From NCBI RefSeq assembly GCF_902729405.1, contig NZ_LR746496.1:3844001-3908000 (forward strand): DNA of 64,000 bases, read 5' to 3'. Shown piece after piece: positions 1 through 64,000 of the stretch. A program made the translations under genes and the position numbers. The notes beneath the pieces were generated by a model. The model made no database searches. It was not told the DNA's origin and saw only the letters and a program-made list of their open reading frames with translations. The stretch's first letter is position 1, and each line of letters starts with the position of its first letter. The DNA comes from Acididesulfobacillus acetoxydans (GTDB lineage Bacteria; Bacillota; Desulfitobacteriia; Desulfitobacteriales; Desulfitobacteriaceae).

Positions 1-716
1 ATATGCGGAAACCTCACCCTGGCTCTGGCCAGGAAAGCGATTACTTCCTCAACCGGGGGCGGCTGCCGATGGGCGTAACGCGTCCCCGGGGTGGGAATGA
101 AAACCAAGAAAACCAGCCCGTCCAGTCCCAGTTCCTCCAACTTGGCGAGCGCTTTTTCTTCTCCTTGCCACTCTCCGCCTTTTAACCCTAAAGTCAGGTG
201 GGGTACCACCCGGACCGAACGCCGCAGCTTCCGGTACGCCTCGAAGTAGTCTTCGGGTGAGCGTTCCAGCCCGTATACCTCCCCGATCGTCTCCCCATCC
301 GCCACGAAATCAAAAGAGACGACATCTGCGAGTTCTCTTAAAACAGGCATTTCGTCTTCCTCGATCAGCCCGACATGGAAATTCAGGCGCACCTGCTCTT
401 TGAGTTTCCTCAAAAAGTCCTGCTGGGCCAAAAAAGGCACCCGCCCGTCAGCCGTACAACCCCCGCTGATGAGAGCGCTTCGAAAGCCGAATTTTCCCCT
501 CGTGCTCTTGACTTCATCCACCGAACGCATTCCTTGAAGGTAATGCCCTCCGCAGTGGGCACAGTCAAGCGCGCAGGCCGTCCCGGTCACGCTGATACTT
601 GCCGTGGCCACCGGAAAATCGCAATAGAGTTCGCGGGGAAAATTCGCCAGGCGAACCGCCCAGCCTTTCTCTATCCACTCCCCTGTTTCCCTGTCAAGCG
701 TGCCGTCCCAGTCCAT
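1..716 (-). CDS. Radical SAM protein, C-terminus beyond window; candidate lipoyl synthase subunit
   Basis: I translated this frame by hand; it stays open for 238 codons from an ATG at 716 to the left edge, so the C-terminus is missing. An ATG at 722 is also in frame, but the G-run at 723-728 sits six bases before the ATG at 716. The radical SAM cluster motif CxxxCxxC is seen as CALDCAHC near residue 40, followed by a GG-rich strand (LISGGCTADG). It lies downstream of gcvPB on the same strand. Bipartite lipoyl synthases (LipS1/LipS2) are pairs of small radical SAM proteins found in some anaerobes, and GcvH needs lipoate. Assignment to that family is inference from context; another radical SAM activity is possible. 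Confidence 0.75.
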   Translation of the reverse strand, partial: MDWDGTLDRETGEWIEKGWAVRLANFPRELYCDFPVATASISVTGTACALDCAHCGGHYLQGMRSVDEVKSTRGKFGFRSALISGGCTADGRVPFLAQQDFLRKLKEQVRLNFHVGLIEEDEMPVLRELADVVSFDFVADGETIGEVYGLERSPEDYFEAYRKLRRSVRVVPHLTLGLKGGEWQGEEKALAKLEELGLDGLVFLVFIPTPGTRYAHRQPPPVEEVIAFLARARVRFPH

Positions 717-729
717 TTTCATCCCCCCG

Positions 730-763
730 GTTAATCTTCATCCCCCAGTTAATCTTCATTCCC
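730..763. repeat. Two-copy 17-18 bp repeat upstream of the radical SAM gene
   Basis: The word GTTAATCTTCATCCCC occurs twice in a row. On the minus strand each copy reads as a G-run followed by ATGAAGATTAAC, so each mimics the ribosome site and start of the radical SAM gene just below it. It probably arose by local duplication of the translation start region. Confidence 0.6.
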
Positions 764-843
764 GCAGCACATTTATTACAGGCCCGGGCGCTTTGCCGGC
801 CGGGGTGAGATTTCCGTCTCCGCGTTCCGGGCGGGAAGACGAA

Positions 844-867
844 GGGCCGCCTCCGAGGAGGCGGCCC
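844..867 (-). terminator. GC-rich hairpin between gcvPB and the radical SAM gene
   Basis: GGGCCGCCTC and GAGGCGGCCC form a perfect 10 bp stem with a four-base loop. There is no T-run on either side, so it is at most a weak intrinsic terminator, or an mRNA 3' end barrier. The rest of 717-982 shows no gene. Confidence 0.4.
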
Positions 868-982
868 CGCCAGCGGAACGACTTCGGAACCGGCTATACC
901 TTGCCCACAGGCCTTCCGCCCATTGCCGCCTTCCTTGTCCCGGCCGTCCGGGAGCGCACCGCTTCAGGGTCGCTTCGGCGGT

Positions 983-1109
983 CATTCTCCGGCGCTTCGG
1001 TTACCCCCCGGCACTTCGGTTATTCTCCGGCGCTTCGGTTACCCCCCGGCACTTCGGTCATTCTCCGGCGCTTCGGTTACTCCCCGGCAGCCCGGTCATT
1101 TCCCGGCGC
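983..1109. repeat. 38 bp tandem repeat array abutting the gcvPB stop
   Basis: Three units begin with CATTCTCCGGCGCTTCGG or a close variant at 983, 1021 and 1059, and a partial fourth starts at 1097. Each unit consists of two related halves of about 19 bp built on CCGGC-CTTCGGT. The array ends exactly at the gcvPB stop codon (1110-1112). No coding function is evident. Confidence 0.8.
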
Positions 1110-2573
1110 TCACTCGCTCTTTTTCCAGCGGATATCCGGCTTGCGCGCGGCCGCCACCTCGTCGAGACGGGAGACCAAGGTCGTATGGGGCGCATTCTTG
1201 ACCAGATCCACATCGGTGCGCACTTCCTCAGCAATTTTGATCATGGTCTCGGCAAAACGCTCCAGGGTCTCCAGACTTTCGGTCTCGGTCGGTTCGATCA
1301 TCATCGCTTCTTCCACGATCAGCGGGAAATAAATCGTCGGCGGATGGTATCCGTAATCGAGCAGCCGTTTGGCTAAGTCCAGGGTATGGACGCCATAGGA
1401 CTTAAGGTTTTTCGGCGTAATGACAAACTCATGTTGGCAAACCCGATCATATGGCAAATGATAGGGCTCCTTGAGCACGCTCATGAGGAAGTTGGCGTTA
1501 AGCACCGCATTTTCCGAAGCCTGTTTCAGCCCTTCTCCCCCCAGGCCGCGGATGTAGGCATAAGCCTTGACCAGCACCGAGAAACTGGCGTAAAAAGCCC
1601 GTACCCTGCCGATAGACAAGGGCCTGTCATAATCCAGGGTGTACTTCCCGTTTTCTTTCCTTTTGACCAGCGGTTTGGGCAAGAACGGCGCCAGAAACTC
1701 TTTAACTCCCACCGGCCCCGCTCCCGGACCCCCACCGCCGTGGGGAGTAGAAAACGTCTTATGCAAGTTGAGATGGACCGCGTCAAAACCCATATCCCCC
1801 GGACGGGCCAAGCCCATGATCGCATTGGCATTGGCCCCGTCGTAATAGACGAGCCCGCCCACCTCATGAATGATGCGAGCGATTTCCGTAATATTTTCAT
1901 CAAAAAGTCCCAAGGTATTGGGATTGGTGAGCATCAGGGCAGCCACTTCCTCATTAGCCGCCTTGCGCAGTTCCTCCAGATCAACCCCGCCCCGTTCATT
2001 GGAAGGCACCTGAACGATCCGGTAACCCGCCATCGCGGCCGTCGCCGGGTTGGTGCCGTGGGCCGAATCGGGAACGATGACTTTCGTCCGTTTGGCGTCC
2101 TGCCGGTGTTGGTGGTAAGCCTTGACAATCAGGATCCCGGTCATTTCGCCGTGGGCCCCCGCGGCCGGCTGCAAAGTGAACGCATCCATCCCGGTTATTT
2201 CCGCCAAGTCGTCCTGGAGTTCGCTCATCAGGCGCAGAGCACCCTGGGTCAGTTCCTCGGGCTGATAGGGATGCAGATTGACAAAACCCGGCAGCCGGGC
2301 CAACATTTCATTGACTTTCGGATTGTATTTCATCGTACAGGAACCGAGCGGATAAAATCCGGTATCCACCCCGTGATTGAACGTGGACAAACGCGTAAAG
2401 TGGCGCACGGCGTCGACCTCGCTCACTTCCGGCAACTCCGGTTCCGTTTGGCGCAGCATCTCTTCCGGCAGCAACGCCGTCAAGTCCTGCCCGGGCACAT
2501 CCAATTCCGGCAGGTCCACACCGGTGCGGCCCTCCGCGCTTTGTTCAAAAATCAACGGTTCCAAAACTTTCAT
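1110..2573 (-). CDS. gcvPB: Glycine dehydrogenase (decarboxylating) subunit 2
   Basis: This is the PLP-binding half of the split P-protein, which decarboxylates glycine and passes the aminomethyl group to lipoyl-GcvH. At 487 residues it is the usual size. The PLP lysine is seen as K272 in [11 protein letters not shown], followed by the glycine-rich [12 protein letters not shown] stretch. Its ATG overlaps the gcvPA stop by four bases, so the two subunits are translationally coupled. It is the third P/H-system gene of the operon gcvT-gcvH-gcvPA-gcvPB driven from the riboswitch at 5763-5940. A tandem repeat array begins directly after its stop. Confidence 0.97.
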
Positions 2574-3910
2574 CGAATCTCCCCCAATCTGGCCACGAGC
2601 CGGTCAATATCGCTCTTGCTCTTGGTTTCCGTCACACAGAAGAGAAGGTGATGGTCAAGCTCGGGATAGAAGCGGGAAAGATCCAAGCCGCCGATGATCT
2701 TGTTTTGTAAGAGTTCCGCATTGACTTTGGCCGGCTCCTGTTCCAGTTTGATCACGAACTCATGGAAAAATGCTCCCGGGAAAGCCAGGGCCATCCCGGG
2801 CAAGGCCGCGATCCCAGCTGCGGCATAGTGGGCTTTTTGCAGATTCAGGTTGGCGAGGCGGCGCAGCCCCGATTTTCCCAAAGCGCTCAGGTGCAGCGTG
2901 AAAGCCAGAGCGCACAAAGCCTCATTGGAGCAGATGTTTGAGGTGGCCTTTTCCCGGCGGATATGCTGTTCCCGGGCTTGGAGTGTGAGCACATAGCCCT
3001 TGAGCCCGTTCTTGTCCGTCGTCGCCCCCACGATCCGTCCCGGCATCCTGCGCACGTATTTCTCGCGGCAAGCTAAAAATCCTAAGTAAGGCCCGCCAAA
3101 ATTCAGCGGATTCCCGAAAGGCTGGCCTTCCCCGGTCACGATATCGGCCCCGTATTCACCGGGCGACTTGAGCAAGCCCAGAGACACCGGGTTAACCGAC
3201 GCCACCAGGAGGGCTCCCTGGGCGTGGGCCAGTGCGGCCGCTTCCTCCCCTGACTCGATGCCGCCGAAAAAGTTCGGCACTTGCATGACGACCCCGGCCA
3301 CTTCCTTATTCAGGGCTTGGGCCAAAGCCTCCATATCCAGGCGGCCTTCCTTGTACGGCAGCTCCCGGATCTCGACCCCGCGCACCGGCAGATAAGTCTT
3401 CAGAACTTCCCGGTATTCCGGGTGCACCGTTTGGCTCACCAGCACCGTACGGCGCCGGGTCGCGTCACAACTCATCAAGGCCGCTTCAGCCAAGGCCGAA
3501 GCTCCGTCATACATCGAGGCATTGGCCGCGTCCATCCCGGTCAGTTCGCAGACGAGCGTCTGATACTCGTAAATCGCCTGCAGCGTCCCCTGACTTATCT
3601 CCGGCTGATAAGGAGTATAAGCCGTGTAAAACTCCGAGCGCAGCAGAAGCTGGTCGACGAAGCTCGGAATATAGTGTTCATAGGCCCCCGCCCCCAGGTA
3701 AGAAGTGTATTCTTCCAGGTCGCCGTCTGCCTGGGCCAGGCTTTTCACCAGTTTCACCAGTTCCTGCTCGGACATTCCTCCCTCAACCTTCAACGCCCGT
3801 TTCAAGCGAACCGGTTCGGGAATATCCCGAAACAATTCCTCCACGGAAGAGATGCCGATACGGGCTAAAAGCTTTTCCTGCTGCCCGGCCGTATTTGGCA
3901 CATAATTCAT
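2570..3910 (-). CDS. gcvPA: Glycine dehydrogenase (decarboxylating) subunit 1
   Basis: This is the non-PLP-lysine half of the split P-protein and forms the active heterotetramer with GcvPB. The protein from the ATG at 3910 is 446 residues and begins [11 protein letters not shown], the typical family start; an upstream in-frame start at 3934 would add eight residues but lacks better support. AGGGGC lies about six bases before the chosen ATG. The N-terminal domain carries the conserved run [14 protein letters not shown] and the FGGPYLG motif is present near the middle. The spacing to gcvH is about 60 bases, and it overlaps gcvPB by four bases. Confidence 0.96.
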
Positions 3911-3971
3911 CCTAATGCCCCTTCCCGGTAACAATCGTATTCACGTATTCACTTATCAGAGTATCCCCTGC

Positions 3972-4361
3972 TCAGTGCTCTTCCTCCGCCAGGAGCGCTT
4001 CATATTGCTGCACGTTCAAGAGATTGTCCAGAGGCTTCAGATCATCTGCCTCCACCCGGACCAGCCAGCCCTCTCCATAGGGATCGTTGTTCAACGTGTC
4101 CGGAGCATCCACCACTCCCTCATTGACCGCCACGACCGTCCCGCTCACGGCCGCCACAATATCGGAGACCGCCTTGACTGACTCCACCGTTCCGTAGGAC
4201 TCTCCCGCCGCGATTTTGTCCCCCACAGCGGGAAGTTCCACGAAAACGACGTCCCCCAAACTTTCCTGAGCATGGTCTGTAATTCCCAGAGTCACGACCT
4301 TCCCTTCGACTTTGGCCCAGTCATGGTCTTTACTGTACTTTAATTCCACCGGATTTGTCAT
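3972..4361 (-). CDS. gcvH: Glycine cleavage system H protein
   Basis: This is the lipoyl carrier that shuttles the aminomethyl group between the P, T and L proteins. It is 129 residues, normal for the family. The lipoylation site is K63 in the motif ESVKAVSD, and the hairpin-like lipoyl domain spans about residues 20-105. A strong ribosome site (AAAGGAGG) precedes the ATG. It lies between gcvT and gcvPA. The acceptor lysine means the cell needs a lipoylation route; the radical SAM gene at the left edge is one candidate, and lpd at 47461 supplies the L protein. Confidence 0.97.
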   Translation of the reverse strand: MTNPVELKYSKDHDWAKVEGKVVTLGITDHAQESLGDVVFVELPAVGDKIAAGESYGTVESVKAVSDIVAAVSGTVVAVNEGVVDAPDTLNNDPYGEGWLVRVEADDLKPLDNLLNVQQYEALLAEEEH

Positions 4362-4425
4362 AAAAATCCTCCTTTATCCACTGGGGTGAGACCTTCGGGT
4401 CTGACCCCTTTTTCCTGTTGCGTAA

Positions 4426-4485
4426 AGCTTCTGTTTCGTTAGACCTCTGTTTCGCAGGCTTCTGTTTCGCAGGCTTCTGTTTCCG
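4426..4485. repeat. Four perfect-length 15 bp tandem repeats between gcvT and gcvH
   Basis: Units start at 4426, 4441, 4456 and 4471, each exactly 15 bp and close to AGGCTTCTGTTTCGC. Units three and four differ only in their last two bases. The array fills most of the 152 bp gap between the gcvT stop and the gcvH ribosome site. It is transcribed with the operon but not translated. Confidence 0.9.
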
Positions 4486-4513
4486 GTTGATCCAAAGCGT
4501 AAGCCAAACGAGT

Positions 4514-5638
4514 TCACTCCTTATTTTTTTCCCGCTTGTAAAAAGGAGTCGGAATCACCCGGGCTGCAACCGGTTTATTGCGGATCATCACGTCGAGCTC
4601 CGTCCCGACAACGGCCAGGTCCCCGCGCACCAGGGCCAAAGCGATGTTCTTGTTCAAAGTGGGAGAGAAAGAGCCGGAGGTAACATACCCCACTTCCGCC
4701 CCGTTTTTACTGACAGGGTAATGTGAGCGGGCAATTCCGCGCCCAACCATCTCCAGCCCGACCAGACGGCGCTTCAAGCCTTCCTTTTTTTGCCGGAGCA
4801 ATGCCGTCTGCCCGACAAAACCTTCCCCTTGCGGTCGTGAGGGCTTGTCGAGCTTGACAAAAATCCCCAGCCCGGCTTCCAGAGGTGAAATATCCGGTCC
4901 CAACTCATTGCCGTACAGGGGCAGACGGGCTTCAAAACGCAAGGTATCGCGCGCTCCCAGGCCGACGGGCTGAATCCCTTCCTCCCGGCCGCTCTCCAGA
5001 ACCCGGTTCCACAGGCGGGCGGCATACTGCGGTGAAAAATAGAACTCAAACCCGTCTTCACCGGTGTAGCCTGTACGGGAAATCAGACAGGGAACCCCGT
5101 CTATTTTGCCCTGAGTAAACCAATAATACTTGATTTTGCTCAAGTCAAGGTCGCTTATCTTTTGTAAAATCCCCTCCGCCAACGGACCTTGCAAGGCCAG
5201 CTGCGCCGTCTGGGACGAAACATTGGCCAAAGCCACATCAAAACCCTGTTTTTGCTCTTCCATCCAGGCATAGTCTTTGTCCGTGTTGGACGCGTTGACA
5301 ACCAGGTAGAAGTGCCCTGAACTGTAGCGGTACACCAGAAGATCGTCGACAATGCCCCCGTTGGGATAGCACATGGGGGAATAAAGAATTTGGCCGTCCG
5401 CTATCCTTGAGACATCATTGGTAATCAGGTGATTGACAAAAGCCAGCGCTTCCGGTCCCTGAACGTCCACTTCGCCCATGTGGGACACATCGAACAGTCC
5501 TGCCTTGGTCCTGACTGCCTTATGTTCTTCGATCACCCCTGCGTACTGCACCGGCATTTCCCAGCCACCGAAATCAATGACTTTGGCCTTCGCAGCCACA
5601 TGTTCCGCATAGAGCGGCGTGCGTTTCAGTTCGGCCAT
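4514..5638 (-). CDS. gcvT: Aminomethyltransferase (glycine cleavage T protein)
   Basis: It transfers the methylene carbon from aminomethyl-lipoyl GcvH to tetrahydrofolate and releases ammonia. At 374 residues it is full length. The folate-binding GCV_T domain covers about residues 10-260, with the conserved motif FDVSHMGEVDVQGP near residue 50 and TGYTGEDGFEFY near 190; the C-terminal barrel follows. The start is fixed by GGGAGGTG six bases before the ATG. It is the first gene of the gcv operon, directly behind the glycine riboswitch and its terminator. Confidence 0.97.
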   Translation of the reverse strand: MAELKRTPLYAEHVAAKAKVIDFGGWEMPVQYAGVIEEHKAVRTKAGLFDVSHMGEVDVQGPEALAFVNHLITNDVSRIADGQILYSPMCYPNGGIVDDLLVYRYSSGHFYLVVNASNTDKDYAWMEEQKQGFDVALANVSSQTAQLALQGPLAEGILQKISDLDLSKIKYYWFTQGKIDGVPCLISRTGYTGEDGFEFYFSPQYAARLWNRVLESGREEGIQPVGLGARDTLRFEARLPLYGNELGPDISPLEAGLGIFVKLDKPSRPQGEGFVGQTALLRQKKEGLKRRLVGLEMVGRGIARSHYPVSKNGAEVGYVTSGSFSPTLNKNIALALVRGDLAVVGTELDVMIRNKPVAARVIPTPFYKREKNKE

Positions 5639-5725
5639 TTAAAACACCTCCCTTAAAGATTCAGTATGTGCAGACCGAGTACTTTTCATAGCCCCTGGGA
5701 GTTCTCTTTTTTGCCACACCCCAAA

Positions 5726-5759
5726 CAAAAAACAGAGGAGTGCAATCGCACTTCCTCTG
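5726..5759 (-). terminator. Riboswitch-controlled intrinsic terminator of the gcv leader
   Basis: On the minus strand CAGAGGAAGTGC and GCACTCCTCTG form a stem with one bulge, followed by a run of T's. It lies between the second glycine aptamer and gcvT. Glycine binding is expected to prevent its formation and so switch the operon on; that logic is known for this riboswitch class and inferred here. Confidence 0.9.
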
Positions 5760-5762
5760 TCC

Positions 5763-5940
5763 TTGAACCTGAGAGATTTGCCTCGCGGCTTCCCCTTTGG
5801 TGTTCCCTTCATCATCAAGAGAAACTCTCCAGAGCCCCGTCTTTCAGCGGTTCTTTTGCCTGAGAGTTTCCCCTCCCGCACAAGCGACATGCGGTGGTTT
5901 TCTCCTTCGGCGCCCGGTTAGCCGGGACTCTCCCGCCGGA
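5763..5940 (-). promoter_or_regulatory. Tandem glycine riboswitch (two aptamers)
   Basis: Read on the minus strand, the leader holds two copies of the glycine aptamer signature. The first runs from GGGAGAGTCCCGG to CTCTCAGGCAAAAGAAC. The second runs from CTCTGGAGAGTTTC to ATCTCTCAGGTTC. They are separated by a short linker, as in cooperative tandem gcvT switches. The terminator at 5726-5759 is the expression platform. The placement before gcvT fits the known role of sensing surplus glycine and turning on its breakdown. Confidence 0.95.
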
Positions 5941-5970
5941 ATCATCCGGAATGTATTCAGTTTTGTCTGT

Positions 5971-6004
5971 ATTATATTGTATAACGCCCCGGCCCTAAAG
6001 TCTA
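5971..6004 (-). promoter_or_regulatory. Probable sigma-A promoter of the gcv operon
   Basis: On the minus strand TAGACT (5999-6004) and TACAAT (5976-5981) are 17 bases apart; an overlapping TATAAT lies at 5971-5976. Both would start transcription about 25-40 bases before the first glycine aptamer. The -35 match is only moderate. Confidence 0.5.
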
Positions 6005-6062
6005 CTCTTTTCCATGCATAGAAGTTCGAAAAATTGCCCATAATCGAACTGAGGTGATGATC

Positions 6063-6296
6063 GTGAAATATGTCGTCGGACTCAAATCCGAACTGGACTT
6101 ACTGAATGAAGATGAAGCCAAGCAGCGTTATCTGGAAATGGTCGCGGCCGGCTATGAGGAAGGAGATGTTTTCGTCGGGGCCCCGATTGTCGTAGCCAGC
6201 GACGTCTCTTTCGGTTCCCTGCAATCCGATCAGTCTGAAGACAGAACGGGTGCAAAGGACACCGACCCTGAAGGAACGGTCGTCAACCCCTCCTGA
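6063..6296 (+). CDS. Small conserved-looking protein of unknown function
   Basis: This 77-residue plus-strand protein is divergent from the gcv operon. The GTG at 6063 is chosen because GAGGTG lies six bases before it; an ATG at 6057 falls inside that ribosome site. The first 50 residues (VKYVVGLKSELDLLNEDEAKQ and on) are well-ordered, acidic and lack membrane segments; the last 25 are polar and probably disordered. I do not recognise the family. It is a good coding candidate because of the ribosome site and balanced composition, not because of a known motif. Confidence 0.6.
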   Translation: MKYVVGLKSELDLLNEDEAKQRYLEMVAAGYEEGDVFVGAPIVVASDVSFGSLQSDQSEDRTGAKDTDPEGTVVNPS

Positions 6297-6587
6297 CGTT
6301 CCGGAAAGGAACCTCCGTTCTCAAGCGTTCGGGGCCCCCATCGCGCACCATCATGGCAGAGCTCTCCCGGACCCTCGTCACTCCGCCCCATAACGGCCGC
6401 CTTCCCTGGCCCCCGTCGCGCCGCATCATAACGGCCGGTGGCGCACACATTTCTGCATACTCTCCCTGTTCCGCAGATGGTTGTCCGCTCGTTGGGGTTG
6501 GTGTTTTCGGTTTCGGTCATCTTTGGGCCTCCCGGCCCTTAACCCCGACCCGCGCCCCCGGCCAAGCTGCCCGGCCTGAGCACCGCG
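6297..6587. other. Intergenic stretch without a recognised gene
   Basis: It separates the convergent small protein and the chemoreceptor gene. The DNA is C-rich with short repeated words (CATAACGGCCG, CGCACCATCATGG) but shows no clear hairpin terminator, promoter or RNA gene. Confidence 0.5.
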
Positions 6588-7454
6588 TTAGAGGCTCTCG
6601 GCCAGGGACCCCAATTCCAGTCCCACCTGGCGGACATTGTCAACCATATGGGCGATATCTTGGGTGGAACGCGCCTGTTCCTGAGTTATGGTCGCATTCT
6701 GCAGAACCCCTTCCATCACCCGGTCCATCACGTCCTGGAATTGGGTCAGAATCCCGTTGATCTCATTGGCCGAGCGTCCGCTTTCCTCAGCCAGCTTGCG
6801 CACCTCCCCGGCAACCACGGAAAACCCCTTCCCTTGTTCCCCTGCCCGCGCCGCCTCAATGGCGGCGTTTAAACCGAGCAGGTTGGTCTGTTTGGCCACC
6901 CGCCGGATGAAATCGATAATTCCCGCCGTCGCCTTCACCTGCCGGGCCCCCGTAGCGGCGACCTCCGTTACGGTCTGACTGATCGCGGCCACTTCCTGTG
7001 AAGAAGCGGCAATCTGTTGAACCGCGCTGGCCGCCTGTCCCAACGAATCGTTCAGCTTGTTGACCTGCCCGCGGATGACCTCTTTCAGTTCTTCCTCGCG
7101 CAAGGTCGAAACGACCAGGCCCGCCGCGATCTTCGTAATGGGCCGGGCAATCTCCACCGGGGCCGCGACCCCGAACGTACCTATCTTCCGGCCTTCCGCC
7201 CGGATGGCCACGTTAAATCCTTCGCGCAATTTTCCCCCCGATCCCGCCTCATCCTCCGCCGTTATCAGAGCATACTCCGCCTCCGTCGTCATGATTGAGC
7301 GGGCCCCGGAATGAACGACCCCAACCCGCTTGTGATCCGAATCAGCAATGATCTCTCCCGCCGCATTACAGACAATAACGGGATACCCGCTTTCCCGCGC
7401 GATTAGTTCCGCAATCCGGTTGGCTATGCCTTCCGTCATTTGCATCTCTTCCAA
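6588..7454 (-). CDS. Soluble methyl-accepting chemotaxis-type receptor with N-terminal sugar-diacid-like sensor
   Basis: This 288-residue signalling protein has no membrane segment. Residues about 5-115 resemble the diacid recognition domain of CdaR-type regulators ([19 protein letters not shown]... GVVHSGARS). Residues 130-288 are a shortened MCP signalling domain with the hairpin-tip motif [20 protein letters not shown] and a following [10 protein letters not shown]. It would sense a small cytoplasmic acid or sugar acid and pass the signal to CheA/CheW. No che genes are in the window, so partners are elsewhere. The lack of a HAMP domain and periplasmic part marks it as a cytosolic receptor. 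Confidence 0.85.
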
Positions 7455-7482
7455 CCCACCTTCCCTGCCGTACTTCCGGACT

Positions 7483-10257
7483 TCACTCGCCCAGCCCGTT
7501 GACTACTCCGACACAACGCGGGCAGAGGTCAGGGTGGTCCGGATTCTCCCCCACCGCCGGATGGTACATCCAGCAACGTTCACATTTTTGTCCCGCCGCC
7601 GCCCGCACCAGAATGCGCAATCCCTCATGAGCCTCAGCGCTCCGGGCCTCCGCCGGGCAGGGGTCTTCCGGCGGGTGCAGGGTTACGCCCGAGACAATAA
7701 ATATCTCAGCCAGATTGGGGATTTCCCGCAGAAAGCCGTATTGCTCCTCGGTCGGATAGAGATCGACCTGTGCCGTCAAAGGGTGGTTGACGAGCTTTTC
7801 CCGGCGGGCGCTTTCCAGGACCTTGGCCACATCTCCCCGTAAATCCAAAATCCGGTCCCACCTCTGTGCCAGCTCTTCATGCAGCCATTCTTTGACCGCC
7901 ACCGGCATTTCCGCCGTTTGTACGCTTTCCGTCCGCTTCTTTCCCGGCACGTAAGCCCAAATCTCCTCCGACGTAAAAGTCAGGATTGGCGCCAGCAGGC
8001 GCACCAAGGCGTCCAGGACCTCATAGAGAACCGTCTGTGCCGCCCGGCGCCCAGGCGATTCTTTTCCTTCGACATAGAGCCGGTCCTTCACAATATCCAG
8101 GTAAACGGCACTCATCTCCACCGTACAGAAGTTGTGCACCGTATGATAGACGAGGTGGAACTCATAATTTTCATACCCTCGGAGCGCCCGCTCCACCACC
8201 TGAGCCAGCTTGAGCAGAGCCCAACGGTCAATCTCCGCCAGTTCCGTATAGGGCACTCTGTCCCGGGCCGGATCGAAGTCGTTCAAATTGCTGAGCAAAA
8301 AGCGCAGGGTGTTGCGGATTTTGCGGTAAGCCTCACTCATCTGTTTCATGATGCCCTGCGAAACCGCCACGTCGCTCTTATAGTCAGCCGAGGCAACCCA
8401 CAGCCTGAGAATATCGGCACCCATTTCTTTCACGACTTTCAGAGGATCGACCCCATTGCCCAGGGACTTGGACATCTTGCGTCCCTGCTCATCCACCAGA
8501 AAACCATGGGTCAGAACCGCCCTGTAAGGCGCCTTGCCAAACACGGCCACGGAAGTGGAGAGAGAGGAATTAAACCAGCCCCGGTGCTGATCCGAACCCT
8601 CCAGATACATATCCGCCGGCCAGGCCAACCCCGGCCGCTCTTTCAGCACTCCCACATGGCTGGTACCGGAATCAAACCAGACATCCATGATGTCTGTCTC
8701 CTTGGTGAACTCCTTCCCGCCGCACCGGCAAGCCACCCCCTCGGGCAGCAGTTCCTCCGCGGGGCGGGCAAACCAGGCATCCGAACCCTCCCTGGCAAAA
8801 ATATCCTGAACCTTAGCGATCGTTGCGTCGGTAACCAGTTCACGGCCGCAAGTCTTACAATAGAAAATCGGGATCGGCACACCCCAGGTCCGCTGACGTG
8901 AAATGCACCAGTCTCCCCGCTGTGCGATCATGTTATAAATACGCTCCCGACCCCAGGCCGGAATCCACTTCACCTGATCGATTTCCTGCAAAGCCTCCCG
9001 GCGGAAGCCGTCAACGGAGGCAAACCACTGTTCGGTCGCCCGGAAAATGATCGGATTCTTGCAGCGCCAACAGTGAGGATAGCTGTGCTGAATTTTTTCG
9101 TCGAGCACCAGCACCCCTTTGTCCGCCAGATCCCTGAGGATGACGGGATTGGCTTGCTCCGTTTTCAAACCGGCATATTTCCCGCCCTCGGCGGTAAATT
9201 TGCCTTGGTGGTCAACAGGGCAGAGCACCGGCAGCCCGTAGGCCTTGCCGATGAGAAAATCGTCCTCCCCATGGCCGGGAGCCGTGTGCACACAGCCGGT
9301 CCCTTGTTCCAAAGTCACGTGCGTCCCGCACATGACCAGGGAATCATTTCCCATCAACGGGTTAGTGCAGAGGATTCCCTCCAGCTCTTTTCCTCCGAAG
9401 GTCTTCAGGACCGGAAGCTCCTTCTGCCACAGCCGGCGCAGCGCATCGAGCAGTCCTTCCGCCACGACCCACTGCCCGCCGTCCGTCCCGACCAAGGCGT
9501 AGGCGTAATCGGGGTGCACACTGATCCCCTCATTGGCCGGCAAAGTCCAGGGGGTCGTCGTCCAGATGACCACATAGGTGTTGGGCTCGACCAGGAGGCC
9601 CTTGCCGTCTTTCACAGGAAACTTGACGTAGACCGCCGTCGAAGTTCTGTCCGCATATTCGATTTCCGCCTCTGCCAGGGCGGTTTCACAGGAGGGGCAC
9701 CAATAGACAGGCTTTAAGCCCTTATAAATGTACCCTTTCTTGGCCATGGTGCCAAAAACCCCGATTTGAGCCGCCTCATAGTTTTTTTGCAAAGTCAGAT
9801 AGGGATGATCCCAGTCTCCCCTCACTCCCAGGCGCTTAAATTGCCCTTTCTGAATCTCCACGTATTTCCGGGCGTAGTCCCGGCATTTGGCCCGGAACTC
9901 CACCGTGGAAACCGCGTGCCGGTTGAGGCCCAGTTTCCTGATCACCTGCTGTTCGATCGGCAGGCCATGGGTATCCCAACCCGGGACATAAGGAGCGTCA
10001 TACCCGGCCATCGTCTTATATTTAACGACAATGTCCTTTAGCACTTTGTTTAGGGCATGGCCCAGATGAATATCTCCGTTGGCATAGGGGGGCCCGTCAT
10101 GCAAAATGAATTTGGGCTTTCCCGCGCGGGCCTCAAGAATCCGCTGGTAAAGATTGTCCTCCTCCCACTTTTTCAGGATCTCCGGTTCCCGTTGAGGGAG
10201 GTTGCCCCGCATGGGAAAATCCGTCTCGGGTAAATTTAACGTCTCTCGGTAATCCAT
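7483..10257 (-). CDS. ileS: Isoleucyl-tRNA synthetase
   Basis: This class I synthetase charges tRNA-Ile and edits Val-tRNA-Ile. The 924-residue length fits the bacterial form. The HIGH motif is seen as HLGH at residues 64-67 and the KMSKS loop as [10 protein letters not shown] about residue 595. The CP1 editing domain lies between, and the C-terminus has the zinc site CERCWMY...CPRC, marking the zinc-containing bacterial type. AGGAGG precedes the ATG. A T-box antiterminator and terminator lie 17-62 bases upstream, so expression should respond to uncharged tRNA-Ile. Confidence 0.98.
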
Positions 10258-10273
10258 ACTTGCCCTCCTAATG

Positions 10274-10319
10274 AAAAACCCGCCCCGTAAAGGGACGAGA
10301 TTGTTCGTGGTACCACCCT
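10274..10319 (-). promoter_or_regulatory. T-box antiterminator and terminator of ileS
   Basis: On the minus strand the invariant T-box word GGGTGGTACCACG (10306-10318) is followed by CTCGTCCC (10292-10299). CTCGTCCC can pair either back with the T-box (antiterminator) or forward with GGGGCGGG plus TTTTT (10274-10286, terminator). This is the standard 3' half of a T-box riboswitch. The expected 5' half (Stem I with an isoleucine specifier) is not recognisable and would fall inside the gene at 10318-10788, whose TAG stop overlaps the T-box. Confidence 0.9.
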
Positions 10320-10788
10320 AATTCATCATTCGGCGCACCAACGTGACCAGTTTCGCCTGAGCCTCAGCCCCCAGCGGTTCCACAACCCAAAGGCAGATAA
10401 AGGGAACTTTTCGCTCTCTCCATGAGCGCACATACGAAGACACCGCTTGTTTGTCCAGGTGAATCTGAGTCGGATCATCCGAAGCAGACAGACTCACCAC
10501 CACGCCGCGTTGTTCCATCTCGTCCATGGCCTGAAACATGCGATCCAGCAGTTCATCGCTTCCCAACATGAGAATATCCCCGGCCCGGAACTGGTTTCCT
10601 CCGGCCGCCAGACCCACTTCAAAAACCTGACCTTCAGTTTCCATAGCGGGAGCCCTGTGATCCGCCGCCAACAGCATGATCTCGTTTAGCCCGATTTTCC
10701 CCGCATAGCCGGACTCTCCATCCGGATGAAGCCCCAACCCTTGGATCAGGAAACCGGGGGAAACCTCGCTATAAATTATGTTTCTCAT
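10318..10788 (-). CDS. Uncharacterised 156-residue protein upstream of ileS
   Basis: This soluble acidic protein has a coding-like composition and codon use, but I recognise no family. No membrane segments, cysteine clusters or nucleotide-binding motifs are visible; residues 85-110 look amphipathic (LLDRMFQAMDEMEQRG). AAGGAG lies about 14 bases before the ATG, which is long. The TAG stop overlaps the first bases of the ileS T-box, so either this mRNA carries the T-box in its tail or part of the T-box aptamer lies in its coding DNA. It sits between divIVA and ileS. Confidence 0.6.
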   Translation of the reverse strand: MRNIIYSEVSPGFLIQGLGLHPDGESGYAGKIGLNEIMLLAADHRAPAMETEGQVFEVGLAAGGNQFRAGDILMLGSDELLDRMFQAMDEMEQRGVVVSLSASDDPTQIHLDKQAVSSYVRSWRERKVPFICLWVVEPLGAEAQAKLVTLVRRMMN

Positions 10789-10943
10789 CAGCTGCTATCG
10801 TTCTCCTTCAAACATGTAGGACAATTATACCACCAAGGCGGCACCTTCCGCAATACACACGTTCTCTCCCGGTCGAGGCAGCCCCGCTCCCGTCTCTGCG
10901 ACCCCGCTTCGCCGGCGGACACCCGGGGAACCGGTCCCCGCCC

Positions 10944-11405
10944 TCAGGAGGATACTTTATCCTCCTCGGACGAAAGCGCAAACGCCAATTGAGCCTCAAG
11001 GAACGATTTCAACTGGGTCCGAACCAGTTCGCGCCGGCGCAGGAGTCCTTGGATCTCTGCTTGTATTTCTGTCCATTTTTCTTCCATTTGAGACAATCTC
11101 CGTTTGCTTTCCGCCTCCGCCTCCCGGATGATCAATTCGGCTTCCCTGCCCGCTGCCTCCTTCACTTCCGCCGCTGTTTTCTGAGCCAGAACGAGGCTCT
11201 GCCGGAGCAATTCCTCCAACGTCTTGTAGTTCGCCAACTCCGTCTCCAAGCGCTCCACCGTTTCCTTGAGCTCAAAGTTCTCGCGGTAAACAGCCTCAAA
11301 CCCTTCCGCCGCCTCTTGCAAAAATCTGTCCACTTCCGCAGGCTCATAGCCCCGGATCCGCCTCACAAAGGTCTTGCCCCGCATGTCCATGGGCGTCATT
11401 TGCAT
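10944..11405 (-). CDS. divIVA: DivIVA-family cell division/pole protein
   Basis: This coiled-coil membrane-curvature sensor helps place the septum and poles. From the ATG at 11405 it is 153 residues and starts MQMTPMDMRGKTF, matching the family start TPxDIxxKxF; GGGGAGAG precedes it. The N-terminal lipid-binding domain covers about 5-60 (RRIRGYEPAEVDRFLQ) and long heptad-rich helices run from 30 to 140. It is placed just after yggT and sepF, the usual ylm cluster order in Firmicutes. An upstream in-frame start would add 17 residues not typical of the family. Confidence 0.93.
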   Translation of the reverse strand: MQMTPMDMRGKTFVRRIRGYEPAEVDRFLQEAAEGFEAVYRENFELKETVERLETELANYKTLEELLRQSLVLAQKTAAEVKEAAGREAELIIREAEAESKRRLSQMEEKWTEIQAEIQGLLRRRELVRTQLKSFLEAQLAFALSSEEDKVSS

Positions 11406-11452
11406 CTTCTCTCCCCCTCGCCCCAGTCCGAAAACGGCGTCTGCGCCGGCCG

Positions 11453-11713
11453 TCAAAAACCCCCGCCGAGAACTCTCAAGAGTACCGTGCGAATGATATT
11501 TAAAACGATAATTGCCAATATGGGGGAAAAATCGACGGCAAACCCGCCCCCGCCGATTTGAAACCGGCGAAAGGGCCTGAGAAGAGGCTCCGTAACATCG
11601 TTAAGCAGGCGGACGAGGGCATTGTCCCGAAGATTCGGAGCAAAAGAGAGCAAAGCCCGAATGACGATCGCCCATGTAAGGATGGTCACCACGTTGTCCA
11701 CGATCTCGGCCAA
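11453..11713 (-). CDS. ylmG: YggT/YlmG-family small membrane protein
   Basis: The protein is 86 residues with two hydrophobic segments, about residues 3-25 and 58-80, separated by a cytoplasmic loop containing LLNDVTEPLLRPFRR, the conserved YGGT motif region. The family is linked to septum formation and osmotic tolerance, but its biochemical role is unknown. It lies between sepF and divIVA with short gaps, the standard ylm gene order. Confidence 0.92.
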   Translation of the reverse strand: MAEIVDNVVTILTWAIVIRALLSFAPNLRDNALVRLLNDVTEPLLRPFRRFQIGGGGFAVDFSPILAIIVLNIIRTVLLRVLGGGF

Positions 11714-11753
11714 GATGAAAATAGCAATCCCTCCCCACCCGAAAAAACCTCAC

Positions 11754-12203
11754 TTATCTAGAGCCGGCCCAAAAAATTCCCTTGTCTTTCAGCTCGTCCC
11801 GCGCCTCACCCGAAATATCCACATTATTGGGCACGAAAAGAAAGATTCCGTTGCCCACTTTTTGCATGTTACCGTTCAAAGCATAGGTAGTCCCGCTGAT
11901 GAAATCCACGATGCGTTTGGACAGGTTGCGCTCCGTATTCTCCAAATTGACGATCACCGGGCGCCTGTTCTTCAGCTGATCGGCAATACCCTGTGCGTCT
12001 TCAAAGCAGGAGGGCTCCAAGACGACCACTTTCATCTGTTTCTGAGTGTGGATACTGACCACTTGAGCGGGACGGCGTCCCCTCACCTCATCGTGAATCT
12101 CCTCCCTTTCCTCTTCTTCCGGGGCAAAGTCTTCTTCCTCGTATTCTCCCTCCCCGAAGCCCATGATCCCGATCACTTTGTCAAACAGTTTTGGCATCGA
12201 CAA
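11754..12203 (-). CDS. sepF: SepF, FtsZ membrane anchor
   Basis: SepF forms rings that bundle FtsZ filaments and tie them to the membrane. At 149 residues it has the expected N-terminal amphipathic helix (MSMPKLFDKVIGIMGFG), an acidic linker (about 18-45) and the SepF core with VSIHTQKQMKVVVLEPSCFEDAQ and the conserved DFISGTTYALNGNMQKVG near residues 105-122. Because no ftsA is seen beside ftsZ in this window, SepF may be the main FtsZ anchor here; that is inference. Confidence 0.95.
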   Translation of the reverse strand: MSMPKLFDKVIGIMGFGEGEYEEEDFAPEEEEREEIHDEVRGRRPAQVVSIHTQKQMKVVVLEPSCFEDAQGIADQLKNRRPVIVNLENTERNLSKRIVDFISGTTYALNGNMQKVGNGIFLFVPNNVDISGEARDELKDKGIFWAGSR

Positions 12204-12303
12204 CGTCTCCTTTCACATAACTCTTCATCGGCCCCATTCCCAACCGTCTCCCGTCGGCAGCCGGCGCTGCACTTCCCCGTGCCTTGCCCGCGGCGCCCCT
12301 TTT

Positions 12304-12990
12304 CTAACGCCTCTGCCCAAAGATTTCCCGTCCAATCCTCACCATGGTCGCGCCTTCTTCCACGGCAATCTCAAAATCCTGGCTCATCCCCATAGACAAT
12401 TCCCTCGGGACGACCCCGGGCCGCACCCGCGTTTGCACTTTTTCCGCCAAGAGACGCAGTTCGCGGAAAAAACCCCGTGTCTCGGCCAGGCTGGCTCCCA
12501 GAGCCCCGATCGTCATAAAACCCAAAACCTGAACATGGGGGTGGTCCGGGATCAGGTCGAGAAAGTCCGCGGTTTCTTCCGGCAAGAGGCCCGCTTTGGC
12601 CGGATCACGCGCCACGTTCACCTGCACCAGAACCCTGGCCGTATAGCCGGCCTTGTCGCCGTGATGTTCCAGGGCCTGCAGAAGCCCCAGGCGATCGAGG
12701 GAATGTATCAGTGTAATCCGCTGTGTGAGATACTTGACTTTGTTGGTCTGCATCCTTCCGATCAGATGCCATTCACAATCCGGGGGGAGCTGCGGCTCCT
12801 TGACCAACCATTCCTGCACCCTATTCTCGGCAAATAATCTCTGCCCCGCCCGGTATGCCTCCTCGATGCTTTCCCGGGGCATTGTCTTGGATACCGCCAG
12901 CAGTTTGACTTCGGCCGGACCCCGCCCGGCCTTGGCGGCCGCCAAAGCCACCCTTCTTTGCACCTGGGCTAAATTCTCCGCCACACCCAC
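12304..12990 (-). CDS. yggS: YggS-family PLP homeostasis protein
   Basis: This is a PLP-binding alanine-racemase-fold protein involved in B6 and amino-acid homeostasis. The start is set at the GTG at 12990 because AGGAG lies eight bases upstream (12999-13003); an ATG at 13062 would add a 24-residue tail outside the family fold. The protein is 228 residues. The PLP lysine is in the KLLAVSKTMP strand near residue 31, and LHVQ..GFMTIG and LSMGMSQDFEIAVEEGATMVRIG are both present. It sits between sepF and a HlyD-like gene. Confidence 0.94.
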   Translation of the reverse strand: MGVAENLAQVQRRVALAAAKAGRGPAEVKLLAVSKTMPRESIEEAYRAGQRLFAENRVQEWLVKEPQLPPDCEWHLIGRMQTNKVKYLTQRITLIHSLDRLGLLQALEHHGDKAGYTARVLVQVNVARDPAKAGLLPEETADFLDLIPDHPHVQVLGFMTIGALGASLAETRGFFRELRLLAEKVQTRVRPGVVPRELSMGMSQDFEIAVEEGATMVRIGREIFGQRR

Positions 12991-13061
12991 TGCTATCACT
13001 CCTGAATTATAACTACTTCTACATTCGTCTCCTGTTTCCTGCCATAACTTGGGATATCTCA

Positions 13062-14009
13062 TTAATTTTTTAGAACCGCTTCCCCTTCCAACCCGGATCT
13101 GGGATTGATCACGACCGGAGTCCCTGCCGCCAAACCTTTAATAGAGGCCACAACCCCGTTCTCGTCCGTGACTGGCATCGGTTGAAAGTGCAAAACTCCG
13201 CCCTTAATGACGAAGAGCCCTTCTTTGCCCCCCTCTTGCCAGAGAGCCCGCTCAGGCACCACCGTTCCGGCCGTGGCCGGGCGGAACTCCCACTGTGCCG
13301 TTTGCTGCCTGGCCCTCACACTCCCATTGACGAAATTGTCAAAACGGACCACCACCCCCAGCGGAGCGGCGGATTTGCGCACTATGGTTCCATCTTCCCG
13401 CTGTCCCCGGATAATGAGCCGGAAACGTTTTCCCAGAGTCAATCCGTCCAAGGAGGACAGTTTGACAAAAGCATAAGACGGACTGAGGTTGTCCACGATT
13501 TTCCCGAACACCTCACCGGCCTTGACCTCTTGCACTTGCGTTGGTTTACCCTGTAAGGCCAGTAGTTTCGCCAGGTCCATATTGAGAAAACCGTCCGGGG
13601 TATAGAGCGACTCCAGCCCATCCACCGTCCGGTAGAGAAGCCCGCCGTGCGGCGCCTGGACCTGGATGGCCGTCCCTGCGCCGGAAACTCCGGGTGCCGC
13701 CCCTTGACCGCTGATGGTCGCCACAACCTCCCAGCGCCGAAAGCGTTCGCCGTCCGGCCCTTTGAACTCAACCCTGCCGTCCGCCGGGGCCCGCAGGGGA
13801 TATTCGAGATTCGCAAACACCACGCTGACCTGTTTCTCATGCCGGACCGTCCCCGTATAGGCCCGGACATACTGAGGAGGAGCGGGCCCCCAAGCCTCCC
13901 GCGCCAGACCAAACCCCGACAGGGCCACAGCGATGAAGAAAACCGTAAAGCCCAACACCCGGGAGCCTATGCGCCGCTTTCCGCGCTCCGCCGCGCCGCT
14001 CTTGCTCAT
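13062..14009 (-). CDS. HlyD/efflux-adaptor-like membrane-anchored protein
   Basis: This 315-residue protein has one N-terminal membrane segment (about residues 18-38) and an extracytoplasmic part rich in beta structure that resembles HlyD-type adaptors, with a lipoyl-like half motif IQVQAPHGGLLYRTVDG. GGAGG lies five bases before the ATG at 14009, so the in-frame start at 14033 is unlikely. No transporter partner is next to it; instead it lies between yggS and a sensor kinase. Similar proteins occur at this position in some Peptococcaceae, but the role is unknown to me. Confidence 0.7.
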   Translation of the reverse strand: MSKSGAAERGKRRIGSRVLGFTVFFIAVALSGFGLAREAWGPAPPQYVRAYTGTVRHEKQVSVVFANLEYPLRAPADGRVEFKGPDGERFRRWEVVATISGQGAAPGVSGAGTAIQVQAPHGGLLYRTVDGLESLYTPDGFLNMDLAKLLALQGKPTQVQEVKAGEVFGKIVDNLSPSYAFVKLSSLDGLTLGKRFRLIIRGQREDGTIVRKSAAPLGVVVRFDNFVNGSVRARQQTAQWEFRPATAGTVVPERALWQEGGKEGLFVIKGGVLHFQPMPVTDENGVVASIKGLAAGTPVVINPRSGLEGEAVLKN

Positions 14010-14029
14010 GCTTGCCTCCTTCCCCCGCC

Positions 14030-15388
14030 TCACAGCGCCATAGGCAGACTGCAGGTAAACACCGTCCCCTTGCCCAGCTCGGATTGGACGGTCACCTTAC
14101 CTCCCGACCCGTCCACAATATGCTTGACAATACTGAGACCCAAACCCGTTCCCCCCTGTTCCCGGGAGCGGGCTTTATCGACCCGGAAAAAACGCTCAAA
14201 AATCCTGGGCAGACTTTTTTCGGGAATGCCGCAGCCGGTGTCGCCGAATTCCAAACGCACCTCCCCCACACCCGTCGAAGCCTTAAGCCAGACGCTCCCT
14301 CCGGAAGTATATTTTACCGCGTTCTCTAATAGATTCAGCATCAGCTGGCTGAGCAAATCCTCGCCGATCGAAAGAGCGGGAAGATCCGGGGGAATCGCCA
14401 CATTGAGACTGATGCCCTTAGCTTCCGCATAACGTTCAATCACCGGCTGAATCTTCTCATAAGCCCTCTGCACGTTGCTGATACCGTCCGCCCTGCGTAC
14501 ACCCCTGTTCTCAATATGGGACAAGGTCAGGAGGTCCTCCACCAGGCGCTGCAGACGCAGGGACTCGGCTTGAATAATCTTAAGAAAACGCTCCCGCAGG
14601 GCCGGCTCCTCCGCCGCACCGTCCAAAAGCGTCTCGGCAAAACCCTTAATCGAGGTCAGGGGTGTGCGCAATTCGTGGGAAACATTGGCCACAAATTCCG
14701 TACGCAGTTTCTCCAGGCGCCTCAGTTCCGTTATGTCGTGACAGACAATCACCGCCCCCCGCGCGCGGCCGTCTTCCGACAAAATCGGGCTGACCTGAGT
14801 CCGCACAATGTATTCTCCGATGTTCAGTTCTATCAAAGCGGCCGCCCCCCCTTGGAGGACCTCGGCCACCAGCCTGTCCAACTCTTGGTCCTGAACGAGC
14901 TCCACCAGGTACTTATGCTTCACTTCGGCAAAAGGGCGGGAAAATATCTCCTCCGCCGCACTGTTGAGCAAGACCACCCGCCCGACATGATCCAAGGCCA
15001 CGACCCCTTCCTGCATTCCCCCCAGTAAGGCCTCGAGCCGGTGCGTTTCCTGGGCCGCCGTTTGAATCAGGTTCTCAATATGCCGGGAAAGCCTGTTTAG
15101 CTCCTCCCCCAGCTGCCCTAATTCGGCCCCGGAGCTCAGGCCCGGAACTTGCTCAAAACTGCCGCGGGAAAGGCGTTGGGCGCAGGCCTGCAGAGTCCGC
15201 ACATCCTCGGTCAGCCGGTAAGAATATATTAGGACCAATCCCCCCGGGAGGACAAGGGCCAGAAAAGTCATCCAGGGATTGACCGTGAACCCATACCCTT
15301 TCAGGACACTCTCGCCATTCCGAAAAAGAAGCAGGCTGAGCCCTGTCATCACCAGAAACAGACCCGTCAGTTTCCATTTTAAGCTCAT
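14030..15388 (-). CDS. PhoR/WalK-type sensor histidine kinase
   Basis: This 452-residue membrane kinase has two membrane helices (about 7-24 and 38-57) with only a short outside loop. These are followed by HAMP (58-108), PAS (115-220), HisKA with phospho-acceptor H238 in VSHELRTPL, and HATPase with N-box LLENAVKYT, G1 DTGCGIP and G2 GGTGLGLS. It is paired with the response regulator at 15456-16142, about 70 bases upstream. The domain order matches PhoR and WalK, which sense phosphate state or wall metabolism; the tiny sensor loop argues for a membrane or cytosolic cue via the PAS domain. Confidence 0.93.
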   Translation of the reverse strand: MSLKWKLTGLFLVMTGLSLLLFRNGESVLKGYGFTVNPWMTFLALVLPGGLVLIYSYRLTEDVRTLQACAQRLSRGSFEQVPGLSSGAELGQLGEELNRLSRHIENLIQTAAQETHRLEALLGGMQEGVVALDHVGRVVLLNSAAEEIFSRPFAEVKHKYLVELVQDQELDRLVAEVLQGGAAALIELNIGEYIVRTQVSPILSEDGRARGAVIVCHDITELRRLEKLRTEFVANVSHELRTPLTSIKGFAETLLDGAAEEPALRERFLKIIQAESLRLQRLVEDLLTLSHIENRGVRRADGISNVQRAYEKIQPVIERYAEAKGISLNVAIPPDLPALSIGEDLLSQLMLNLLENAVKYTSGGSVWLKASTGVGEVRLEFGDTGCGIPEKSLPRIFERFFRVDKARSREQGGTGLGLSIVKHIVDGSGGKVTVQSELGKGTVFTCSLPMAL

Positions 15389-15455
15389 GTCAGCATTCCT
15401 CCGGACTCAAACGCCGCTCCCAGACTCTGCGGCCGTACGGGAACAGTCGTACCCC

Positions 15456-16142
15456 CTACCCTTTGAAACGGTAGCCCACCCCGCGCAGGGTTTCAATCCG
15501 GCTCGGATTCGACGGGTCCTGTTCAATTTTCTGACGCAAATGCCTGATATGAACATCCACGGTACGCGTATCCCCGGCATAATCATAACCCCAAATTTGT
15601 TCCAACAGCTCGTCCCTGGAATAGACCCTGCCCGGATTAAGCACGAGAACGCGCAAAAGTTCAAACTCCTTGGGTGTGAGTTCAGTCTCCTGCCCTTGAA
15701 CAAAGACTTGGAAACGGCCGAGATCCATTCTCAGGTCACCCCGCCTGATCTCGACACTCTCCTCGGGAGTAACCGCAACCCGCCTCAACCGCGCCTTGAT
15801 CCGGGCCACAAGTTCTCTCGGGCTGAACGGTTTGGTCATATAGTCATCCGCTCCCAGTTCCAAACCGAGCACCTTGTCGATCTCTTCTCCTTTGGCCGTC
15901 AGCATGATGATGGGCAGCTCCCGGTACTTCGGCATCATGCGCAGCCTCCGGCAAACTTCCAAACCTGTCATGCCGGGCAGCATCAGATCGAGGATCATGA
16001 GATCCGGCAGCTCCTTTTCCACCCAGTCCAAGGCCTCTGCGCCGTCCGCCGCCACCCGGACTTTGTACCCTTCCTTTTCCAAATTAAAGCTCAGGAGCTC
16101 CTGAATGGGTTTTTCGTCATCCACCACCAAAATTGTGGGCAA
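15456..16142 (-). CDS. OmpR/PhoP-family response regulator
   Basis: This partner of the adjacent PhoR-type kinase has a receiver domain at about 1-118, with phospho-acceptor D52 in MILDLMLPGM and the acidic pair DD near residue 9. The winged-helix DNA-binding domain follows and ends VRTLRGVGYRF-like (IETLRGVGYRFKG). The TTG at 16142 is chosen because it gives the usual LPTILVVDDEKP start and AAGGTG is five bases upstream; a GTG at 16151 is also possible. The longer in-frame ATG at 16361 would overlap pgeF by more than 100 bases and adds a non-homologous tail. Confidence 0.92.
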   Translation of the reverse strand: MPTILVVDDEKPIQELLSFNLEKEGYKVRVAADGAEALDWVEKELPDLMILDLMLPGMTGLEVCRRLRMMPKYRELPIIMLTAKGEEIDKVLGLELGADDYMTKPFSPRELVARIKARLRRVAVTPEESVEIRRGDLRMDLGRFQVFVQGQETELTPKEFELLRVLVLNPGRVYSRDELLEQIWGYDYAGDTRTVDVHIRHLRQKIEQDPSNPSRIETLRGVGYRFKG

Positions 16143-16236
16143 ACTCCACACCTTCCCCTCGTCGTCATCCCCGCCAAAGACCACCGCTTCCCCCAGACAT
16201 ACCCGCCCTGATGCGTCCCTTCCCGCCTCCGGCCCC

Positions 16237-17052
16237 TTAAGCCTCCGCTGCCGCGGGTTTGAGGCGAATCCAAGCTGCCATCCTGCCTGTAGGCACTCCG
16301 TCCCGGCGATGAGAGTAGAAGTACTCCGGGTGGCAAGATGTGCACAACCCGGCCGTCGCAATCCTGCCGGGCAAAACCCCCGCCCCGACCAGAGTCTCTA
16401 TGTTGGCCTGCCATAAATCCAAACGATAGTGCCCGGGCCGGGTCGCCTTGAGAAACGGGGTTTCGGAGAATTCCCGCCGAAAATAGGCCGCCACCCGTTC
16501 ATCCACCTCATAACAGCAAGGCCCGATACTGGGCCCGACGGCTACCCGCACATCGCCGCTCTTGCCCCCCCGTTTGGCCAAAGCCTCCAAAACCCTGAGG
16601 CCTATCTTGCCCGCAGTTCCCCGCCAGCCGGCGTGAGCAAGGCCCACGGCCCGGATCTTGGGATCATAGAAATAGAGCGGTGTGCAATCGGCGAAAAAAG
16701 CCATCAGTCCCAGCGAACTTTGCGTCAGGAGCCCGTCCGCCCCAGGCAGAGCGGAGCCGATTTCCCCGCTTCCCCGCCCGGCCTCCGCTTCCGTAACCCA
16801 AACCACCTCGGTCCCGTGCACCTGCTCGCCGACGACGGCATCGCGCCGACCCGCCCCCCAAACGCCGAGCCAGCGCTCACGGTTTACCAGCACTGCCGCG
16901 GCTTCGTCTCCGACATGGAAACCCAAATTCAGAGACGCAAAGGCTCCCGTGCTCACTCCCCCCTCGCGGACGGAAAACCCCGCTTCCACTTGCTCTTCTT
17001 CCCAGTCAAGTCGAAGATACGCTTGTCCCTCCTTGACCCATTTCCATTCCAT
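16237..17052 (-). CDS. pgeF: Laccase-domain purine nucleoside phosphorylase/peptidoglycan editing factor (YlmD/PgeF)
   Basis: The family is a copper/zinc-type multi-activity enzyme acting on purine nucleosides and implicated in muropeptide editing. The protein from the ATG at 17052 is 271 residues; GGGGAG lies six bases before it. The metal-site motifs are visible: EQVHGTEV, FADCTPLYFYDP, LAHAGWRGTAGKI and GPSIGPCCYEV. It precedes the two-component pair and follows ylmC, again the ylm cluster arrangement. A start at 17124 would add 24 polar residues with no family support. Confidence 0.93.
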   Translation of the reverse strand: MEWKWVKEGQAYLRLDWEEEQVEAGFSVREGGVSTGAFASLNLGFHVGDEAAAVLVNRERWLGVWGAGRRDAVVGEQVHGTEVVWVTEAEAGRGSGEIGSALPGADGLLTQSSLGLMAFFADCTPLYFYDPKIRAVGLAHAGWRGTAGKIGLRVLEALAKRGGKSGDVRVAVGPSIGPCCYEVDERVAAYFRREFSETPFLKATRPGHYRLDLWQANIETLVGAGVLPGRIATAGLCTSCHPEYFYSHRRDGVPTGRMAAWIRLKPAAAEA

Positions 17053-17597
17053 GGCGAACTCCCCGTTCTCTCCGTTTTCCCTTGTCCTTTTTCCCGATAT
17101 CGCTGCTCCGAGCCTTTCAAACATCTCTTAACGACGTCCTGATATCCCAGGTACCCGCAACTGACCCAAGCCCCGATACCTTTCGGTGCCCGCGGCCTGA
17201 CACCCCGGCACTACCTTAACGATATCCCGATACCTGAACCATGCCTTGATACCTTAACCATGCCTTGATACCTTAACCGTACCTTAACAACATAACTATA
17301 CCATAATTTCCGGCCCTGACAAACTCCCGCCCTTTTCCGCCGCAAAATCACAACTATACAGCCTCTGATTCCGCATAAAGACAAACCACCCGAGCATGAA
17401 CACAGTTGCCGGGCCGCACGACGGAGCACGCCGGTCTGTAGTGCAGCCCGGCGCCGCCTGCGCCGGATGGGCAATGGCTTCGCCGATCAAGTAACGCCCA
17501 CTTCTGCAAGCGGGCGTCTGAAGAGCAGCGCTCGCTGACTTAAGCGTCGCGGCGCCGGAAAGTTTTTCTTGGCCTTTTTCTTCGCCTTTTTCTCAGC
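17053..17597. other. 545 bp intergenic region upstream of pgeF
   Basis: Besides the 19 bp repeats at 17229-17285, I see no gene, clear promoter or RNA structure. The left part is rich in GATATCC/GATACC words, the right part (17400-17560) has GC-rich inverted words such as CGGCGCCG but no long stem. Short open frames here have compositions unlike the neighbouring proteins. Confidence 0.5.
17229..17285. repeat. Three 19 bp tandem repeats
   Basis: Units start at 17229, 17248 and 17267, each close to GATACCTTAACCATGCCTT. They lie mid-way in the pgeF-ylmC gap. A decayed fourth unit (CCTTAACAACATAACTATACC) follows. Confidence 0.85.
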
Positions 17598-17873
17598 TTA
17601 ACGATGGTCCGGGCTTTCAGGATCCAGGTCAGGTAAGTCTTGCGCATCCACCAAAATTACATCTACCCCGATCTTTTTCACCCTGTCCCAGGGGATTAGG
17701 ATATCGTCACCGCGGCCGCCGCCAAAAATGCCCCAGCTGCGGGCGGCCCCGGCCACGAGAATGGCGCGAATGGCTCCCCTCTCCATGTCCAGGTCGAGAT
17801 CCTTGATCGGGCCCAACCTCCGTCCGTCCTTGACATTCACAATATCCAAAAGCCGCAGTTCCGAGATGCGCAT
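17598..17873 (-). CDS. ylmC: YlmC/YmxH-family PRC-barrel protein
   Basis: This 91-residue single PRC-barrel protein begins MRISELRLLDIVNVKDGRRLG, the typical YlmC/YmxH start, with the barrel strand GDDILIPWDRVKKIGVDVILVD near residues 55-77. Members are found next to sigG in spore formers and are sporulation-linked, with no known enzymatic role. It is spaced about 50 bases from sigG. Confidence 0.92.
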   Translation of the reverse strand: MRISELRLLDIVNVKDGRRLGPIKDLDLDMERGAIRAILVAGAARSWGIFGGGRGDDILIPWDRVKKIGVDVILVDAQDLPDLDPESPDHR

Positions 17874-17922
17874 GATTTACCCCTCCCCTCCCCTTATTCC
17901 TATGAAGGGAAGGGCGAGATTA

Positions 17923-18696
17923 TTATACGTACTTGCGCATATGGTGTAAGGCGGCCTTTTCCAGGCGGGAAACCTGGGCCTGAGAAATTCCGATTTCATC
18001 GGCCACTTCCATCTGAGTTTTGCCGTGAAAAAAGCGCAAAGACAGGATGAGTTTCTCCCTTTCTCCCAGTCGCCGCAAAGCTTCCCTCACGGCCAGTCCT
18101 TCCAGCCAGTTAGCGTCGGAATGTTTGTCATCCCCGATCTGGTCCATGACGAAGATCGGGTCTCCCCCGTCATGGTAGATGGGTTCGAACAGAGAGATCG
18201 GCTCTTGAATCGCGTCTAAGGCGAAGATCACTTCTTCTCTGGGCAGAGACAGCCGGGTCGCTATTTCTCCCACGGAAGGCTCGCGCGAACACTCGCTTAC
18301 CAGCTGATCGCGGACCTGCAAAGCTTTGTAAGCGATGTCGCGCAGGGAGCGGCTGACCCGGATCGGGTTGTTGTCCCGTAAATATCTTCTGATTTCGCCG
18401 ATAATCATGGGAACCGCATAGGTGGAGAACTTGACATTCTGCCCAAGGTCAAAATTGTCGATGGCCTTCATCAAACCGATACAGCCGACTTGAAAAAGAT
18501 CATCGACAAACTCTCCCCGATTGGTAAATCTTTGAATTACACTCAGCACCAAACGCAGATTGCCGTAGATTAATTTATCACGGGCACTGCGGTCCCCCGC
18601 CTGGTAGACGACGAACAGCTCCTTCATCTTGGCGCTGGACAAAACCGGTAATTTCGAGGTGTTCACTCCGCAGATTTCAACTTTGTTTAAAGCCAT
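17923..18696 (-). CDS. sigG: Sporulation sigma factor SigG
   Basis: This is the late forespore RNA polymerase sigma factor. From the ATG at 18696 it is 257 residues and starts MALNKVEICGVNTSKLPVLS, the diagnostic SigG N-terminus that carries the SpoIIAB-binding region. Region 2 is seen as GNLRLVLSVIQRF and DLFQVGCIGLMKAIDNFD, region 4 as the helix-turn-helix MEVADEIGISQAQVSRLEK. The ribosome site GGGAGGTG precedes the start; the 18738 alternative lacks one. It directly follows sigE, as in B. subtilis. Confidence 0.97.
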   Translation of the reverse strand: MALNKVEICGVNTSKLPVLSSAKMKELFVVYQAGDRSARDKLIYGNLRLVLSVIQRFTNRGEFVDDLFQVGCIGLMKAIDNFDLGQNVKFSTYAVPMIIGEIRRYLRDNNPIRVSRSLRDIAYKALQVRDQLVSECSREPSVGEIATRLSLPREEVIFALDAIQEPISLFEPIYHDGGDPIFVMDQIGDDKHSDANWLEGLAVREALRRLGEREKLILSLRFFHGKTQMEVADEIGISQAQVSRLEKAALHHMRKYV

Positions 18697-18749
18697 TCGA
18701 GCACCTCCCAGGATTTTCTGTTGGAGAGTATGCCCCAAGGCTTAATTTG

Positions 18750-19490
18750 TTATTCCAGCCGGCAGAATTCTTTGCGCAACCGCCGAATGATCCGTTTTTC
18801 CAAGCGGGAAATATAAGACTGGGAGATCCCCAAGCGGTCGGCCACCTCTTTCTGAGTTTTTTCCGAGCCGTTGTTCAACCCGAAGCGCAGCTCCATAATC
18901 AGCTTTTCCCGGGCCGAAAGACTGGCCATGGCCAAGTGCAGAAGCTGGCGATCAACCTCTTCTTCCAACGGTCGGGAAATGATATCCGTCTCAGTCCCCA
19001 GTACATCCGAAAGCAGCAGCTCGTTGCCGTCCCAATCAATATTCAGGGGCTCATCAAACGACACTTCCGACCGGGTCTTATTGTTCCGGCGTAAGTACAT
19101 TAAGATCTCATTCTCAATGCACCGGGAAGCATAGGTCGCGAGCTTTATCTTCTTCTGGGGATCAAACGTATTCACCGCTTTGATCAGACCGATCGTGCCA
19201 ATGGAGACTAAATCCTCAATGCCCACCCCGGTGTTCTCAAATTTGCGGCCTATATAGACGACCAGGCGCAGGTTCCGCTCAATCAGAACATCCCGCACGG
19301 ACAAGTCGCCCATCTCCAGCCGGGTCAAAAGCTCTCCTTCCTCATCCGAGCTGAGAGGGGGCGGAAGAGCCTCACTGCTCCCCACATAATAGATCTCATG
19401 AACGTGCAGCCTGTGCCAGAGCCCTTTGAATCTGTCCTGCCATCTTTGCCGCCAGGCCCTCATTGCGCCAAAAAACCCGTCAGAATTCAT
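18750..19490 (-). CDS. sigE: Sporulation sigma factor SigE (pro-protein)
   Basis: This is the early mother-cell sigma factor, made inactive with an N-terminal pro-sequence. It is 246 residues. The first about 32 residues are basic and amphipathic and end in [16 protein letters not shown], matching the processing region cut by SpoIIGA in B. subtilis. Region 2 ([22 protein letters not shown]) and region 4 ([21 protein letters not shown]) are intact. GGAGG lies 11 bases before the ATG. It overlaps the end of spoIIGA by 11 bases, so enzyme and substrate are co-translated. Confidence 0.97.
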
Positions 19491-20400
19491 GCACTCCAGC
19501 TCCTCCCTTGATATGTTCGAAATGCAACAAGGCCTGATAAGTTCCTTCCGGACTCAGTGCGTGCCGCACCAAGGCAACGGTCGCCCGAACGCTCCTTTTC
19601 TCCTCCCCATCGTTCCAGGCCACTGTCTTGGGCCTGACTCCCAAGAGCCAGCTTTCCCCTTCAATCCCCTTGAAAGGAATAAAAACCAGGGATTTGAACC
19701 ACCCCGGATCTCCTTTCCAGAGCAGAGACCAGGGATCCCCCGACTCCCGCCAAGGCAGCCGCAGCAATCCCCGCGTCTTCTCCGGCAGTGCGTCAACGGC
19801 TGCCTCTTCCTCCAGGAGGATGACAGGCGCGCCTGTGAGGGGGTCCCGCAGCTGGTTCCCGGTATCCAGCAGGGCTTTGACCCGCAAGACTTTGCCTTCT
19901 TCCCCGAAATCGATCTCCAAATCGTAAAGCGACAACTCCATCTGCCGGGCCCTTTGCGACCAGTTCAGCCAGACGCGCTGGCCCAGCGACCAGAAAATGG
20001 CTAAGAGGGGCAATACCAAAATATCCGCGGGAGCGAGTGCAAAAGTCCTGCTCGTCCCCATCCTGCCGAAGCCCAGCCAATCCCAGGCCGCATAGATAAA
20101 TCCGCCCAAACCCGCGGAAAGGAGCCAGAAGCCCAAAAGCGCTTTGAGAAACGGCCTCCTGCCGCGAGAGCCCAAGCTGACTCCCACCATGAAAAAGGGG
20201 ACGAGGATTTTGCTCAAGGTCAGCCACGGGGACGGCCCCAACACCACCAGAACTACCGGCACTTCTCCGAGCAGAGCCCCGTAGAAAAGGCCCCGCTTGC
20301 GCACGGGATAGTGAAGAAGTTTGGCGGTCAACCCCAGGAGAAAAGCATCCATCACTCCATTGATCAAAACATTCAGATCGAGATAAGTCACTTCGGGCAT
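19480..20400 (-). CDS. spoIIGA: Sporulation protease SpoIIGA (pro-SigE processing)
   Basis: This aspartic protease embedded in the septal membrane cleaves pro-SigE. From the ATG at 20400 it is 306 residues and starts [29 protein letters not shown] precedes it. Four to five membrane helices fill about residues 8-150 and the soluble protease half carries the catalytic motif [16 protein letters not shown] 70-residue upstream in-frame extension has no family match. The hairpin at 20552-20586 separates it from ftsZ, so it may have its own promoter. Confidence 0.95.
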
Positions 20401-20551
20401 AATCTTCTGACACCTTTCTTCCGGGCTCTCCAAAAAATTATACCGGACGGGGCCGGTAAAACCTGTCGCTTTAGGGTGGATTCGTATGGTAATTAAAGGA
20501 AAATAAATGCGGGTCCTGTAGTATTTTTTGTTTAAGGCCTTTTGTGGGATC

Positions 20552-20586
20552 GCGAAAGCCCGCCTGATATTCAGGCGGGCTTTCGC
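20552..20586 (-). terminator. Perfect 16 bp hairpin between ftsZ and spoIIGA
   Basis: GCGAAAGCCCGCCTGA pairs perfectly with its complement across a three-base loop. The AAAGCCCGCC...GGCGGGCTTT core gives a short T-run inside the 3' arm on either strand. It is the likely end of the ftsZ transcript and could work in both directions. Confidence 0.75.
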
Positions 20587-20610
20587 AGCAAAAAACCAGC
20601 TTTGACCCAT

Positions 20611-20659
20611 TCGGACTTCGTACTTCTGATTTCAGACCTCTGACCCCCGACTTCTGATT
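20611..20659. repeat. CTTCTGATTTCAG repeat block touching the ftsZ stop
   Basis: The words TACTTCTGATTTCAGACCTC and GACTTCTGATTTCAG recur about 28 bases apart, with TCTGACCCCCGAC between them. The last copy runs into the ftsZ stop codon, whose TCA is part of the repeated GATTTCAG. It resembles the CTTCTGACCTC words at the 3' end of murD. Confidence 0.7.
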
Positions 20660-21709
20660 TCAGCGCCTGCGGCGCAGGAATTCCGGGATATCCACTTCCA
20701 TATCGTTCTGGACCGGTTTAATGACCAGTTCGGGGGGTTTGACACTCTGACTCCGGCGCTGGTCAAATCCCGTGGCGATCACCGTGACGCGCACTTCTTC
20801 TTTCAGAGTGTCGTCAATCACCGCCCCGAAAATAATATTGGCTTCCGGGTCAGCCGCTTCAGCGATGATTTCCGACGCCTCGTTCACCTCAAACAGCGTC
20901 ATGTTCACGCCCCCTGTTATGTTCAAAAGAACCCCCTGCGCGCCTTCGATCGAAGTCTCCAAGAGCGGACTGGAAATAGCCTTACGGGCTGCGTCAGACG
21001 CCCTGTTTTCTCCCGAAGCTTGCCCGATCCCCATTAAGGCCGAGCCGGTGCTCATCATGATCGTCTTAACATCGGCAAAATCCAGGTTAATCAAACCCGG
21101 CACCGCAATCAAATCGGATATTCCCTGCACCCCTTGACGCAGAACATCGTCCGCAATCCGAAAAGCTTCATGAATCGTCGTGTGCTTGTCCACCACCTGA
21201 AGCAAACGATCATTGGGAATCGTGATCAGAGTATCCACCTTGCTCTTGAGTTCGGCAATCCCTTTTTCCGCCTGCATGGCGCGTTTACGCCCTTCGAACG
21301 TAAACGGCCGGGTCACGACTCCCACCGTCAAAGCCCCCAACTCTTTGGCCACCTCGGCCACTATGGGCGCGCCTCCGGTTCCGGTTCCCCCGCCCATACC
21401 GGCGGTGACAAAAACCATATCCGCCCCCTTCAGAACTTCGATCAAGTCCTCCCGGTTCTCTTCGGCGGCTTTTGCCCCTACCTCCGGGTTAGCTCCCGCT
21501 CCCAAGCCCTTAGTCAGCTTTATCCCTATTTGCACTTTCCGACCTGCGCGGGAAAGGTTCAAGGCCTGAGAGTCCGTGTTCACCGATATGAACTCCACCC
21601 CTTTCAAGCCCGAGGTAATCATACGGTTTACCGCGTTGTTGCCCCCTCCGCCGACACCGATCACTTTGATCTCTGCAAACTGGTTCATCTCCGTCTCAAA
21701 TTCCAGCAT
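20660..21709 (-). CDS. ftsZ: Cell division protein FtsZ
   Basis: This tubulin-like GTPase forms the division ring. It is 349 residues, slightly short because the disordered linker is brief. The GTP signature GGGTGTG is at residues 107-113, and NTDSQAL and the T7 loop [11 protein letters not shown] are present. It ends in the conserved partner-binding tail [11 protein letters not shown]. No ftsA lies beside it; sbp and ftsQ are upstream and sepF is downstream in the ylm block. A sigma-H-like promoter lies at 21877-21906, and GGAGGG precedes the ATG. Confidence 0.98.
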
Positions 21710-21876
21710 CTATCTTTTGACCCTCCTCGCATCTTTCGCCCATGGACGACTTCTTATTTCCGCGAAACCGATCTCCTCGGACCCGGGCGCACCGACTTGA
21801 TGCGAAGACCCGGTCACCGTCCGCTTATTCTCGTTCAGATGTGTGGGCTGGGTATCTGATCATACATACACACTTA

Positions 21877-21906
21877 CGAATTCTATAAACTTGTCCGATA
21901 TCCCTC
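21877..21906 (-). promoter_or_regulatory. Possible sigma-H promoter for ftsZ
   Basis: On the minus strand AGAGGGATA (21898-21906) and ATAGAATTC (21877-21885) are 12 bases apart. This fits the sigma-H pattern RnAGGAwWW - 11 to 12 - RnnGAATww with one mismatch. B. subtilis ftsAZ has a sigma-H promoter used at sporulation onset, so the placement makes sense. The match is by eye only. Confidence 0.4.
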
Positions 21907-21981
21907 TTTAAATTAGGCTAAAAAGTAAATTTTCTTTAGACGAATTCCCCTTTTTGGCGGCATTTTTCGATCCCCGGTTCT

Positions 21982-22311
21982 TTATTTCTTTAAGAGATGA
22001 CGCCGGATGATGGCCAGGTTCTGAAAGAGTCTCACCCCGAAAGCCACCACGGCCGCCAAATAAAGATCCACCCCGATACGGTCGCCGACATAAGCCAGAA
22101 ACCCTGCCAGAATCATATTGCTGAAAAAGCCGGTCAGAAAAACCGTGCTGTCAAAATGATCCTCTTGCGCGGCCCGGATGCCGCCCAAAACCGAGTCCAG
22201 AGCGGCCAGAATGCCCACTGACAAATACTTGGCATAGTTAATGGGCACGGAAAAAGGGCTCACATACCCGATGGCCAAACCCAAAATCAAACCCAGAAGC
22301 GGCAGCCACAC
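21982..22311 (-). CDS. sbp: Small basic protein Sbp (DUF1290)
   Basis: This 109-residue membrane protein has three to four hydrophobic segments, the conserved opening GLILGLAIGYVSPFSVP and the central LAALDSVLGGIRA. The DUF1290/Sbp family lies between ftsQ/divIB and ftsZ in many Firmicutes; its role in division is undefined. Position and sequence both agree. Confidence 0.93.
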   Translation of the reverse strand: MWLPLLGLILGLAIGYVSPFSVPINYAKYLSVGILAALDSVLGGIRAAQEDHFDSTVFLTGFFSNMILAGFLAYVGDRIGVDLYLAAVVAFGVRLFQNLAIIRRHLLKK

Positions 22312-22327
22312 ATTTCTTCCCCCTTCC

Positions 22328-23122
22328 TCAGCGGCCGATCACCGGAGTTGCCGCGGTAAAATCGATATAGGCCACCCCTTGTTGGATGGACTGATAATCC
22401 TTATCTTGCAACAGGTTAAAAAGCACCGCAAGTTTATCTTTCCACTCGGTGGCTTGGCCTAAACGGACTTCCACCCCGCTGGTCAGAAAGAGGGTAACCT
22501 GCCGGGCCACATTGACCTGAACCTCGCTCAGCAAAGGCAGCATGGCACTCGGCGCTTGGGCGAGAACTTTGAGTTCCGCTTCCAGACCCGGATCGGTCAG
22601 CTTCTGCCCCGGCCCCGCAGTATCCGGAACCGTCACCCCGGTCAGGACCGGATAATCCACTTTGGGCCATCCTTCCAAACGGCGCAGGAAGACCCCCCGG
22701 GAATCGACTTCCAGCACCCCGTTGGGCACGACCAGCAGGGCTGCCGGCGTCCGTTCCGTCACTTGGACCTCCAGCGTGTCGGGGAATTGGCGCTGAAACT
22801 CAACCGAACGCACCAAAGGATGCAGCATGATCTTCTGAGTCAAACCTTCCCGGTCAAAAAGGAAAAGATTCTGACCCAGCGCGCCTTCGGCCAGGCGCTG
22901 AATATCGCTTGCCGGAATCTGCCGCAAACCGGTAACACTGATGTGCCTGATGGTAAAAACGCCGGAGCGGAGGGCAACCACCAGCCCCACCGCCAACATA
23001 ACCACGAGGACGGCAACATAGAGAAAGAACGTATTCGTTCGCTTGGCTGGCAACTCTTTTTCCCCCTTGTCCCAAGTATACCGAATTCCGTCCTCTGAGT
23101 CATTCTTTTTTCTTGAAAACAA
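22328..23122 (-). CDS. ftsQ: Cell division protein FtsQ/DivIB
   Basis: This bitopic divisome protein has a short cytoplasmic tail, a membrane helix at about residues 31-52, the POTRA domain from FTIRHISVTGLRQIP to about 120 and a beta domain behind it. The listed start is a TTG at 23122 directly after a perfect hairpin and without a visible ribosome site. A second TTG at 23053 (LPAKRTNT) has AAGGGGG eight bases upstream and may be the true start, giving 241 residues. It lies downstream of murA and upstream of sbp. Confidence 0.9.
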   Translation of the reverse strand: MFSRKKNDSEDGIRYTWDKGEKELPAKRTNTFFLYVAVLVVMLAVGLVVALRSGVFTIRHISVTGLRQIPASDIQRLAEGALGQNLFLFDREGLTQKIMLHPLVRSVEFQRQFPDTLEVQVTERTPAALLVVPNGVLEVDSRGVFLRRLEGWPKVDYPVLTGVTVPDTAGPGQKLTDPGLEAELKVLAQAPSAMLPLLSEVQVNVARQVTLFLTSGVEVRLGQATEWKDKLAVLFNLLQDKDYQSIQQGVAYIDFTAATPVIGR

Positions 23123-23152
23123 GTTGCTTTAGGACTTTAGTCCTAAAGCAAC
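23123..23152. repeat. 14 bp perfect inverted repeat at the ftsQ start
   Basis: GTTGCTTTAGGACT and its exact complement are separated by two bases, ending right at the first possible ftsQ codon. It has no T-run and lies outside the usual terminator position, so it may be an operator or an mRNA structure at the start of ftsQ. Confidence 0.75.
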
Positions 23153-23454
23153 ACCGCACTTTGCAACTCATCTTTCGCCCATTGTACCGCTGATATGCCA
23201 AGACCGGGAGACCCACCATGACAGCTTGCGCCCCAGTACCCCGCACTTCGCGCTTCGCATTTCGCACGCCGTACTCTCGTACCTCCGCGCTGCGTACACC
23301 GTAGTGTCCCTACACAAGGGTCCCGAGACCCACAGCCGGGACACCCAGTACCTCGCATCTTCGCCCCGGCGCCCCATGCCTCGTCCGCCCGCACTCGCGC
23401 CCCGCGCCACGCACTCTCGCGCCCCGCACCGCACGCCACGCGTCTCACGCCCCG
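23153..23454. repeat. Low-complexity CGC-rich spacer between murA and ftsQ
   Basis: This roughly 300 bp has no credible gene. It is built from recurring words such as CGCACTTCGC/CGCTTCGCATTTCGCAC (23240-23270) and CGCCCCGC-ACGC (23395-23458), and the last ones reach the murA stop. An imperfect inverted pair GTGTCCC...GGGACAC lies at about 23302-23343. Confidence 0.6.
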
Positions 23455-24714
23455 CTACGCCCTGACTCTTCTTAACCTGGCGCCCAAGCCGCGGTATTTT
23501 TCCTCAAGGTTTTCATACCCGCGGTCGATATGCCCGACTTTTTCCAGCACCGTGGCCTCACCGGCTCCCAGCGCCGCCAGGAAGAGAGCCGCCCCGGCCC
23601 GCAGATCAGTCGCCTCGACAAAGGCCCCCTCCAGGGTCTCGGCCCCGTGAACCACTGCCGTGCGCCCCTCCACCCGAATCCGGGCGCCCATGCGCCTGAG
23701 CTCGTCCACGTGCTGGAACCGGTTCTCGAAGATCGTCTCTGTGATCACGCTCGTCCCCTCAGCCGAAGCCAGGAGGGCCATGAACTGGGGCTGCATATCG
23801 GTCGGAAATCCCGGATAGGGCATGGTCTTTAAATCAATCGCCTTAAGCCTGCCGCAGGGCCGTACCCGCACGGCGTCGTCATAAACCTCCAAGCGAGCTC
23901 CGGCTTGACGCAGCTTGGCCACCACCGGCTCCAGATGCTCGGGAATTACATTCTGCACCAGGATATCCCCTTGGGTGATCACCCCGGCCATGATGTGCGT
24001 TCCGGCCTCAATCCGGTCCGGAATCACCGCGTGTTCAGCCGGATGAAGCGTTTCCACTCCCTCAATGCGCAAGACGTCCAGACCCGCTCCCCGAACCTTG
24101 GCTCCCATCTTGTTAAGGAAGTTCTGCAAATCGACAATCTCCGGTTCCCGGGCGGCGTTGTGTATTAAAGTCGTCCCGCGCGCCAGGGCGGCCGCCATCA
24201 TAAGATTTTCCGTGGCGCCGACGCTGGGAACATCCAGGTAGACATGCTCCCCTTTCAGCTCCTCAGTCCACGCCTCGATGTAGCCGTGTTTCTCCTTGAC
24301 TTTAACGCCCAGTTCCGCAAGTCCCTTTAAATGCTGGTCCATCGGACGCGAGCCGATGGCGCAGCCTCCCGGCATGGCGATCTTCACCCGGCCGTGCCGC
24401 GCCAGCACCGGCCCCAAGATTAGATTGGACGCCCGCATCCGGCGCATTAATTCCTCGTCCACACTCCAGTCTCTGAGAGACGAGGCATTGATGAGCAAGG
24501 CCTCATCCTGCCAATTCACCCGGCACCCCAAATGCTCAAGGACGTCCAGCATATTCCTGACATCCGCCAAATGCGGAATGTCCAATAAGACAGATGTACC
24601 TTCCGCCAGCAGCGCCGCCGCCAACAGCGGCAAAGAGGCGTTCTTGGCCCCGCTGACCCGGATGCTCCCCTCCAGCGGCTGCCCCCCGGTTATCACATAG
24701 CGGTCCATGGCCAT
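23455..24714 (-). CDS. murA: UDP-N-acetylglucosamine 1-carboxyvinyltransferase
   Basis: This enzyme carries out the first committed step of peptidoglycan synthesis, adding enolpyruvate to UDP-GlcNAc. From the ATG at 24714 it is 419 residues; a GGAGGAGGAG ribosome site lies just upstream. The catalytic cysteine is C118 in [10 protein letters not shown], the residue alkylated by fosfomycin, so the enzyme is of the sensitive Cys type. The N-terminal substrate loop [15 protein letters not shown] is present. It sits between murB and ftsQ in the dcw cluster. Confidence 0.97.
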
Positions 24715-24842
24715 AACCGCTCCTCCTCCTCTTTTGCTCCGGAATAACAAACCTCCGGACCGTTAACACCTGAAACGCCAGATTAAGACACTAAACCTTA
24801 AAGAAAATATGTCAGCCTGCGGCAGCGTTCACCTTTGATACA

Positions 24843-25832
24843 TTATCTTCTGCCGCCTTCCGCTCCCAGATAACGAACCTCCGTCTCCAGCCGGATGCCG
24901 AACTTTTGCCATACATCTGCGCGAATATCTTCGATCAGACACAGGACGTCGGTCGCCGTCGCTTCCCCGGTATTGACGATAAAATTGCTATGTTTTTCGG
25001 ACACCTTGGCTCCGCCGCATCTTTTTCCTTTCCAGCCGCTCTGCTCAATTAGCCGGGCGGCGTAATCCCCGGGCGGATTGCGGAAGACACTGCCCGCGTT
25101 GGCTTCAGCCAGAGGCTGAGCGGCCGCCCGCTTGCGCAGGCCTTCGCTCATGCGCGCCAGAATCCGCTCCCGCTCACCCGGCCCAAAAGAAAGTTCGGCA
25201 GCCAAGACCAGGGGCCGGAGGCTCAGCTTTCCTCCCTTTCCCGGAGGTCCGGCCGCAGGCTCCGGCGCTGTCGGGGGATCGACAGAGAGCGCCGCCTCGA
25301 CTCCGCACACGCTTTCGTCCTGAAAGGAGCTGGTACGGTACCCGAACTTCAGCCTTTCCCTGTTGAGAAGTCGGACTTCACCGTCACACCAAACCTTGAC
25401 GTTCTTGATTCCGCCTGCCATGTCTTCACCATAGGCCCCGGCATTCATGACCACGGCTCCTCCGACTGTCCCGGGAATTCCCCCGGCAAACTCCAGTCCC
25501 GACCAGCCGCGTTCACCGGCTTCCCGGGCCAGCTTCGCCAGAGAATACCCCGCTTCCACCCAAACCGAATGTTCCCCCCACAGGATCCGCCTTAGTTCGG
25601 TGGTTACGACCGTGATTCCCGCCAAACCCCGATCAGGCGCCAGCAGATTTGAACCCCGGCCGATGATCCGGAAATCCTGTCCTTGACTAAGGGCCTCCCG
25701 GACAGCCGCAACCAATTCCTCCGCACTCTCCGGCCAGCAGACATATTCAGCCGGCCCGCCGATCTTCCAAGTCGTTAAATTCTTCAGTGGGTAATTGTGC
25801 TCCACTCTGCCTTTGAACCCGTCTAACACCAT
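24843..25832 (-). CDS. murB: UDP-N-acetylenolpyruvoylglucosamine reductase
   Basis: This FAD enzyme makes UDP-MurNAc from the MurA product. At 329 residues it is longer than the common 300, because of a proline/glycine-rich insert at about residues 180-205 (TAPEPAAGPPGKGGK). The FAD-binding motif IIGRGSNLLAPDRGL, GGIPGTVGGAVVMNAGAYG, and the serine proton donor in NAGSVFRNPPGDYAARLIE are intact. Its start overlaps the Mur-ligase-like gene by 86 bases, so translation is tightly coupled, or its true start is further in. Confidence 0.95.
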   Translation of the reverse strand: MVLDGFKGRVEHNYPLKNLTTWKIGGPAEYVCWPESAEELVAAVREALSQGQDFRIIGRGSNLLAPDRGLAGITVVTTELRRILWGEHSVWVEAGYSLAKLAREAGERGWSGLEFAGGIPGTVGGAVVMNAGAYGEDMAGGIKNVKVWCDGEVRLLNRERLKFGYRTSSFQDESVCGVEAALSVDPPTAPEPAAGPPGKGGKLSLRPLVLAAELSFGPGERERILARMSEGLRKRAAAQPLAEANAGSVFRNPPGDYAARLIEQSGWKGKRCGGAKVSEKHSNFIVNTGEATATDVLCLIEDIRADVWQKFGIRLETEVRYLGAEGGRR

Positions 25833-26709
25833 CCGGTTGACTCCCCTCAGTTTCAGTTCTCCAAGCGGCCGAAGGTCTCAACTCCTTGAACGCGAGCAGT
25901 TGCTCACCCGGCCACAGCGATTGCAAAGCCTGCCGAACATCCGCCCAAGCAACCCCGAGTCCCAAGGCCTGAGCGATACTCCCGCACGCCTCCGTTTCTT
26001 CCCCCGGCTCCGGCCAACGCGGCAAAGCGCCAAGATACCTCCCTTTCCCGGGCACTCCGGAAGCGGCGTAGAAATCCACCCTATCCGGGCGCACCACCCA
26101 TGACACGGGTTCCTTGGGCCCTTCTCTGCCTAAACGCCTCTCCCCCGCCATCTCCCGCAGCCAGACCCCGGGCACAATCCAACCGAGACCGGGAGCCTTT
26201 TCCCCGTACCAGACTCCATCGCTGTCCAGCCAGAGCAGGGAAGGGGCGAAGCCGGCTTCCCGCAAAATTACCCACAGCAAGGGCTTGCCCCCGATCCCGA
26301 CCAAAGGCGGGAACACCGGCAGAAGAACTTCGTCCTGCCAAATCTCCGCCAAAAACTCCTCCGGAGACAGAGACCGCATGCCGGGAATCCGTACCCGCTC
26401 TGCTGCCTCCCCACTCACTCCCGGCCAGACGATCAAATCCGTGCACACCCCCGGCGGCATTTCAGCACACGGCCCTTCCCCGCCGGGCACTTCCCGGTTA
26501 GGTACTTGTCCGTCCCGCACTTCCCGATCAGGTAGTTCTCCGCGCCGATCGGCATACCAAAAACTATCTTTTCCGTTATGTATTCGAGTTCCCGGTTCCT
26601 CCACCTCATAAGGTAAACCCACAGCCTTCAACAATGCCTGAAATTCTCGCAAACCCACCGCATCCTGTACTGCCAGTAATTTAAGTTTCCGCTTCGGCCA
26701 CACACGCAC
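25747..26709 (-). CDS. Degenerate MurC-like protein (Mur-ligase fold without P-loop)
   Basis: This 320-residue protein lies exactly where murC is expected, between murG and murB. Parts resemble a Mur ligase. DLIVWPGVS (91-99) followed by PEEFLAEIWQ matches the 'SPG...RAEFLAEL' end of domain 1. PLVGIGGKPLLWVILREAGFAP (135-156) matches the P-loop region, but GTxGKT is replaced by GIGGKP. ACGSIAQALGLGVAWADVRQAL (241-262) matches the helix after NxxNALAA. The ligase core between these and the C-terminal domain is missing or reduced. A 30 bp tandem repeat codes for residues about 57-80. It cannot be an active ATP-dependent ligase by motif; a structural or regulatory role, or decay, is inferred. 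Confidence 0.65.
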   Translation of the reverse strand: MRVWPKRKLKLLAVQDAVGLREFQALLKAVGLPYEVEEPGTRIHNGKDSFWYADRRGELPDREVRDGQVPNREVPGGEGPCAEMPPGVCTDLIVWPGVSGEAAERVRIPGMRSLSPEEFLAEIWQDEVLLPVFPPLVGIGGKPLLWVILREAGFAPSLLWLDSDGVWYGEKAPGLGWIVPGVWLREMAGERRLGREGPKEPVSWVVRPDRVDFYAASGVPGKGRYLGALPRWPEPGEETEACGSIAQALGLGVAWADVRQALQSLWPGEQLLAFKELRPSAAWRTETEGSQPDGVRRVQRQSGAQLPTEEFNDLEDRRAG

Positions 26710-26769
26710 CGGCTCCTTTCCCAGACCTTTTTGACTGCCTTATGTTATGCGGCCGGGTCAAAAGGTGTG

Positions 26770-26840
26770 AAAGAGGAGACCGGAAAGAGACTGAGGAAAG
26801 ACCAAGAGAAGACCAAGCGGAAACCGAGAGAAGACGCAGA
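26770..26840. repeat. Purine-rich repeat block upstream of the MurC-like gene
   Basis: Words of the type GGAAAGAGAC, GAGGAAAGACC, AAGAGAAGACC, AGAGAAGACGC recur with roughly 11 bp spacing between the murG stop and the MurC-like start. No gene is visible. Confidence 0.5.
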
Positions 26841-26848
26841 CGCCTGCC

Positions 26849-27958
26849 TCACTTCCAGGCCGTTTCCAGGCAGAGATCTACGATCTTACTCAGAGCCTCC
26901 GGCTGGGCCAGCCCGCGTGCCGCCGCACCCATACGCCCCAGGAGAGCCCGGTCTGCCAGCAAACCCTCGACCTCCTGCCACAGCCTCTGTCCGGTTAATT
27001 CCTTGTCCAAAATCAAGCGGGCGGCTCCCGCTTCGACCAGAGCGCGGGCGTTGTACTCTTGATGGTTTTCCGCCGCAAACGGGTAGGGAATAAGGACACT
27101 CGGTTTTCCGGCTGCCATCAGCTCAGCCAGAGAGGCCGCACCTGCCCGGCTGAGGCAGAGGTCCGCCGCGGCATACGCCTGTGGCATATCTTTCAGATAT
27201 TCCAAAATTCGCCAGTTCGGACGTTCCCAGTCAATACCCCGCCGGCGTAAGCCGTCCAGAGTCTCTTGATAAGTATTGCTCCCCGTCGCCCAGATCACCT
27301 GGACTTCGGACCGCAGAGCCAGCTTCTCCAGCACCGTGAGCATCGCCTGGTTCAGCGTCCGGGCCCCCCGGCTTCCTCCCGTAACCAGAAGGGTCAGGCG
27401 CTCCGGACGCAGGGAGAAGTGTTTGGCGCCGGCGGCACGGCTTACCTTGCCAATATCGGGGCGGACCGGCAGTCCGGTTAAGACCGCCTTTCCGTCGGCC
27501 CGAAAACGCGGCAGGCTCTCGGGAAACGTTACCGTCACCCTTTTCACCACCCGGGCCAAGATCCTGTTCGTGATACCCGGCAGGGCATTCTGCTCATGCA
27601 GCAGGGTGGGAATGCCGAACATCGCAGCCGTCAGCACGACCGGCCCCGACACATACCCGCCGGTTCCCACAACCAGATCCGGCCCGAAATGGCGCAGGAT
27701 CTCCTTGGTCTGCCAAAGGGCCTGAAAACTTCGGGCTACGGTTTTCAGGCTCTCCCAGCTCATCTTCCGCGGCAGTCCCTGCCCGCTCACTCCGGAAAAT
27801 CTCCAGCCGGCCTCCGGCACCAGCTTTGCTTCCATGCCCTGACGGGTGCCTACATAAAGAATCTCACAATCCTGGACTTTATCCCTCAATCCCCGGGCAA
27901 TGGCCAGGGCCGGATAAATATGGCCCCCGGTTCCGCCGCCGGTTACGATCACACGCAA
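26849..27958 (-). CDS. murG: UDP-GlcNAc:lipid I N-acetylglucosaminyltransferase
   Basis: This membrane-associated GT28 enzyme makes lipid II. The TTG at 27958 is chosen: it starts LRVIVTGGGTGGHIYPALA, the usual N-terminus, and AAAGGAG lies about nine bases upstream. The alternative at 28000 adds 14 charged residues. The glycine loops GGTGGH (first domain) and GGSRGARTLNQ (second domain) and the UDP-GlcNAc site CLSRAGAASLAELMAAGKP are intact. It lies downstream of spoVE/ftsW. Confidence 0.96.
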   Translation of the reverse strand: MRVIVTGGGTGGHIYPALAIARGLRDKVQDCEILYVGTRQGMEAKLVPEAGWRFSGVSGQGLPRKMSWESLKTVARSFQALWQTKEILRHFGPDLVVGTGGYVSGPVVLTAAMFGIPTLLHEQNALPGITNRILARVVKRVTVTFPESLPRFRADGKAVLTGLPVRPDIGKVSRAAGAKHFSLRPERLTLLVTGGSRGARTLNQAMLTVLEKLALRSEVQVIWATGSNTYQETLDGLRRRGIDWERPNWRILEYLKDMPQAYAAADLCLSRAGAASLAELMAAGKPSVLIPYPFAAENHQEYNARALVEAGAARLILDKELTGQRLWQEVEGLLADRALLGRMGAAARGLAQPEALSKIVDLCLETAWK

Positions 27959-28000
27959 GCGAGTTCTCTCCTTTCGCCGGCTGTCCGCCGGGCAGGACAT

Positions 28001-29095
28001 TTACCTTACCTGAGATGAAATATTAAGTAAAACCCCGACGGCCAACATGGTAAAGACCAGGGAGGTACCTCCGTAACTCAAAAAAGGCAGAGTAATTCCC
28101 GTCACCGGCAGGACCCCGCTGACAACGCCCATGTTGATCATGGCCTGGATGGAAACGAGCCCCGTGATTCCAACCGCCAACAGTCCCGCAAAAGGGTCGG
28201 GAGCCGCCATGGCCGTGCGAAAGCCCCGCCAGGCCACCAGAAAAAAGAGCAGAATCACGAGTGTGGCCCCGACAAAGCCCAACTCCTCCCCAACCATGGC
28301 AAAGATAAAATCCGTATGGTTCTCCGGCAGGTAGAGAAATTTCTGCCGGCTTTGCCCCAGCCCCAAACCGAACAAACCGCCCGGACCCAGAGCCAGCAGA
28401 GCCTGAATGGTCTGATACCCCTTGCCGGAAGGGTCGGCCCACGGATCCAAAAAAGCGAGAATGCGCCTCATGCGGTAAGGAGCCGCCGCAATGGCCGCCA
28501 CCACCAACCCCAAGCCTCCTCCGGCCAAGGCCACAAGCTGCCCGGTCCGCACCCCGGCCGCAATCAACATGAAGAAAGTCGTCCCGGCAATGGCCAGCGT
28601 CGTCCCTAAATCCGGCTGCAGCATGATCAGCCCGGCCACCAAGCCCAAGAGGGCCAGAATCGGCAGGAGCCCTTTGCGAAAGGACTGAATCTGCCGGGGC
28701 CTAAGAGCCAGAAGATGGGCCATAACCAAAACCATGGCCAGCTTAATCACCTCGGAAGGTTGAATCGACAAAGGTCCAAGCCCGATCCAGCGATCCGCCC
28801 CGTTGACTTTGCGCCCGATGCCCGGCACTTTGACAAGAACCAATAGCACAATGGCCAAGTAAAGGGCCGGTTTCGCCCAGCGGCGCACAAACTGTAAATC
28901 CAGCCGCAGGCCCAGGAGCATGGCGCCCAGACCCAAGCCCACCCAGATGATCTCGGCTTTGAGGAAATGGTAGGGATCGTCGAATTGAACGTAGCCCTTA
29001 ACAGCGCTCGAACTGTACACCATCACGACCCCAATCGCCAGCAGTGCCAGAATCGCTCCCAACAACACCATATCCGGACGGCGGCCTTTGGGCAT
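28001..29095 (-). CDS. spoVE: SEDS-family glycosyltransferase SpoVE/FtsW
   Basis: This polytopic peptidoglycan polymerase of 364 residues has about ten membrane helices. The conserved SEDS residues are in GADRWIGLGPLSIQPSEVIKL (near 98-118) and LPENHTDFIFAMVGEELGF (near 275-295), and the C-terminus holds GITLPFLSYGGTSL. It lies between murD and murG, the spoVE position in B. subtilis; FtsW and SpoVE cannot be told apart by sequence alone here. Confidence 0.94.
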   Translation of the reverse strand: MPKGRRPDMVLLGAILALLAIGVVMVYSSSAVKGYVQFDDPYHFLKAEIIWVGLGLGAMLLGLRLDLQFVRRWAKPALYLAIVLLVLVKVPGIGRKVNGADRWIGLGPLSIQPSEVIKLAMVLVMAHLLALRPRQIQSFRKGLLPILALLGLVAGLIMLQPDLGTTLAIAGTTFFMLIAAGVRTGQLVALAGGGLGLVVAAIAAAPYRMRRILAFLDPWADPSGKGYQTIQALLALGPGGLFGLGLGQSRQKFLYLPENHTDFIFAMVGEELGFVGATLVILLFFLVAWRGFRTAMAAPDPFAGLLAVGITGLVSIQAMINMGVVSGVLPVTGITLPFLSYGGTSLVFTMLAVGVLLNISSQVR

Positions 29096-29389
29096 TCGAG
29101 ATCCCCCTCCCTCATCAATAGGCTCTCAGCCTTCGCTGAATCCGCCGGCGCCAGGCTTCGCCTAAGCTGCCGATACAAACTTCCTCCTACTTTTCCGTAG
29201 GGGGATTTATTTTCTATACCCCGGGGATTACGAGCGGATGAGCAGTCCGGAAACACTCCGCCCGGAATATATTGCACCGCGGCGCCGGAGCCGCTCTCTC
29301 GGCTTCGCGGCTAAAGCACCAAACTCCGGAGTAATACCTGACGCGAACCGGTGGCGCTCCTTTACGTTTTCCCACTCCCTTCGCCAGGT
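29096..29389. other. Intergenic region between murD and spoVE with palindromic pieces
   Basis: No gene is seen. On the minus strand CCTAC-GGAAAA-GTAGG forms a small hairpin (29187-29203), and a GCTTTAGCCGCGAAGCCGAGAGAGCGGC block lies near 29290-29325; similar GCTAAAGCC words occur at 35350, 49660 and 50705. It could be a leader of spoVE-murG, but I cannot assign a known RNA class. Confidence 0.4.
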
Positions 29390-30937
29390 CTATCCTTCGG
29401 CCTTCGGCCTCCGGCTTCTGACCTCTGGCTTCCGACCTCCGGCTTCTGTAACGCGGCGCTTCTCAACGCCCTCAGCTTCCTTCGCCACGTCTACTTTCTG
29501 ACCTCCGGCCTCTGTAATACCTCTTGCCTCTGACCCCCGGCCTCTGTAATGCCTACGCACTAACGCCTTAAACAATTCCCCTCTTTCCTCATAACTCTTA
29601 AACATATCCCAACTCGTACAAGCCGGAGAGAGGAGCACGACATCCCCGGCCTTGGCTTCGGCGATGGCCAGTTCCACCCCTTCCGGAAAAGAGCCGGCTT
29701 TCAGGACGCGGCCCACTCCGGCCTCCTGTGCCGCTTGCTCCATCTCGTCCGCGGCCTGCCCCAGAAGGACCAGACTTTTCACTCTCTCCCGCACCAACGT
29801 CATAAAGTCGTGGAAATCCAGACCTTTATTCTTGCCGCCGGCCAGCAGGACCAGCGGTTCCGGGAAAGCCAGGAGCGCTTTGGCAGCCGCATCCGTGTTC
29901 GTTCCTTTCGAGTCGTTGACGAAGAGGATCCCTTCGAACGTTCCCACGGTCTCCTGGCGGTGTTCAACCCCTTTAAAATTCCGCAGCCCCTCGGCGATTT
30001 GCTCCCGGGACAAGCCTAACTCCCGGGCGGCCGCGGCCGCGGCCATCACGTTCTCCAAATTGTGGCTCCCGCGCAGTTGCAGTTCACCCCGCTTGAGAAT
30101 CGGCTCAACCACCCCTTTGGCGGCAAAAACGATCATGTCTCCCCGCAGGCTGACCCCGTCCTCCAAAAAACGCGTCGGACTGAAAAACAACACCCTGGCC
30201 TTAAGCTGCGGAGCCAGGCCGCGCACGATAGGGTCATCCCAATTGAGAACCGCCAAATCCCCCTCTTCCTGGTGCGCGAAGATCTTCGCTTTAGCCGCCA
30301 GGTATTGTTCCACACTGCCGTGCCGGTCCAGGTGATCGGGAGTCAGGTTCAGCATGACGGCAATGTGCAAACGCGCCCGGTCGACAAATTCCAGCTGAAA
30401 ACTGGACAGCTCAGCCACCACAATGTCCTCTCCGCTTAACCCCACCACCTCACGGCTCAGCGCCACCCCGATGTTTCCCGCCACCACGGTCTTGCGGCCT
30501 GTCTGCTGCGCCAGTTCCCCGATCAGGGTGGTCGTGGTCGTTTTGCCGTTGGTCCCCGTCACCCCTACGCTCACAGCCGGACAGTTTCTCAAGGCTAATT
30601 CCACTTCGGACCAGACCGGAATCCGCCGGGCCAAGGCCTCCTGAATGAACCCCTGCCGGGGAGAGACCCCCGGCGAAAGCACGACGAGTTCCGGCCGCAC
30701 CTCGGTTAGATCCGGCGTTTTGCCCAGGAACATACGCTCGTCAGGCAAACCCAAAGCGGCGACTTCCGGCAATTCCCGCGCCGGCTTACGGTCTGTAATG
30801 AATACCTTAGCCCCCCGGGAAGCCAGCAGAGCCGCGGCTCCTTGCCCGCTCAGTCCTGACCCCACCACCAAGACCCGTTTGCCCTTGAAGTTCGTGCCGG
30901 AGTCTGTACCAAAGTCTGTGCTATCGATCCCGATCAT
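29390..30937 (-). CDS. murD: UDP-N-acetylmuramoyl-L-alanine:D-glutamate ligase
   Basis: This ATP-dependent enzyme adds D-Glu. From the ATG at 30937 (GGGAGG seven bases upstream) it is 515 residues, about 60 more than usual. The P-loop is GVTGTNGKTTTT, and the NLTPDHLDRHG and GVEHRQE motifs are present. The family core ends near SYEERGELFKALVRRHYRG. The remaining about 50 residues are a charged tail (RKPEV, EAGG repeats) encoded by the low-complexity repeats at 29395-29550. The tail is probably a repeat-driven read-on, not a domain. Confidence 0.95.
   Translation of the reverse strand: MIGIDSTDFGTDSGTNFKGKRVLVVGSGLSGQGAAALLASRGAKVFITDRKPARELPEVAALGLPDERMFLGKTPDLTEVRPELVVLSPGVSPRQGFIQEALARRIPVWSEVELALRNCPAVSVGVTGTNGKTTTTTLIGELAQQTGRKTVVAGNIGVALSREVVGLSGEDIVVAELSSFQLEFVDRARLHIAVMLNLTPDHLDRHGSVEQYLAAKAKIFAHQEEGDLAVLNWDDPIVRGLAPQLKARVLFFSPTRFLEDGVSLRGDMIVFAAKGVVEPILKRGELQLRGSHNLENVMAAAAAARELGLSREQIAEGLRNFKGVEHRQETVGTFEGILFVNDSKGTNTDAAAKALLAFPEPLVLLAGGKNKGLDFHDFMTLVRERVKSLVLLGQAADEMEQAAQEAGVGRVLKAGSFPEGVELAIAEAKAGDVVLLSPACTSWDMFKSYEERGELFKALVRRHYRGRGSEARGITEAGGQKVDVAKEAEGVEKRRVTEAGGRKPEVRSRRPKAEG
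29395..29550. repeat. CTCCGGCTTCTGACCTC repeat block forming the 3' end of murD
   Basis: Words like CTCCGGCTTCTG, GACCTCTGGCTTCC and GACCTCCGGC-TCTGTAA recur at least six times with 12-30 bp spacing. They begin before the murD stop and continue into the coding DNA. Related words occur at 20611-20659 and 4426-4485. Confidence 0.8.
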
Positions 30938-31142
30938 AACATGTCCTCCCGGATTCCCCTGTTCCGAGTCGCTGTCCGTTCTCTGCTTTTTCTCCATTTT
31001 CCTTCATCCCCAGTTGTCTTTTCCTGCCGGCCGTTTGGCCGCGGAATCCACAGTACTTCGTTCATCCCTCTCAGTATCTCTGCCTCCGGTATCGATGCCG
31101 CCGCGGAATTTACTGAGTCCTTCATCCAGCGCCCGCGCCTTT

Positions 31143-32153
31143 TCAGGACCCGAACCCCGGGAAGTAAGCGATAATGCCCAAAACCGCGCAGAACAAGGCC
31201 ACCGTCCAAAAAACCGTGTCGACTTTCCATTCGCTCCACCCCCCCAGTTCAAAGTGGTGGTGCAAAGGGCTCATGCGAAAGATCCGTTTGCCGGTCGTCT
31301 GGAAAGAAATCACCTGCAAAATGACGGAAAGCGCTTCCAAGACAAAAATCCCGCCTACGATAATGAGCACCAGTTCGCTTTTGGTCAGTACGGCGAGAGC
31401 CGCCAAAGCCCCGCCCAGGGCCAAAGAACCGGTATCTCCCATGAAGACGCGGGCCGGATACGCATTGAAACGCAAAAAACCCAAAGTACCCCCGACTACG
31501 GCAGCCGCGAAAACCGCCAAATCGGAGTCATGCGCCAGGACCGCCACGCCGATGCCCTGGATCGCCGCCAGCAGGGCTATCACGACATAGGCCAAAGCGG
31601 CCAGCAGAGTCGTGCCCGCCGCCAAACCGTCCAGCCCGTCCGTCAGGTTCACGGCGTTGACGATCCAGACGATAATGAAGACCGCCAAAGGGTAATAAAA
31701 CCGGCCCAGCTGCCAGTGAATTGAAGTAAACGGTATAATCACGTCTGTCCCGCGACCGAGAACTTTGACGGAAACCACACTCAGAAGGAGGGCGAGCACA
31801 ATTTGGCCGGCCAGTTTCTGATAGGCCCGCAACCCCAGGGAACGCCGCATGACCACTTTGATAAAATCATCCATAAAGCCCAACACGCCGAAACCCAGCA
31901 TGGACCCTACCACGGTCATCATTTCCAAGGAGGTAGGTTTCTCCGCCAAGGCAAGCGCCCCCACCACAATACTGACCAGAAAAATGATTCCGCCCATCGT
32001 CGGGGTTCCCGCTTTCTTTTGATGACCCCGCGGGCCTTCCAGCCGAATCTGCTGGCCGAACTTGAGGATGCGGAGAATCGGGATGAAAAAAGGCCCCAGC
32101 AACAAGGTGATCACCAAAGTCAATCCGGCCGCCATGGCCAAACGTTCCAACAT
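31143..32153 (-). CDS. mraY: Phospho-N-acetylmuramoyl-pentapeptide transferase
   Basis: This integral membrane enzyme makes lipid I from UDP-MurNAc-pentapeptide and undecaprenyl phosphate. At 336 residues it has about ten helices. The catalytic motifs [11 protein letters not shown] (near residue 46), [11 protein letters not shown] with its aspartates, and [11 protein letters not shown] near the C-terminus are all present. It lies between murF and murD. Confidence 0.97.
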
Positions 32154-32255
32154 GTTCTAAAACCTTCCTTTTCTGCCAGCCCTTCCGCTCGGCCCTTCAA
32201 CCAATCGGCCGCTCAACCGCTCGGCCGGACCTTCCCGGACAGCCTCCATCCGGTC

Positions 32256-33692
32256 TCAGGAAAAATCCCCGGCTTGAAGGGCCCCGCTCACCGTTTCCAT
32301 CCTCATGCCCCGGGATCCCTTGACTAAAACCCAAGCCCCGGCCGGCAGTTTCTTGAGGATATGCACGGCTTTCTCCACCGCCTCTTCCCGGGTGGCACAG
32401 ATGTTGACCTTGTCCGAGTCGAGGCCCGCTTCCCGGGCGCCGACGGCAATATCCTCCGCCAAAGCGCCCACGGTAATCAGGCTGCTGAGCCCCAGAGCGG
32501 CCGCCACCCGGCCGACCCGGTTATGCCCGGACTTGCTTTCCTCCCCCAGTTCATACATCTCCCCCAGAATCGCGACTGTGGGGCTGGTACCGGCCCGTTC
32601 CTTCAAGATGCCGAGAGAGGCCTGCATCGACGCCGGATTCGCGTTGTAGACATCGCTGATGAGCGTGCTCCCCTCGATTCCGGGCCTGACTTCCAGCCTC
32701 ATCCTGGAGAGCTCCACTCCCTCCAGTCCTCGCGCTCCCTCCGCCAGGGAAATCCCGTAAATCGTCCCCACCGCAAGGGCCGCCAAGGCATCCAAAACGT
32801 GATGTTCACCCGGCAGGGGCAGACGGACCTGTGCCCGCTCCCCGCCCCAGGCGGCGATAAATCCCGTGCCCATAGCCCCTTGCGCGACCAGATCTGTGCC
32901 GCTGACTTCCGCTTTCATCCAGTCCCCGCGTAAACCGTAAAACCTGGCCGGATGGGGATCGGTTTTGGCTTTCTCCGCACTCGGCCGGTCTTCGGCATTG
33001 AGCACCGCCCAGCCATCCTTGGGCAGGGCTTCGACGAGTTCCCACTTGGCCCGGGCAATCTTCTCCCGCGAACCGAGAAGTTCCAAGTGCGCTGTTCCGA
33101 TATTCGTAATCACCCCGGTATCCGGGCGGGCAATTTCTGTCAAAGCCCTGATTTGACCCAGCCCTCGCATCCCCATTTCCAAGACGAGGATTTCCGTATC
33201 CGGCGGGGCATTAAGAACCGTGAAAGGAAGCCCTAATTCATTATTATGGTTTTCCAGGTTCTTGCAGACCCGATAACGCCTGCCGAGCACGGCGGCCACC
33301 ATGTCCTTGGTGGTGGTTTTGCCGTTGCTCCCCGTGACGGCGACGACTTTGGCCCCGATCCGCTCCCTCCAAGCCTTGGCCAAAGTCCGCAGGGCAACGG
33401 GCACGGAATCCACCAGAACCAAAGCTTTCCCGGGCGGGATCTCGCTCGGCCTAGCGGGCCAGGTTTTCACATCCGGGCCCCAGCGGGCTTGATCTGCCAG
33501 CGCCAGCGCGGCCCCGGCCTGCCAGGCAGCAGCCAGAAACTCGTGCCCGTCCCTTCTTTCTCCGGGCAAAGCGAAAAATATCTCCCCGCCTTGGGCTCGG
33601 CGGCTGTCCAACAGGCAGCCCCGCACCTGAACTTCCGCATCACCCAGTAAAGTCCCCCCTGCCAGCCGGGCGACATCTTTACCTCGCCACAT
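32256..33692 (-). CDS. murF: UDP-MurNAc-tripeptide:D-alanyl-D-alanine ligase
   Basis: This ligase adds D-Ala-D-Ala to complete the pentapeptide. From the ATG at 33692 (after GGGGGG) it is 478 residues and starts MWRGKDVARLAGG. The P-loop is VTGSNGKTTTKD, ENHNNELGLP and the VYNANPASMQASL motif are present. It overlaps the end of murE by 14 bases, so translation is coupled. A start at 33875 would run deep into murE and adds 61 residues without family support. Confidence 0.96.
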   Translation of the reverse strand: MWRGKDVARLAGGTLLGDAEVQVRGCLLDSRRAQGGEIFFALPGERRDGHEFLAAAWQAGAALALADQARWGPDVKTWPARPSEIPPGKALVLVDSVPVALRTLAKAWRERIGAKVVAVTGSNGKTTTKDMVAAVLGRRYRVCKNLENHNNELGLPFTVLNAPPDTEILVLEMGMRGLGQIRALTEIARPDTGVITNIGTAHLELLGSREKIARAKWELVEALPKDGWAVLNAEDRPSAEKAKTDPHPARFYGLRGDWMKAEVSGTDLVAQGAMGTGFIAAWGGERAQVRLPLPGEHHVLDALAALAVGTIYGISLAEGARGLEGVELSRMRLEVRPGIEGSTLISDVYNANPASMQASLGILKERAGTSPTVAILGEMYELGEESKSGHNRVGRVAAALGLSSLITVGALAEDIAVGAREAGLDSDKVNICATREEAVEKAVHILKKLPAGAWVLVKGSRGMRMETVSGALQAGDFS

Positions 33693-35196
33693 GACCAGAC
33701 CCCCCGTATCCCAAACCTGCCAGTACTTCCCGGGCAACCTCCCGGTCGTCAAACGGATGTGTCTCCGAACCGATGATTTGGTAGGTTTCATGCCCTTTGC
33801 CGGCGATGAGGATCGTATCCCCGGGGCCAGCCATGCCACAGGCCCGGCGGATCGCTTCCCGGCGGTCAACGACACTCTCGCAGCTGCCCCGTACCCCCTT
33901 CAGGATTTCCTTAATGATCTCCTCCGGATCTTCAGTGCGCGGATTATCCGAGGTAACCAAGGTGAAATCGCTGTACTGGGTGGCCAGACCGCCCATGAGG
34001 GGCCGCTTGCCCCTGTCCCTGTCCCCGCCGCAGCCAAACACCGTGATTAAGCGGCCCGGCGTGAATTCCCGCGCGGTTTTCAACACGTTGGCTAAACCGT
34101 CGGGCGTATGGGCATAGTCAACGATGACCTGAAAAGGCTGGGCCTGGCGGATGCTTTCAAATCGCCCGGGCACTCCGGATATCCCGGCCAGGGCCTCGGC
34201 AGCTTCTTCCGGGTCGTAACCCCGCTCCACCGCCCAGGCAAAGGCCGCCAAGGCATTATAAACGCTGAACAAGCCCGGCGTGGCATAAACCACTTCCTGC
34301 CGGCGTCCGCGAAATTCGGCCCGGAAACTCACCCGGTCCACACCCGGCCGCACCTCGGCCGCCCGGTAATCCACCGCTTCCCCCAGACCATAGGTGACAA
34401 CCGCCGCCGCGGAGGCTTGTCTTAACCTGTCTGCCGCCGGATCATCTGCATTAATAATTGCGATTTTGGGCTCTTTTTTCCCCTGCAAACCCCGGAAGAG
34501 CTTGGCTTTGGCCTCCAGATACTCCTCCATCGTCTTATGATAGTCCAAATGATCCTGTGTCAAGTTGGTAAAAATCCCCGCATCAAACTCGCAGCCGTTG
34601 ACCCGGCCCAGATCCAGAGCGTGCGAAGACACTTCCATGACCGCCAGGCTCACCCCTTCAGCCCGCATAGCCGCCAGGAGTTTCTGAATTTCCGTCGCTT
34701 CCGGGGTCGTCCGCTGCCCGGGGATCCGGCGCCCGGCGATTCTCGCCCCCAAAGTCCCGATCAAACCCACCTTATGGCCGTGCCGAGCGGCGATTCGCTC
34801 CACCAGATGGGTCACGGTCGTTTTGCCGTTAGTCCCCGTTACTCCCACCACTTCCAAGCCGAGACTCGGGTGATCGTAAACGGAAGCGGCCAAAAACCCC
34901 AAAGCCCGGCGGGCATTCCGAACCCGCACCTGGGGAACGGGCAGGGGGAGAAAACGCTCCACGACGAGGGCCGGCGCTCCGGCCGCCACTGCCTGGGCCG
35001 CAAAATCATGCCCGTCCGCCGCGAAACCCGGGACACAGACAAAGAGATCGCCCGTCTTGACGCCGCGGGAGTCGACGGTGATCCCCTCCACCGGCGTATT
35101 AAGGTCCCCTGAAGTATTTATAATCCCCGCCGGGACCGTCTCATCCAGCCCGGCCACAACCTGAGCCAAAGTCTTCGCAGCGGCCATCCCGATCAC
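33679..35196 (-). CDS. murE: UDP-MurNAc-dipeptide:meso-diaminopimelate ligase
   Basis: This ligase adds the third amino acid. At 505 residues it is full length. The P-loop VTGTNGKTTVTHL, the carbamylated-lysine region and the substrate motif SDNPRTEDP are present. DNPR is the signature for meso-diaminopimelate specificity (DDNP-type for lysine), so the wall is DAP-type. It is followed by murF with a 14-base overlap and preceded by spoVD. Confidence 0.97.
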   Translation of the reverse strand: MIGMAAAKTLAQVVAGLDETVPAGIINTSGDLNTPVEGITVDSRGVKTGDLFVCVPGFAADGHDFAAQAVAAGAPALVVERFLPLPVPQVRVRNARRALGFLAASVYDHPSLGLEVVGVTGTNGKTTVTHLVERIAARHGHKVGLIGTLGARIAGRRIPGQRTTPEATEIQKLLAAMRAEGVSLAVMEVSSHALDLGRVNGCEFDAGIFTNLTQDHLDYHKTMEEYLEAKAKLFRGLQGKKEPKIAIINADDPAADRLRQASAAAVVTYGLGEAVDYRAAEVRPGVDRVSFRAEFRGRRQEVVYATPGLFSVYNALAAFAWAVERGYDPEEAAEALAGISGVPGRFESIRQAQPFQVIVDYAHTPDGLANVLKTAREFTPGRLITVFGCGGDRDRGKRPLMGGLATQYSDFTLVTSDNPRTEDPEEIIKEILKGVRGSCESVVDRREAIRRACGMAGPGDTILIAGKGHETYQIIGSETHPFDDREVAREVLAGLGYGGSGHVAR

Positions 35197-35304
35197 GCCC
35201 TTTTCTTCATTTACGATATGATTAGGTCCTTTTCTTCACTTCTTCATTTAGTATAGACAGTTCCCGCCGGATTCAGAAGTAACCCGCTGACATCTTGCCG
35301 ACGA

Positions 35305-35356
35305 AAAAACACCGAATGCTTCGCGCAAAAGTCCCTGGCTTCAGACGGCTGGCTTT
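35305..35356. repeat. Dispersed intergenic element, copy 1
   Basis: On the minus strand GCCGTCTGAAGCCAG, an eight-base variable part, then GCGCGAAGCATTCGG. A second copy in opposite orientation is at 50705-50750. Both are next to a GCTAAAGCC or CCTAAAGCC word. The element lies in the spoVD-murE gap, and no gene is present there (35197-35431). Confidence 0.75.
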
Positions 35357-35431
35357 AGCCATGGGGTGGCTGACGCCGGCTGGCCGCATTTTCCTTGTAC
35401 TTCGTGAACGGATAGTTGATGTCAGTTGTCT

Positions 35432-37489
35432 TTAACTGCCCGGCACCCGGGCCGCCGTCAGCGGCACCCTAGCCCCCAGGGATCGGATGGCCGCCACATC
35501 TTCGTCCTCATCCGCCCACCAGCGCCCCAGGCTGGGAACCCCCGCCTCTTGTCCCAAATCGATCAGAACGGTCGAACCCGCTTCCACACTCGCGTCGCCG
35601 TGGGGAATTTGATCGACCACATTGGGTCCCTGTCCTTTGACATCCACTTGAAAGCCTGCCTGAGTCAGTGTTTTCTGCGCCTCGGCCAGAGACAGACCGA
35701 GGACCGAAGGTACACTCGCAGCTTTCTTCACGGGCGGAAATTCCAGACCGGGCATCGGTTTGCTGGGGGTCATGGGGGCATCAGGCGAGGGCTTGATGCC
35801 CAGATATTTGAGAGAATCCAGCATTACCGACTGAACCACGGGGGCCGCCACCGCCCCGCCGAAAAAGGGCACGCCGTCGACCACGGCCAAGACCGCCAGG
35901 CGCGGGTGATCGGCCGGGGCAAAACCGACAAACGAAGCGACATATTCCCCTTGTACATACGCTCCGTTGACGACTTTTTGGGCGGTCCCGGTCTTGCCGG
36001 CCACCCTGTAACCCGGCAGGAAAGCCCGCCTCCCGGTGCCGTTGGTAACCACCGCCTCTAGGATCTCCCGCTCCAGCTTCGAGGTGCTTTCACTGATGAC
36101 CCGGCGCACCACCTGCCTCTGAAAAGGAACCAGAACCTGTCCGCTCGGACTGTCGATTTCCTTCACCAGTTGAGGTTTCAGCAAGAGGCCTCCGTTGGCC
36201 ACGGCTGAAACCGCGGTCAGAAGTTGAATCGCGGTGACATTATTGGTCTGACCGATCGACATGGTCGCCAAATCCAGCGCAGTGGCCTTTTTCTTGTTGG
36301 CCAAAATTCCCGGGGCCTCACCCGACATTTCAATGCCTGTCTTCTGCCCGAAACCGAAGGCCTGCAGATATTTGTAGAACTCATTGATTCCCAGGCGTTG
36401 CCCCATCTCCACAAAACCCGGATTGCAGGAGTTTTCCGCCACCTGAACCCAAGTCTCGTCTCCGTGGCCGCCCGCTTTCCAGCAGCGCACATTTTTCCCG
36501 AGCACCGAATAGTATCCCGGGTCGAAAAAATGCCCTTCCGGCGTAATCTTCTTCTCTTGCAAAGCCGCGGCCAGGGTAATGATCTTGAAGGTGGACCCGG
36601 GTTCATAGCCGTTTTGCACCGCAATATTACGCCGGGCTGACGGATCATAATCCTGATAATGATTTGGATCAAAGGTCGGGGTCATCGCCAGGGCCAAGAG
36701 TGCTCCGGTGTTGGGGTCCATGACCAAAATGGACGCGTTTTTCGGCGCCTGGCCGTTCATGTTGGCTCCCTGGCCGGCCATCAGTTTTTGCAGTTCCCGA
36801 TCCGCAAAAGCCTGAATATTTTTATCGATCGTCAGGCGAACCGTATCTCCCTGTTTGGGAGGGAAATACAAGCGATCGGCCTGCGGCAGTTCGACCCCGT
36901 TCGCTCCGAATTCTACCTGGACGCTCCCCGGCGTCCCCTTGAGCGCTTTATCCCTGGTTAACTCTATTCCTTCTAACCCTTGATTGTCAATCCCGGTAAA
37001 TCCGATAATATGCGCCGCCAAGGAGCCGTTCGGGTAATAACGGCGGCTGTCTTCCGTAACCCCCACGCCCGGAAAGTTTGCCGCCCGGACAGCCGCGGCC
37101 GCCTGAGAATCGACCCTTTTCTGTACATAGACCAGGGCCGCGCGTTTCGTGATCAGCCTGGTAATATCAGCCAAGGGCTTGTTCAAAATTTGAGCCAGCT
37201 TCTGGGCGATCTCTGCCGTGCGTCCGGACTGCCGGATCTCCGCCGGAATAGCGTAGACTGTTTCACTGCTGACACTCATAGCCAGGATGTTGCCGTTGCA
37301 ATCCTCGATGTTCCCCCTCTTGGGCGCCACCGGAACGCCGCGGAAATGGCTCTCATCAGCCTTCTTGGTCAATTCCGCCCCTTGGCCCAGCTGTACGAAG
37401 GCCAGGCGGACGATCAACACGACCAGAAACGCGCTGACACACAAAAAAAGAAAAGCGATTCGTTTACGCATACGGACTAAAGGACTCAT
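35432..37489 (-). CDS. spoVD: Class B penicillin-binding protein with PASTA domain (SpoVD/FtsI type)
   Basis: This 685-residue transpeptidase has one N-terminal membrane helix (about 12-32), the PBP dimer domain (50-215) and the transpeptidase domain with S299-TFK in GYEPGSTFK, SCN in AENSCNPGF and KTG in VAGKTGTAQ. A single PASTA domain near residues 595-655 (VPSVLGLSLAEAQKTL) marks the SpoVD-type. It may serve the division septum, the spore cortex, or both; only one such gene lies in this cluster. GGGAGG precedes the ATG. It follows ftsL. Confidence 0.95.
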   Translation of the reverse strand: MSPLVRMRKRIAFLFLCVSAFLVVLIVRLAFVQLGQGAELTKKADESHFRGVPVAPKRGNIEDCNGNILAMSVSSETVYAIPAEIRQSGRTAEIAQKLAQILNKPLADITRLITKRAALVYVQKRVDSQAAAAVRAANFPGVGVTEDSRRYYPNGSLAAHIIGFTGIDNQGLEGIELTRDKALKGTPGSVQVEFGANGVELPQADRLYFPPKQGDTVRLTIDKNIQAFADRELQKLMAGQGANMNGQAPKNASILVMDPNTGALLALAMTPTFDPNHYQDYDPSARRNIAVQNGYEPGSTFKIITLAAALQEKKITPEGHFFDPGYYSVLGKNVRCWKAGGHGDETWVQVAENSCNPGFVEMGQRLGINEFYKYLQAFGFGQKTGIEMSGEAPGILANKKKATALDLATMSIGQTNNVTAIQLLTAVSAVANGGLLLKPQLVKEIDSPSGQVLVPFQRQVVRRVISESTSKLEREILEAVVTNGTGRRAFLPGYRVAGKTGTAQKVVNGAYVQGEYVASFVGFAPADHPRLAVLAVVDGVPFFGGAVAAPVVQSVMLDSLKYLGIKPSPDAPMTPSKPMPGLEFPPVKKAASVPSVLGLSLAEAQKTLTQAGFQVDVKGQGPNVVDQIPHGDASVEAGSTVLIDLGQEAGVPSLGRWWADEDEDVAAIRSLGARVPLTAARVPGS

Positions 37490-37542
37490 GCGCTTCCTCC
37501 CTGTTCCGCCCAGTCCCGCGTACCCAAATCGCCCGTTTCCCT

Positions 37543-38151
37543 TTAGCGCTGTGTGGAGGCAAACAAGCCCGTGAAAATCTGCGCCAGTTGATGCAGTGCC
37601 GACTGTATGGGTGCCTCCTGTGCACTCCCGGCCTTGGGGCCGGCGACCTTGGGTGCCGCGGCTTGCGATGATTGCTTGACGGCGGGCAGATTTCCGGCCA
37701 CGTAGACCGTCCCCGAAGGCTGAACCATACCCATGGCCAGAGCCGCGGATTCAATCCGTCCCACCGAACGCAGTTTATCCACCTGAACCTGCAGCAGATC
37801 ATTCTGAGCTTTAGCCGTGGAAATGTCCTTTTCCAGGCTGCGGATTTCAGCTCCTTTCACAACCGTGAGCTGAATCGTGTCGGCACAGATGGCGCCGAAA
37901 ATCCCCACCGCCAGAGTCAGGGCCAGAACGCTTCTCCGTTGCAGCCGCAGCCTCCTGGGATTCCTGACGCGGGACCTTCTCCGCGTCCCGGGGCGGGAAC
38001 TTCCCGGGTGTCCGGCAGGGGAACTTCCCGGGTACCCGGCCTCAACAGCTCCCCGATATCCGGACCGGACACTCCGCGCGCCGGGCCGGATATCCGGTTG
38101 ACCTGCCGAAGACGCCTGCCGCCGTTCTAACTTTTCCTGCGCTACTACCAT
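37543..38151 (-). CDS. ftsL: FtsL-like division protein with repeat-rich N-terminal tail
   Basis: This small bitopic divisome protein is 202 residues. The membrane helix is at about 72-92, followed by a leucine-zipper-like coiled coil (IRSLEKDISTAKAQNDLLQVQVDKLRS), then the conserved RIESAALAMGMVQPS. The N-terminal about 65 residues are basic and Gly/Pro/Ser-rich (PGSSPAGHPGSSRPG), encoded by short tandem CCGGGAA/CCCGGGT repeats, which is unlike usual short FtsL tails. It lies between rsmH and spoVD. Confidence 0.85.
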   Translation of the reverse strand: MVVAQEKLERRQASSAGQPDIRPGARSVRSGYRGAVEAGYPGSSPAGHPGSSRPGTRRRSRVRNPRRLRLQRRSVLALTLAVGIFGAICADTIQLTVVKGAEIRSLEKDISTAKAQNDLLQVQVDKLRSVGRIESAALAMGMVQPSGTVYVAGNLPAVKQSSQAAAPKVAGPKAGSAQEAPIQSALHQLAQIFTGLFASTQR

Positions 38152-38282
38152 GGGTATTCCCCCACCTTTCTCTTTAGACCGTCATTTAGCTGTCTAAGTT
38201 ACTGTTCGGGACTACGCTTGCTCTTCCGCTTAAACCGTCATCTAGCCATTCAAGTCGTCTGGCTATCCTAGTTATTTCGGCT

Positions 38283-38395
38283 GGGATTCGCTTATTTTTT
38301 CCGCTTAAGACTCAGCTGTTCGCGTTATTCCGGGATTCGCTTGTCTTACCGCCTGAGACTCAGCTGTTCGTGTCATTCAGGGATTCGCTTATTTT
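38283..38395. repeat. 48-49 bp tandem repeat running into the rsmH 3' end
   Basis: Units starting GGGATTCGCTTAT at 38283, GGGATTCGCTTGT at 38332 and GGGATTCGCTTAT at 38380 share CGC-T-AGACTCAGCTGTTCG. The rsmH stop codon (38360-38362) is inside the second unit, and the third codes for the C-terminal KISES. More decayed copies fill 38180-38282, which holds no gene. Confidence 0.85.
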
Positions 38396-39319
38396 CTCCG
38401 CCGCTCTCAGCTTGGCACTGCGGGAGCGGGGGTTGTTCTCTATTTCCGTCGCCGACGGCAGCACCGGTTTGCGGTTGAGGAGGCGCGCCGAGGCCGCAGC
38501 CCCGCACACACAGACCGGCAAGTCCGGCGGGCAGGTGCATTTGCCCAGCCAGGACCGCATTTTTTCTTTGACCAGTCGATCTTCCAGTGAATGGAACGTG
38601 ATCACAACCAGGTGTCCGCCGGGTACCAAGCAGCGCAGGGCCTGATCCAACGCCCGCTCCAGAACTCCGAGTTCATCGTTGACCGCAATGCGCAAAGCCT
38701 GAAAAGTGCGTTTGGCCGGGTGCGGACCTTCGCGCCGGGCTGAAGCCGGAATTGCGGCTTTGATCACATCTACAAGCTCCCCCGTCGTCGTCAAAGGATG
38801 CGTTTCCCGTGCCTGTGCGATAAATTCGGCAATCCGTTTGGCCCATTTTTCTTCTCCGAAGCGCCGGATAACGCGACAAATCTCATCTGCTGACCAACTA
38901 TTTACAATATCCCGCGCCGTCAACTCCCGCCCTGGATCCATCCGCATATCCAACTGGGCATCCCGCATGTAGCTGAAACCACGCTCACCTTCGTCCAGCT
39001 GCGGCGAAGACACCCCCAGGTCAAAGAGAATCCCATTGACCGGCAACGCCCCCGCTTCCCGCAGCTTGTCCTCCAAGGCGGCAAAATTAGTCCTCAATAA
39101 GGTCACTCGCGTCTCTTGCGCCAAGCACTCCCCGCCCCGGCGTATCGCCGCCGGATCCTGGTCGAGACCGAAGAGTTTTCCCCTTGGGCTCAAGCGACTC
39201 AGCAGCAGCGCGCTGTGACCGGCTCCGCCCAAAGTTGCGTCGACATAAACCCCGTCCGGGTCTGTGAACCAATAATCCACCGCTTCATTAAGCAAGACCG
39301 AAGTATGCTTGTATGCCAA
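38360..39319 (-). CDS. rsmH: 16S rRNA (cytosine1402-N4)-methyltransferase
   Basis: This SAM-dependent enzyme modifies C1402 of 16S rRNA and is the second gene of the dcw cluster. The TTG at 39319 gives LAYKHTSVLLNEAV, the normal start, with GAAGGA nine bases upstream; an ATG at 39340 is also possible. The SAM motif VDATLGGAGHS, DQDPAAI, FDLGVSSPQLDEGERGFSYM and VITFHSLEDRLVKE are present. The last residues (ISESLNDTNS) are encoded by a tandem repeat unit. Confidence 0.96.
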   Translation of the reverse strand: MAYKHTSVLLNEAVDYWFTDPDGVYVDATLGGAGHSALLLSRLSPRGKLFGLDQDPAAIRRGGECLAQETRVTLLRTNFAALEDKLREAGALPVNGILFDLGVSSPQLDEGERGFSYMRDAQLDMRMDPGRELTARDIVNSWSADEICRVIRRFGEEKWAKRIAEFIAQARETHPLTTTGELVDVIKAAIPASARREGPHPAKRTFQALRIAVNDELGVLERALDQALRCLVPGGHLVVITFHSLEDRLVKEKMRSWLGKCTCPPDLPVCVCGAAASARLLNRKPVLPSATEIENNPRSRSAKLRAAEKISESLNDTNS

Positions 39320-39645
39320 GATAACCCGTCCTTCGCCCATTCGAACTTCGCCCGCAAACTCACGCCCCGCTGTCCGGCTGCTGTGCCCGTCCGCATATCC
39401 GAATCCCGGCACTTTAGCCAGCGCCGAATACTCATCGGCTCCCCGGCCGTCACGCGTCTGCGCCCATCCGCTCCCTGCGCCTCTCCGGGCTCTGCACTCA
39501 TCCGCGCTCCCCAAGCTTGTCAGGACTTCGCGCTGATCGAATTCCCGCGCTCACCCGATCCCCGCGCTCCTTGAACCCTAGCGCCTGTCGAACCTGAGCG
39601 CCTGCCGAATCCCCGCAGCCGGCGGGACCAAGCGCCCAACCCCTC
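39320..39645. other. GC-rich spacer between mraZ and rsmH
   Basis: This 326 bp has no gene. Short repeated words of the type GAACCTGAGCGCCTGCC / GAACCCTAGCGCCTGTC occur at about 39580-39625 and CGCGCTCACCCGATCCCCGCGCT-like words at 39540-39570. It is transcribed as part of the dcw operon. Confidence 0.5.
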
Positions 39646-40077
39646 TCAGATGCCCAGCTCGACCAAAGACTCGGCCGCCTGGGCATAGGCCTCTTCCGCC
39701 CGGCTGCTGTATTCCGCCCAGAGTTCCTGACTCCAGATCTCGACGCGGGTCGAGACCCCCACCAGGACCACGTCCTTGGTAATCTGGGCATATGAGCGCA
39801 AATTCGCCGGCAGCAAGATCCTTCCCTGTTTATCCACTTCACATTCGCTGGCGCCGGAAAAGAAGAAACGGACGAAGGCCCGCACATCCGGCTGGGTGAA
39901 GGGCAAAGCCCGCAGTTTTTCTTCGAGGATTTTCCACTCTTCTTGGGGGTAAACAAACAGACAATGATCCAGGCCCTTGGTGGCAATAAACTGCTCCCCC
40001 AAAGCCTCGCGGAATTTGGCCGGCATGATCAAACGACCCTTGCCGTCAACCGTATGAAGGTATTCCCCCATGAACAT
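39646..40077 (-). CDS. mraZ: Transcriptional regulator MraZ
   Basis: MraZ is an AbrB-like DNA-binding protein that regulates its own dcw operon. It is 143 residues with two repeated half domains: [27 protein letters not shown] at 1-27 and [22 protein letters not shown] at about 77-98, each carrying the DxKGR motif. A four-box operator lies upstream at 40242-40278. Confidence 0.97.
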
Positions 40078-40084
40078 CGTCTTT

Positions 40085-40205
40085 CACCCCGCCGCCACAG
40101 TCTCTCTCACACTGCCGCTGCAGTCTCTCCCCCGTGGCCGCTGCACTCTCTCTCGCCGCCGGCGCAGTCTCTCGCCCGTGGCCACTGCACTCTCTCCGGC
40201 TGCAG
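40085..40205. repeat. Minisatellite in the mraZ leader
   Basis: On the minus strand GAGAGAG-TGCAG-GGCCACGGG and GAGAGACTGC-CGGC words alternate with a period of about 43 bp (half unit about 21 bp), each carrying a GTGGCCAC or CGGCCACG near-palindrome. The array fills the stretch between the MraZ boxes and the mraZ start, and would be transcribed as leader RNA. Confidence 0.75.
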
Positions 40206-40241
40206 CGGCTGCCGCCTCTCTCCCACTCAGGGAGGAGTCCG

Positions 40242-40278
40242 CCACTTTGTCCCACTTTACCCCACTTATTCTCCACTT
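40242..40278 (-). promoter_or_regulatory. MraZ operator: four AAGTGG boxes
   Basis: On the minus strand AAGTGG occurs at 40273-40278, 40262-40267, 40252-40257 and 40242-40247, with 10-11 base periodicity, and a weaker GAGTGG lies further upstream. Arrays of GTGG repeats at helical spacing before mraZ are the known binding sites of MraZ rings. The core promoter nearby is not clear by eye. Confidence 0.85.
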
Positions 40279-40433
40279 CCAGGTATTTTCCTGCCACTCC
40301 GGAAAATTTTTTTCCAACCGCCCAGTTTTACAAGTCTTCCCGCCTCTTCTGGCAATAAATGCCTTAATCAAACTTAAGGAAATACGCATACTAACTTCAA
40401 TAATACTTGAAATAGATCAAGGGAGGGTACTGC

Positions 40434-41084
40434 GTGAAATGGCTTGATATTCTCTACCGCCTCACCGGTCAGGTGGGCGGCCGGCGTGCTCGGATGAAAT
40501 CAATGGGAAAGATCAAAGACAGCATCGCTTTGGGGCTTTTGGCCGGCTTAATCGGAACCCTGACGATGGATACTTCCAACTGGATCCTCTGGCGCCGGAG
40601 AAAGACGGAAAGCCTGCTCGGTCACCTGGCAGGCTCCATGCTTGTTGGGAAGTGGCGCACCAACCGACGTAAAAATTTCCTTCTGGGCCAAATTGCCCAT
40701 ATGTTTACCGGATCGGCTCTCGGTGTCCCCCTGGTCTATCTGTTTAAACGGACAGGCCGTGACGTTGCTTACGTGAAAGGTGCGTTCTACGGCTCACTCA
40801 CCTGGTCCGTCCTGGTCGACGGCGCCACCCGTCTCGGTCTCTACCGGGCCAAGCCCAGACTGACAAAAACCTTTTACGCCGCGCTTTTTGACAATATGCT
40901 CTACGGGCTCAGCGCGACTTTCGCCATTCTCAACCTCGCCGATCGTTCTCTCTTACCGGAAAAGAGGCAGACACAGAATCTGCGGACCGAGTCGCGCGAT
41001 TTTGACGAGTATTTTGACGACATGACTCCCGAAGTAATCCCGGAGGATACAGTTCCCGGTGACGCGCCGAGTTATGTACAGTAA
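40434..41084 (+). CDS. Uncharacterised membrane protein
   Basis: This 216-residue plus-strand protein is divergent from the dcw cluster. It starts at a GTG at 40434 with GGGAGGG upstream. Hydrophobic segments lie about 28-50, 85-103, 115-135 and 155-170, separated by basic loops (LWRRRKTE, KWRTNRRKN); the tail of about 45 residues is polar and acidic. It resembles the DUF6789-like four-helix membrane proteins of Clostridia, but no function is known to me. It ends at a terminator shared with the rbs operon. Confidence 0.8.
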   Translation: MKWLDILYRLTGQVGGRRARMKSMGKIKDSIALGLLAGLIGTLTMDTSNWILWRRRKTESLLGHLAGSMLVGKWRTNRRKNFLLGQIAHMFTGSALGVPLVYLFKRTGRDVAYVKGAFYGSLTWSVLVDGATRLGLYRAKPRLTKTFYAALFDNMLYGLSATFAILNLADRSLLPEKRQTQNLRTESRDFDEYFDDMTPEVIPEDTVPGDAPSYVQ

Positions 41085-41115
41085 AAAAACCGGATTTGCG
41101 GTAAAAGCAAAAAAG

Positions 41116-41146
41116 GAGCAACGCCTGCTTCTCGCGGACGTTGCTC
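41116..41146. terminator. Bidirectional terminator between the membrane protein and rbsK
   Basis: GAGCAACG (41116-41123) pairs with CGTTGCTC (41139-41146). On the minus strand it is followed by CTTTTTTGC; on the plus strand by TTCCCTTTT. It can end both the plus-strand gene and the convergent rbs operon. Confidence 0.85.
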
Positions 41147-41165
41147 TTCCCTTTTCCCTCTGGGT

Positions 41166-42083
41166 TTATCTTTTCAAAAACCGATCAATCTCGACCCGTT
41201 CCGGAATTGATGTCTGCGCGCCCTTTTGGGTAACGGCCAAAGCCGCCGCCGCGGAGGCAAAGCGCAAGGCATCCCGGATAGGCATGTTTTCCGCCAGAGC
41301 CGCGGCATATGCTCCGACGAAAGTGTCCCCTGCCGCCGTGGTATCAGTTACTTTAACTTTGAATGGCTCTAAAAACAGTTCCTGGTCTTCCCAGCCCCGG
41401 TAAAACAGACCTCTTGCTCCCAGTGTGATAATGACTTCCCGGCACCCTCTATCCACCAGGATGGACGCCGCCCTACTAATTTCCTCCGCGCTCACGACCT
41501 CGCTCCCGGTCAGTATGGCGGCTTCTGTTTCATTCAGAATCAGCATACTGATTTTGCGGTAGTCTTCCTCCGGCAGCTGACAGGCAGGCGCCGGATTATA
41601 AATCACATACGTTCCCCGCGCCGCAAAATAGGTTAAAGCATAGGCCACCGTCGGATAGGGTATCTCATTTTGTAAGATGAGCCAATCGGGCAGAAGGGCG
41701 AACCTACCGTTCGGAGCGATCTTTCCCGGGGTCAATTTACCGTTAGCTCCCGCGGAAAGAATAATGCTGTTTTCCCCCAGGGCGTCCACGGTAATAAAGG
41801 CAATACCTGTGGCCGACCCGGGTTCCACAAGCACCCCTTCTGTCCCGACACCCGAGGTGCTCAGGTTAGTCAGCAGCTCTTCCCCAAAAGCGTCTTGTCC
41901 GACCGCTCCGATCATCTCGACCCGAGCCCCGGCCCGTGCCGCGGCCACAGCCTGGTTAGCCCCTTTGCCGCCCGGAACGTAAACGGTAGACACGGCTTGA
42001 ATGGTTTCCCCGGGCAAGGGCGCTCTCTCCACCCGATTTACAATATCCATGTTGAGACTGCCAATGACGGCAATGGAACCCAC
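41166..42083 (-). CDS. rbsK: Ribokinase
   Basis: This PfkB-family kinase phosphorylates imported D-ribose. The GTG at 42083 gives VGSIAVIGSLNMDIV, the typical start, with GGAGG nine bases upstream; an ATG at 42128 adds 15 basic residues. The protein is 305 residues. Motif 1 PGGKGANQAVAAARAG and motif 2 DTTAAGDTFVGAY with the catalytic aspartate are intact. It is the last gene of rbsR-D-A-C-B-K. Confidence 0.95.
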   Translation of the reverse strand: MGSIAVIGSLNMDIVNRVERAPLPGETIQAVSTVYVPGGKGANQAVAAARAGARVEMIGAVGQDAFGEELLTNLSTSGVGTEGVLVEPGSATGIAFITVDALGENSIILSAGANGKLTPGKIAPNGRFALLPDWLILQNEIPYPTVAYALTYFAARGTYVIYNPAPACQLPEEDYRKISMLILNETEAAILTGSEVVSAEEISRAASILVDRGCREVIITLGARGLFYRGWEDQELFLEPFKVKVTDTTAAGDTFVGAYAAALAENMPIRDALRFASAAAALAVTQKGAQTSIPERVEIDRFLKR

Positions 42084-42196
42084 GATCCTACGCCTCCTCG
42101 TACCCCGTTGCCCAGTCAAACGGATCATTCAGCCCGAGCCTTCCTGCAATCAGGCCGGGACTTAGCGAATGCAGCCGGCCTATTCCGACAAGAAAC

Positions 42197-43150
42197 TTAA
42201 AAACCGCTGAAAGAAGTTCCTTTTTCGACCAATTGCAGGGGTGAGTTGATCGTAGCCGGCACCGTTTCTCCTTTAGCCAGCTTAACCGCATTCTGCACGC
42301 CTAATATCCCTTCTTGGGTCGGTTGTTGAGCAATGTCGGCATAGAAAAGCCCTTGTTGGACGTCATTAACCGCCTCTTTCTCACCGTCGATCCCGACGAT
42401 GGCAATTCCGGACTTGCCGCTTTGTTGAATGGCCTTCAGAGCTCCCAAAGCCATTTCATCGTTTTGAGCAAAGACGCCTTTGACGTCGGGATTAGCCTGC
42501 AAGATGTTTTGCATAACATTCAAGGCTTTGCTCCGGTCGAAATTCGCCGTCTGCTTGGCCACGACCTTAATGCCTTTCGCCGTAGCAATCTCTTGGTCAA
42601 AGCCCTGCTCGCGGTCCCGTTCTGCCGACGTGCCGATGATCCCCTGTAATTCGACCACCTTACCCTGCCCCTTCAGGGCTTTGATGATTTCGTCAGCCGC
42701 CATTTTCCCTGCCTGGACACTGTTGGAAGCAATAAAGCAAGCCACCTTGCCTGAAGTCACACTGCGATCCAACGTCACAACCGGGACATTCGCTTTGTTC
42801 GCGGCAGCCACCGCGCTTGACAAACCCTGACTATCGGTCGGGTTAAGAATGATGGCACTGACTTTTTGCTGAATCAGATCTTGGACCTGGTTCAGCTGGG
42901 TTGCAGGATCATTGTTGCCGTTGTCGACGATAACTTTTACCCCTTCCTTCGCCGCCTCCTGTTTTACGCCATTTTCCATGGCCACAAAAAATGGATTGTT
43001 AATCGTGGATACGGCAAACCCGATGGTGTACGAGGACTTCGACTGCGAAGCGGTTTGCCCGCCTGAACTGTTGTTGGCGGCACTTCCGCATCCCGAAACA
43101 AGTCCGACGGTTAGAGCCCCCAGGCCCAAGATGATCTTCCACTTTTTCAT
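42197..43150 (-). CDS. rbsB: Ribose ABC transporter substrate-binding lipoprotein
   Basis: This 317-residue lipoprotein has a signal peptide ending in the lipobox VSGC (C21) and a Gly/Ser/Asn linker. The type I periplasmic-binding fold starts YTIGFAVSTINNPFFVAMENGVK and holds the pentose contacts typical of RbsB (LDRSVTSGK, QNDEMALGALKA). It delivers ribose to RbsC/RbsA. It lies between rbsC and rbsK. Confidence 0.95.
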   Translation of the reverse strand: MKKWKIILGLGALTVGLVSGCGSAANNSSGGQTASQSKSSYTIGFAVSTINNPFFVAMENGVKQEAAKEGVKVIVDNGNNDPATQLNQVQDLIQQKVSAIILNPTDSQGLSSAVAAANKANVPVVTLDRSVTSGKVACFIASNSVQAGKMAADEIIKALKGQGKVVELQGIIGTSAERDREQGFDQEIATAKGIKVVAKQTANFDRSKALNVMQNILQANPDVKGVFAQNDEMALGALKAIQQSGKSGIAIVGIDGEKEAVNDVQQGLFYADIAQQPTQEGILGVQNAVKLAKGETVPATINSPLQLVEKGTSFSGF

Positions 43151-43201
43151 TTTGCGATTCTCCCCTTTTTTATAATTATTGAGAATGAGGCCGGCGGCCT
43201 C

Positions 43202-44143
43202 TTATCTCCCGGCTGACTTCTTGCGGTCAAGCATGATGGCCGCGAGAATAATCAATCCCTTGACGGCATCCTGGTAGAAAGAATTTACATTGAGAAGATT
43301 GAGGCCATTATCGATAGTTCCCAGAATCAAGGCCCCGATCAAGGTGCCAATCAAAGTGCCCTCACCGCCCATCAAGCTGGTCCCGCCAAGGACGACGGCC
43401 GTAATGGCATCGAGCTCATAACCCACCCCGGCGGTAGGTTCGGCCGAACCCAGGCGCGAGGCCAGAATGATCCCAGCCAAGGAAGCCAGGATGCCGCTGA
43501 CCACATAAACACCTACAAGATATCTTTTGACAGGCACTCCGGCCAGAAAGGCGACTCGTTCATTTCCCCCGATGGCATAGACGCGCCTCCCCGCCGTTGT
43601 TCGGTACAGCACAACCCAGGCGGCGGCGAAGACCAAGGCCATGACCCAAACGGGAATGGGAATCGCCAGAAAAGTCCCCGTGCCAAAACCGGCAAAAGCT
43701 CGCGGCAGGTTAAAGATGGGCATCCCGTTCGTATAGATTTCGGTCAGACCCCGGAACAGCGTCATCGTTCCCAGTGTCACGATGAAGGGCGCCAAACCGG
43801 CGTAGGCCACGAACACCCCGTTGAGCGCACCGGCTAACCCCCCCACGAAAAGAGCCGCGCCTCCAGCCAACCAGGGGTTGATGTGCCCGACCATGAGCTG
43901 GGCGGCGATGGCGGCGCTCAAAGCCAAGGTGGAACCGACCGACAGATCAATCCCAGCCGTGAGAATGACGAAGGTCATGCCTACCGCAATGAGTGCATTA
44001 ACGGAAATTTGCAAAGCCACGTTGCGAAGGTTGCCGAAGGTAAAAAACTTAGCCGTAGCAAAAGAAAGAATAAATATCAGGATGACCAGCCCGATTAAAG
44101 GTCCCAAATGATAGCGTTTAATGGCGCTGATAATACGTTGCAT
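43202..44143 (-). CDS. rbsC: Ribose ABC transporter permease
   Basis: This 313-residue permease has about eight to ten helices and the BPD_transp_2 motif GxDLSVGSTLALSAAIAAQL near residues 65-85. The EAA-like region YELDAITAVVLGGTSLMGGEGT lies near the C-terminal third. Its start overlaps the rbsA stop, so ATPase and permease are translated together. It is the only permease of the system. Confidence 0.95.
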   Translation of the reverse strand: MQRIISAIKRYHLGPLIGLVILIFILSFATAKFFTFGNLRNVALQISVNALIAVGMTFVILTAGIDLSVGSTLALSAAIAAQLMVGHINPWLAGGAALFVGGLAGALNGVFVAYAGLAPFIVTLGTMTLFRGLTEIYTNGMPIFNLPRAFAGFGTGTFLAIPIPVWVMALVFAAAWVVLYRTTAGRRVYAIGGNERVAFLAGVPVKRYLVGVYVVSGILASLAGIILASRLGSAEPTAGVGYELDAITAVVLGGTSLMGGEGTLIGTLIGALILGTIDNGLNLLNVNSFYQDAVKGLIILAAIMLDRKKSAGR

Positions 44144-45630
44144 TATACCTCACCCCCTGTGGCCAGACGCATGAATGCCTCTTGTTGCATCTCGCGGCCC
44201 TGCAGTTCTCCCTGAATCGTTCCTTCGTGCATGACGTAGACCCTGTCACTCATGCCAAGCAATTCGGGGAGGTCCGACGAGATCATCAGCACAGCCCTTC
44301 CTTCAAGCTTCAACCGGTTCATCAGTTGGTAAATTTCCTGCTTGGCCCCTACATCGATACCCCGAGTGGGCTCATCTAGAATGAGCAGTTTCGGTTTGCA
44401 AGCCAGCCATTTGCCAATGACTACCTTTTGCTGATTTCCGCCGCTCAAATTCTCTGTCGCCTGTTCCACCGAGTGTGTCTTGATCCTGAGCTTCCCTACC
44501 CATTCCTGGGCATTCATCCCTTCCGCCTGCCTGCGGATAAACCCCAAACGGCTGCGCTGACTGAGGGTAGGAAGCGCTAAGTTTTCCCGTATCGTGAAGG
44601 GCAGAAGCAACCCTTCATTCTTACGGTCCTCTGTCACGAGGACGATTCCGGACCGAATCGCCGAGGCGGGAGACCTTAGATGGAGGATTCGGCCTTCCAT
44701 CACGATTCTCCCGGACTGTAAAGAATCAATCCCGCTCAGCGCACGTGCCACCTCCGTCCGGCCGGATCCCATCAGTCCCCCCAGCCCCACAATTTCTCCG
44801 CCTTTGATTTCCAGGGAAACGTCTCGAATTGCCAATGTTTTCAGCTTCTCCGCACGCAGAATACTCTCGCCGGGACTCGATTGCTCATGGGGATAACGCT
44901 CTGCAATATCCCGGCCGACCATGAGGGAAACCAATTCCCGTTCCGTCGTCTCTTCGGTCGGAACTGTGGCGATGAAACGTCCGTCCCGCAGCACGGTCAC
45001 CCGATCGGCCACTCTGAACAATTCCTCCAAACGATGGGAAATATAGATGATCCCCACCCCTTTGGCCTTGAGCGCGTGGACAATTTCAAAGAGACGATCC
45101 GTCTCCCCCTTGCTCAAGGCGGAGGTCGGCTCATCCATGATCAGAAAGCGCACCTCCTGCTGCAGGGATTTGCCAATCTCTACCAATTGCTGTTCCCCCA
45201 CGCTCAGGTCGCTCAGGCGTTCTTTGGGGTTGCGGTTCAGATTCAGGCTTTCCATCGTCGCCGAAACTTTCTCATAAAGCAAGGGGTAATTCACAAAACC
45301 TAGTGTCTTAAACTTGCCCTCACGCCCGATGAGGAAATTCTCAGCCACCGAAAGGTTGCTGAATAAGTTGAGTTCCTGATAGATCATCCCTATGCCCAGA
45401 TCCTGGGCGTCCCGGATGGTACGAAGAACCCGAGCCTCTCCGTCGATCGAGATCTGCCCCTCGTCAGCCTGATAAACCCCAGTCAGAATTTTCATTAGGG
45501 TGGATTTGCCCGCCCCGTTTTCGCCCAGCAGAGCCACAACCTCTCCACTGCCGACTTGAAAATCAACCCCTTGCAAAACCTTGACACCGGAAAAAGCCTT
45601 ACTGATCCCTTTCATTTCCAACTGAGCCAT
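44143..45630 (-). CDS. rbsA: Ribose ABC transporter double ATPase
   Basis: This 495-residue double ABC protein has a first Walker A GENGAGKSTLMK with LSVGEQQLVEIGKSLQ and a Walker B FLIMDEPTSAL. The second half has a degenerate A site (GGLMGSGRTEVARAL) and an intact signature LSGGNQQKVVIGKWL and B site LLILDEPTRGIDVG. This is normal for sugar ATPases. The ATG at 45630 has GGGGGTG six bases upstream; the GTG at 45639 is within that site. Confidence 0.95.
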   Translation of the reverse strand: MAQLEMKGISKAFSGVKVLQGVDFQVGSGEVVALLGENGAGKSTLMKILTGVYQADEGQISIDGEARVLRTIRDAQDLGIGMIYQELNLFSNLSVAENFLIGREGKFKTLGFVNYPLLYEKVSATMESLNLNRNPKERLSDLSVGEQQLVEIGKSLQQEVRFLIMDEPTSALSKGETDRLFEIVHALKAKGVGIIYISHRLEELFRVADRVTVLRDGRFIATVPTEETTERELVSLMVGRDIAERYPHEQSSPGESILRAEKLKTLAIRDVSLEIKGGEIVGLGGLMGSGRTEVARALSGIDSLQSGRIVMEGRILHLRSPASAIRSGIVLVTEDRKNEGLLLPFTIRENLALPTLSQRSRLGFIRRQAEGMNAQEWVGKLRIKTHSVEQATENLSGGNQQKVVIGKWLACKPKLLILDEPTRGIDVGAKQEIYQLMNRLKLEGRAVLMISSDLPELLGMSDRVYVMHEGTIQGELQGREMQQEAFMRLATGGEV

Positions 45631-45646
45631 CGTCTTCACCCCCTAG

Positions 45647-46039
45647 CTAGAACACTACACCGGACTTGAGGATGATATTGGCATAAGAGGTCCACTCCCC
45701 GGTACGCACGATTACCGCTGCCGACGCCAACCGTTCTTTAAAAATGTCATGTCCGATGAGTTCCTGAGGCGCCGCAATCAGCTGCCTAATTCTGTCAAAT
45801 AGATCCGGATGCGCACCCTCAAGTTCCTTAGCTAAGGTAATTTTCTCCACACTTAGTTCGCTTAAAACAGCATTCAGAACTTCCCAGAAGGCAGGAACCC
45901 CTTGACACACCGCCAAGTCGATCAGAGGAACTTGAGCTGGAACAGGCAATCCATAGTCAGCAATCACCAGAGTCTGTCCATGCCCCAACGTGGCAATGAA
46001 CCGGGACAGTTCCCCGTGCAGCACGCCTTGTTTTTTCAT
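45647..46039 (-). CDS. rbsD: D-ribose pyranase
   Basis: This enzyme converts beta-pyranose to beta-furanose ribose for RbsK. From the ATG at 46039 (GAGGTG nine bases upstream) it is 130 residues and starts MKKQGVLHGELSRFIATLGHGQ, with the active-site histidine H8 and ADYGLPVP. The upstream in-frame start at 46096 would add 19 residues across the operator palindrome. It is the first enzyme gene after rbsR. Confidence 0.94.
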   Translation of the reverse strand: MKKQGVLHGELSRFIATLGHGQTLVIADYGLPVPAQVPLIDLAVCQGVPAFWEVLNAVLSELSVEKITLAKELEGAHPDLFDRIRQLIAAPQELIGHDIFKERLASAAVIVRTGEWTSYANIILKSGVVF

Positions 46040-46074
46040 TTCTGTCAACACCTCTGTCGTTATTCTTAAGTCTA

Positions 46075-46088
46075 TGGTAACGTTACCA
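46075..46088. promoter_or_regulatory. Internal LacI-family operator before rbsD
   Basis: TGGTAACGTTACCA is a 14 bp perfect palindrome in the rbsR-rbsD gap. On the minus strand it fills the spacer between TTGTGC and TAGACT, a possible weak promoter. It is probably an RbsR site that controls rbsD-A-C-B-K separately from rbsR. Confidence 0.75.
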
Positions 46089-46109
46089 CATCGCACAAAA
46101 CCTATCCGC

Positions 46110-47126
46110 TCACGTCCCCGCCTGCTGCTTCCTGGCGGTCGAACCCCGCAGGATCAGCTTGGGCTCAAACTCCTGTTGTTCTGAGTGGTGATTCCGACCT
46201 GACCCCAGTTGGTTAAGCAGCAGCTGAAAAGCGGACCTTCCCATGGCATAGCCCGGTTGAGCGATCGTGGTTAGGGAAGGAAAAGAATACTCGCTCAAAG
46301 CTATATTATCATACCCGACAATAGCCAGCTCATCCGGAACCTCGATCCCGCAAAACCGGGCCGCCTGGAGAATGCCCACGGCCATCAGATCGTTGGCGGC
46401 AAATATTCCATCCGGACGGTCTTTCGAGCGCAGGAGACTTAACCCGATCTCATGACCCCCCTCATAGCGGAAATCGCCCTGAATCAGTTCTCCTCTCAGG
46501 CCCTCATAACGTGCCCGGTTTTCACTGATCACCCCTTCAAATCCCAACTTCCGGCCGTAGGCAGACGGCGAACCCTCCGGACCGGAAATATGAACAATGC
46601 GGCGGCAGCCAATGTTGATCAGGTGAGAGGTCGCCAGCCTTCCTCCCCGTTCGTTATCCATCCAAACCGAACTGCGTTTGGCCGAACCCCTCCTGTCCAC
46701 AAGTACGAGCGGAAGTCCCGCGGTTGCCTGATCAATGACCTCCTCCCCACTCCTGCTCCCCGCAATAATGACCCCATCTGCCCAGCGGCTGCGCAGAATG
46801 TCAAGATACATAACCTCTCGTTCCCTTTTCCAATCGGAATTGCACAGGATGGTCGTGTAACCCTTGGCGATCGCTGCGTCTTCGATACCCCGGGCGACAT
46901 CCGCAAAAAAAGGATTCGCCACGTCCGGAATTAGCAGGCCGATGGTCGAGGTCTTGCCGCTGACTAAACCGCGCGCCAGGCGGCTCGGCTGAAAATTAAG
47001 TTCCTCCATTGCCTTCGTAACTCGTTCCCGCGCGGTCTCCCCTACATAGCCGCTGTCATTGATCACGCGGGACACCGTGGTGACCGACACCCCTGCTCTC
47101 TGGGCAACATCCTTGATCGTCGTCAA
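46110..47126 (-). CDS. rbsR: LacI-family ribose operon repressor
   Basis: This 338-residue regulator has an N-terminal helix-turn-helix (TTIKDVAQRAGVSVTTVSRVIN) and hinge (NFQPSRLARGLVSGKTSTIGLLIPD), then a ribose-type effector domain with FFADVARGIED. It heads the rbs genes and is preceded by a strong promoter and a palindromic operator, so it should repress itself and the operon until ribose binds. RbsR is named by position; specificity is inferred. Confidence 0.92.
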   Translation of the reverse strand: MTTIKDVAQRAGVSVTTVSRVINDSGYVGETARERVTKAMEELNFQPSRLARGLVSGKTSTIGLLIPDVANPFFADVARGIEDAAIAKGYTTILCNSDWKREREVMYLDILRSRWADGVIIAGSRSGEEVIDQATAGLPLVLVDRRGSAKRSSVWMDNERGGRLATSHLINIGCRRIVHISGPEGSPSAYGRKLGFEGVISENRARYEGLRGELIQGDFRYEGGHEIGLSLLRSKDRPDGIFAANDLMAVGILQAARFCGIEVPDELAIVGYDNIALSEYSFPSLTTIAQPGYAMGRSAFQLLLNQLGSGRNHHSEQQEFEPKLILRGSTARKQQAGT

Positions 47127-47142
47127 TCCGGACCAACTCCAT

Positions 47143-47158
47143 GTGGAAACGTTTCCAC
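47143..47158. promoter_or_regulatory. Palindromic operator at the rbsR promoter
   Basis: GTGGAAACGTTTCCAC is a 16 bp perfect palindrome about nine bases after the predicted start point of the rbs promoter. It has the CG-centred half sites typical of LacI-family repressors and fits autorepression by RbsR. CcpA control cannot be excluded from sequence alone. Confidence 0.85.
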
Positions 47159-47173
47159 GTCTCTTATGCTCCT

Positions 47174-47202
47174 AATATACAGACTTTTCGTCAAACTGTC
47201 AA
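47174..47202 (-). promoter_or_regulatory. Strong sigma-A promoter of the rbs operon
   Basis: TTGACA (47197-47202) and TATATT (47174-47179) on the minus strand are 17 bases apart. The predicted start lies just before the operator at 47143-47158, so bound RbsR would block it. Confidence 0.88.
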
Positions 47203-47360
47203 TCCCAAAATTATCTTTTTAAAGTCCTGATTTTCCTGGTATCAGCGTAGGCCAATGGGTTCGTTCTCTAGTGCTGCCGCCGCGGCGGTACCGGAGATCA
47301 GGAGAGTCCGCCGACATCTTTGGGACAGCGGCGGACTGGTGCCATTTTAGGATCGGGCGA

Positions 47361-47450
47361 ATCCGAGTAAATCCAGGTGAATCCCCGTAAAACCCGGTAA
47401 AGCACAGTGAAACCCAGTAAAAGCCAGCAAACCCCGGTAAATCCCGGGCG
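47361..47450. repeat. Nine contiguous 10 bp repeats between lpd and the rbs promoter
   Basis: Nine units of exactly 10 bp begin at 47361, 47371 and so on to 47441, close to AACCCGGTAA / ATCCAGGTGA. The conserved positions are two C's in the middle and GTAA or GTGA at the end. The array ends 10 bases before the lpd stop. It is not coding; the helical period suggests a protein-binding array or slipped replication. Confidence 0.9.
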
Positions 47451-47460
47451 CAGCCCTCGC

Positions 47461-49023
47461 TTATGCCAAATGCAAAGCCTTGCCCAAAACTCCGTGTGCC
47501 GCTTCCATCACCGCTTCCGGGAGAGTCGGATGCGCGTGCACAGTCCGGGCGACCTGGTCGGCTGTCAGCCCCTCTTGAATCGCCAGGGTCAATTCTTGAA
47601 TCAGGCTGCTGGCTTGCGGCCCCATGATTGCTCCTCCCAGAACGACCCCTTGTTCGTCCGCCAAGATTTTCACAAGTCCCAACGGTTCACCCAGAGCCAG
47701 GGCTTTGCCGTTGGCGCTGAAAGGGAATTTGCTTACTTTATAGGCCGTCCCCCGCTCTTTCAGCTCCTGTTCGCTCGCCCCGGCCGTGGCAATCTCCGGG
47801 TAAGTAAAGATGGCGCTGGGAATCGCCCGGTAATCCATCTCAGATGACAGCCCGGCTATCCGTTCGGCCGCCACTATTCCCTCTGTGGAAGCCACGTGAG
47901 CCAGCATAATCCCGCCGACCGCGTCCCCGATGGCATAAACGTGCGGCAGGTTGGTCTCCATCTTCCGGTTAACGCGCAGCGCGCCCCGCTCCGTCTCCAG
48001 GCCCAAACCCTCCGCATCAATCCCTCGCAGGTTGGGCTTTCTTCCGGTCGCGACCAGAACCCGCTCCGCTTCCAATCCACGTTCCCCTTTGGCTCCCTCC
48101 ACCTGAACCACGAGCCGGTCATTCTCTCTGCGGATTCCCTTAACCGCTGTTTTCGTCAGGATCTCCAGCCCGCTTTTCTTAAGGAGGGGAGTCAGCCGCT
48201 TGGGAATTTCCTCATCAATGGTCGCCAAGAGACTGGGCAGCATCTCGACGACCGACACTCTCACCCCGAAGGCCTGATAAATCGAAGCCATTTCCAGGCC
48301 GATGACTCCGCCCCCGATGACGACGAGACTGTCCGGAAGTTCTGTTTCGCTGAGAATTTCATCGCTGGTCACAACACCCGGCAAATCCATTCCCGCAACC
48401 GGAATCCGAGCAGGCAGTGAACCCGTGGCCAGCACGACGTTCCGGACAGGAATTCTCACTCGCCCCCGGGCTTTCCCCATCTCTTCCGCGACCGGCTCCG
48501 TTCGCTTCCCCGTCTCTTCGCCGGCCCGCTCGACCCGAGTGTCGGCGCGCCCGCTCTTGTCTCCGGCCTTTTCCACGAAGATGCCCGGTTCCGTCTGAAC
48601 CCCGCTTGCCCCCAACTGAGCCCTGACCTTCTCCAGTTGGTCCGTATCCCCTTCCACTTCGAGAAATCCCGGTTCCCGGAAGGCCCCCCAGCCTCTGACC
48701 ACTTGAATCTTTCCGGCCTTCATGAGTTGCTCCACGCCGCCCACCAGGGTGTCGACCACCTTATCTTTGCGCTCCATCACCCGGGCAAAATCCAGCCGTC
48801 TTTCCCCGACCGCCAGGCCAAATTCCTCGGCCCGCCCGATTTCCCGCCAAAGTTCCGCACTTTTCACCAGGGCTTTGGTCGGAATGCATCCCCGGTTCAG
48901 GCAGGTCCCGCCCAGACGCTCTCCTTCGATCAAAACGACAGAAAGCCCCAACTGGACCGCCCTCAAAGCGCAAACATAGCCCCCCGGTCCGCCGCCCAAA
49001 ATGCCCACATCAAACTTTTCCAT
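47461..49023 (-). CDS. lpdA: Dihydrolipoamide dehydrogenase (L protein) with low-complexity insert
   Basis: This FAD disulphide oxidoreductase re-oxidises dihydrolipoyl GcvH. At 520 residues it is about 50 longer than usual. The redox pair is in GGTCLNRGCIPTKAL (about 39-53), the NAD site in VVIGGGVIGLEMASIY, and the C-terminal HAHPTLPEAVMEAAHG with the catalytic histidine is intact. The extra residues, about 118-180, are a charged repeat (EKAGDKSGRAD, ERAGEETGKR) between the FAD domain strands. It is likely a surface insertion produced by short tandem repeats and should not destroy the fold. Confidence 0.93.
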   Translation of the reverse strand: MEKFDVGILGGGPGGYVCALRAVQLGLSVVLIEGERLGGTCLNRGCIPTKALVKSAELWREIGRAEEFGLAVGERRLDFARVMERKDKVVDTLVGGVEQLMKAGKIQVVRGWGAFREPGFLEVEGDTDQLEKVRAQLGASGVQTEPGIFVEKAGDKSGRADTRVERAGEETGKRTEPVAEEMGKARGRVRIPVRNVVLATGSLPARIPVAGMDLPGVVTSDEILSETELPDSLVVIGGGVIGLEMASIYQAFGVRVSVVEMLPSLLATIDEEIPKRLTPLLKKSGLEILTKTAVKGIRRENDRLVVQVEGAKGERGLEAERVLVATGRKPNLRGIDAEGLGLETERGALRVNRKMETNLPHVYAIGDAVGGIMLAHVASTEGIVAAERIAGLSSEMDYRAIPSAIFTYPEIATAGASEQELKERGTAYKVSKFPFSANGKALALGEPLGLVKILADEQGVVLGGAIMGPQASSLIQELTLAIQEGLTADQVARTVHAHPTLPEAVMEAAHGVLGKALHLA

Positions 49024-49161
49024 TTTTCACCCGTCCCCTTTGTTCTTTTATTCCCGGTTCGTCCGTCCGATTCGCCCCTACTGCCAGACCCCACCCCGGT
49101 TCGCCGGGTCGCTTTCCGCTTTTTGATTTCTTGCGCAGCCGGCTATCCCATTCCGGAGTGA

Positions 49162-49192
49162 ACTCGTTCAGCTACAGCTGAACATCACGAGT
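49162..49192. other. Cruciform-like inverted repeat upstream of lpd
   Basis: ACTCG...CGAGT encloses TTCAGCT-AC-AGCTGAA, giving two nested inverted repeats. There is no T-run. It may be an operator or an mRNA end structure for the DUF4363 gene; nothing else is seen in 49024-49247. Confidence 0.4.
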
Positions 49193-49247
49193 CTCACGAT
49201 TGGATCAATGCCTGACCGACTATGATTTTAGCACTTGCAGCGAGTGA

Positions 49248-49628
49248 TTACAAAATGTTGCGGACATTAAAGGCTTCGTTGTCGGAAACGTGGTCCACGA
49301 GCATACGCAAGGTCGACAGTTCTCCCAAACTGAGAACCGCCCCCTTCGTCTCAATATATTTTTGCACCCGGCTCATGCTGATGTCGATATTGTCAATCTC
49401 TTGATGATTAAGCAAGATCGTCCACCAGTATTTCGTTTTTTCCCAAGAAGTCTGGGCCGTCTTAAGCTCATTTCCGGCTTCTTGCCACTTCCCATCCTGA
49501 ACCGAACGCTCCACCCGACCCAGTTGGGCCGTGAGAGTTCGGGCGGAACGGCTTATGTACGAAAAGGAAAAAAAGGACGCACCCAGTAAAAGGACGAGCA
49601 CAACAGCCACAATCTTCAAGTTTCGCAT
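49248..49628 (-). CDS. DUF4363 protein
   Basis: This 126-residue protein has one N-terminal membrane helix (about 5-25) and an outside helical part (RTLTAQLGRVERSVQDGKWQEA, EIDNIDISMSRVQKYIETK), the typical pattern of DUF4363 proteins in spore formers. The family is often next to a YetF-like DUF421 gene, as here. Function unknown; sporulation or envelope role suspected from neighbours in other species. Confidence 0.85.
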   Translation of the reverse strand: MRNLKIVAVVLVLLLGASFFSFSYISRSARTLTAQLGRVERSVQDGKWQEAGNELKTAQTSWEKTKYWWTILLNHQEIDNIDISMSRVQKYIETKGAVLSLGELSTLRMLVDHVSDNEAFNVRNIL

Positions 49629-49774
49629 CCTCAGCCACCACCCCAGTAGTCGATCTCCCCGCTGGCTAAAGCCGGGGGCCCTAAGAACCTTCGGTTGCGA
49701 GCGCTCCTACCGGCTCTCGCCAAACTTACCCCAGTCGCATGCCTTCCGACAAACAAGCTCAATGCCCGGGGGAC

Positions 49775-50464
49775 CTAATGCAAGATTTTCTTGCGCCTGT
49801 TTTCCTGGACAAAGAGGGTCCCAGATGCGTCTATGCTGGCCAAGAGCACCTGCTCGACCCCCTGCAAATTGTGTTTCTTGATCTCGGCCTCCAGCCAAGC
49901 CGCGTTCACGCCGGCCTGGTTCCAATTCTCAATGTGCACTTTGCCGTCCATGACCAGCGGAATGGGCAGTCCCTCATCTTTGGGGGATATTTGAAAGTCT
50001 TCCGGAATCGACGGCCTTTTCTCGGCCTTGGGAATCACGCTCACTTCACCGTTGGTCTCCAGAATGGCATACTCCACATCCGCAACATTGGGCACGTTTT
50101 TCAGCCGTAGCTGCTCCAGCAAGTCGCTTAAGTTGTAGCGGTTTCTTTCCAGTTCCCGCTCCACAATCCGCCCCTTGTCGATGAGGACCGTGGGTGTGCC
50201 GCAGAGGATAGCCCTGGCCTTCTCACTCTTCAAAGAAAAGTAAGATAACGTCGCCCCGGCCAAAAGCAGAACCAGGATGGGCACAATCCCGCTCACCAGG
50301 GGAATTCCCACGTCCTCGCTCGGCACTGCGGCCAATTCCGAAATCATGATTACGACCACCAGTTCAAAAGGCTGAAGCTGGCCGATTTGGCGCTTTCCCA
50401 GGAGGCGCAGCACCAATACGACCAGAGCATAGAGAATTAAAGTCCGCACCACCACAATCAGCAT
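49775..50464 (-). CDS. YetF-family (DUF421) membrane protein
   Basis: This 229-residue protein has three membrane helices in the first about 80 residues (LGKRQIGQLQPFELVVVIMISELAA between the first two), then a cytoplasmic domain carrying the DUF421 motif LERNRYNLSDLLEQLRLKNVPNVADVEYAILETNGEVSVI. The helix-to-domain order matches YetF/YdfS. Family members are spore or stress related in Bacillus, with no known enzyme activity. It is paired with the DUF4363 gene downstream. Confidence 0.92.
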   Translation of the reverse strand: MLIVVVRTLILYALVVLVLRLLGKRQIGQLQPFELVVVIMISELAAVPSEDVGIPLVSGIVPILVLLLAGATLSYFSLKSEKARAILCGTPTVLIDKGRIVERELERNRYNLSDLLEQLRLKNVPNVADVEYAILETNGEVSVIPKAEKRPSIPEDFQISPKDEGLPIPLVMDGKVHIENWNQAGVNAAWLEAEIKKHNLQGVEQVLLASIDASGTLFVQENRRKKILH

Positions 50465-50927
50465 TTAGGCTGTCACCCCGCAAACAATCATCCCAAACCG
50501 TTATCCGGCTCAACGGGGTTAATTTTTCCCGCATTCACAGGCTTTATTCACGTTCGTTTTTCCGAACGCCTAGCACGCCGGCGACACCCGAGGATTTGGT
50601 CGCGGGTGTTATCCGCAACTAACCCAGGGAAACCCGGCCAATAAGAAAGGGACCCCCCGTCCGGAGATCCCCGCAGTTCTATTCTGAATCGTTAACCGCC
50701 CCATGCCTAAAGCCGTCCGAAGCCAGAAGCTTCCGCGCGAAGCATTCGGCGACACTCAACTTCTCAACTTGCCCCAAACCCCCATTTTAGTTCCGGGTCA
50801 TAAGGGCCCTTTGTCACCCGCATAGCGTTTTCATGTTCCGATGATACCCCCTTGGCAGTGTGAGGGTCTGGTAGGGAATGGAATAGATATGGAACTAAGC
50901 TGGGGTGGAGCTCAACTAAAGTAAAGC
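50465..50927. other. 463 bp gap with hairpins and dispersed element
   Basis: It holds no gene. ACACCCG...CGGGTGT forms a hairpin near 50585-50610, and a GGGGATC...GGTCCC stem followed by TTTCTT on the minus strand near 50640-50685 may end the CBS gene transcript. The dispersed element copy is at 50705-50750. Confidence 0.45.
50705..50750. repeat. Dispersed intergenic element, copy 2
   Basis: On the plus strand GCCGTCCGAAGCCAG, an eight-base variable centre, GCGCGAAGCATTCGG, preceded by CCTAAAGCC. The copy at 35305-35356 is inverted relative to it. Both arms are well conserved, the centre is not. Confidence 0.75.
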
Positions 50928-51383
50928 CTAACTCATGTGGAAATGCTCATTGAACAAAGCCTGATGGACATCACCCTGACTGATGATTCCGATTAACTTG
51001 CCCGCTTCATCGACCACCGGCAGTCTCCTGATCCTCTTGGTGACCATCAGAGACAAGGCCTTGAGAACCGGGGTTTCCGGCTGCACCGCAATGGTCTGCC
51101 GCGTAAAAATATCTCTGACCTTGAGATTGACCGTCGAATCATAGCGCCGGCTCAGATCCTCAAAAGCCCGGAATTCCGCGGGGTCATCGTAGAACTCCCG
51201 GTAACTGGGGTAAATCGCCCTGAGGATATCCTTTTCCGATAACATGCCGATAAATTTCATCTCCTCATCGGCCACCGGAATTCCACTGATCTTCCTTAGG
51301 CAGATCAGGGATGCCGCCTTCTGCACACTGTCTTCGGGAAGCAAAGATATAACCGCTGAACTCATGATATCCTTGACCTGCAT
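50928..51383 (-). CDS. Two-CBS-domain protein
   Basis: This 151-residue protein has CBS 1 at about 1-70 (VKDIMSSAVISLLPEDSVQKAASLI) and CBS 2 at about 85-145 (VRDIFTRQTIAVQPETPVLKALSLM... IGIISQGDVHQAL). CBS pairs bind adenosine nucleotides and regulate partner proteins. A 15-residue insert (REFYDDPAEFRAFEDLSRRYD) sits between them. It has no attached effector domain, so the target is unknown. A ribosome site (GGAGAGA) precedes the ATG. Confidence 0.92.
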   Translation of the reverse strand: MQVKDIMSSAVISLLPEDSVQKAASLICLRKISGIPVADEEMKFIGMLSEKDILRAIYPSYREFYDDPAEFRAFEDLSRRYDSTVNLKVRDIFTRQTIAVQPETPVLKALSLMVTKRIRRLPVVDEAGKLIGIISQGDVHQALFNEHFHMS

Positions 51384-51795
51384 AAATCTCTCTCCTTTCG
51401 CTGATAGCCCGGGTACACCCGCTGTTCCTCTACAAATCCCCCGGAAATGAGGCCCCGTTCCACAACGCCTGATCGACCGCAGAGGCTGCGGACCGAAGCC
51501 GGCAAAAGAAGCGCCATGGCTTCCCTCTTACAGAAACCGCTGAGGATAAAGACCATGGGACCCCAAATAAATGAATAAAGCTACTTTATAACAAGAAGCC
51601 GTACCTGTCAAGGTGAATTTTGTGTCTATTCTGTTAATAATGCCTAGCGACCCAATCTGCTACATGTGGCATCTCTGCCCTCCTCACCGGATTATAGCCC
51701 CCGCGCTCTCCCACTTCTTTCCTAAGATTCCGGGGGAGCTTCCCTTTCTTGTGCAGCACAATTCTCTCGCGGTAAAGCGCAGGTGCAGATAGCCA
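51384..51795. other. 412 bp gap before the surface protein gene
   Basis: I see no gene, promoter consensus, RNA family or repeat. It is more AT-rich near 51580-51640 (TTTTGTGTCTATTCTG), which could be the CBS gene promoter region on the minus strand. A short open frame at its left is not credible. Confidence 0.45.
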
Positions 51796-53712
51796 TCACA
51801 GATAAAAATCCCTATAGATTAGATTATTGTACAATCCCCGCAACGGGGTGTAATCAGAAGTATGGTTTTCTCCCACGAAGAGAGAAGTGAGTTGAGTCAT
51901 ACCGCTGAGCGGGGCAAAAGTGGTGAGGTCATTATGGCTGACATCCAAGTACTGTAATCCGCTCAAGCCCTGCAACCCGCTGATATTTGTCAGCTGATTG
52001 TTATTTAAAATAAGGGTTTTGAGGTTGGGAAGCTTGCTCAAATTGCTCAACGTGGTGCTGTCAACCTGATTGTTCCCCAGGTCGAGATAAGTGAGATTAT
52101 AGAAATTCTGCAAACCGGCCAGATTTGAAATGTTCTTTCCGTTGGCCTGGAGCGACGTAATCTTGAGAACATCACTGAGGTAGAGCGGTCCGCCCGTGGT
52201 CGACCCCGTCAGCTGATACCTTACAAGCTGCTGCAAATTCCCGTCATCCAGATTTACGAGGGCGTTGTTGACCACGTTCAAAGTCAGGCTGACTTTTTGA
52301 TTCATTCCCGCGACGCTTCCCTGGAACGTATAACTGCCGACTTTCTTAAGAGATACATTGTTGCCGCTCACATTCCAGGTAACCGGATATTGCTGAGTCG
52401 TCTTGTCACTCAGAGTACCCGTCACCGTAGCAGGAAAATTATAGGAAAAGCCCAGAACAGCTTCAGCCGTAATTCTGCCAAAAGTCACTGCAGTAGAAGG
52501 GAGAACCGTCAAGCTGAGGGTTGCGCTGCCGCTATAGCCATTCACCTTACCGGTATAGGTATAAACCGTGTTCGTGCTCGTATACGTGTAGTTTCCGGTC
52601 TGTCCGGTATTGACAGAGGAAAGGCTCCAGGTCACGGGCACTTGTACCTGCGAGCCGTCACTGAGGATCGCGCCGACCGTTTTCGGCAGCTGATATTGCT
52701 GAGTGCTCGACGAACTCGCTGTGACATTAGCCAGAGATAAGATCCGGGCCGGGATTGACTGCAATACCGCACCCATCCCCGAGCTGACCGCCGCATTTCC
52801 TCCAACAATGTTGATTTGGTTGATAACCTCAGAGTTCAACATTTCCCGCACTGAAGCCGGAACCTGATCGCCTGCCACCAAAACCACGGGTGCCTGGTTT
52901 TGCGCCGCCAAGGCGGCAGCCGTAAGGGCGTCGGGATAATCCCGACCGGTCGCGACGTAAATCGAATTGAACTGTAGGCTATTCGCAAAGTATTTAATAA
53001 GATTAGCATTTCTCTCATAGCGGTCGTTTCCGCTGATAACCTGGGCATTGGGGAACTGGCCGATCAGGCTTGCACCGAGTTCATTGTTGCCGTTAACCGC
53101 GTAGATATGTTGAAACCTGCCCTTGAGAAAAGTTTGCAACGACGGGGTCAGCCCGTCGGAGGGGACCAAAACGACAGGCATGCCGAGGGCTGCCGCGATG
53201 GGAGCGGCTGAGACCGCATCGGGAAAACTTTGTCCGCTTACGACAAAAATTCCCTTCCCCACGCCCACCGTTTTCGCTACTTGCACAGAGGTGTCATAAC
53301 GATCCACACCGGAAATACGGGTTGTACTGATCCCCATCGTCGTGAGCTGAGTCTGAACAGTAGCCGAGACAGCGCCCACACCGCCGATGATAAACACCTT
53401 CTTCACATGAAGACGGCTCAGTTCCGCCGCGGTATTAGCGTTCAATTCATTTTGCTCCGTCAGCAAGATCGGCGCGTTGAATTTGCGTGCCAAAGGAGCG
53501 GCACTTAAGGCGTCCGGGAAATTTTCACCTGTCGCGAGAACCGCGGTCATGGCTCCGTTAGGCCAACCTGTCTGGCTGATCGCAACGGCCGTTCCATAGC
53601 GATCCGCCCCCTCAAGGCGATTGGCCGTGGGCGAAGCCGATACCACCCTGGCCCAACCCAACCAGACAAAGGCCAGCAGGCCCAGTAAAACCATACCTTT
53701 TCTCCACGACAT
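51796..53712 (-). CDS. Surface protein: signal peptide, three cell-wall-binding 2 repeats, Ig-like domains, leucine-rich repeats
   Basis: From the ATG at 53712 the protein is 638 residues: signal peptide about 1-26, then three CWB2 (PF04122) modules starting at RLEGADRYGTAVAIS, RISGVDRYDTSVQVAK and VISGNDRYERNANLI (about 30, 125, 220). Two Ig-like domains follow (about 330-410 and 420-490), then LRRs (LTYLDLGNNQ, LKTLILNNNQLTN, LQYLDVSHNDLT) to the end. CWB2 triplets bind wall polymer, so this is a wall-anchored surface protein, with the LRRs as its likely ligand-binding end. The start chosen has GGAG ten bases upstream. Confidence 0.92.
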   Translation of the reverse strand: MSWRKGMVLLGLLAFVWLGWARVVSASPTANRLEGADRYGTAVAISQTGWPNGAMTAVLATGENFPDALSAAPLARKFNAPILLTEQNELNANTAAELSRLHVKKVFIIGGVGAVSATVQTQLTTMGISTTRISGVDRYDTSVQVAKTVGVGKGIFVVSGQSFPDAVSAAPIAAALGMPVVLVPSDGLTPSLQTFLKGRFQHIYAVNGNNELGASLIGQFPNAQVISGNDRYERNANLIKYFANSLQFNSIYVATGRDYPDALTAAALAAQNQAPVVLVAGDQVPASVREMLNSEVINQINIVGGNAAVSSGMGAVLQSIPARILSLANVTASSSSTQQYQLPKTVGAILSDGSQVQVPVTWSLSSVNTGQTGNYTYTSTNTVYTYTGKVNGYSGSATLSLTVLPSTAVTFGRITAEAVLGFSYNFPATVTGTLSDKTTQQYPVTWNVSGNNVSLKKVGSYTFQGSVAGMNQKVSLTLNVVNNALVNLDDGNLQQLVRYQLTGSTTGGPLYLSDVLKITSLQANGKNISNLAGLQNFYNLTYLDLGNNQVDSTTLSNLSKLPNLKTLILNNNQLTNISGLQGLSGLQYLDVSHNDLTTFAPLSGMTQLTSLFVGENHTSDYTPLRGLYNNLIYRDFYL

Positions 53713-53983
53713 CCCGGAACCACTCCTCTCTCTCAACATCCCCAAATCATGCTCCCGAACCCACACCCAACCGGAACAGGCCCTGCCAAGTCTCAAACTA
53801 CCCCGAAGTCCCCACACTTTGATGCAAATCCGGCGCATACGGGCTCACCCTTGATTCCGCCTCAAGTACGAGCAATATCTATGGCCGACCTCCGAGATCG
53901 CCTTACCTCAGAAATCGGCCTTAGATGAAACCCTGCCGGAAAAGGCCATCTTGCCCGGGCAACAGGACAGGCCTCAGACGAAC

Positions 53984-54787
53984 TTAGGCCCTGATCGAGT
54001 CGGCGATGGCCCACATCTGGTCCCCGTCCTCCACCATCCGGGCATTCAACTGGTACGCCCTTTGCACCTTGACGAGGTCCGCCATGGTGTCCGCCAGACT
54101 GACATTCGACTGTTCCAGGGCCCCCCCATGGATGAAACCCAAAGCCGCGTTCCCGGCCGTTGCGCCGGGTCGGCCTGTTTGAACGGGCCCGGTATTGGCT
54201 TGGGGCAAGAGCAGGTTGTTCCCTATATCTTGCAAGCTTTCCGGATTGGGAAAAGCAGCCAGCTCTATTTGGCCGACCGTCTGCTCCCGACCCTGAAGAT
54301 CCGTCACTTTGATTTGTCCGTCCGCCGTCACGGTGAGCGCACCGCTCCCCGGCGGAAGCTTAACTCCGGGCACCAGCGCATGCCCCCGGCTGTCCACGAT
54401 CTGCCTGTTCGCGTCTAACCGAAAGGCGCCGGCCCGGGTGTAGGCGATCTGTCCGTTAGGCAAAGCAACTCGGAAATAGCCCGCTCCCTCAATAGCCAAG
54501 TCCAGCGGGTTCGCAGCCGCGTAAATGTCACCCTGAGCCAGATTCCTGCCCGTCGCCCTCTCCAGCACTCCCGTACCCAGGTCCACCTGCCCCCCTGCCG
54601 TTCCCGCACCGGCACTGACTGACCCGGGCCTGGTGGCGCCGGCCGCCGGCACGGCCAGCGCCTCGGCGAAATCCATCTCCGCCGCCTTGTAGCCGGGGGT
54701 ATTGACATTGGCCATATTATCGGCCGTCAGGTCGAGAGAGAGCTGCTGTGCTCTCAACCCGGAAGCGGCCGTACCCAAAATCTGCAT
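53984..54787 (-). CDS. flgG: Flagellar rod/hook-basal-body protein, FlgG-like
   Basis: This 267-residue axial flagellar protein starts MQILGTAASGLRAQQLSLDLTADNMANVNTPGYKAAE, the FlgBCEFGK N-terminal motif, with IEGAGYFRVALPNGQIAYTRAGAF at about 98-120, and ends in the conserved VKVQRAYQLNARMVEDGDQM C-terminal helix. The length and the AYTR motif fit FlgG (distal rod) or FlgF. It lies downstream of a FlgE-like gene and far from any other flagellar gene in the window. Confidence 0.85.
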   Translation of the reverse strand: MQILGTAASGLRAQQLSLDLTADNMANVNTPGYKAAEMDFAEALAVPAAGATRPGSVSAGAGTAGGQVDLGTGVLERATGRNLAQGDIYAAANPLDLAIEGAGYFRVALPNGQIAYTRAGAFRLDANRQIVDSRGHALVPGVKLPPGSGALTVTADGQIKVTDLQGREQTVGQIELAAFPNPESLQDIGNNLLLPQANTGPVQTGRPGATAGNAALGFIHGGALEQSNVSLADTMADLVKVQRAYQLNARMVEDGDQMWAIADSIRA

Positions 54788-54987
54788 CCGCTCTGCTCCT
54801 CCCCTGTTAACCTATCCGCCCCAAAATCTCCTTTACATCAAGCGGTTGCGGCGCGGGAAAATGCCGTTTCCCGAAACCGACGCGAAATCGACACGGCCCC
54901 TCTCTGCAGGATCCTTGTGCCCCACTGATTTGCGGTTATCCCGTCTCTAATTCCGTGCCTATGCTTAGGCGAACACCGTGAACCGGA

Positions 54988-56277
54988 TTACTGCCGTTTC
55001 AGATCGACTAATGTCTGCAGAAAACTGTCTGACACTGTAATGACACGTGAGTTAGCTTCGAAGCCGCGCTGAGCCACGATCATGTTCGTCATTTCCTGAC
55101 CCAGATCCACATTAGACATTTCCAGCTCCCCGGAAATAATGGAACCCGCGTTACCGGAGTTGGCCGGGCCGGCGGCAGCCGCCCCGGAATTGTTCGAGGG
55201 AATATAGTAGTTATCACCGATATTCTTCAGGCCTGCCGGGTTCGGGAAGGTAGCAAGGTCGACCTGCCCCAAATTCACCATGGTTCCGGAGCTGTCTGTT
55301 CCCGTGACATTGCCGTTCAAATCAACGTTGAGACTGGTATACGTGTTGGGTGGAATCCGGATAACCCCCGGGGTAGTGATCGACCACGGATCGGCAGGAG
55401 CCGCAACGTTGCCCAGATTAATCGTCCCGGTAGCAGGATCGAAATAGTAGGGATGATTGGCGTCGATGGCGGCGACGGAAGCAGCCGGCTGCAATACGGT
55501 TCCTGTCGTAGCATCCTTTATGTTTATACCGGGCGCGCCGACCAAGGAAGGGCTTTGATAGACGAAATTGCCGTTGGCATCGTTTGTCCAGTTAACGGGA
55601 TCCGTAGAGCCAATGGTTAAGCCGGGTGCCACGGTGTATTTATTGGTAGAACTCGGTACCCCGCTAATAAAGGTAACAGTGCCTGTGGAAGGATCAAAGT
55701 TGTAATCCGTACCGTTCGCGAGCGGGCCCGCACCGTTCTTCAAAGTGATGTCAGGCTGCCCGACTAAGGCGCTGTCCGTATAGACCGGCTGCCCGGCCCC
55801 GTTTGTCGACCAACCCGATCCGGTCCCGTCCAGGGTCACCGGGGTTTCACTGGGTACGCCCAGGACATATGCCCCCGTCGCATTATCCACCAAATCCCCG
55901 TTGCTGTCTGTTCCGAAATTTCCGGCCCTCGTGTAAACTGTCTTGCCGGCGTCGTTCAAGACAAAGAACCCTTCCCCCTGCACCATCAGGTCCGACCATT
56001 TGCCTGTGTTTTCCGCACTGCCCTGGCTCATGATCTGGTCTATCGCGCCGATCTGGGTGCCCAAACCGACCTGTGCCGCGTTGGAGCCTCCCAAGGACAC
56101 CGGCGTGGCCGTCGGCGCCGCCGCCCCTTTCAGGGTCTGGCTCAGCATCGTAGCGAAAGTGACCCGGCTGCCTTTGAAGCCGGGGGTATTGACATTGGCG
56201 ATATTATTTCCGATCGTGTCCATCATAATTTGATGAGCTTTCAAACCGGAAACGGCGGAATAGAGTGACCGCATCAT
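54988..56277 (-). CDS. flgE: Flagellar hook protein, FlgE-like, with duplicated middle
   Basis: From the ATG at 56277 (GGAGG ten bases upstream) the protein is 429 residues and begins MMRSLYSAVSGLKAHQIMMDT, the FlgE pattern of Clostridia. The central part holds two related modules: QPVYTDSALVGQPDITLKNG...YNFDPSTGTVTF and NFVYQSPSLVGAPGINIKDA...YYFDPATGTINL. This explains its greater length than FlgG. The C-terminal AQRGFEANSRVITVSD motif is present. FlgF/FlhO type is a possible alternative. Confidence 0.82.
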   Translation of the reverse strand: MMRSLYSAVSGLKAHQIMMDTIGNNIANVNTPGFKGSRVTFATMLSQTLKGAAAPTATPVSLGGSNAAQVGLGTQIGAIDQIMSQGSAENTGKWSDLMVQGEGFFVLNDAGKTVYTRAGNFGTDSNGDLVDNATGAYVLGVPSETPVTLDGTGSGWSTNGAGQPVYTDSALVGQPDITLKNGAGPLANGTDYNFDPSTGTVTFISGVPSSTNKYTVAPGLTIGSTDPVNWTNDANGNFVYQSPSLVGAPGINIKDATTGTVLQPAASVAAIDANHPYYFDPATGTINLGNVAAPADPWSITTPGVIRIPPNTYTSLNVDLNGNVTGTDSSGTMVNLGQVDLATFPNPAGLKNIGDNYYIPSNNSGAAAAGPANSGNAGSIISGELEMSNVDLGQEMTNMIVAQRGFEANSRVITVSDSFLQTLVDLKRQ

Positions 56278-56736
56278 AAGGCATTTTCCTCCCCGCATTC
56301 ATATGTAGTATGATTCTGCGACATCGAGTGGTTCAAGTGGTTCTTGACGTCAAATGGTCTGTACTTGTTTTTAAGAATTCTAAAACCGGCGACGGCGGCA
56401 AACACCGCCCGCATCTTCTCCGATGTACCTCAATATGTATATCGACTAAACCCGGCTTAAACTTTAGGCCGGACAGAAACTTCCCTGGTCAAAGTTTTCT
56501 TTTTTCTCGGCGCAGCAACCGTTAGGCCGGACAGAAATTTCTTCGCAATTCTGACGGTCACTGCCTCCGTCCGGGCATGTGAGAAGGTCTGCTTTTACAG
56601 CGCTTGCTTCGATGGAGTGACCGAATAAGCGAGCAAGCAGGAGAGCCATCGACCAACGGCAAAAACCGAAGCAGTGCTTGTGCACCTGCCGATTGTATGC
56701 TTTCCGTTGAAGGTACGCGTCTCAAGCCGATATACG
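56278..56736. other. Gap upstream of the hook gene with a 17 bp direct repeat
   Basis: TTAGGCCGGACAGAAA occurs twice, near 56462 and 56522, about 60 bases apart. A cysteine-containing open frame on the minus strand at 56464-56685 (MALLLARLFGHSIEAS and on) has no clear ribosome site and I cannot assign it. No further gene is evident. Confidence 0.45.
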
Positions 56737-56770
56737 AAAAAGCCGCCCCCTCTTGACGGGAACGGCTTTT
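56737..56770. terminator. Terminator downstream of the DUF1858 gene
   Basis: AAAAGCCG (56737-56744) pairs with CGGCTTTT (56763-56770), with an inner CCC-GGG stem. On the minus strand it gives a T-run after the stem; it could also work on the plus strand. Confidence 0.8.
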
Positions 56771-56864
56771 CATCTTTAGTTGAACGGGTTCACTCTCTGT
56801 TCACTTAAGTAGCGACCCTTTCGCATCTCCCCGGCCTTCCGGTCCCGAATGCGGTGTCTCGCCC

Positions 56865-57071
56865 TCAAGCCTTGGCGGCTTGCTCGACAGCCTCGTTCAA
56901 CTGTTTCACCAAATCATCCACCCGGCGGCCATGGGTGAGTGCGGCTCCTTCGATGCTTTCCATCGTGGAGGACGGACAGCCCAAACAATGCATTCCCAGT
57001 TCGAGGAAAATCTGAACGGTTTGCGGATATAACCGCAACACCTGTCCCACGGTCATTTCTTTGCTGATCAC
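56865..57071 (-). CDS. DUF1858 (ScdA N-terminal-like) protein
   Basis: This 68-residue protein has the DUF1858 pattern: MTVGQVLRLYPQTVQIFLELGMHCLGCPSSTMESIEGAALTHG with the two cysteines C29 and C32 spaced CxxC. The family is usually small, cytosolic and thought to bind a metal or take part in redox or nitric-oxide stress repair, as in ScdA; no direct activity known to me. It stands alone before the MetE-like gene, with a terminator behind. Confidence 0.85.
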   Translation of the reverse strand: MISKEMTVGQVLRLYPQTVQIFLELGMHCLGCPSSTMESIEGAALTHGRRVDDLVKQLNEAVEQAAKA

Positions 57072-57171
57072 TGCGCTTCCCTCCTTCTCAAAGCTTACTA
57101 AATTGGTCGGTTTTATTATAACCTAATCCGCGCCAATGAGCAACTCTTTTGCTGATTCTTTTCCTAATTCC

Positions 57172-58290
57172 TTATGCTAATTCTTTTTCCAATTCCTTGA
57201 GTAAGCCATAGATTCGTTCGGCCTCCTCCGGACTCAGAGTCCCCGTGCCACAGCTCGGCGTCAGCATGCTCTGGGCCCGCAGGCGCTCTTCGTTCACCCC
57301 CCGGCGCCCAAGCTCCCCGATATTTTCCTCAAGCCTCCGACGCAGGCTGCCGACGCTCTCTTTCCGCAAGGCGTCTCCGGTCGGGATAATTCCCCAAGCG
57401 AGCACCCCGCCCCGGGTCAGAAAACGCTCCAGTTCCTCCGCTAAGACGAGCATCCCTGTCATGTATTCGTAAGCATCGAAGTTGACCACTTCAATCATGG
57501 AATCAAAAAGAATCGTCCAATCCATCCCCGCGCAGACATGGGCTCCGGGAATTCCCCCTTGCCCCATGATTTCTCCGGCGATCGAGTTCAGATCATCGAT
57601 AATCCGGCCTTTCTCCAAAGTCACGTGGGTCGAAGCCCCCACCGCGTAAAGCCCGGGGTCATCCACCGACATCAACACCGGCAGACCGTAGGCCTTCAGG
57701 CGCTTCGTCTGCCAGCGGGCATGCATGGCAATGGACCTAACCAGCATCTCCCTCTGGCTGTCGTCATAATAGCTGGCGCGACGATTTTCATCCGTAATCT
57801 GCAGGCCCAGAGTCACGGGACCGCTCAACTGCCCTTTGAGCAGCAGCGCCTCCCGCGTGCCATGCTCCTCAATATCCCGGCAGAAGCCTTCGAATCCTTC
57901 CCCTCCCTGCCCGGAAAAGCCAAAATGCTCCAAGGCGGCATTGTCCCCTGCCTCCGCTGCCAAATAAAGCTCATAAAACCGCGCCATCCGTTCCGCCCAA
58001 TCCCCGGCCTCGGCCTGAAACCTGGGCCGGGCGTAATCCGCCATCACGCCGCTTTCGATTAAAGCGCGTAAATACTGGCCGATAAACGCGCTCTCCGCAC
58101 CCATTTTCGGCAGCTGCGGCCAGTGAGGCGCCCGGGGGACACTCTGCCGGATGAGCCGCAAAGCCTCCTCAGTCCGGGCAAAAGGCACGCTCCCCACACC
58201 GGTGGTCAAAAAACGAGGCGGAAATCCCAGAGCGGACTTTGGCTCAAACCCTTGTTCCGGTACAATACCCCTCCATTTGCTATCCATCAT
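57172..58290 (-). CDS. Cobalamin-independent methionine-synthase/uroporphyrinogen-decarboxylase-like protein
   Basis: This 372-residue TIM-barrel protein has the MetE C-terminal style motifs: N-terminal TTGVGSVPFART, KGQLSGPVTLGLQI, the metal-binding HVCAGMDWTILFDS and C-terminal TPSCGTGTLSPEEAERIY. The histidine and the two cysteines in those motifs are the expected zinc ligands. It lacks the MetE N-terminal barrel. Such short 'core' MetE-like enzymes in anaerobes accept methyl groups from corrinoid proteins; the substrate here is unknown. It is not clearly in an operon. Confidence 0.82.
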   Translation of the reverse strand: MMDSKWRGIVPEQGFEPKSALGFPPRFLTTGVGSVPFARTEEALRLIRQSVPRAPHWPQLPKMGAESAFIGQYLRALIESGVMADYARPRFQAEAGDWAERMARFYELYLAAEAGDNAALEHFGFSGQGGEGFEGFCRDIEEHGTREALLLKGQLSGPVTLGLQITDENRRASYYDDSQREMLVRSIAMHARWQTKRLKAYGLPVLMSVDDPGLYAVGASTHVTLEKGRIIDDLNSIAGEIMGQGGIPGAHVCAGMDWTILFDSMIEVVNFDAYEYMTGMLVLAEELERFLTRGGVLAWGIIPTGDALRKESVGSLRRRLEENIGELGRRGVNEERLRAQSMLTPSCGTGTLSPEEAERIYGLLKELEKELA

Positions 58291-58413
58291 TCTCCCCCTT
58301 CCCCAAGTCTTAGCCGCAGATAGGCTGCGGAGGGAAATTTCACAGTCCCCTTGCCCCCATAGCCCCCTTGCCCTCGCAGATCAACTCAAGTGAGGCTCGG
58401 TCGGCCCAGTAGC

Positions 58414-58605
58414 TCACACGGCCGGAAGATACTCGCCAATCGTCACCTTCTCAGTCTCAGCCGAGACATTTCCGGCGGTTCCCACCTGGTAACTGGGTGC
58501 CCACTCAGGCATCACTTCCCGCACGATGACCGCCCACCCCTTTTCCCGCGCATGTTCTTTAAGCTGAGGGGGAACCGCCCCACCGTCTCGCGCCCAGGCG
58601 ATCAC
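58414..58605 (-). CDS. Small protein in frame with, and after, the GH2-like gene stop
   Basis: This 63-residue frame starts at a GTG at 58605 with AAAGG ten bases before it, and ends at 58416. The frame is the same as that of the gene above: only the TAG at 58621-58623 separates them, and the reading continues for 66 codons. Sequence: VIAWARDGGAVPPQLKEHA then KGWAVIVREVMPEWAPSYQV and GTAGNVSAETEKVTIGEYLPAV. It looks like a real folded domain and not an antisense shadow. It could be a separate small gene, or the former C-terminus of the larger protein. Confidence 0.5.
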   Translation of the reverse strand: MIAWARDGGAVPPQLKEHAREKGWAVIVREVMPEWAPSYQVGTAGNVSAETEKVTIGEYLPAV

Positions 58606-58620
58606 AGATTCCGGGCCTTT

Positions 58621-60795
58621 CTAAGATCCGGAAGAAATACCGCCCAAGTGCCAGAGAAAACCCACATCCTGCCAACGCAAGCACAGTAAGATTACGAGCA
58701 AAAGTGTCAGCAAAAGCGGGATGGGGAGGAACACCCGGTATTTTCCCCCAATCCGGTGCACGTCCCGCCGGCGCCAGGGCAGAAAGAGGAAACTCAGCGC
58801 GGCATAAGCCGCCAAGGAAGTCCACCAGGGCCATCCCCACGCTATCCCCACCCAAAACGCGCCGGGTATGAGGAGCCAGCGATAGCGCTGCTCCAGCCAC
58901 AAGGCCACCCCGTAAGGATGCGGTGAACCGGGCAGCCGGGGCGCCGCCAACCCGGTCTGCAGCAAACGCAAAAGCACGATCAGAAGCCCCAAGGCGAGCC
59001 AGATGAGCCACGGGTTCTGCCGTTGCAGGACCCTCGCGCCCGGCCACAGGTGGGGAAGCCAAAAACCGAGTCCGCTCGGAAGCCGGAAAATCCCCGTTGT
59101 CAGGATGGCACTGAGGGTTGCGGCCCTGACCAAAACCGATAGACCCTGCCAGAACCAGGCCCGGCGCAGCCGCCGCTTCGGCTTTTTCTCATCAATCTCC
59201 TTATACAGCCAAGTCGCGCTGCGCAGGTCCATCAAAGTCACATAGAGGATGAGTAAGCCCCAGCCGAAGGCAAACCTGCGGCCCGGCCAGGCCTTGTCAC
59301 CATTTGAGCCTTGCCCCTGAGCACCCGGGAGACGGGATGCCTCTTTTCCCGCCACGGCCGCCAGCGGCACCACCTTGCCCCAAGGACCCTGCAAATTTCC
59401 CCCTTCAATAACAGGTGACTGATCCACAGGAACACCCCAAAGCGGCCGCGGATTTGCGCGCACCACGAAAGCCAGGTTCGGGGCCGCTGCCTGTTTGGCC
59501 AAACTGAAATACCCTGCCAGGGGCGCCGCGGGATCCAATGCCTTACCTACCGTCCAAGCCCACAGGGATGGGTGATAATCCTCCGCCAGCTTGCTGAAAA
59601 TGCCCGGGTTAGGCAGACGCGCCGCCGGCGTCAAGGCCACCGGCCATTCCGCCCAGACCCCCATGCCCGCCTGGTCGGCGGCTTGCAGCCAGAGAGGGTC
59701 CGGGACAGGACCCACAAAATAGAGCAGATTCACTCCCTGCCGGCGCTCTTCTCGGAGAAAAGCGGCAATCCGGCCCGTCCGCCGGATCTCTCTTTCTTCA
59801 GCCGGGTCCAGGGCTACTCCGTGAATGGCCAAGGGCTGACCGTTCAAGAGAAACTTTCCGCCGGCCAGACCGAGAGAACGCAGGCCGAGCGGGAAGGCCA
59901 AGTCATCCTGGTCCCCCGCCGGATTTGCCACCGTAAGATGAAGTTGATAGAGAAAAGGGCTCTTGGGGCTCCAGGGCCGCGCCCCGCTCACCGCCAGGTG
60001 GAAGGTCACGCTTTCTCTTTCCCCCGGGCCCGGCCGGACAACCTGCGAAGCACGCGCCACTCCGGCCGAACCGTCCGACAAGACGGCGGAAACGGTCCAC
60101 GGACCTTCTTCCATCAAACCGTGATGCCGGATCTCGGCTTGAACCGTCACCTGGGCGTTGCTTCCCTGCCAGGCCGCCGTGACCCGGGGCTTCCCCAGCG
60201 AGGTCTCTGTGACCGCTTCGAGCGCGAGTTCCCCCGTGATCGTTCCGGCCGTCGGCCAGCCGGAACCAAAGAGAACCGAACGCTGCCCAACTCCGGCGGA
60301 AAGCTGAAGGATCAGGACATTGTCCATTCCGTAGCGAAAAGCTCCCGCCGGAATGGCCACCCGGGTCGTCCCGCCCAGACCTTCGAACTCTCCGACTTGA
60401 TGTGCACTGTCAATTCCGTTGAGGTAAACCCGCACCCGACCGTTCACACCGCCGAGAACCAGTTGCATGGTACGGGCGCTCCATTCATTCGGTATGCGGA
60501 ACTTACGGACTGCCACGGCAAACTCTGTCTCAGACGGCAAGTAAAAAGGTGCTTCACGGTTGAGAAAGGCGAACTCGGACTTTGCCGGCCGCACTCCGGT
60601 TTCCGTCGTCCAGGCCGCGCCCAAAGAGGCGAATTTTTCCCAGCCCCCCTCCAAGGAAATCCGCCAGCGCTGAGAACTCACCATATCCCTGCCGGCCGGC
60701 AAACCCTGACCCAGTGAAGACTGCCAACTCACAAACAATACGCTCAGGCTCAAAACCAAGAGCACGAGAATAATGGCTGCCCGCCGGTTAAACAT
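58621..60795 (-). CDS. GH2-like (beta-galactosidase-type) membrane protein, apparently catalytically inactive
   Basis: This 724-residue protein has an N-terminal membrane anchor (about 8-25), a GH2 sugar-binding jelly roll (about 45-200), an Ig-like domain (about 205-310), a TIM-barrel-like part (about 312-480) and about six C-terminal membrane helices (510-722). LLNGQPLAIHGVALD and QAADQAGMGVWAEWPV match GH2 barrel landmarks. The family motif with the acid/base glutamate (…HPS…GNE) reads DYHPSLWAWTVGKALD here, so the Asn-Glu pair is absent. Activity is doubtful; binding or sensing of a wall or extracellular sugar is inferred. Confidence 0.78.
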   Translation of the reverse strand: MFNRRAAIILVLLVLSLSVLFVSWQSSLGQGLPAGRDMVSSQRWRISLEGGWEKFASLGAAWTTETGVRPAKSEFAFLNREAPFYLPSETEFAVAVRKFRIPNEWSARTMQLVLGGVNGRVRVYLNGIDSAHQVGEFEGLGGTTRVAIPAGAFRYGMDNVLILQLSAGVGQRSVLFGSGWPTAGTITGELALEAVTETSLGKPRVTAAWQGSNAQVTVQAEIRHHGLMEEGPWTVSAVLSDGSAGVARASQVVRPGPGERESVTFHLAVSGARPWSPKSPFLYQLHLTVANPAGDQDDLAFPLGLRSLGLAGGKFLLNGQPLAIHGVALDPAEEREIRRTGRIAAFLREERRQGVNLLYFVGPVPDPLWLQAADQAGMGVWAEWPVALTPAARLPNPGIFSKLAEDYHPSLWAWTVGKALDPAAPLAGYFSLAKQAAAPNLAFVVRANPRPLWGVPVDQSPVIEGGNLQGPWGKVVPLAAVAGKEASRLPGAQGQGSNGDKAWPGRRFAFGWGLLILYVTLMDLRSATWLYKEIDEKKPKRRLRRAWFWQGLSVLVRAATLSAILTTGIFRLPSGLGFWLPHLWPGARVLQRQNPWLIWLALGLLIVLLRLLQTGLAAPRLPGSPHPYGVALWLEQRYRWLLIPGAFWVGIAWGWPWWTSLAAYAALSFLFLPWRRRDVHRIGGKYRVFLPIPLLLTLLLVILLCLRWQDVGFLWHLGGISSGS

Positions 60796-60867
60796 TCCGG
60801 GTTTCCTCTCTTAACTTAGTTTGCAAAGCGATCTGCTGACATACCGGAAAGCGACCGAGTTACGGTT

Positions 60868-60900
60868 CTGTCACCAGGTGCCATCTGTCACCAGGTGCCA
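60868..60900. repeat. 17 bp direct repeat CTGTCACCAGGTGCCA
   Basis: CTGTCACCAGGTGCCA starts at 60868 and again at 60885. Related GGTGCCA/TGGCACC words are common in repetitive palindromes of Clostridia; here no hairpin is obvious. TTACTACCCATTTT also repeats near 60915-60945. The rest of 60901-61204 shows no gene. Confidence 0.7.
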
Positions 60901-61204
60901 AGTTCGTCCATACTATGTTACTACCCATTTTACTACCCATTTTACTATTTTCGCTTTTCACCCGCAAAAACCCTTTTTCGCGCTTCACTTTTGCTCTTCA
61001 GCCCCGAAAAGGCCAGAGACTTAAAGCAGCAGCAGCTTTCCGTTATCTGCACCGGCCTTGCGCCTGCAGACTCTGTTGGCCGGCCATGGGCGGAGTCCTC
61101 GCGGCTTATACACTGGCCTCGCACCTCCGGACTCTATCTTTCCGATATACCAAAAAAGCCCCGTCCGACGTTCGCCGAGCGGAGCTGAGTTTGCCTGATC
61201 TTAC

Positions 61205-61633
61205 TCAATGCACCGGCTGGCGTTTCCGGCAGTCCGGGCAGAGACCATAAAACTCCAACCGATGCCCGTCAATCCTGAAACCGGTAGCATCGGACGCCTC
61301 TTGCTCCAGATGCAGCAGAGGTCGGTCGTAATCGACCACTTTGCCGCAATTTGAGCATACCACATGATAGTGATTCTCGGGGTTACCGTCAAAACGGCTG
61401 GACGTATCCCCATACGACAATTCCAGAATATGCCGGTGTTCCTTCAACATATTGAGGGTGTTGTAAATAGTTCCCAGACTGACGCCCGGAAACTTCTCCT
61501 TCACATGTTGAAAGATCTCTTCCGCCGTCGGATGCGATTTGGTCTCGAGCAGAAATTCTAAAATCGCCTGCCGCTGCGGTGTAAAGCGAACCCCTTTGCC
61601 TTTCAGCTGCCGTAAAAGTTCTACCGCGTCCAA
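61205..61633 (-). CDS. Fur-family regulator, PerR-like
   Basis: This 142-residue regulator has a winged helix with TPQRQAILEFLLETKSHPTAEEIFQHVKEKFPGVSLGTIYNTLNML, the HHVxC-type metal site in ENHYHVVCSNCGKVVDYD, and C-terminal FYGLCPDCRKRQ with the second CxxC zinc site. The length and motifs fit PerR or Fur; which metal it senses is unclear. A near-consensus promoter lies 210-240 bases upstream. The transcript has no other gene before it. Confidence 0.93.
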   Translation of the reverse strand: MDAVELLRQLKGKGVRFTPQRQAILEFLLETKSHPTAEEIFQHVKEKFPGVSLGTIYNTLNMLKEHRHILELSYGDTSSRFDGNPENHYHVVCSNCGKVVDYDRPLLHLEQEASDATGFRIDGHRLEFYGLCPDCRKRQPVH

Positions 61634-62054
61634 GTGCCCTCGTCTCCTTTATAATACGTGCGGAACTCAGCTTACTTGTTCCGCAGCGACATTCCCGCAG
61701 AAATCATGCCTCTGTCTCCAACCATATTCTCACAGACACCCTGTCCCCGTCTCTGACGTCATTACGCTGTGCCGTAAAACCGCCTCCGGTTCCCGCTTCA
61801 CAAAGATATACCGCTTCTCTTATTTGCAATCATTTTCAGTTTCATTTTAGATTAAAATTCGATTTATGTCAAGCATCCCGCATCAAGTCCGCGAAATCAT
61901 AAAGGTACCAAGTTTCGCCATGGTACTGAAAATTGCGGTGTGACATTATACGGCTTGCCAAACAAGAAATCACGACCGCACAAGCAAGCACAGCCGGCCG
62001 GCGCTGCGATCGCTGACGCGAGCAATCGGCTCAAACGTATGCATCGCGCGCCTG
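61634..62054. other. Intergenic region upstream of the Fur-family gene
   Basis: It contains the promoter at 61844-61872 and otherwise no gene. GAAAATGATTGCAAAT on the minus strand (61826-61841), just after the -10 box, resembles a Fur/PerR-type AT-rich half-site. The stretch 61900-62050 has imperfect GC-rich inverted words, but no assignable RNA. Confidence 0.45.
61844..61872 (-). promoter_or_regulatory. Strong sigma-A promoter upstream of the Fur-family gene
   Basis: TTGACA (61867-61872) and TAAAAT (61844-61849) on the minus strand, spacer 17 bases. A GAAAATGATTG word overlaps the start point and could be the target of autoregulation. The leader would be about 200 bases long. Confidence 0.85.
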
Positions 62055-62082
62055 AAAAAAGAGGAGAGCTCTCGCTCTCCTC
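62055..62082 (-). terminator. Terminator after the ferredoxin gene
   Basis: GAGGAGAGC and GCTCTCCTC form a nine-base stem with a four-base loop, followed by TTTTTT on the minus strand. It ends the transcript of the ferredoxin at 62201-62371. Confidence 0.9.
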
Positions 62083-62200
62083 CGGAAGTCCTTAACCTCG
62101 TGCCTCATGCAACCGATTTGATCAACCTCGATTCGCCTGGCCGATAAAACTTTACTTGTTTACGATGTTCCGACTGTTTAAGGTTCTGACTTCTCAGGAC

Positions 62201-62371
62201 TCAAGCTTTGACAGGCGCACCCGTTGGGCAGACCTCGGCACAAGTACCGCACTCCGTACACAGCTCAGCGTTGATGACATACTTATCGTCACCCTCGCTG
62301 ATTGCCTCCGAAGGGCACTCCGCCGCGCACGAGCCACAGGCTATACACTCGTCCGTAATAACAAAAGCCAT
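62201..62371 (-). CDS. 2[4Fe-4S] ferredoxin
   Basis: This 56-residue electron carrier has two CxxCxxCxxxCP motifs: CIACGSCAAECP near residue 9 and CTECGTCAEVCP near residue 38. The start MAFVITDECIACG follows GGGGAGG by eight bases, and the stop is at 62201-62203; a terminator lies about 120 bases further on. It is a clostridial-type low-potential ferredoxin, typical of anaerobes. No partner oxidoreductase is adjacent. Confidence 0.95.
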   Translation of the reverse strand: MAFVITDECIACGSCAAECPSEAISEGDDKYVINAELCTECGTCAEVCPTGAPVKA

Positions 62372-62590
62372 CTTTTTCTACCTCCCCTTCCCCCTCAATT
62401 AAAGTCACTATAACACAAAAGAAAGGCGGAAGGCAAGATGAAATAATCTATCGCGTCCATTAATTCGAGCAATTATGCGGTGGCGCGAACCCCGATGACA
62501 GCCGAAGTGTTGGTTGGCCTGCTCTCACAAAACCAGGCCGGTCCGTCCCGTCGAATGTCGGGCGAGGGCAAGAAAGCCGCCGCTTGTCGC
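62372..62590. other. Gap between the ferredoxin and the zinc-ribbon gene
   Basis: I see no gene on either strand; the short plus-strand frames have arginine/alanine-rich compositions that look like shadows. No terminator or promoter match stands out. Confidence 0.4.
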
Positions 62591-62746
62591 TCACACCTCG
62601 CGTTCCGGGCGATACGGCACCTGATAGAGCCTGCGCAAGCAGTGGCCGCAGTAGGGAAGCACCCGGTTCGACACCTGGTTGCGGCGAAAGACGACTGAGT
62701 TCAGATCTTCGTGCTCAAATCCACATGAGCGGCATTTTTCCAGCAT
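62591..62746 (-). CDS. Small zinc-ribbon-like protein
   Basis: From the ATG at 62746 (GAGGTG eight bases upstream) the protein is 51 residues and starts MLEKCRSCGFEHED, then PYCGHCLRRLYQVPYRPEREV. Two CxxC pairs form a probable zinc ribbon. Similar small ribbon proteins occur in Peptococcaceae. It could bind RNA or another protein; unknown. A TTG 60 bases further up is an alternative start but lacks a ribosome site. Confidence 0.7.
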   Translation of the reverse strand: MLEKCRSCGFEHEDLNSVVFRRNQVSNRVLPYCGHCLRRLYQVPYRPEREV

Positions 62747-62861
62747 CGTTTCTGCACCTCGATTTGTGTCCTTACGAACAATTGTTATCAAAAATAGTAT
62801 GCTCAAAAGACTTCTTATTTAAACGACACAAGGCTGCCTAATTTAAACGCCACAAAGCGGC

Positions 62862-64000
62862 CTAACCCAACCGTTCACTCAGAATTCCGGTCAGGTGCCC
62901 CAGAGTATAGCATTCATACATCCGGCAGTGGCTCTGGAACTGCTCGATCGTCTTGATTTCCGGCCAGCGCCGCTCCGGCAGGGTGTTCAGCCATAAGATC
63001 TCCCTCACCCGGCGGCGGATGAGAGCCAGATATTGGGCGGCCCTTTCTCCCTCCAGGGTCTGGCTGTCACTTAAAATAATAAACACCGTGCGCCGGGTAA
63101 GGACCTGTGCCTGCGTATGCACCAGCTCTTCCAGAGCAACCGCCAGATTCGTTCCGCCCCCCCAATTCTCACCGGCTGCCGGCAGGGCCTCCCGAACCAT
63201 CTCCTGAAAAGACTTCCCGCTGCGCACCTCATCCGTCAGGCGGGCCAAACGCTCGCCGAAAGCAAAGGTCTCGATACCGCTCACAACCGTGGACAGTCCG
63301 TAGATAAACTGCAGGACAAACTCCGTATATTTCACCATCGAACCCGACAGATCGCAAAGCAAGACGAACTTCGGCCGGCCCCTATGCCGGCTCCGGTAGC
63401 GCCTGGCCAGCAAAACCCCGCCATAGCGCATGTTCGCCCTCAGAGTGCGGCGCATATCGATCCCGCCCCGGCGCCGATCCGCCTGATAGCGGCGGGAAAT
63501 TTGGCCGGCGAGGCGTTCGGTCAGGCGGCGAATCAGATCCGCCACCTTGGGCCAATCCTCGGGAGCGATCTTCTTCAAATCTTGGGATAAATATGCTAAC
63601 TCCTGGCGCCTGATCGCCTCTTCCACTTCGGATAGGACTCCGTTGGCTTCACCCGGAGGAAGCAAAGGAAAATCCTCGCCCAAGCGGTGGCGCCAGTATT
63701 CGAGCGAGCCCCGCACAGTCCGCTCCAGGATCGGCTGAAAGGCATGGTCCACCGGGATTCCGCTCTTCATTCCCTCCGAAGATTTTGCCAAAAAACTCCT
63801 CAGGCGTTCTTTTTCCTCCTCAGGCAGCCGGGCGTAGACCGTCCGCTCTTCCTCGCTGAGCGCGAGTTCCCGGCCTTGGAAGCGCAGCTCTTCATGCGTC
63901 TGCCCGATGTCTTCCCGCCATTGGGCTGCTTTTTTTTCCGCCTCTTCCTGCCAGGCTTTCTTTTGGTCCGGAGGCGCAAAATAGGCGCGGAAGGCTTCCT
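62862..64000 (-). CDS. VWA-domain protein, N-terminus beyond the window
   Basis: The frame stays open to the right edge, so at least 379 residues are present and the start is outside. The first about 80 visible residues are very charged (EEAEKKAAQWREDIGQTHEEL). The VWA domain carries the MIDAS site DLSGS in LLCDLSGSMVKYTEF, GGGTNL and LSDS, near the last 170 residues. The family (CoxE-like) works with MoxR AAA ATPases in metal-centre or complex assembly; no partner is in the window. A TTG at 63791 is a possible internal start, but the upstream frame is coding in character. Confidence 0.88.
   Translation of the reverse strand, partial: EAFRAYFAPPDQKKAWQEEAEKKAAQWREDIGQTHEELRFQGRELALSEEERTVYARLPEEEKERLRSFLAKSSEGMKSGIPVDHAFQPILERTVRGSLEYWRHRLGEDFPLLPPGEANGVLSEVEEAIRRQELAYLSQDLKKIAPEDWPKVADLIRRLTERLAGQISRRYQADRRRGGIDMRRTLRANMRYGGVLLARRYRSRHRGRPKFVLLCDLSGSMVKYTEFVLQFIYGLSTVVSGIETFAFGERLARLTDEVRSGKSFQEMVREALPAAGENWGGGTNLAVALEELVHTQAQVLTRRTVFIILSDSQTLEGERAAQYLALIRRRVREILWLNTLPERRWPEIKTIEQFQSHCRMYECYTLGHLTGILSERLG

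Follow-up and report, generated by a model that had tools for sequence, protein, structure and literature searches.

A conserved, probably MurC-derived pseudoenzyme encoded between murG and murB in Desulfosporosinus and its relatives

The window, the whole stretch of 64,000 nts analysed here, comes from Acididesulfobacillus acetoxydans. In it, an open reading frame of 320 codons lies on the minus strand, flanked by murG and murB and surrounded by a complete dcw-type cluster, and runs from a GTG at 26709 to a stop at 25747. The original prediction placed a 320-residue relative of the Mur ligases between murG and murB; the reading frame is real, and both neighbours are identified by Pfam. The features of the locus, in the direction of transcription, are

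26849-28000, minus strand: murG (Pfam)
26713-26719, minus strand: Shine-Dalgarno sequence AAAGGAG of the pseudoenzyme gene
25747-26709, minus strand: putative MurC-derived pseudoenzyme gene, 320 codons as listed, 318 amino acids from the likely start GTG 26703
26338-26709, minus strand: MurC domain-1-like region, in which the Gly-rich loop GxGGxGM is replaced
26461-26583, minus strand: low-confidence loop of domain 1 (pLDDT under 50), with a genus-specific repeat insert
25912-26337, minus strand: shortened MurC domain-2-like region, which lacks the P-loop, the DH motif and about 70 of the residues that form the middle domain in MurC
26281-26313, minus strand: loop that replaces the ATP P-loop and contains GIGGKP
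25747-25911, minus strand: C-terminal tail, without ligase domain 3, overlapping the murB ribosome-binding site and start
25841-25848, minus strand: murB Shine-Dalgarno sequence GAGGGGAG, within the 3' end of the pseudoenzyme gene
24843-25832, minus strand: murB (Pfam)

The in-frame GTG at 26703 is more likely to be the true start of the gene than the GTG at 26709, because the relatives begin at an ATG or GTG right before the residues V-W-P, behind AAAGGAG. Most of the inspected Desulfosporosinus relatives have AAGGAGTGAGC-(A/G)TG at this position. At the other end, the last ~28 codons overlap murB. The tail looks conserved because the murB Shine-Dalgarno sequence and ATG sit within the pseudoenzyme reading frame; these overlapping signals account for the conservation, and we reject it as a feature of the protein. 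The gap between murG and the pseudoenzyme gene includes 3.5 tandem copies of an 11-nt unit (26798-26835), which make the coding strand pyrimidine-rich there. The murB gene itself has a Pro/Gly-rich stretch, DPPTAPEPAAGPPGKGGK, and its dN/dS is 0.39 against the congener and 0.06-0.20 in other species pairs.

Single-sequence and per-member searches of the pseudoenzyme family against Pfam, NCBIfam and the PDB sequences return nothing relevant, and no homologue was found in viral contigs. Weak matches to SigZ and FANCC are at chance level and are dismissed. The resemblance to Mur ligases appears in profile comparisons, for which we use an alignment of 32 family members. With hhalign, the family profile matches MurC best (E about 6e-5, score 42.8), followed by MurD (E 6e-4); MurE and MurF are at E 0.19 or worse, and the dcw families other than MurC and MurD at 0.007 or worse. 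As controls, a reversed profile and 200 column shuffles score at most 25.5, and none of the 200 shuffles reaches 42.8. When the family HMM is run with hmmsearch against all dcw proteins, the best 25 matches are all MurC, with no MurD, MurE or MurF among them. A six-frame whole-genome scan with the family profile at E 1e-3 gives eight matches outside the family, one in the 82 genomes of the class and seven in the 398 genomes of the phylum, and all eight fall inside bona fide murC genes. By these comparisons, the protein is nearer in sequence to MurC than to the other Mur ligases.

The predicted structure agrees. Two AlphaFold models from different family members have a confident core (AF2 core pLDDT about 90). 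Searched against the PDB with Foldseek, the best 23 matches of one model and the best 25 of the other are MurC, with E-values from 2.5e-6 to 4e-6. VIA-align superposes the two models on MurC domains 1 and 2 over 210 and 216 residues with Z 11.2. A Z of about 11 for the best structural match is only moderate; we trust it because the top matches consist entirely of MurC and its close relative Mpl and because it agrees with the independent sequence evidence. The modelled protein thus keeps a MurC-like fold over domains 1 and 2, and the proposed Mur-ligase resemblance is borne out, well above chance, by profile and structure methods alike. The tandem-repeat insert that had been noticed is also real, a 30-nt unit present twice at 26475-26534; the congener has six overlapping copies at a spacing of 15 nts. 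This insert sits in a loop of domain 1 with pLDDT under 50. The structural matches stop at about MurC residue 320, in agreement with the predicted absence of the C-terminal ligase domain, and the reading frame runs about 50 residues further, mostly as a low-confidence tail in which the final 41 residues have pLDDT under 50.

MurC is the UDP-N-acetylmuramate--L-alanine ligase and is essential for the cell wall. The protein in the window resembles MurC (TIGR01082) in predicted fold, profile similarity and murG-murB position, but it lacks the elements that make MurC an enzyme. The ATP P-loop G(T/S/A)HGK(T/S), the DH motif of the middle domain and the Gly-rich UDP-diphosphate loop GxGGxGM of domain 1 are each present in 61 of 61 MurC sequences and in none of 35 pseudoenzyme members. 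The amino-acid-binding domain 3 is missing, as are about 70 residues of domain 2. Unlike MurC, the protein is also rich in Trp, and it scores below any curated cut-off: a TIGR01082 search of its own genome does not pick it up (curated cut-off 335 bits), and NCBIfam reports no MurC match. Because P-loop, DH motif, Gly-rich loop and domain 3 are lost, sequence and predicted structure together mark it as a non-catalytic protein, which would be unable to ligate L-alanine. The P-loop GTxGKT had been read as GIGGKP in this protein. GIGGKP is not its positional counterpart, since an ungapped profile alignment puts the P-loop Lys of GTHGKT four residues earlier, and a Walker A motif is absent from every member. 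The string is restricted to this genus, and relatives have IEGRP, NERP, DNEP and others in its place, so that the resemblance is, to judge from the family alignment, a coincidence of this genus.

As anticipated, murC itself is elsewhere in the genome. A TIGR01082 search of the genome finds a single full copy at 1,025,535-1,026,866. In both a close relative and one sister-family member, the neighbours of the functional murC are genes for NAD synthase, an NT5C-type 5'-nucleotidase and an AMP-binding C-terminal-domain protein. The pseudoenzyme gene is present in 43 of the 45 genomes of its family, Desulfosporosinus and relatives, and a profile scan finds it in none of the 37 genomes from the other three families of the class. 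Across the family, the orthologues occupy the murG-murB position, where the original prediction had proposed to look for them. One relative with a complete-looking genome, G013, has cleanly lost the gene, so the pseudoenzyme is dispensable at least there and is not universally essential. Another genome (G009) is without both the murG and the murB of the cluster.

The arrangement in other lineages makes the history of this slot partly readable. In 75 of 119 sampled genomes of the phylum, murC directly follows murG, and in 51 of those 75 murB comes next. The 75 include both sampled genomes of the sister order. In two sister families, murG and murB are direct neighbours, the slot is empty, and murC lies at another site. 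In a tree of MurC, the sequences of the order form one long-branched clade, separate from the slot-type MurC of the class, and AU tests reject grouping the two together (p 0.006 and 0.004). This makes a moderately strong case, at the level of gene trees, that the present murC of the order is foreign and was acquired by xenologous replacement. The displaced MurC of two distant genomes, L156 (G098) and L150 (G164), groups with that of the order at 97% SH-aLRT, and possibly represents a donor-side lineage. Placing the pseudoenzyme itself within the MurC tree is uninformative, as its sequence is too diverged: AU values are 0.55 with the slot-type MurC, 0.49 with the MurC of the order and 0.27 with other relocated MurCs. 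In three other lineages with a displaced murC (G088, G134 and G172), no relics are apparent between murG and murB in a listing of open reading frames. We propose that the murG-murB slot ancestrally held an active murC. A MurC from a different lineage, next to NAD synthase, would have taken over in the order's ancestor; by parsimony, two families would have deleted the displaced copy, and the third would have remodelled and retained it. The pseudoenzyme may then be the original murC of the slot. The earlier description of a retained, non-catalytic paralogue is right in that the protein appears non-catalytic. Its relative is specifically MurC, and it may not be a paralogue of today's MurC.

Selection on the gene bears on whether it is in decay, which the original prediction had offered as one possibility and which these results do not support. 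For the core, with the tail excluded, dN/dS (NG86) is 0.19-0.35 in seven separate species pairs, and the upper 95% bootstrap limits are all below 0.8. The core frame is open in 43 genomes of at least nine genera, at identities down to 27%, and the few stops examined are all in the tail. Among 24 pseudoenzyme sequences, 24 positions are invariant. Trp makes up 5.0% of the core vs 0.5% of MurC, about ten-fold more, and several of these Trp are invariant. The constraint is relaxed, because dN/dS is 2-5 times that of murG (0.07-0.11), and the codon comparisons indicate that it is nevertheless real and accompanied by remodelling. The opposite reading is that of a decaying murC relic without protein function, whose frame persists through young age or through translational coupling of murG and murB. 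It would fit a dN/dS above that of murG, a repeat insert in one genus and the loss of the gene in G013, and the murB ribosome-binding site inside the 3' end makes coupling plausible. It does not fit a dN/dS well below 1, a core open over such divergence, the invariant positions, a confident predicted fold or many conserved Trp codons absent from MurC, and coupling alone would not keep amino acids conserved. We consider a relic of this kind quite improbable.

A retained protein could also descend from a different copy or do a different job. It might be a later duplicate of the present MurC of the order that entered the murG-murB slot in the family's ancestor and then degenerated, a course that needs no parallel deletions in two sister families and that AU values of 0.49 against 0.55 do not separate from descent in place. 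By coincidence, such a duplicate would need to have arrived in the exact slot that murC occupies across most of the phylum, and we regard this origin as unlikely. As to the job, a sensor of UDP-MurNAc had been suggested: domain 1 would bind UDP-MurNAc or a related nucleotide sugar and signal to MurB or MurG. MurB makes UDP-MurNAc, the gene lies beside murB, and the model of domain 1 has a MurC-like fold. The suggestion is weakened by the loss of this domain's Gly-rich loop in 35 of 35 members, and the sequence offers no arguable replacement binding site; a ligand sensor seems to us very unlikely.

Taken as a whole, we find it probable that the gene encodes a conserved pseudoenzyme descended from MurC, replaced in catalysis by a foreign MurC and kept as a non-catalytic partner. 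A dead MurC whose gene lies between murG and murB and runs into the start of murB readily suggests itself as a structural partner. It would be co-translated with MurG and MurB and could dock onto MurG, or onto other enzymes of the Mur pathway, by way of a conserved Trp-rich surface, helping to keep the cytoplasmic precursor machinery together; that the conserved Trp are on the surface is our assumption. Taken by itself, a role as scaffold or partner is a tentative proposal. A fuller version, neofunctionalisation in place, in which a former MurC would have lost its catalytic elements, gained a Trp-rich surface and become a family-specific non-catalytic organiser of the MurG-MurB precursor machinery, is rather doubtful.

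Several known systems share part of this pattern. MurG binds and organises Mur ligases, and MurG-MurC and MurB-MurC fusions exist, which lends plausibility to a partner placed between MurG and MurB, although the known partners are all active enzymes (PMC6420597). In Frankia, a second-type MurC, possibly transferred, displaces the native murC (murC1/murC2), as we propose for the order; there the native gene still encodes an intact enzyme or has been lost, whereas here it would have been kept as a pseudoenzyme (PMC7231273). Plant PAP11/MurE-like, also related to the Mur ligases, acts not in wall synthesis but as a stable component of a large complex, the plastid RNA polymerase. It is a precedent for a role as complex subunit, but it is derived from MurE, belongs to plants and works in another complex (PMC9456514). 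Our model has a weak Foldseek match to a PAP11/MurE-like entry, 8r6s_Q. In the searchable literature, we find no description of a Mur-ligase pseudoenzyme of the bacterial wall pathway. The case presented here is a pseudoenzyme conserved across a family and recognised by neither Pfam nor NCBIfam, and its history can be read from outgroups with an active murC in the slot, sister families with an empty slot and a dead, remodelled copy in this family. It raises the questions of whether the Mur enzymes assemble into a physical complex for precursor synthesis that depends on non-catalytic components, and of what becomes of an essential enzyme once it is replaced from outside.

Two further features of the cluster lie outside the murG-murB region. 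The protein encoded by murD (29390-30997) continues C-terminally beyond the Mur_ligase_C domain for about 50 residues of low complexity, with VTEAGGRK-like repeats. Between murA and an ftsQ-like reading frame, just upstream of the latter, a perfect 13-bp stem with a 4-nt loop (window positions 23123-23152) is followed by a T-rich stretch.
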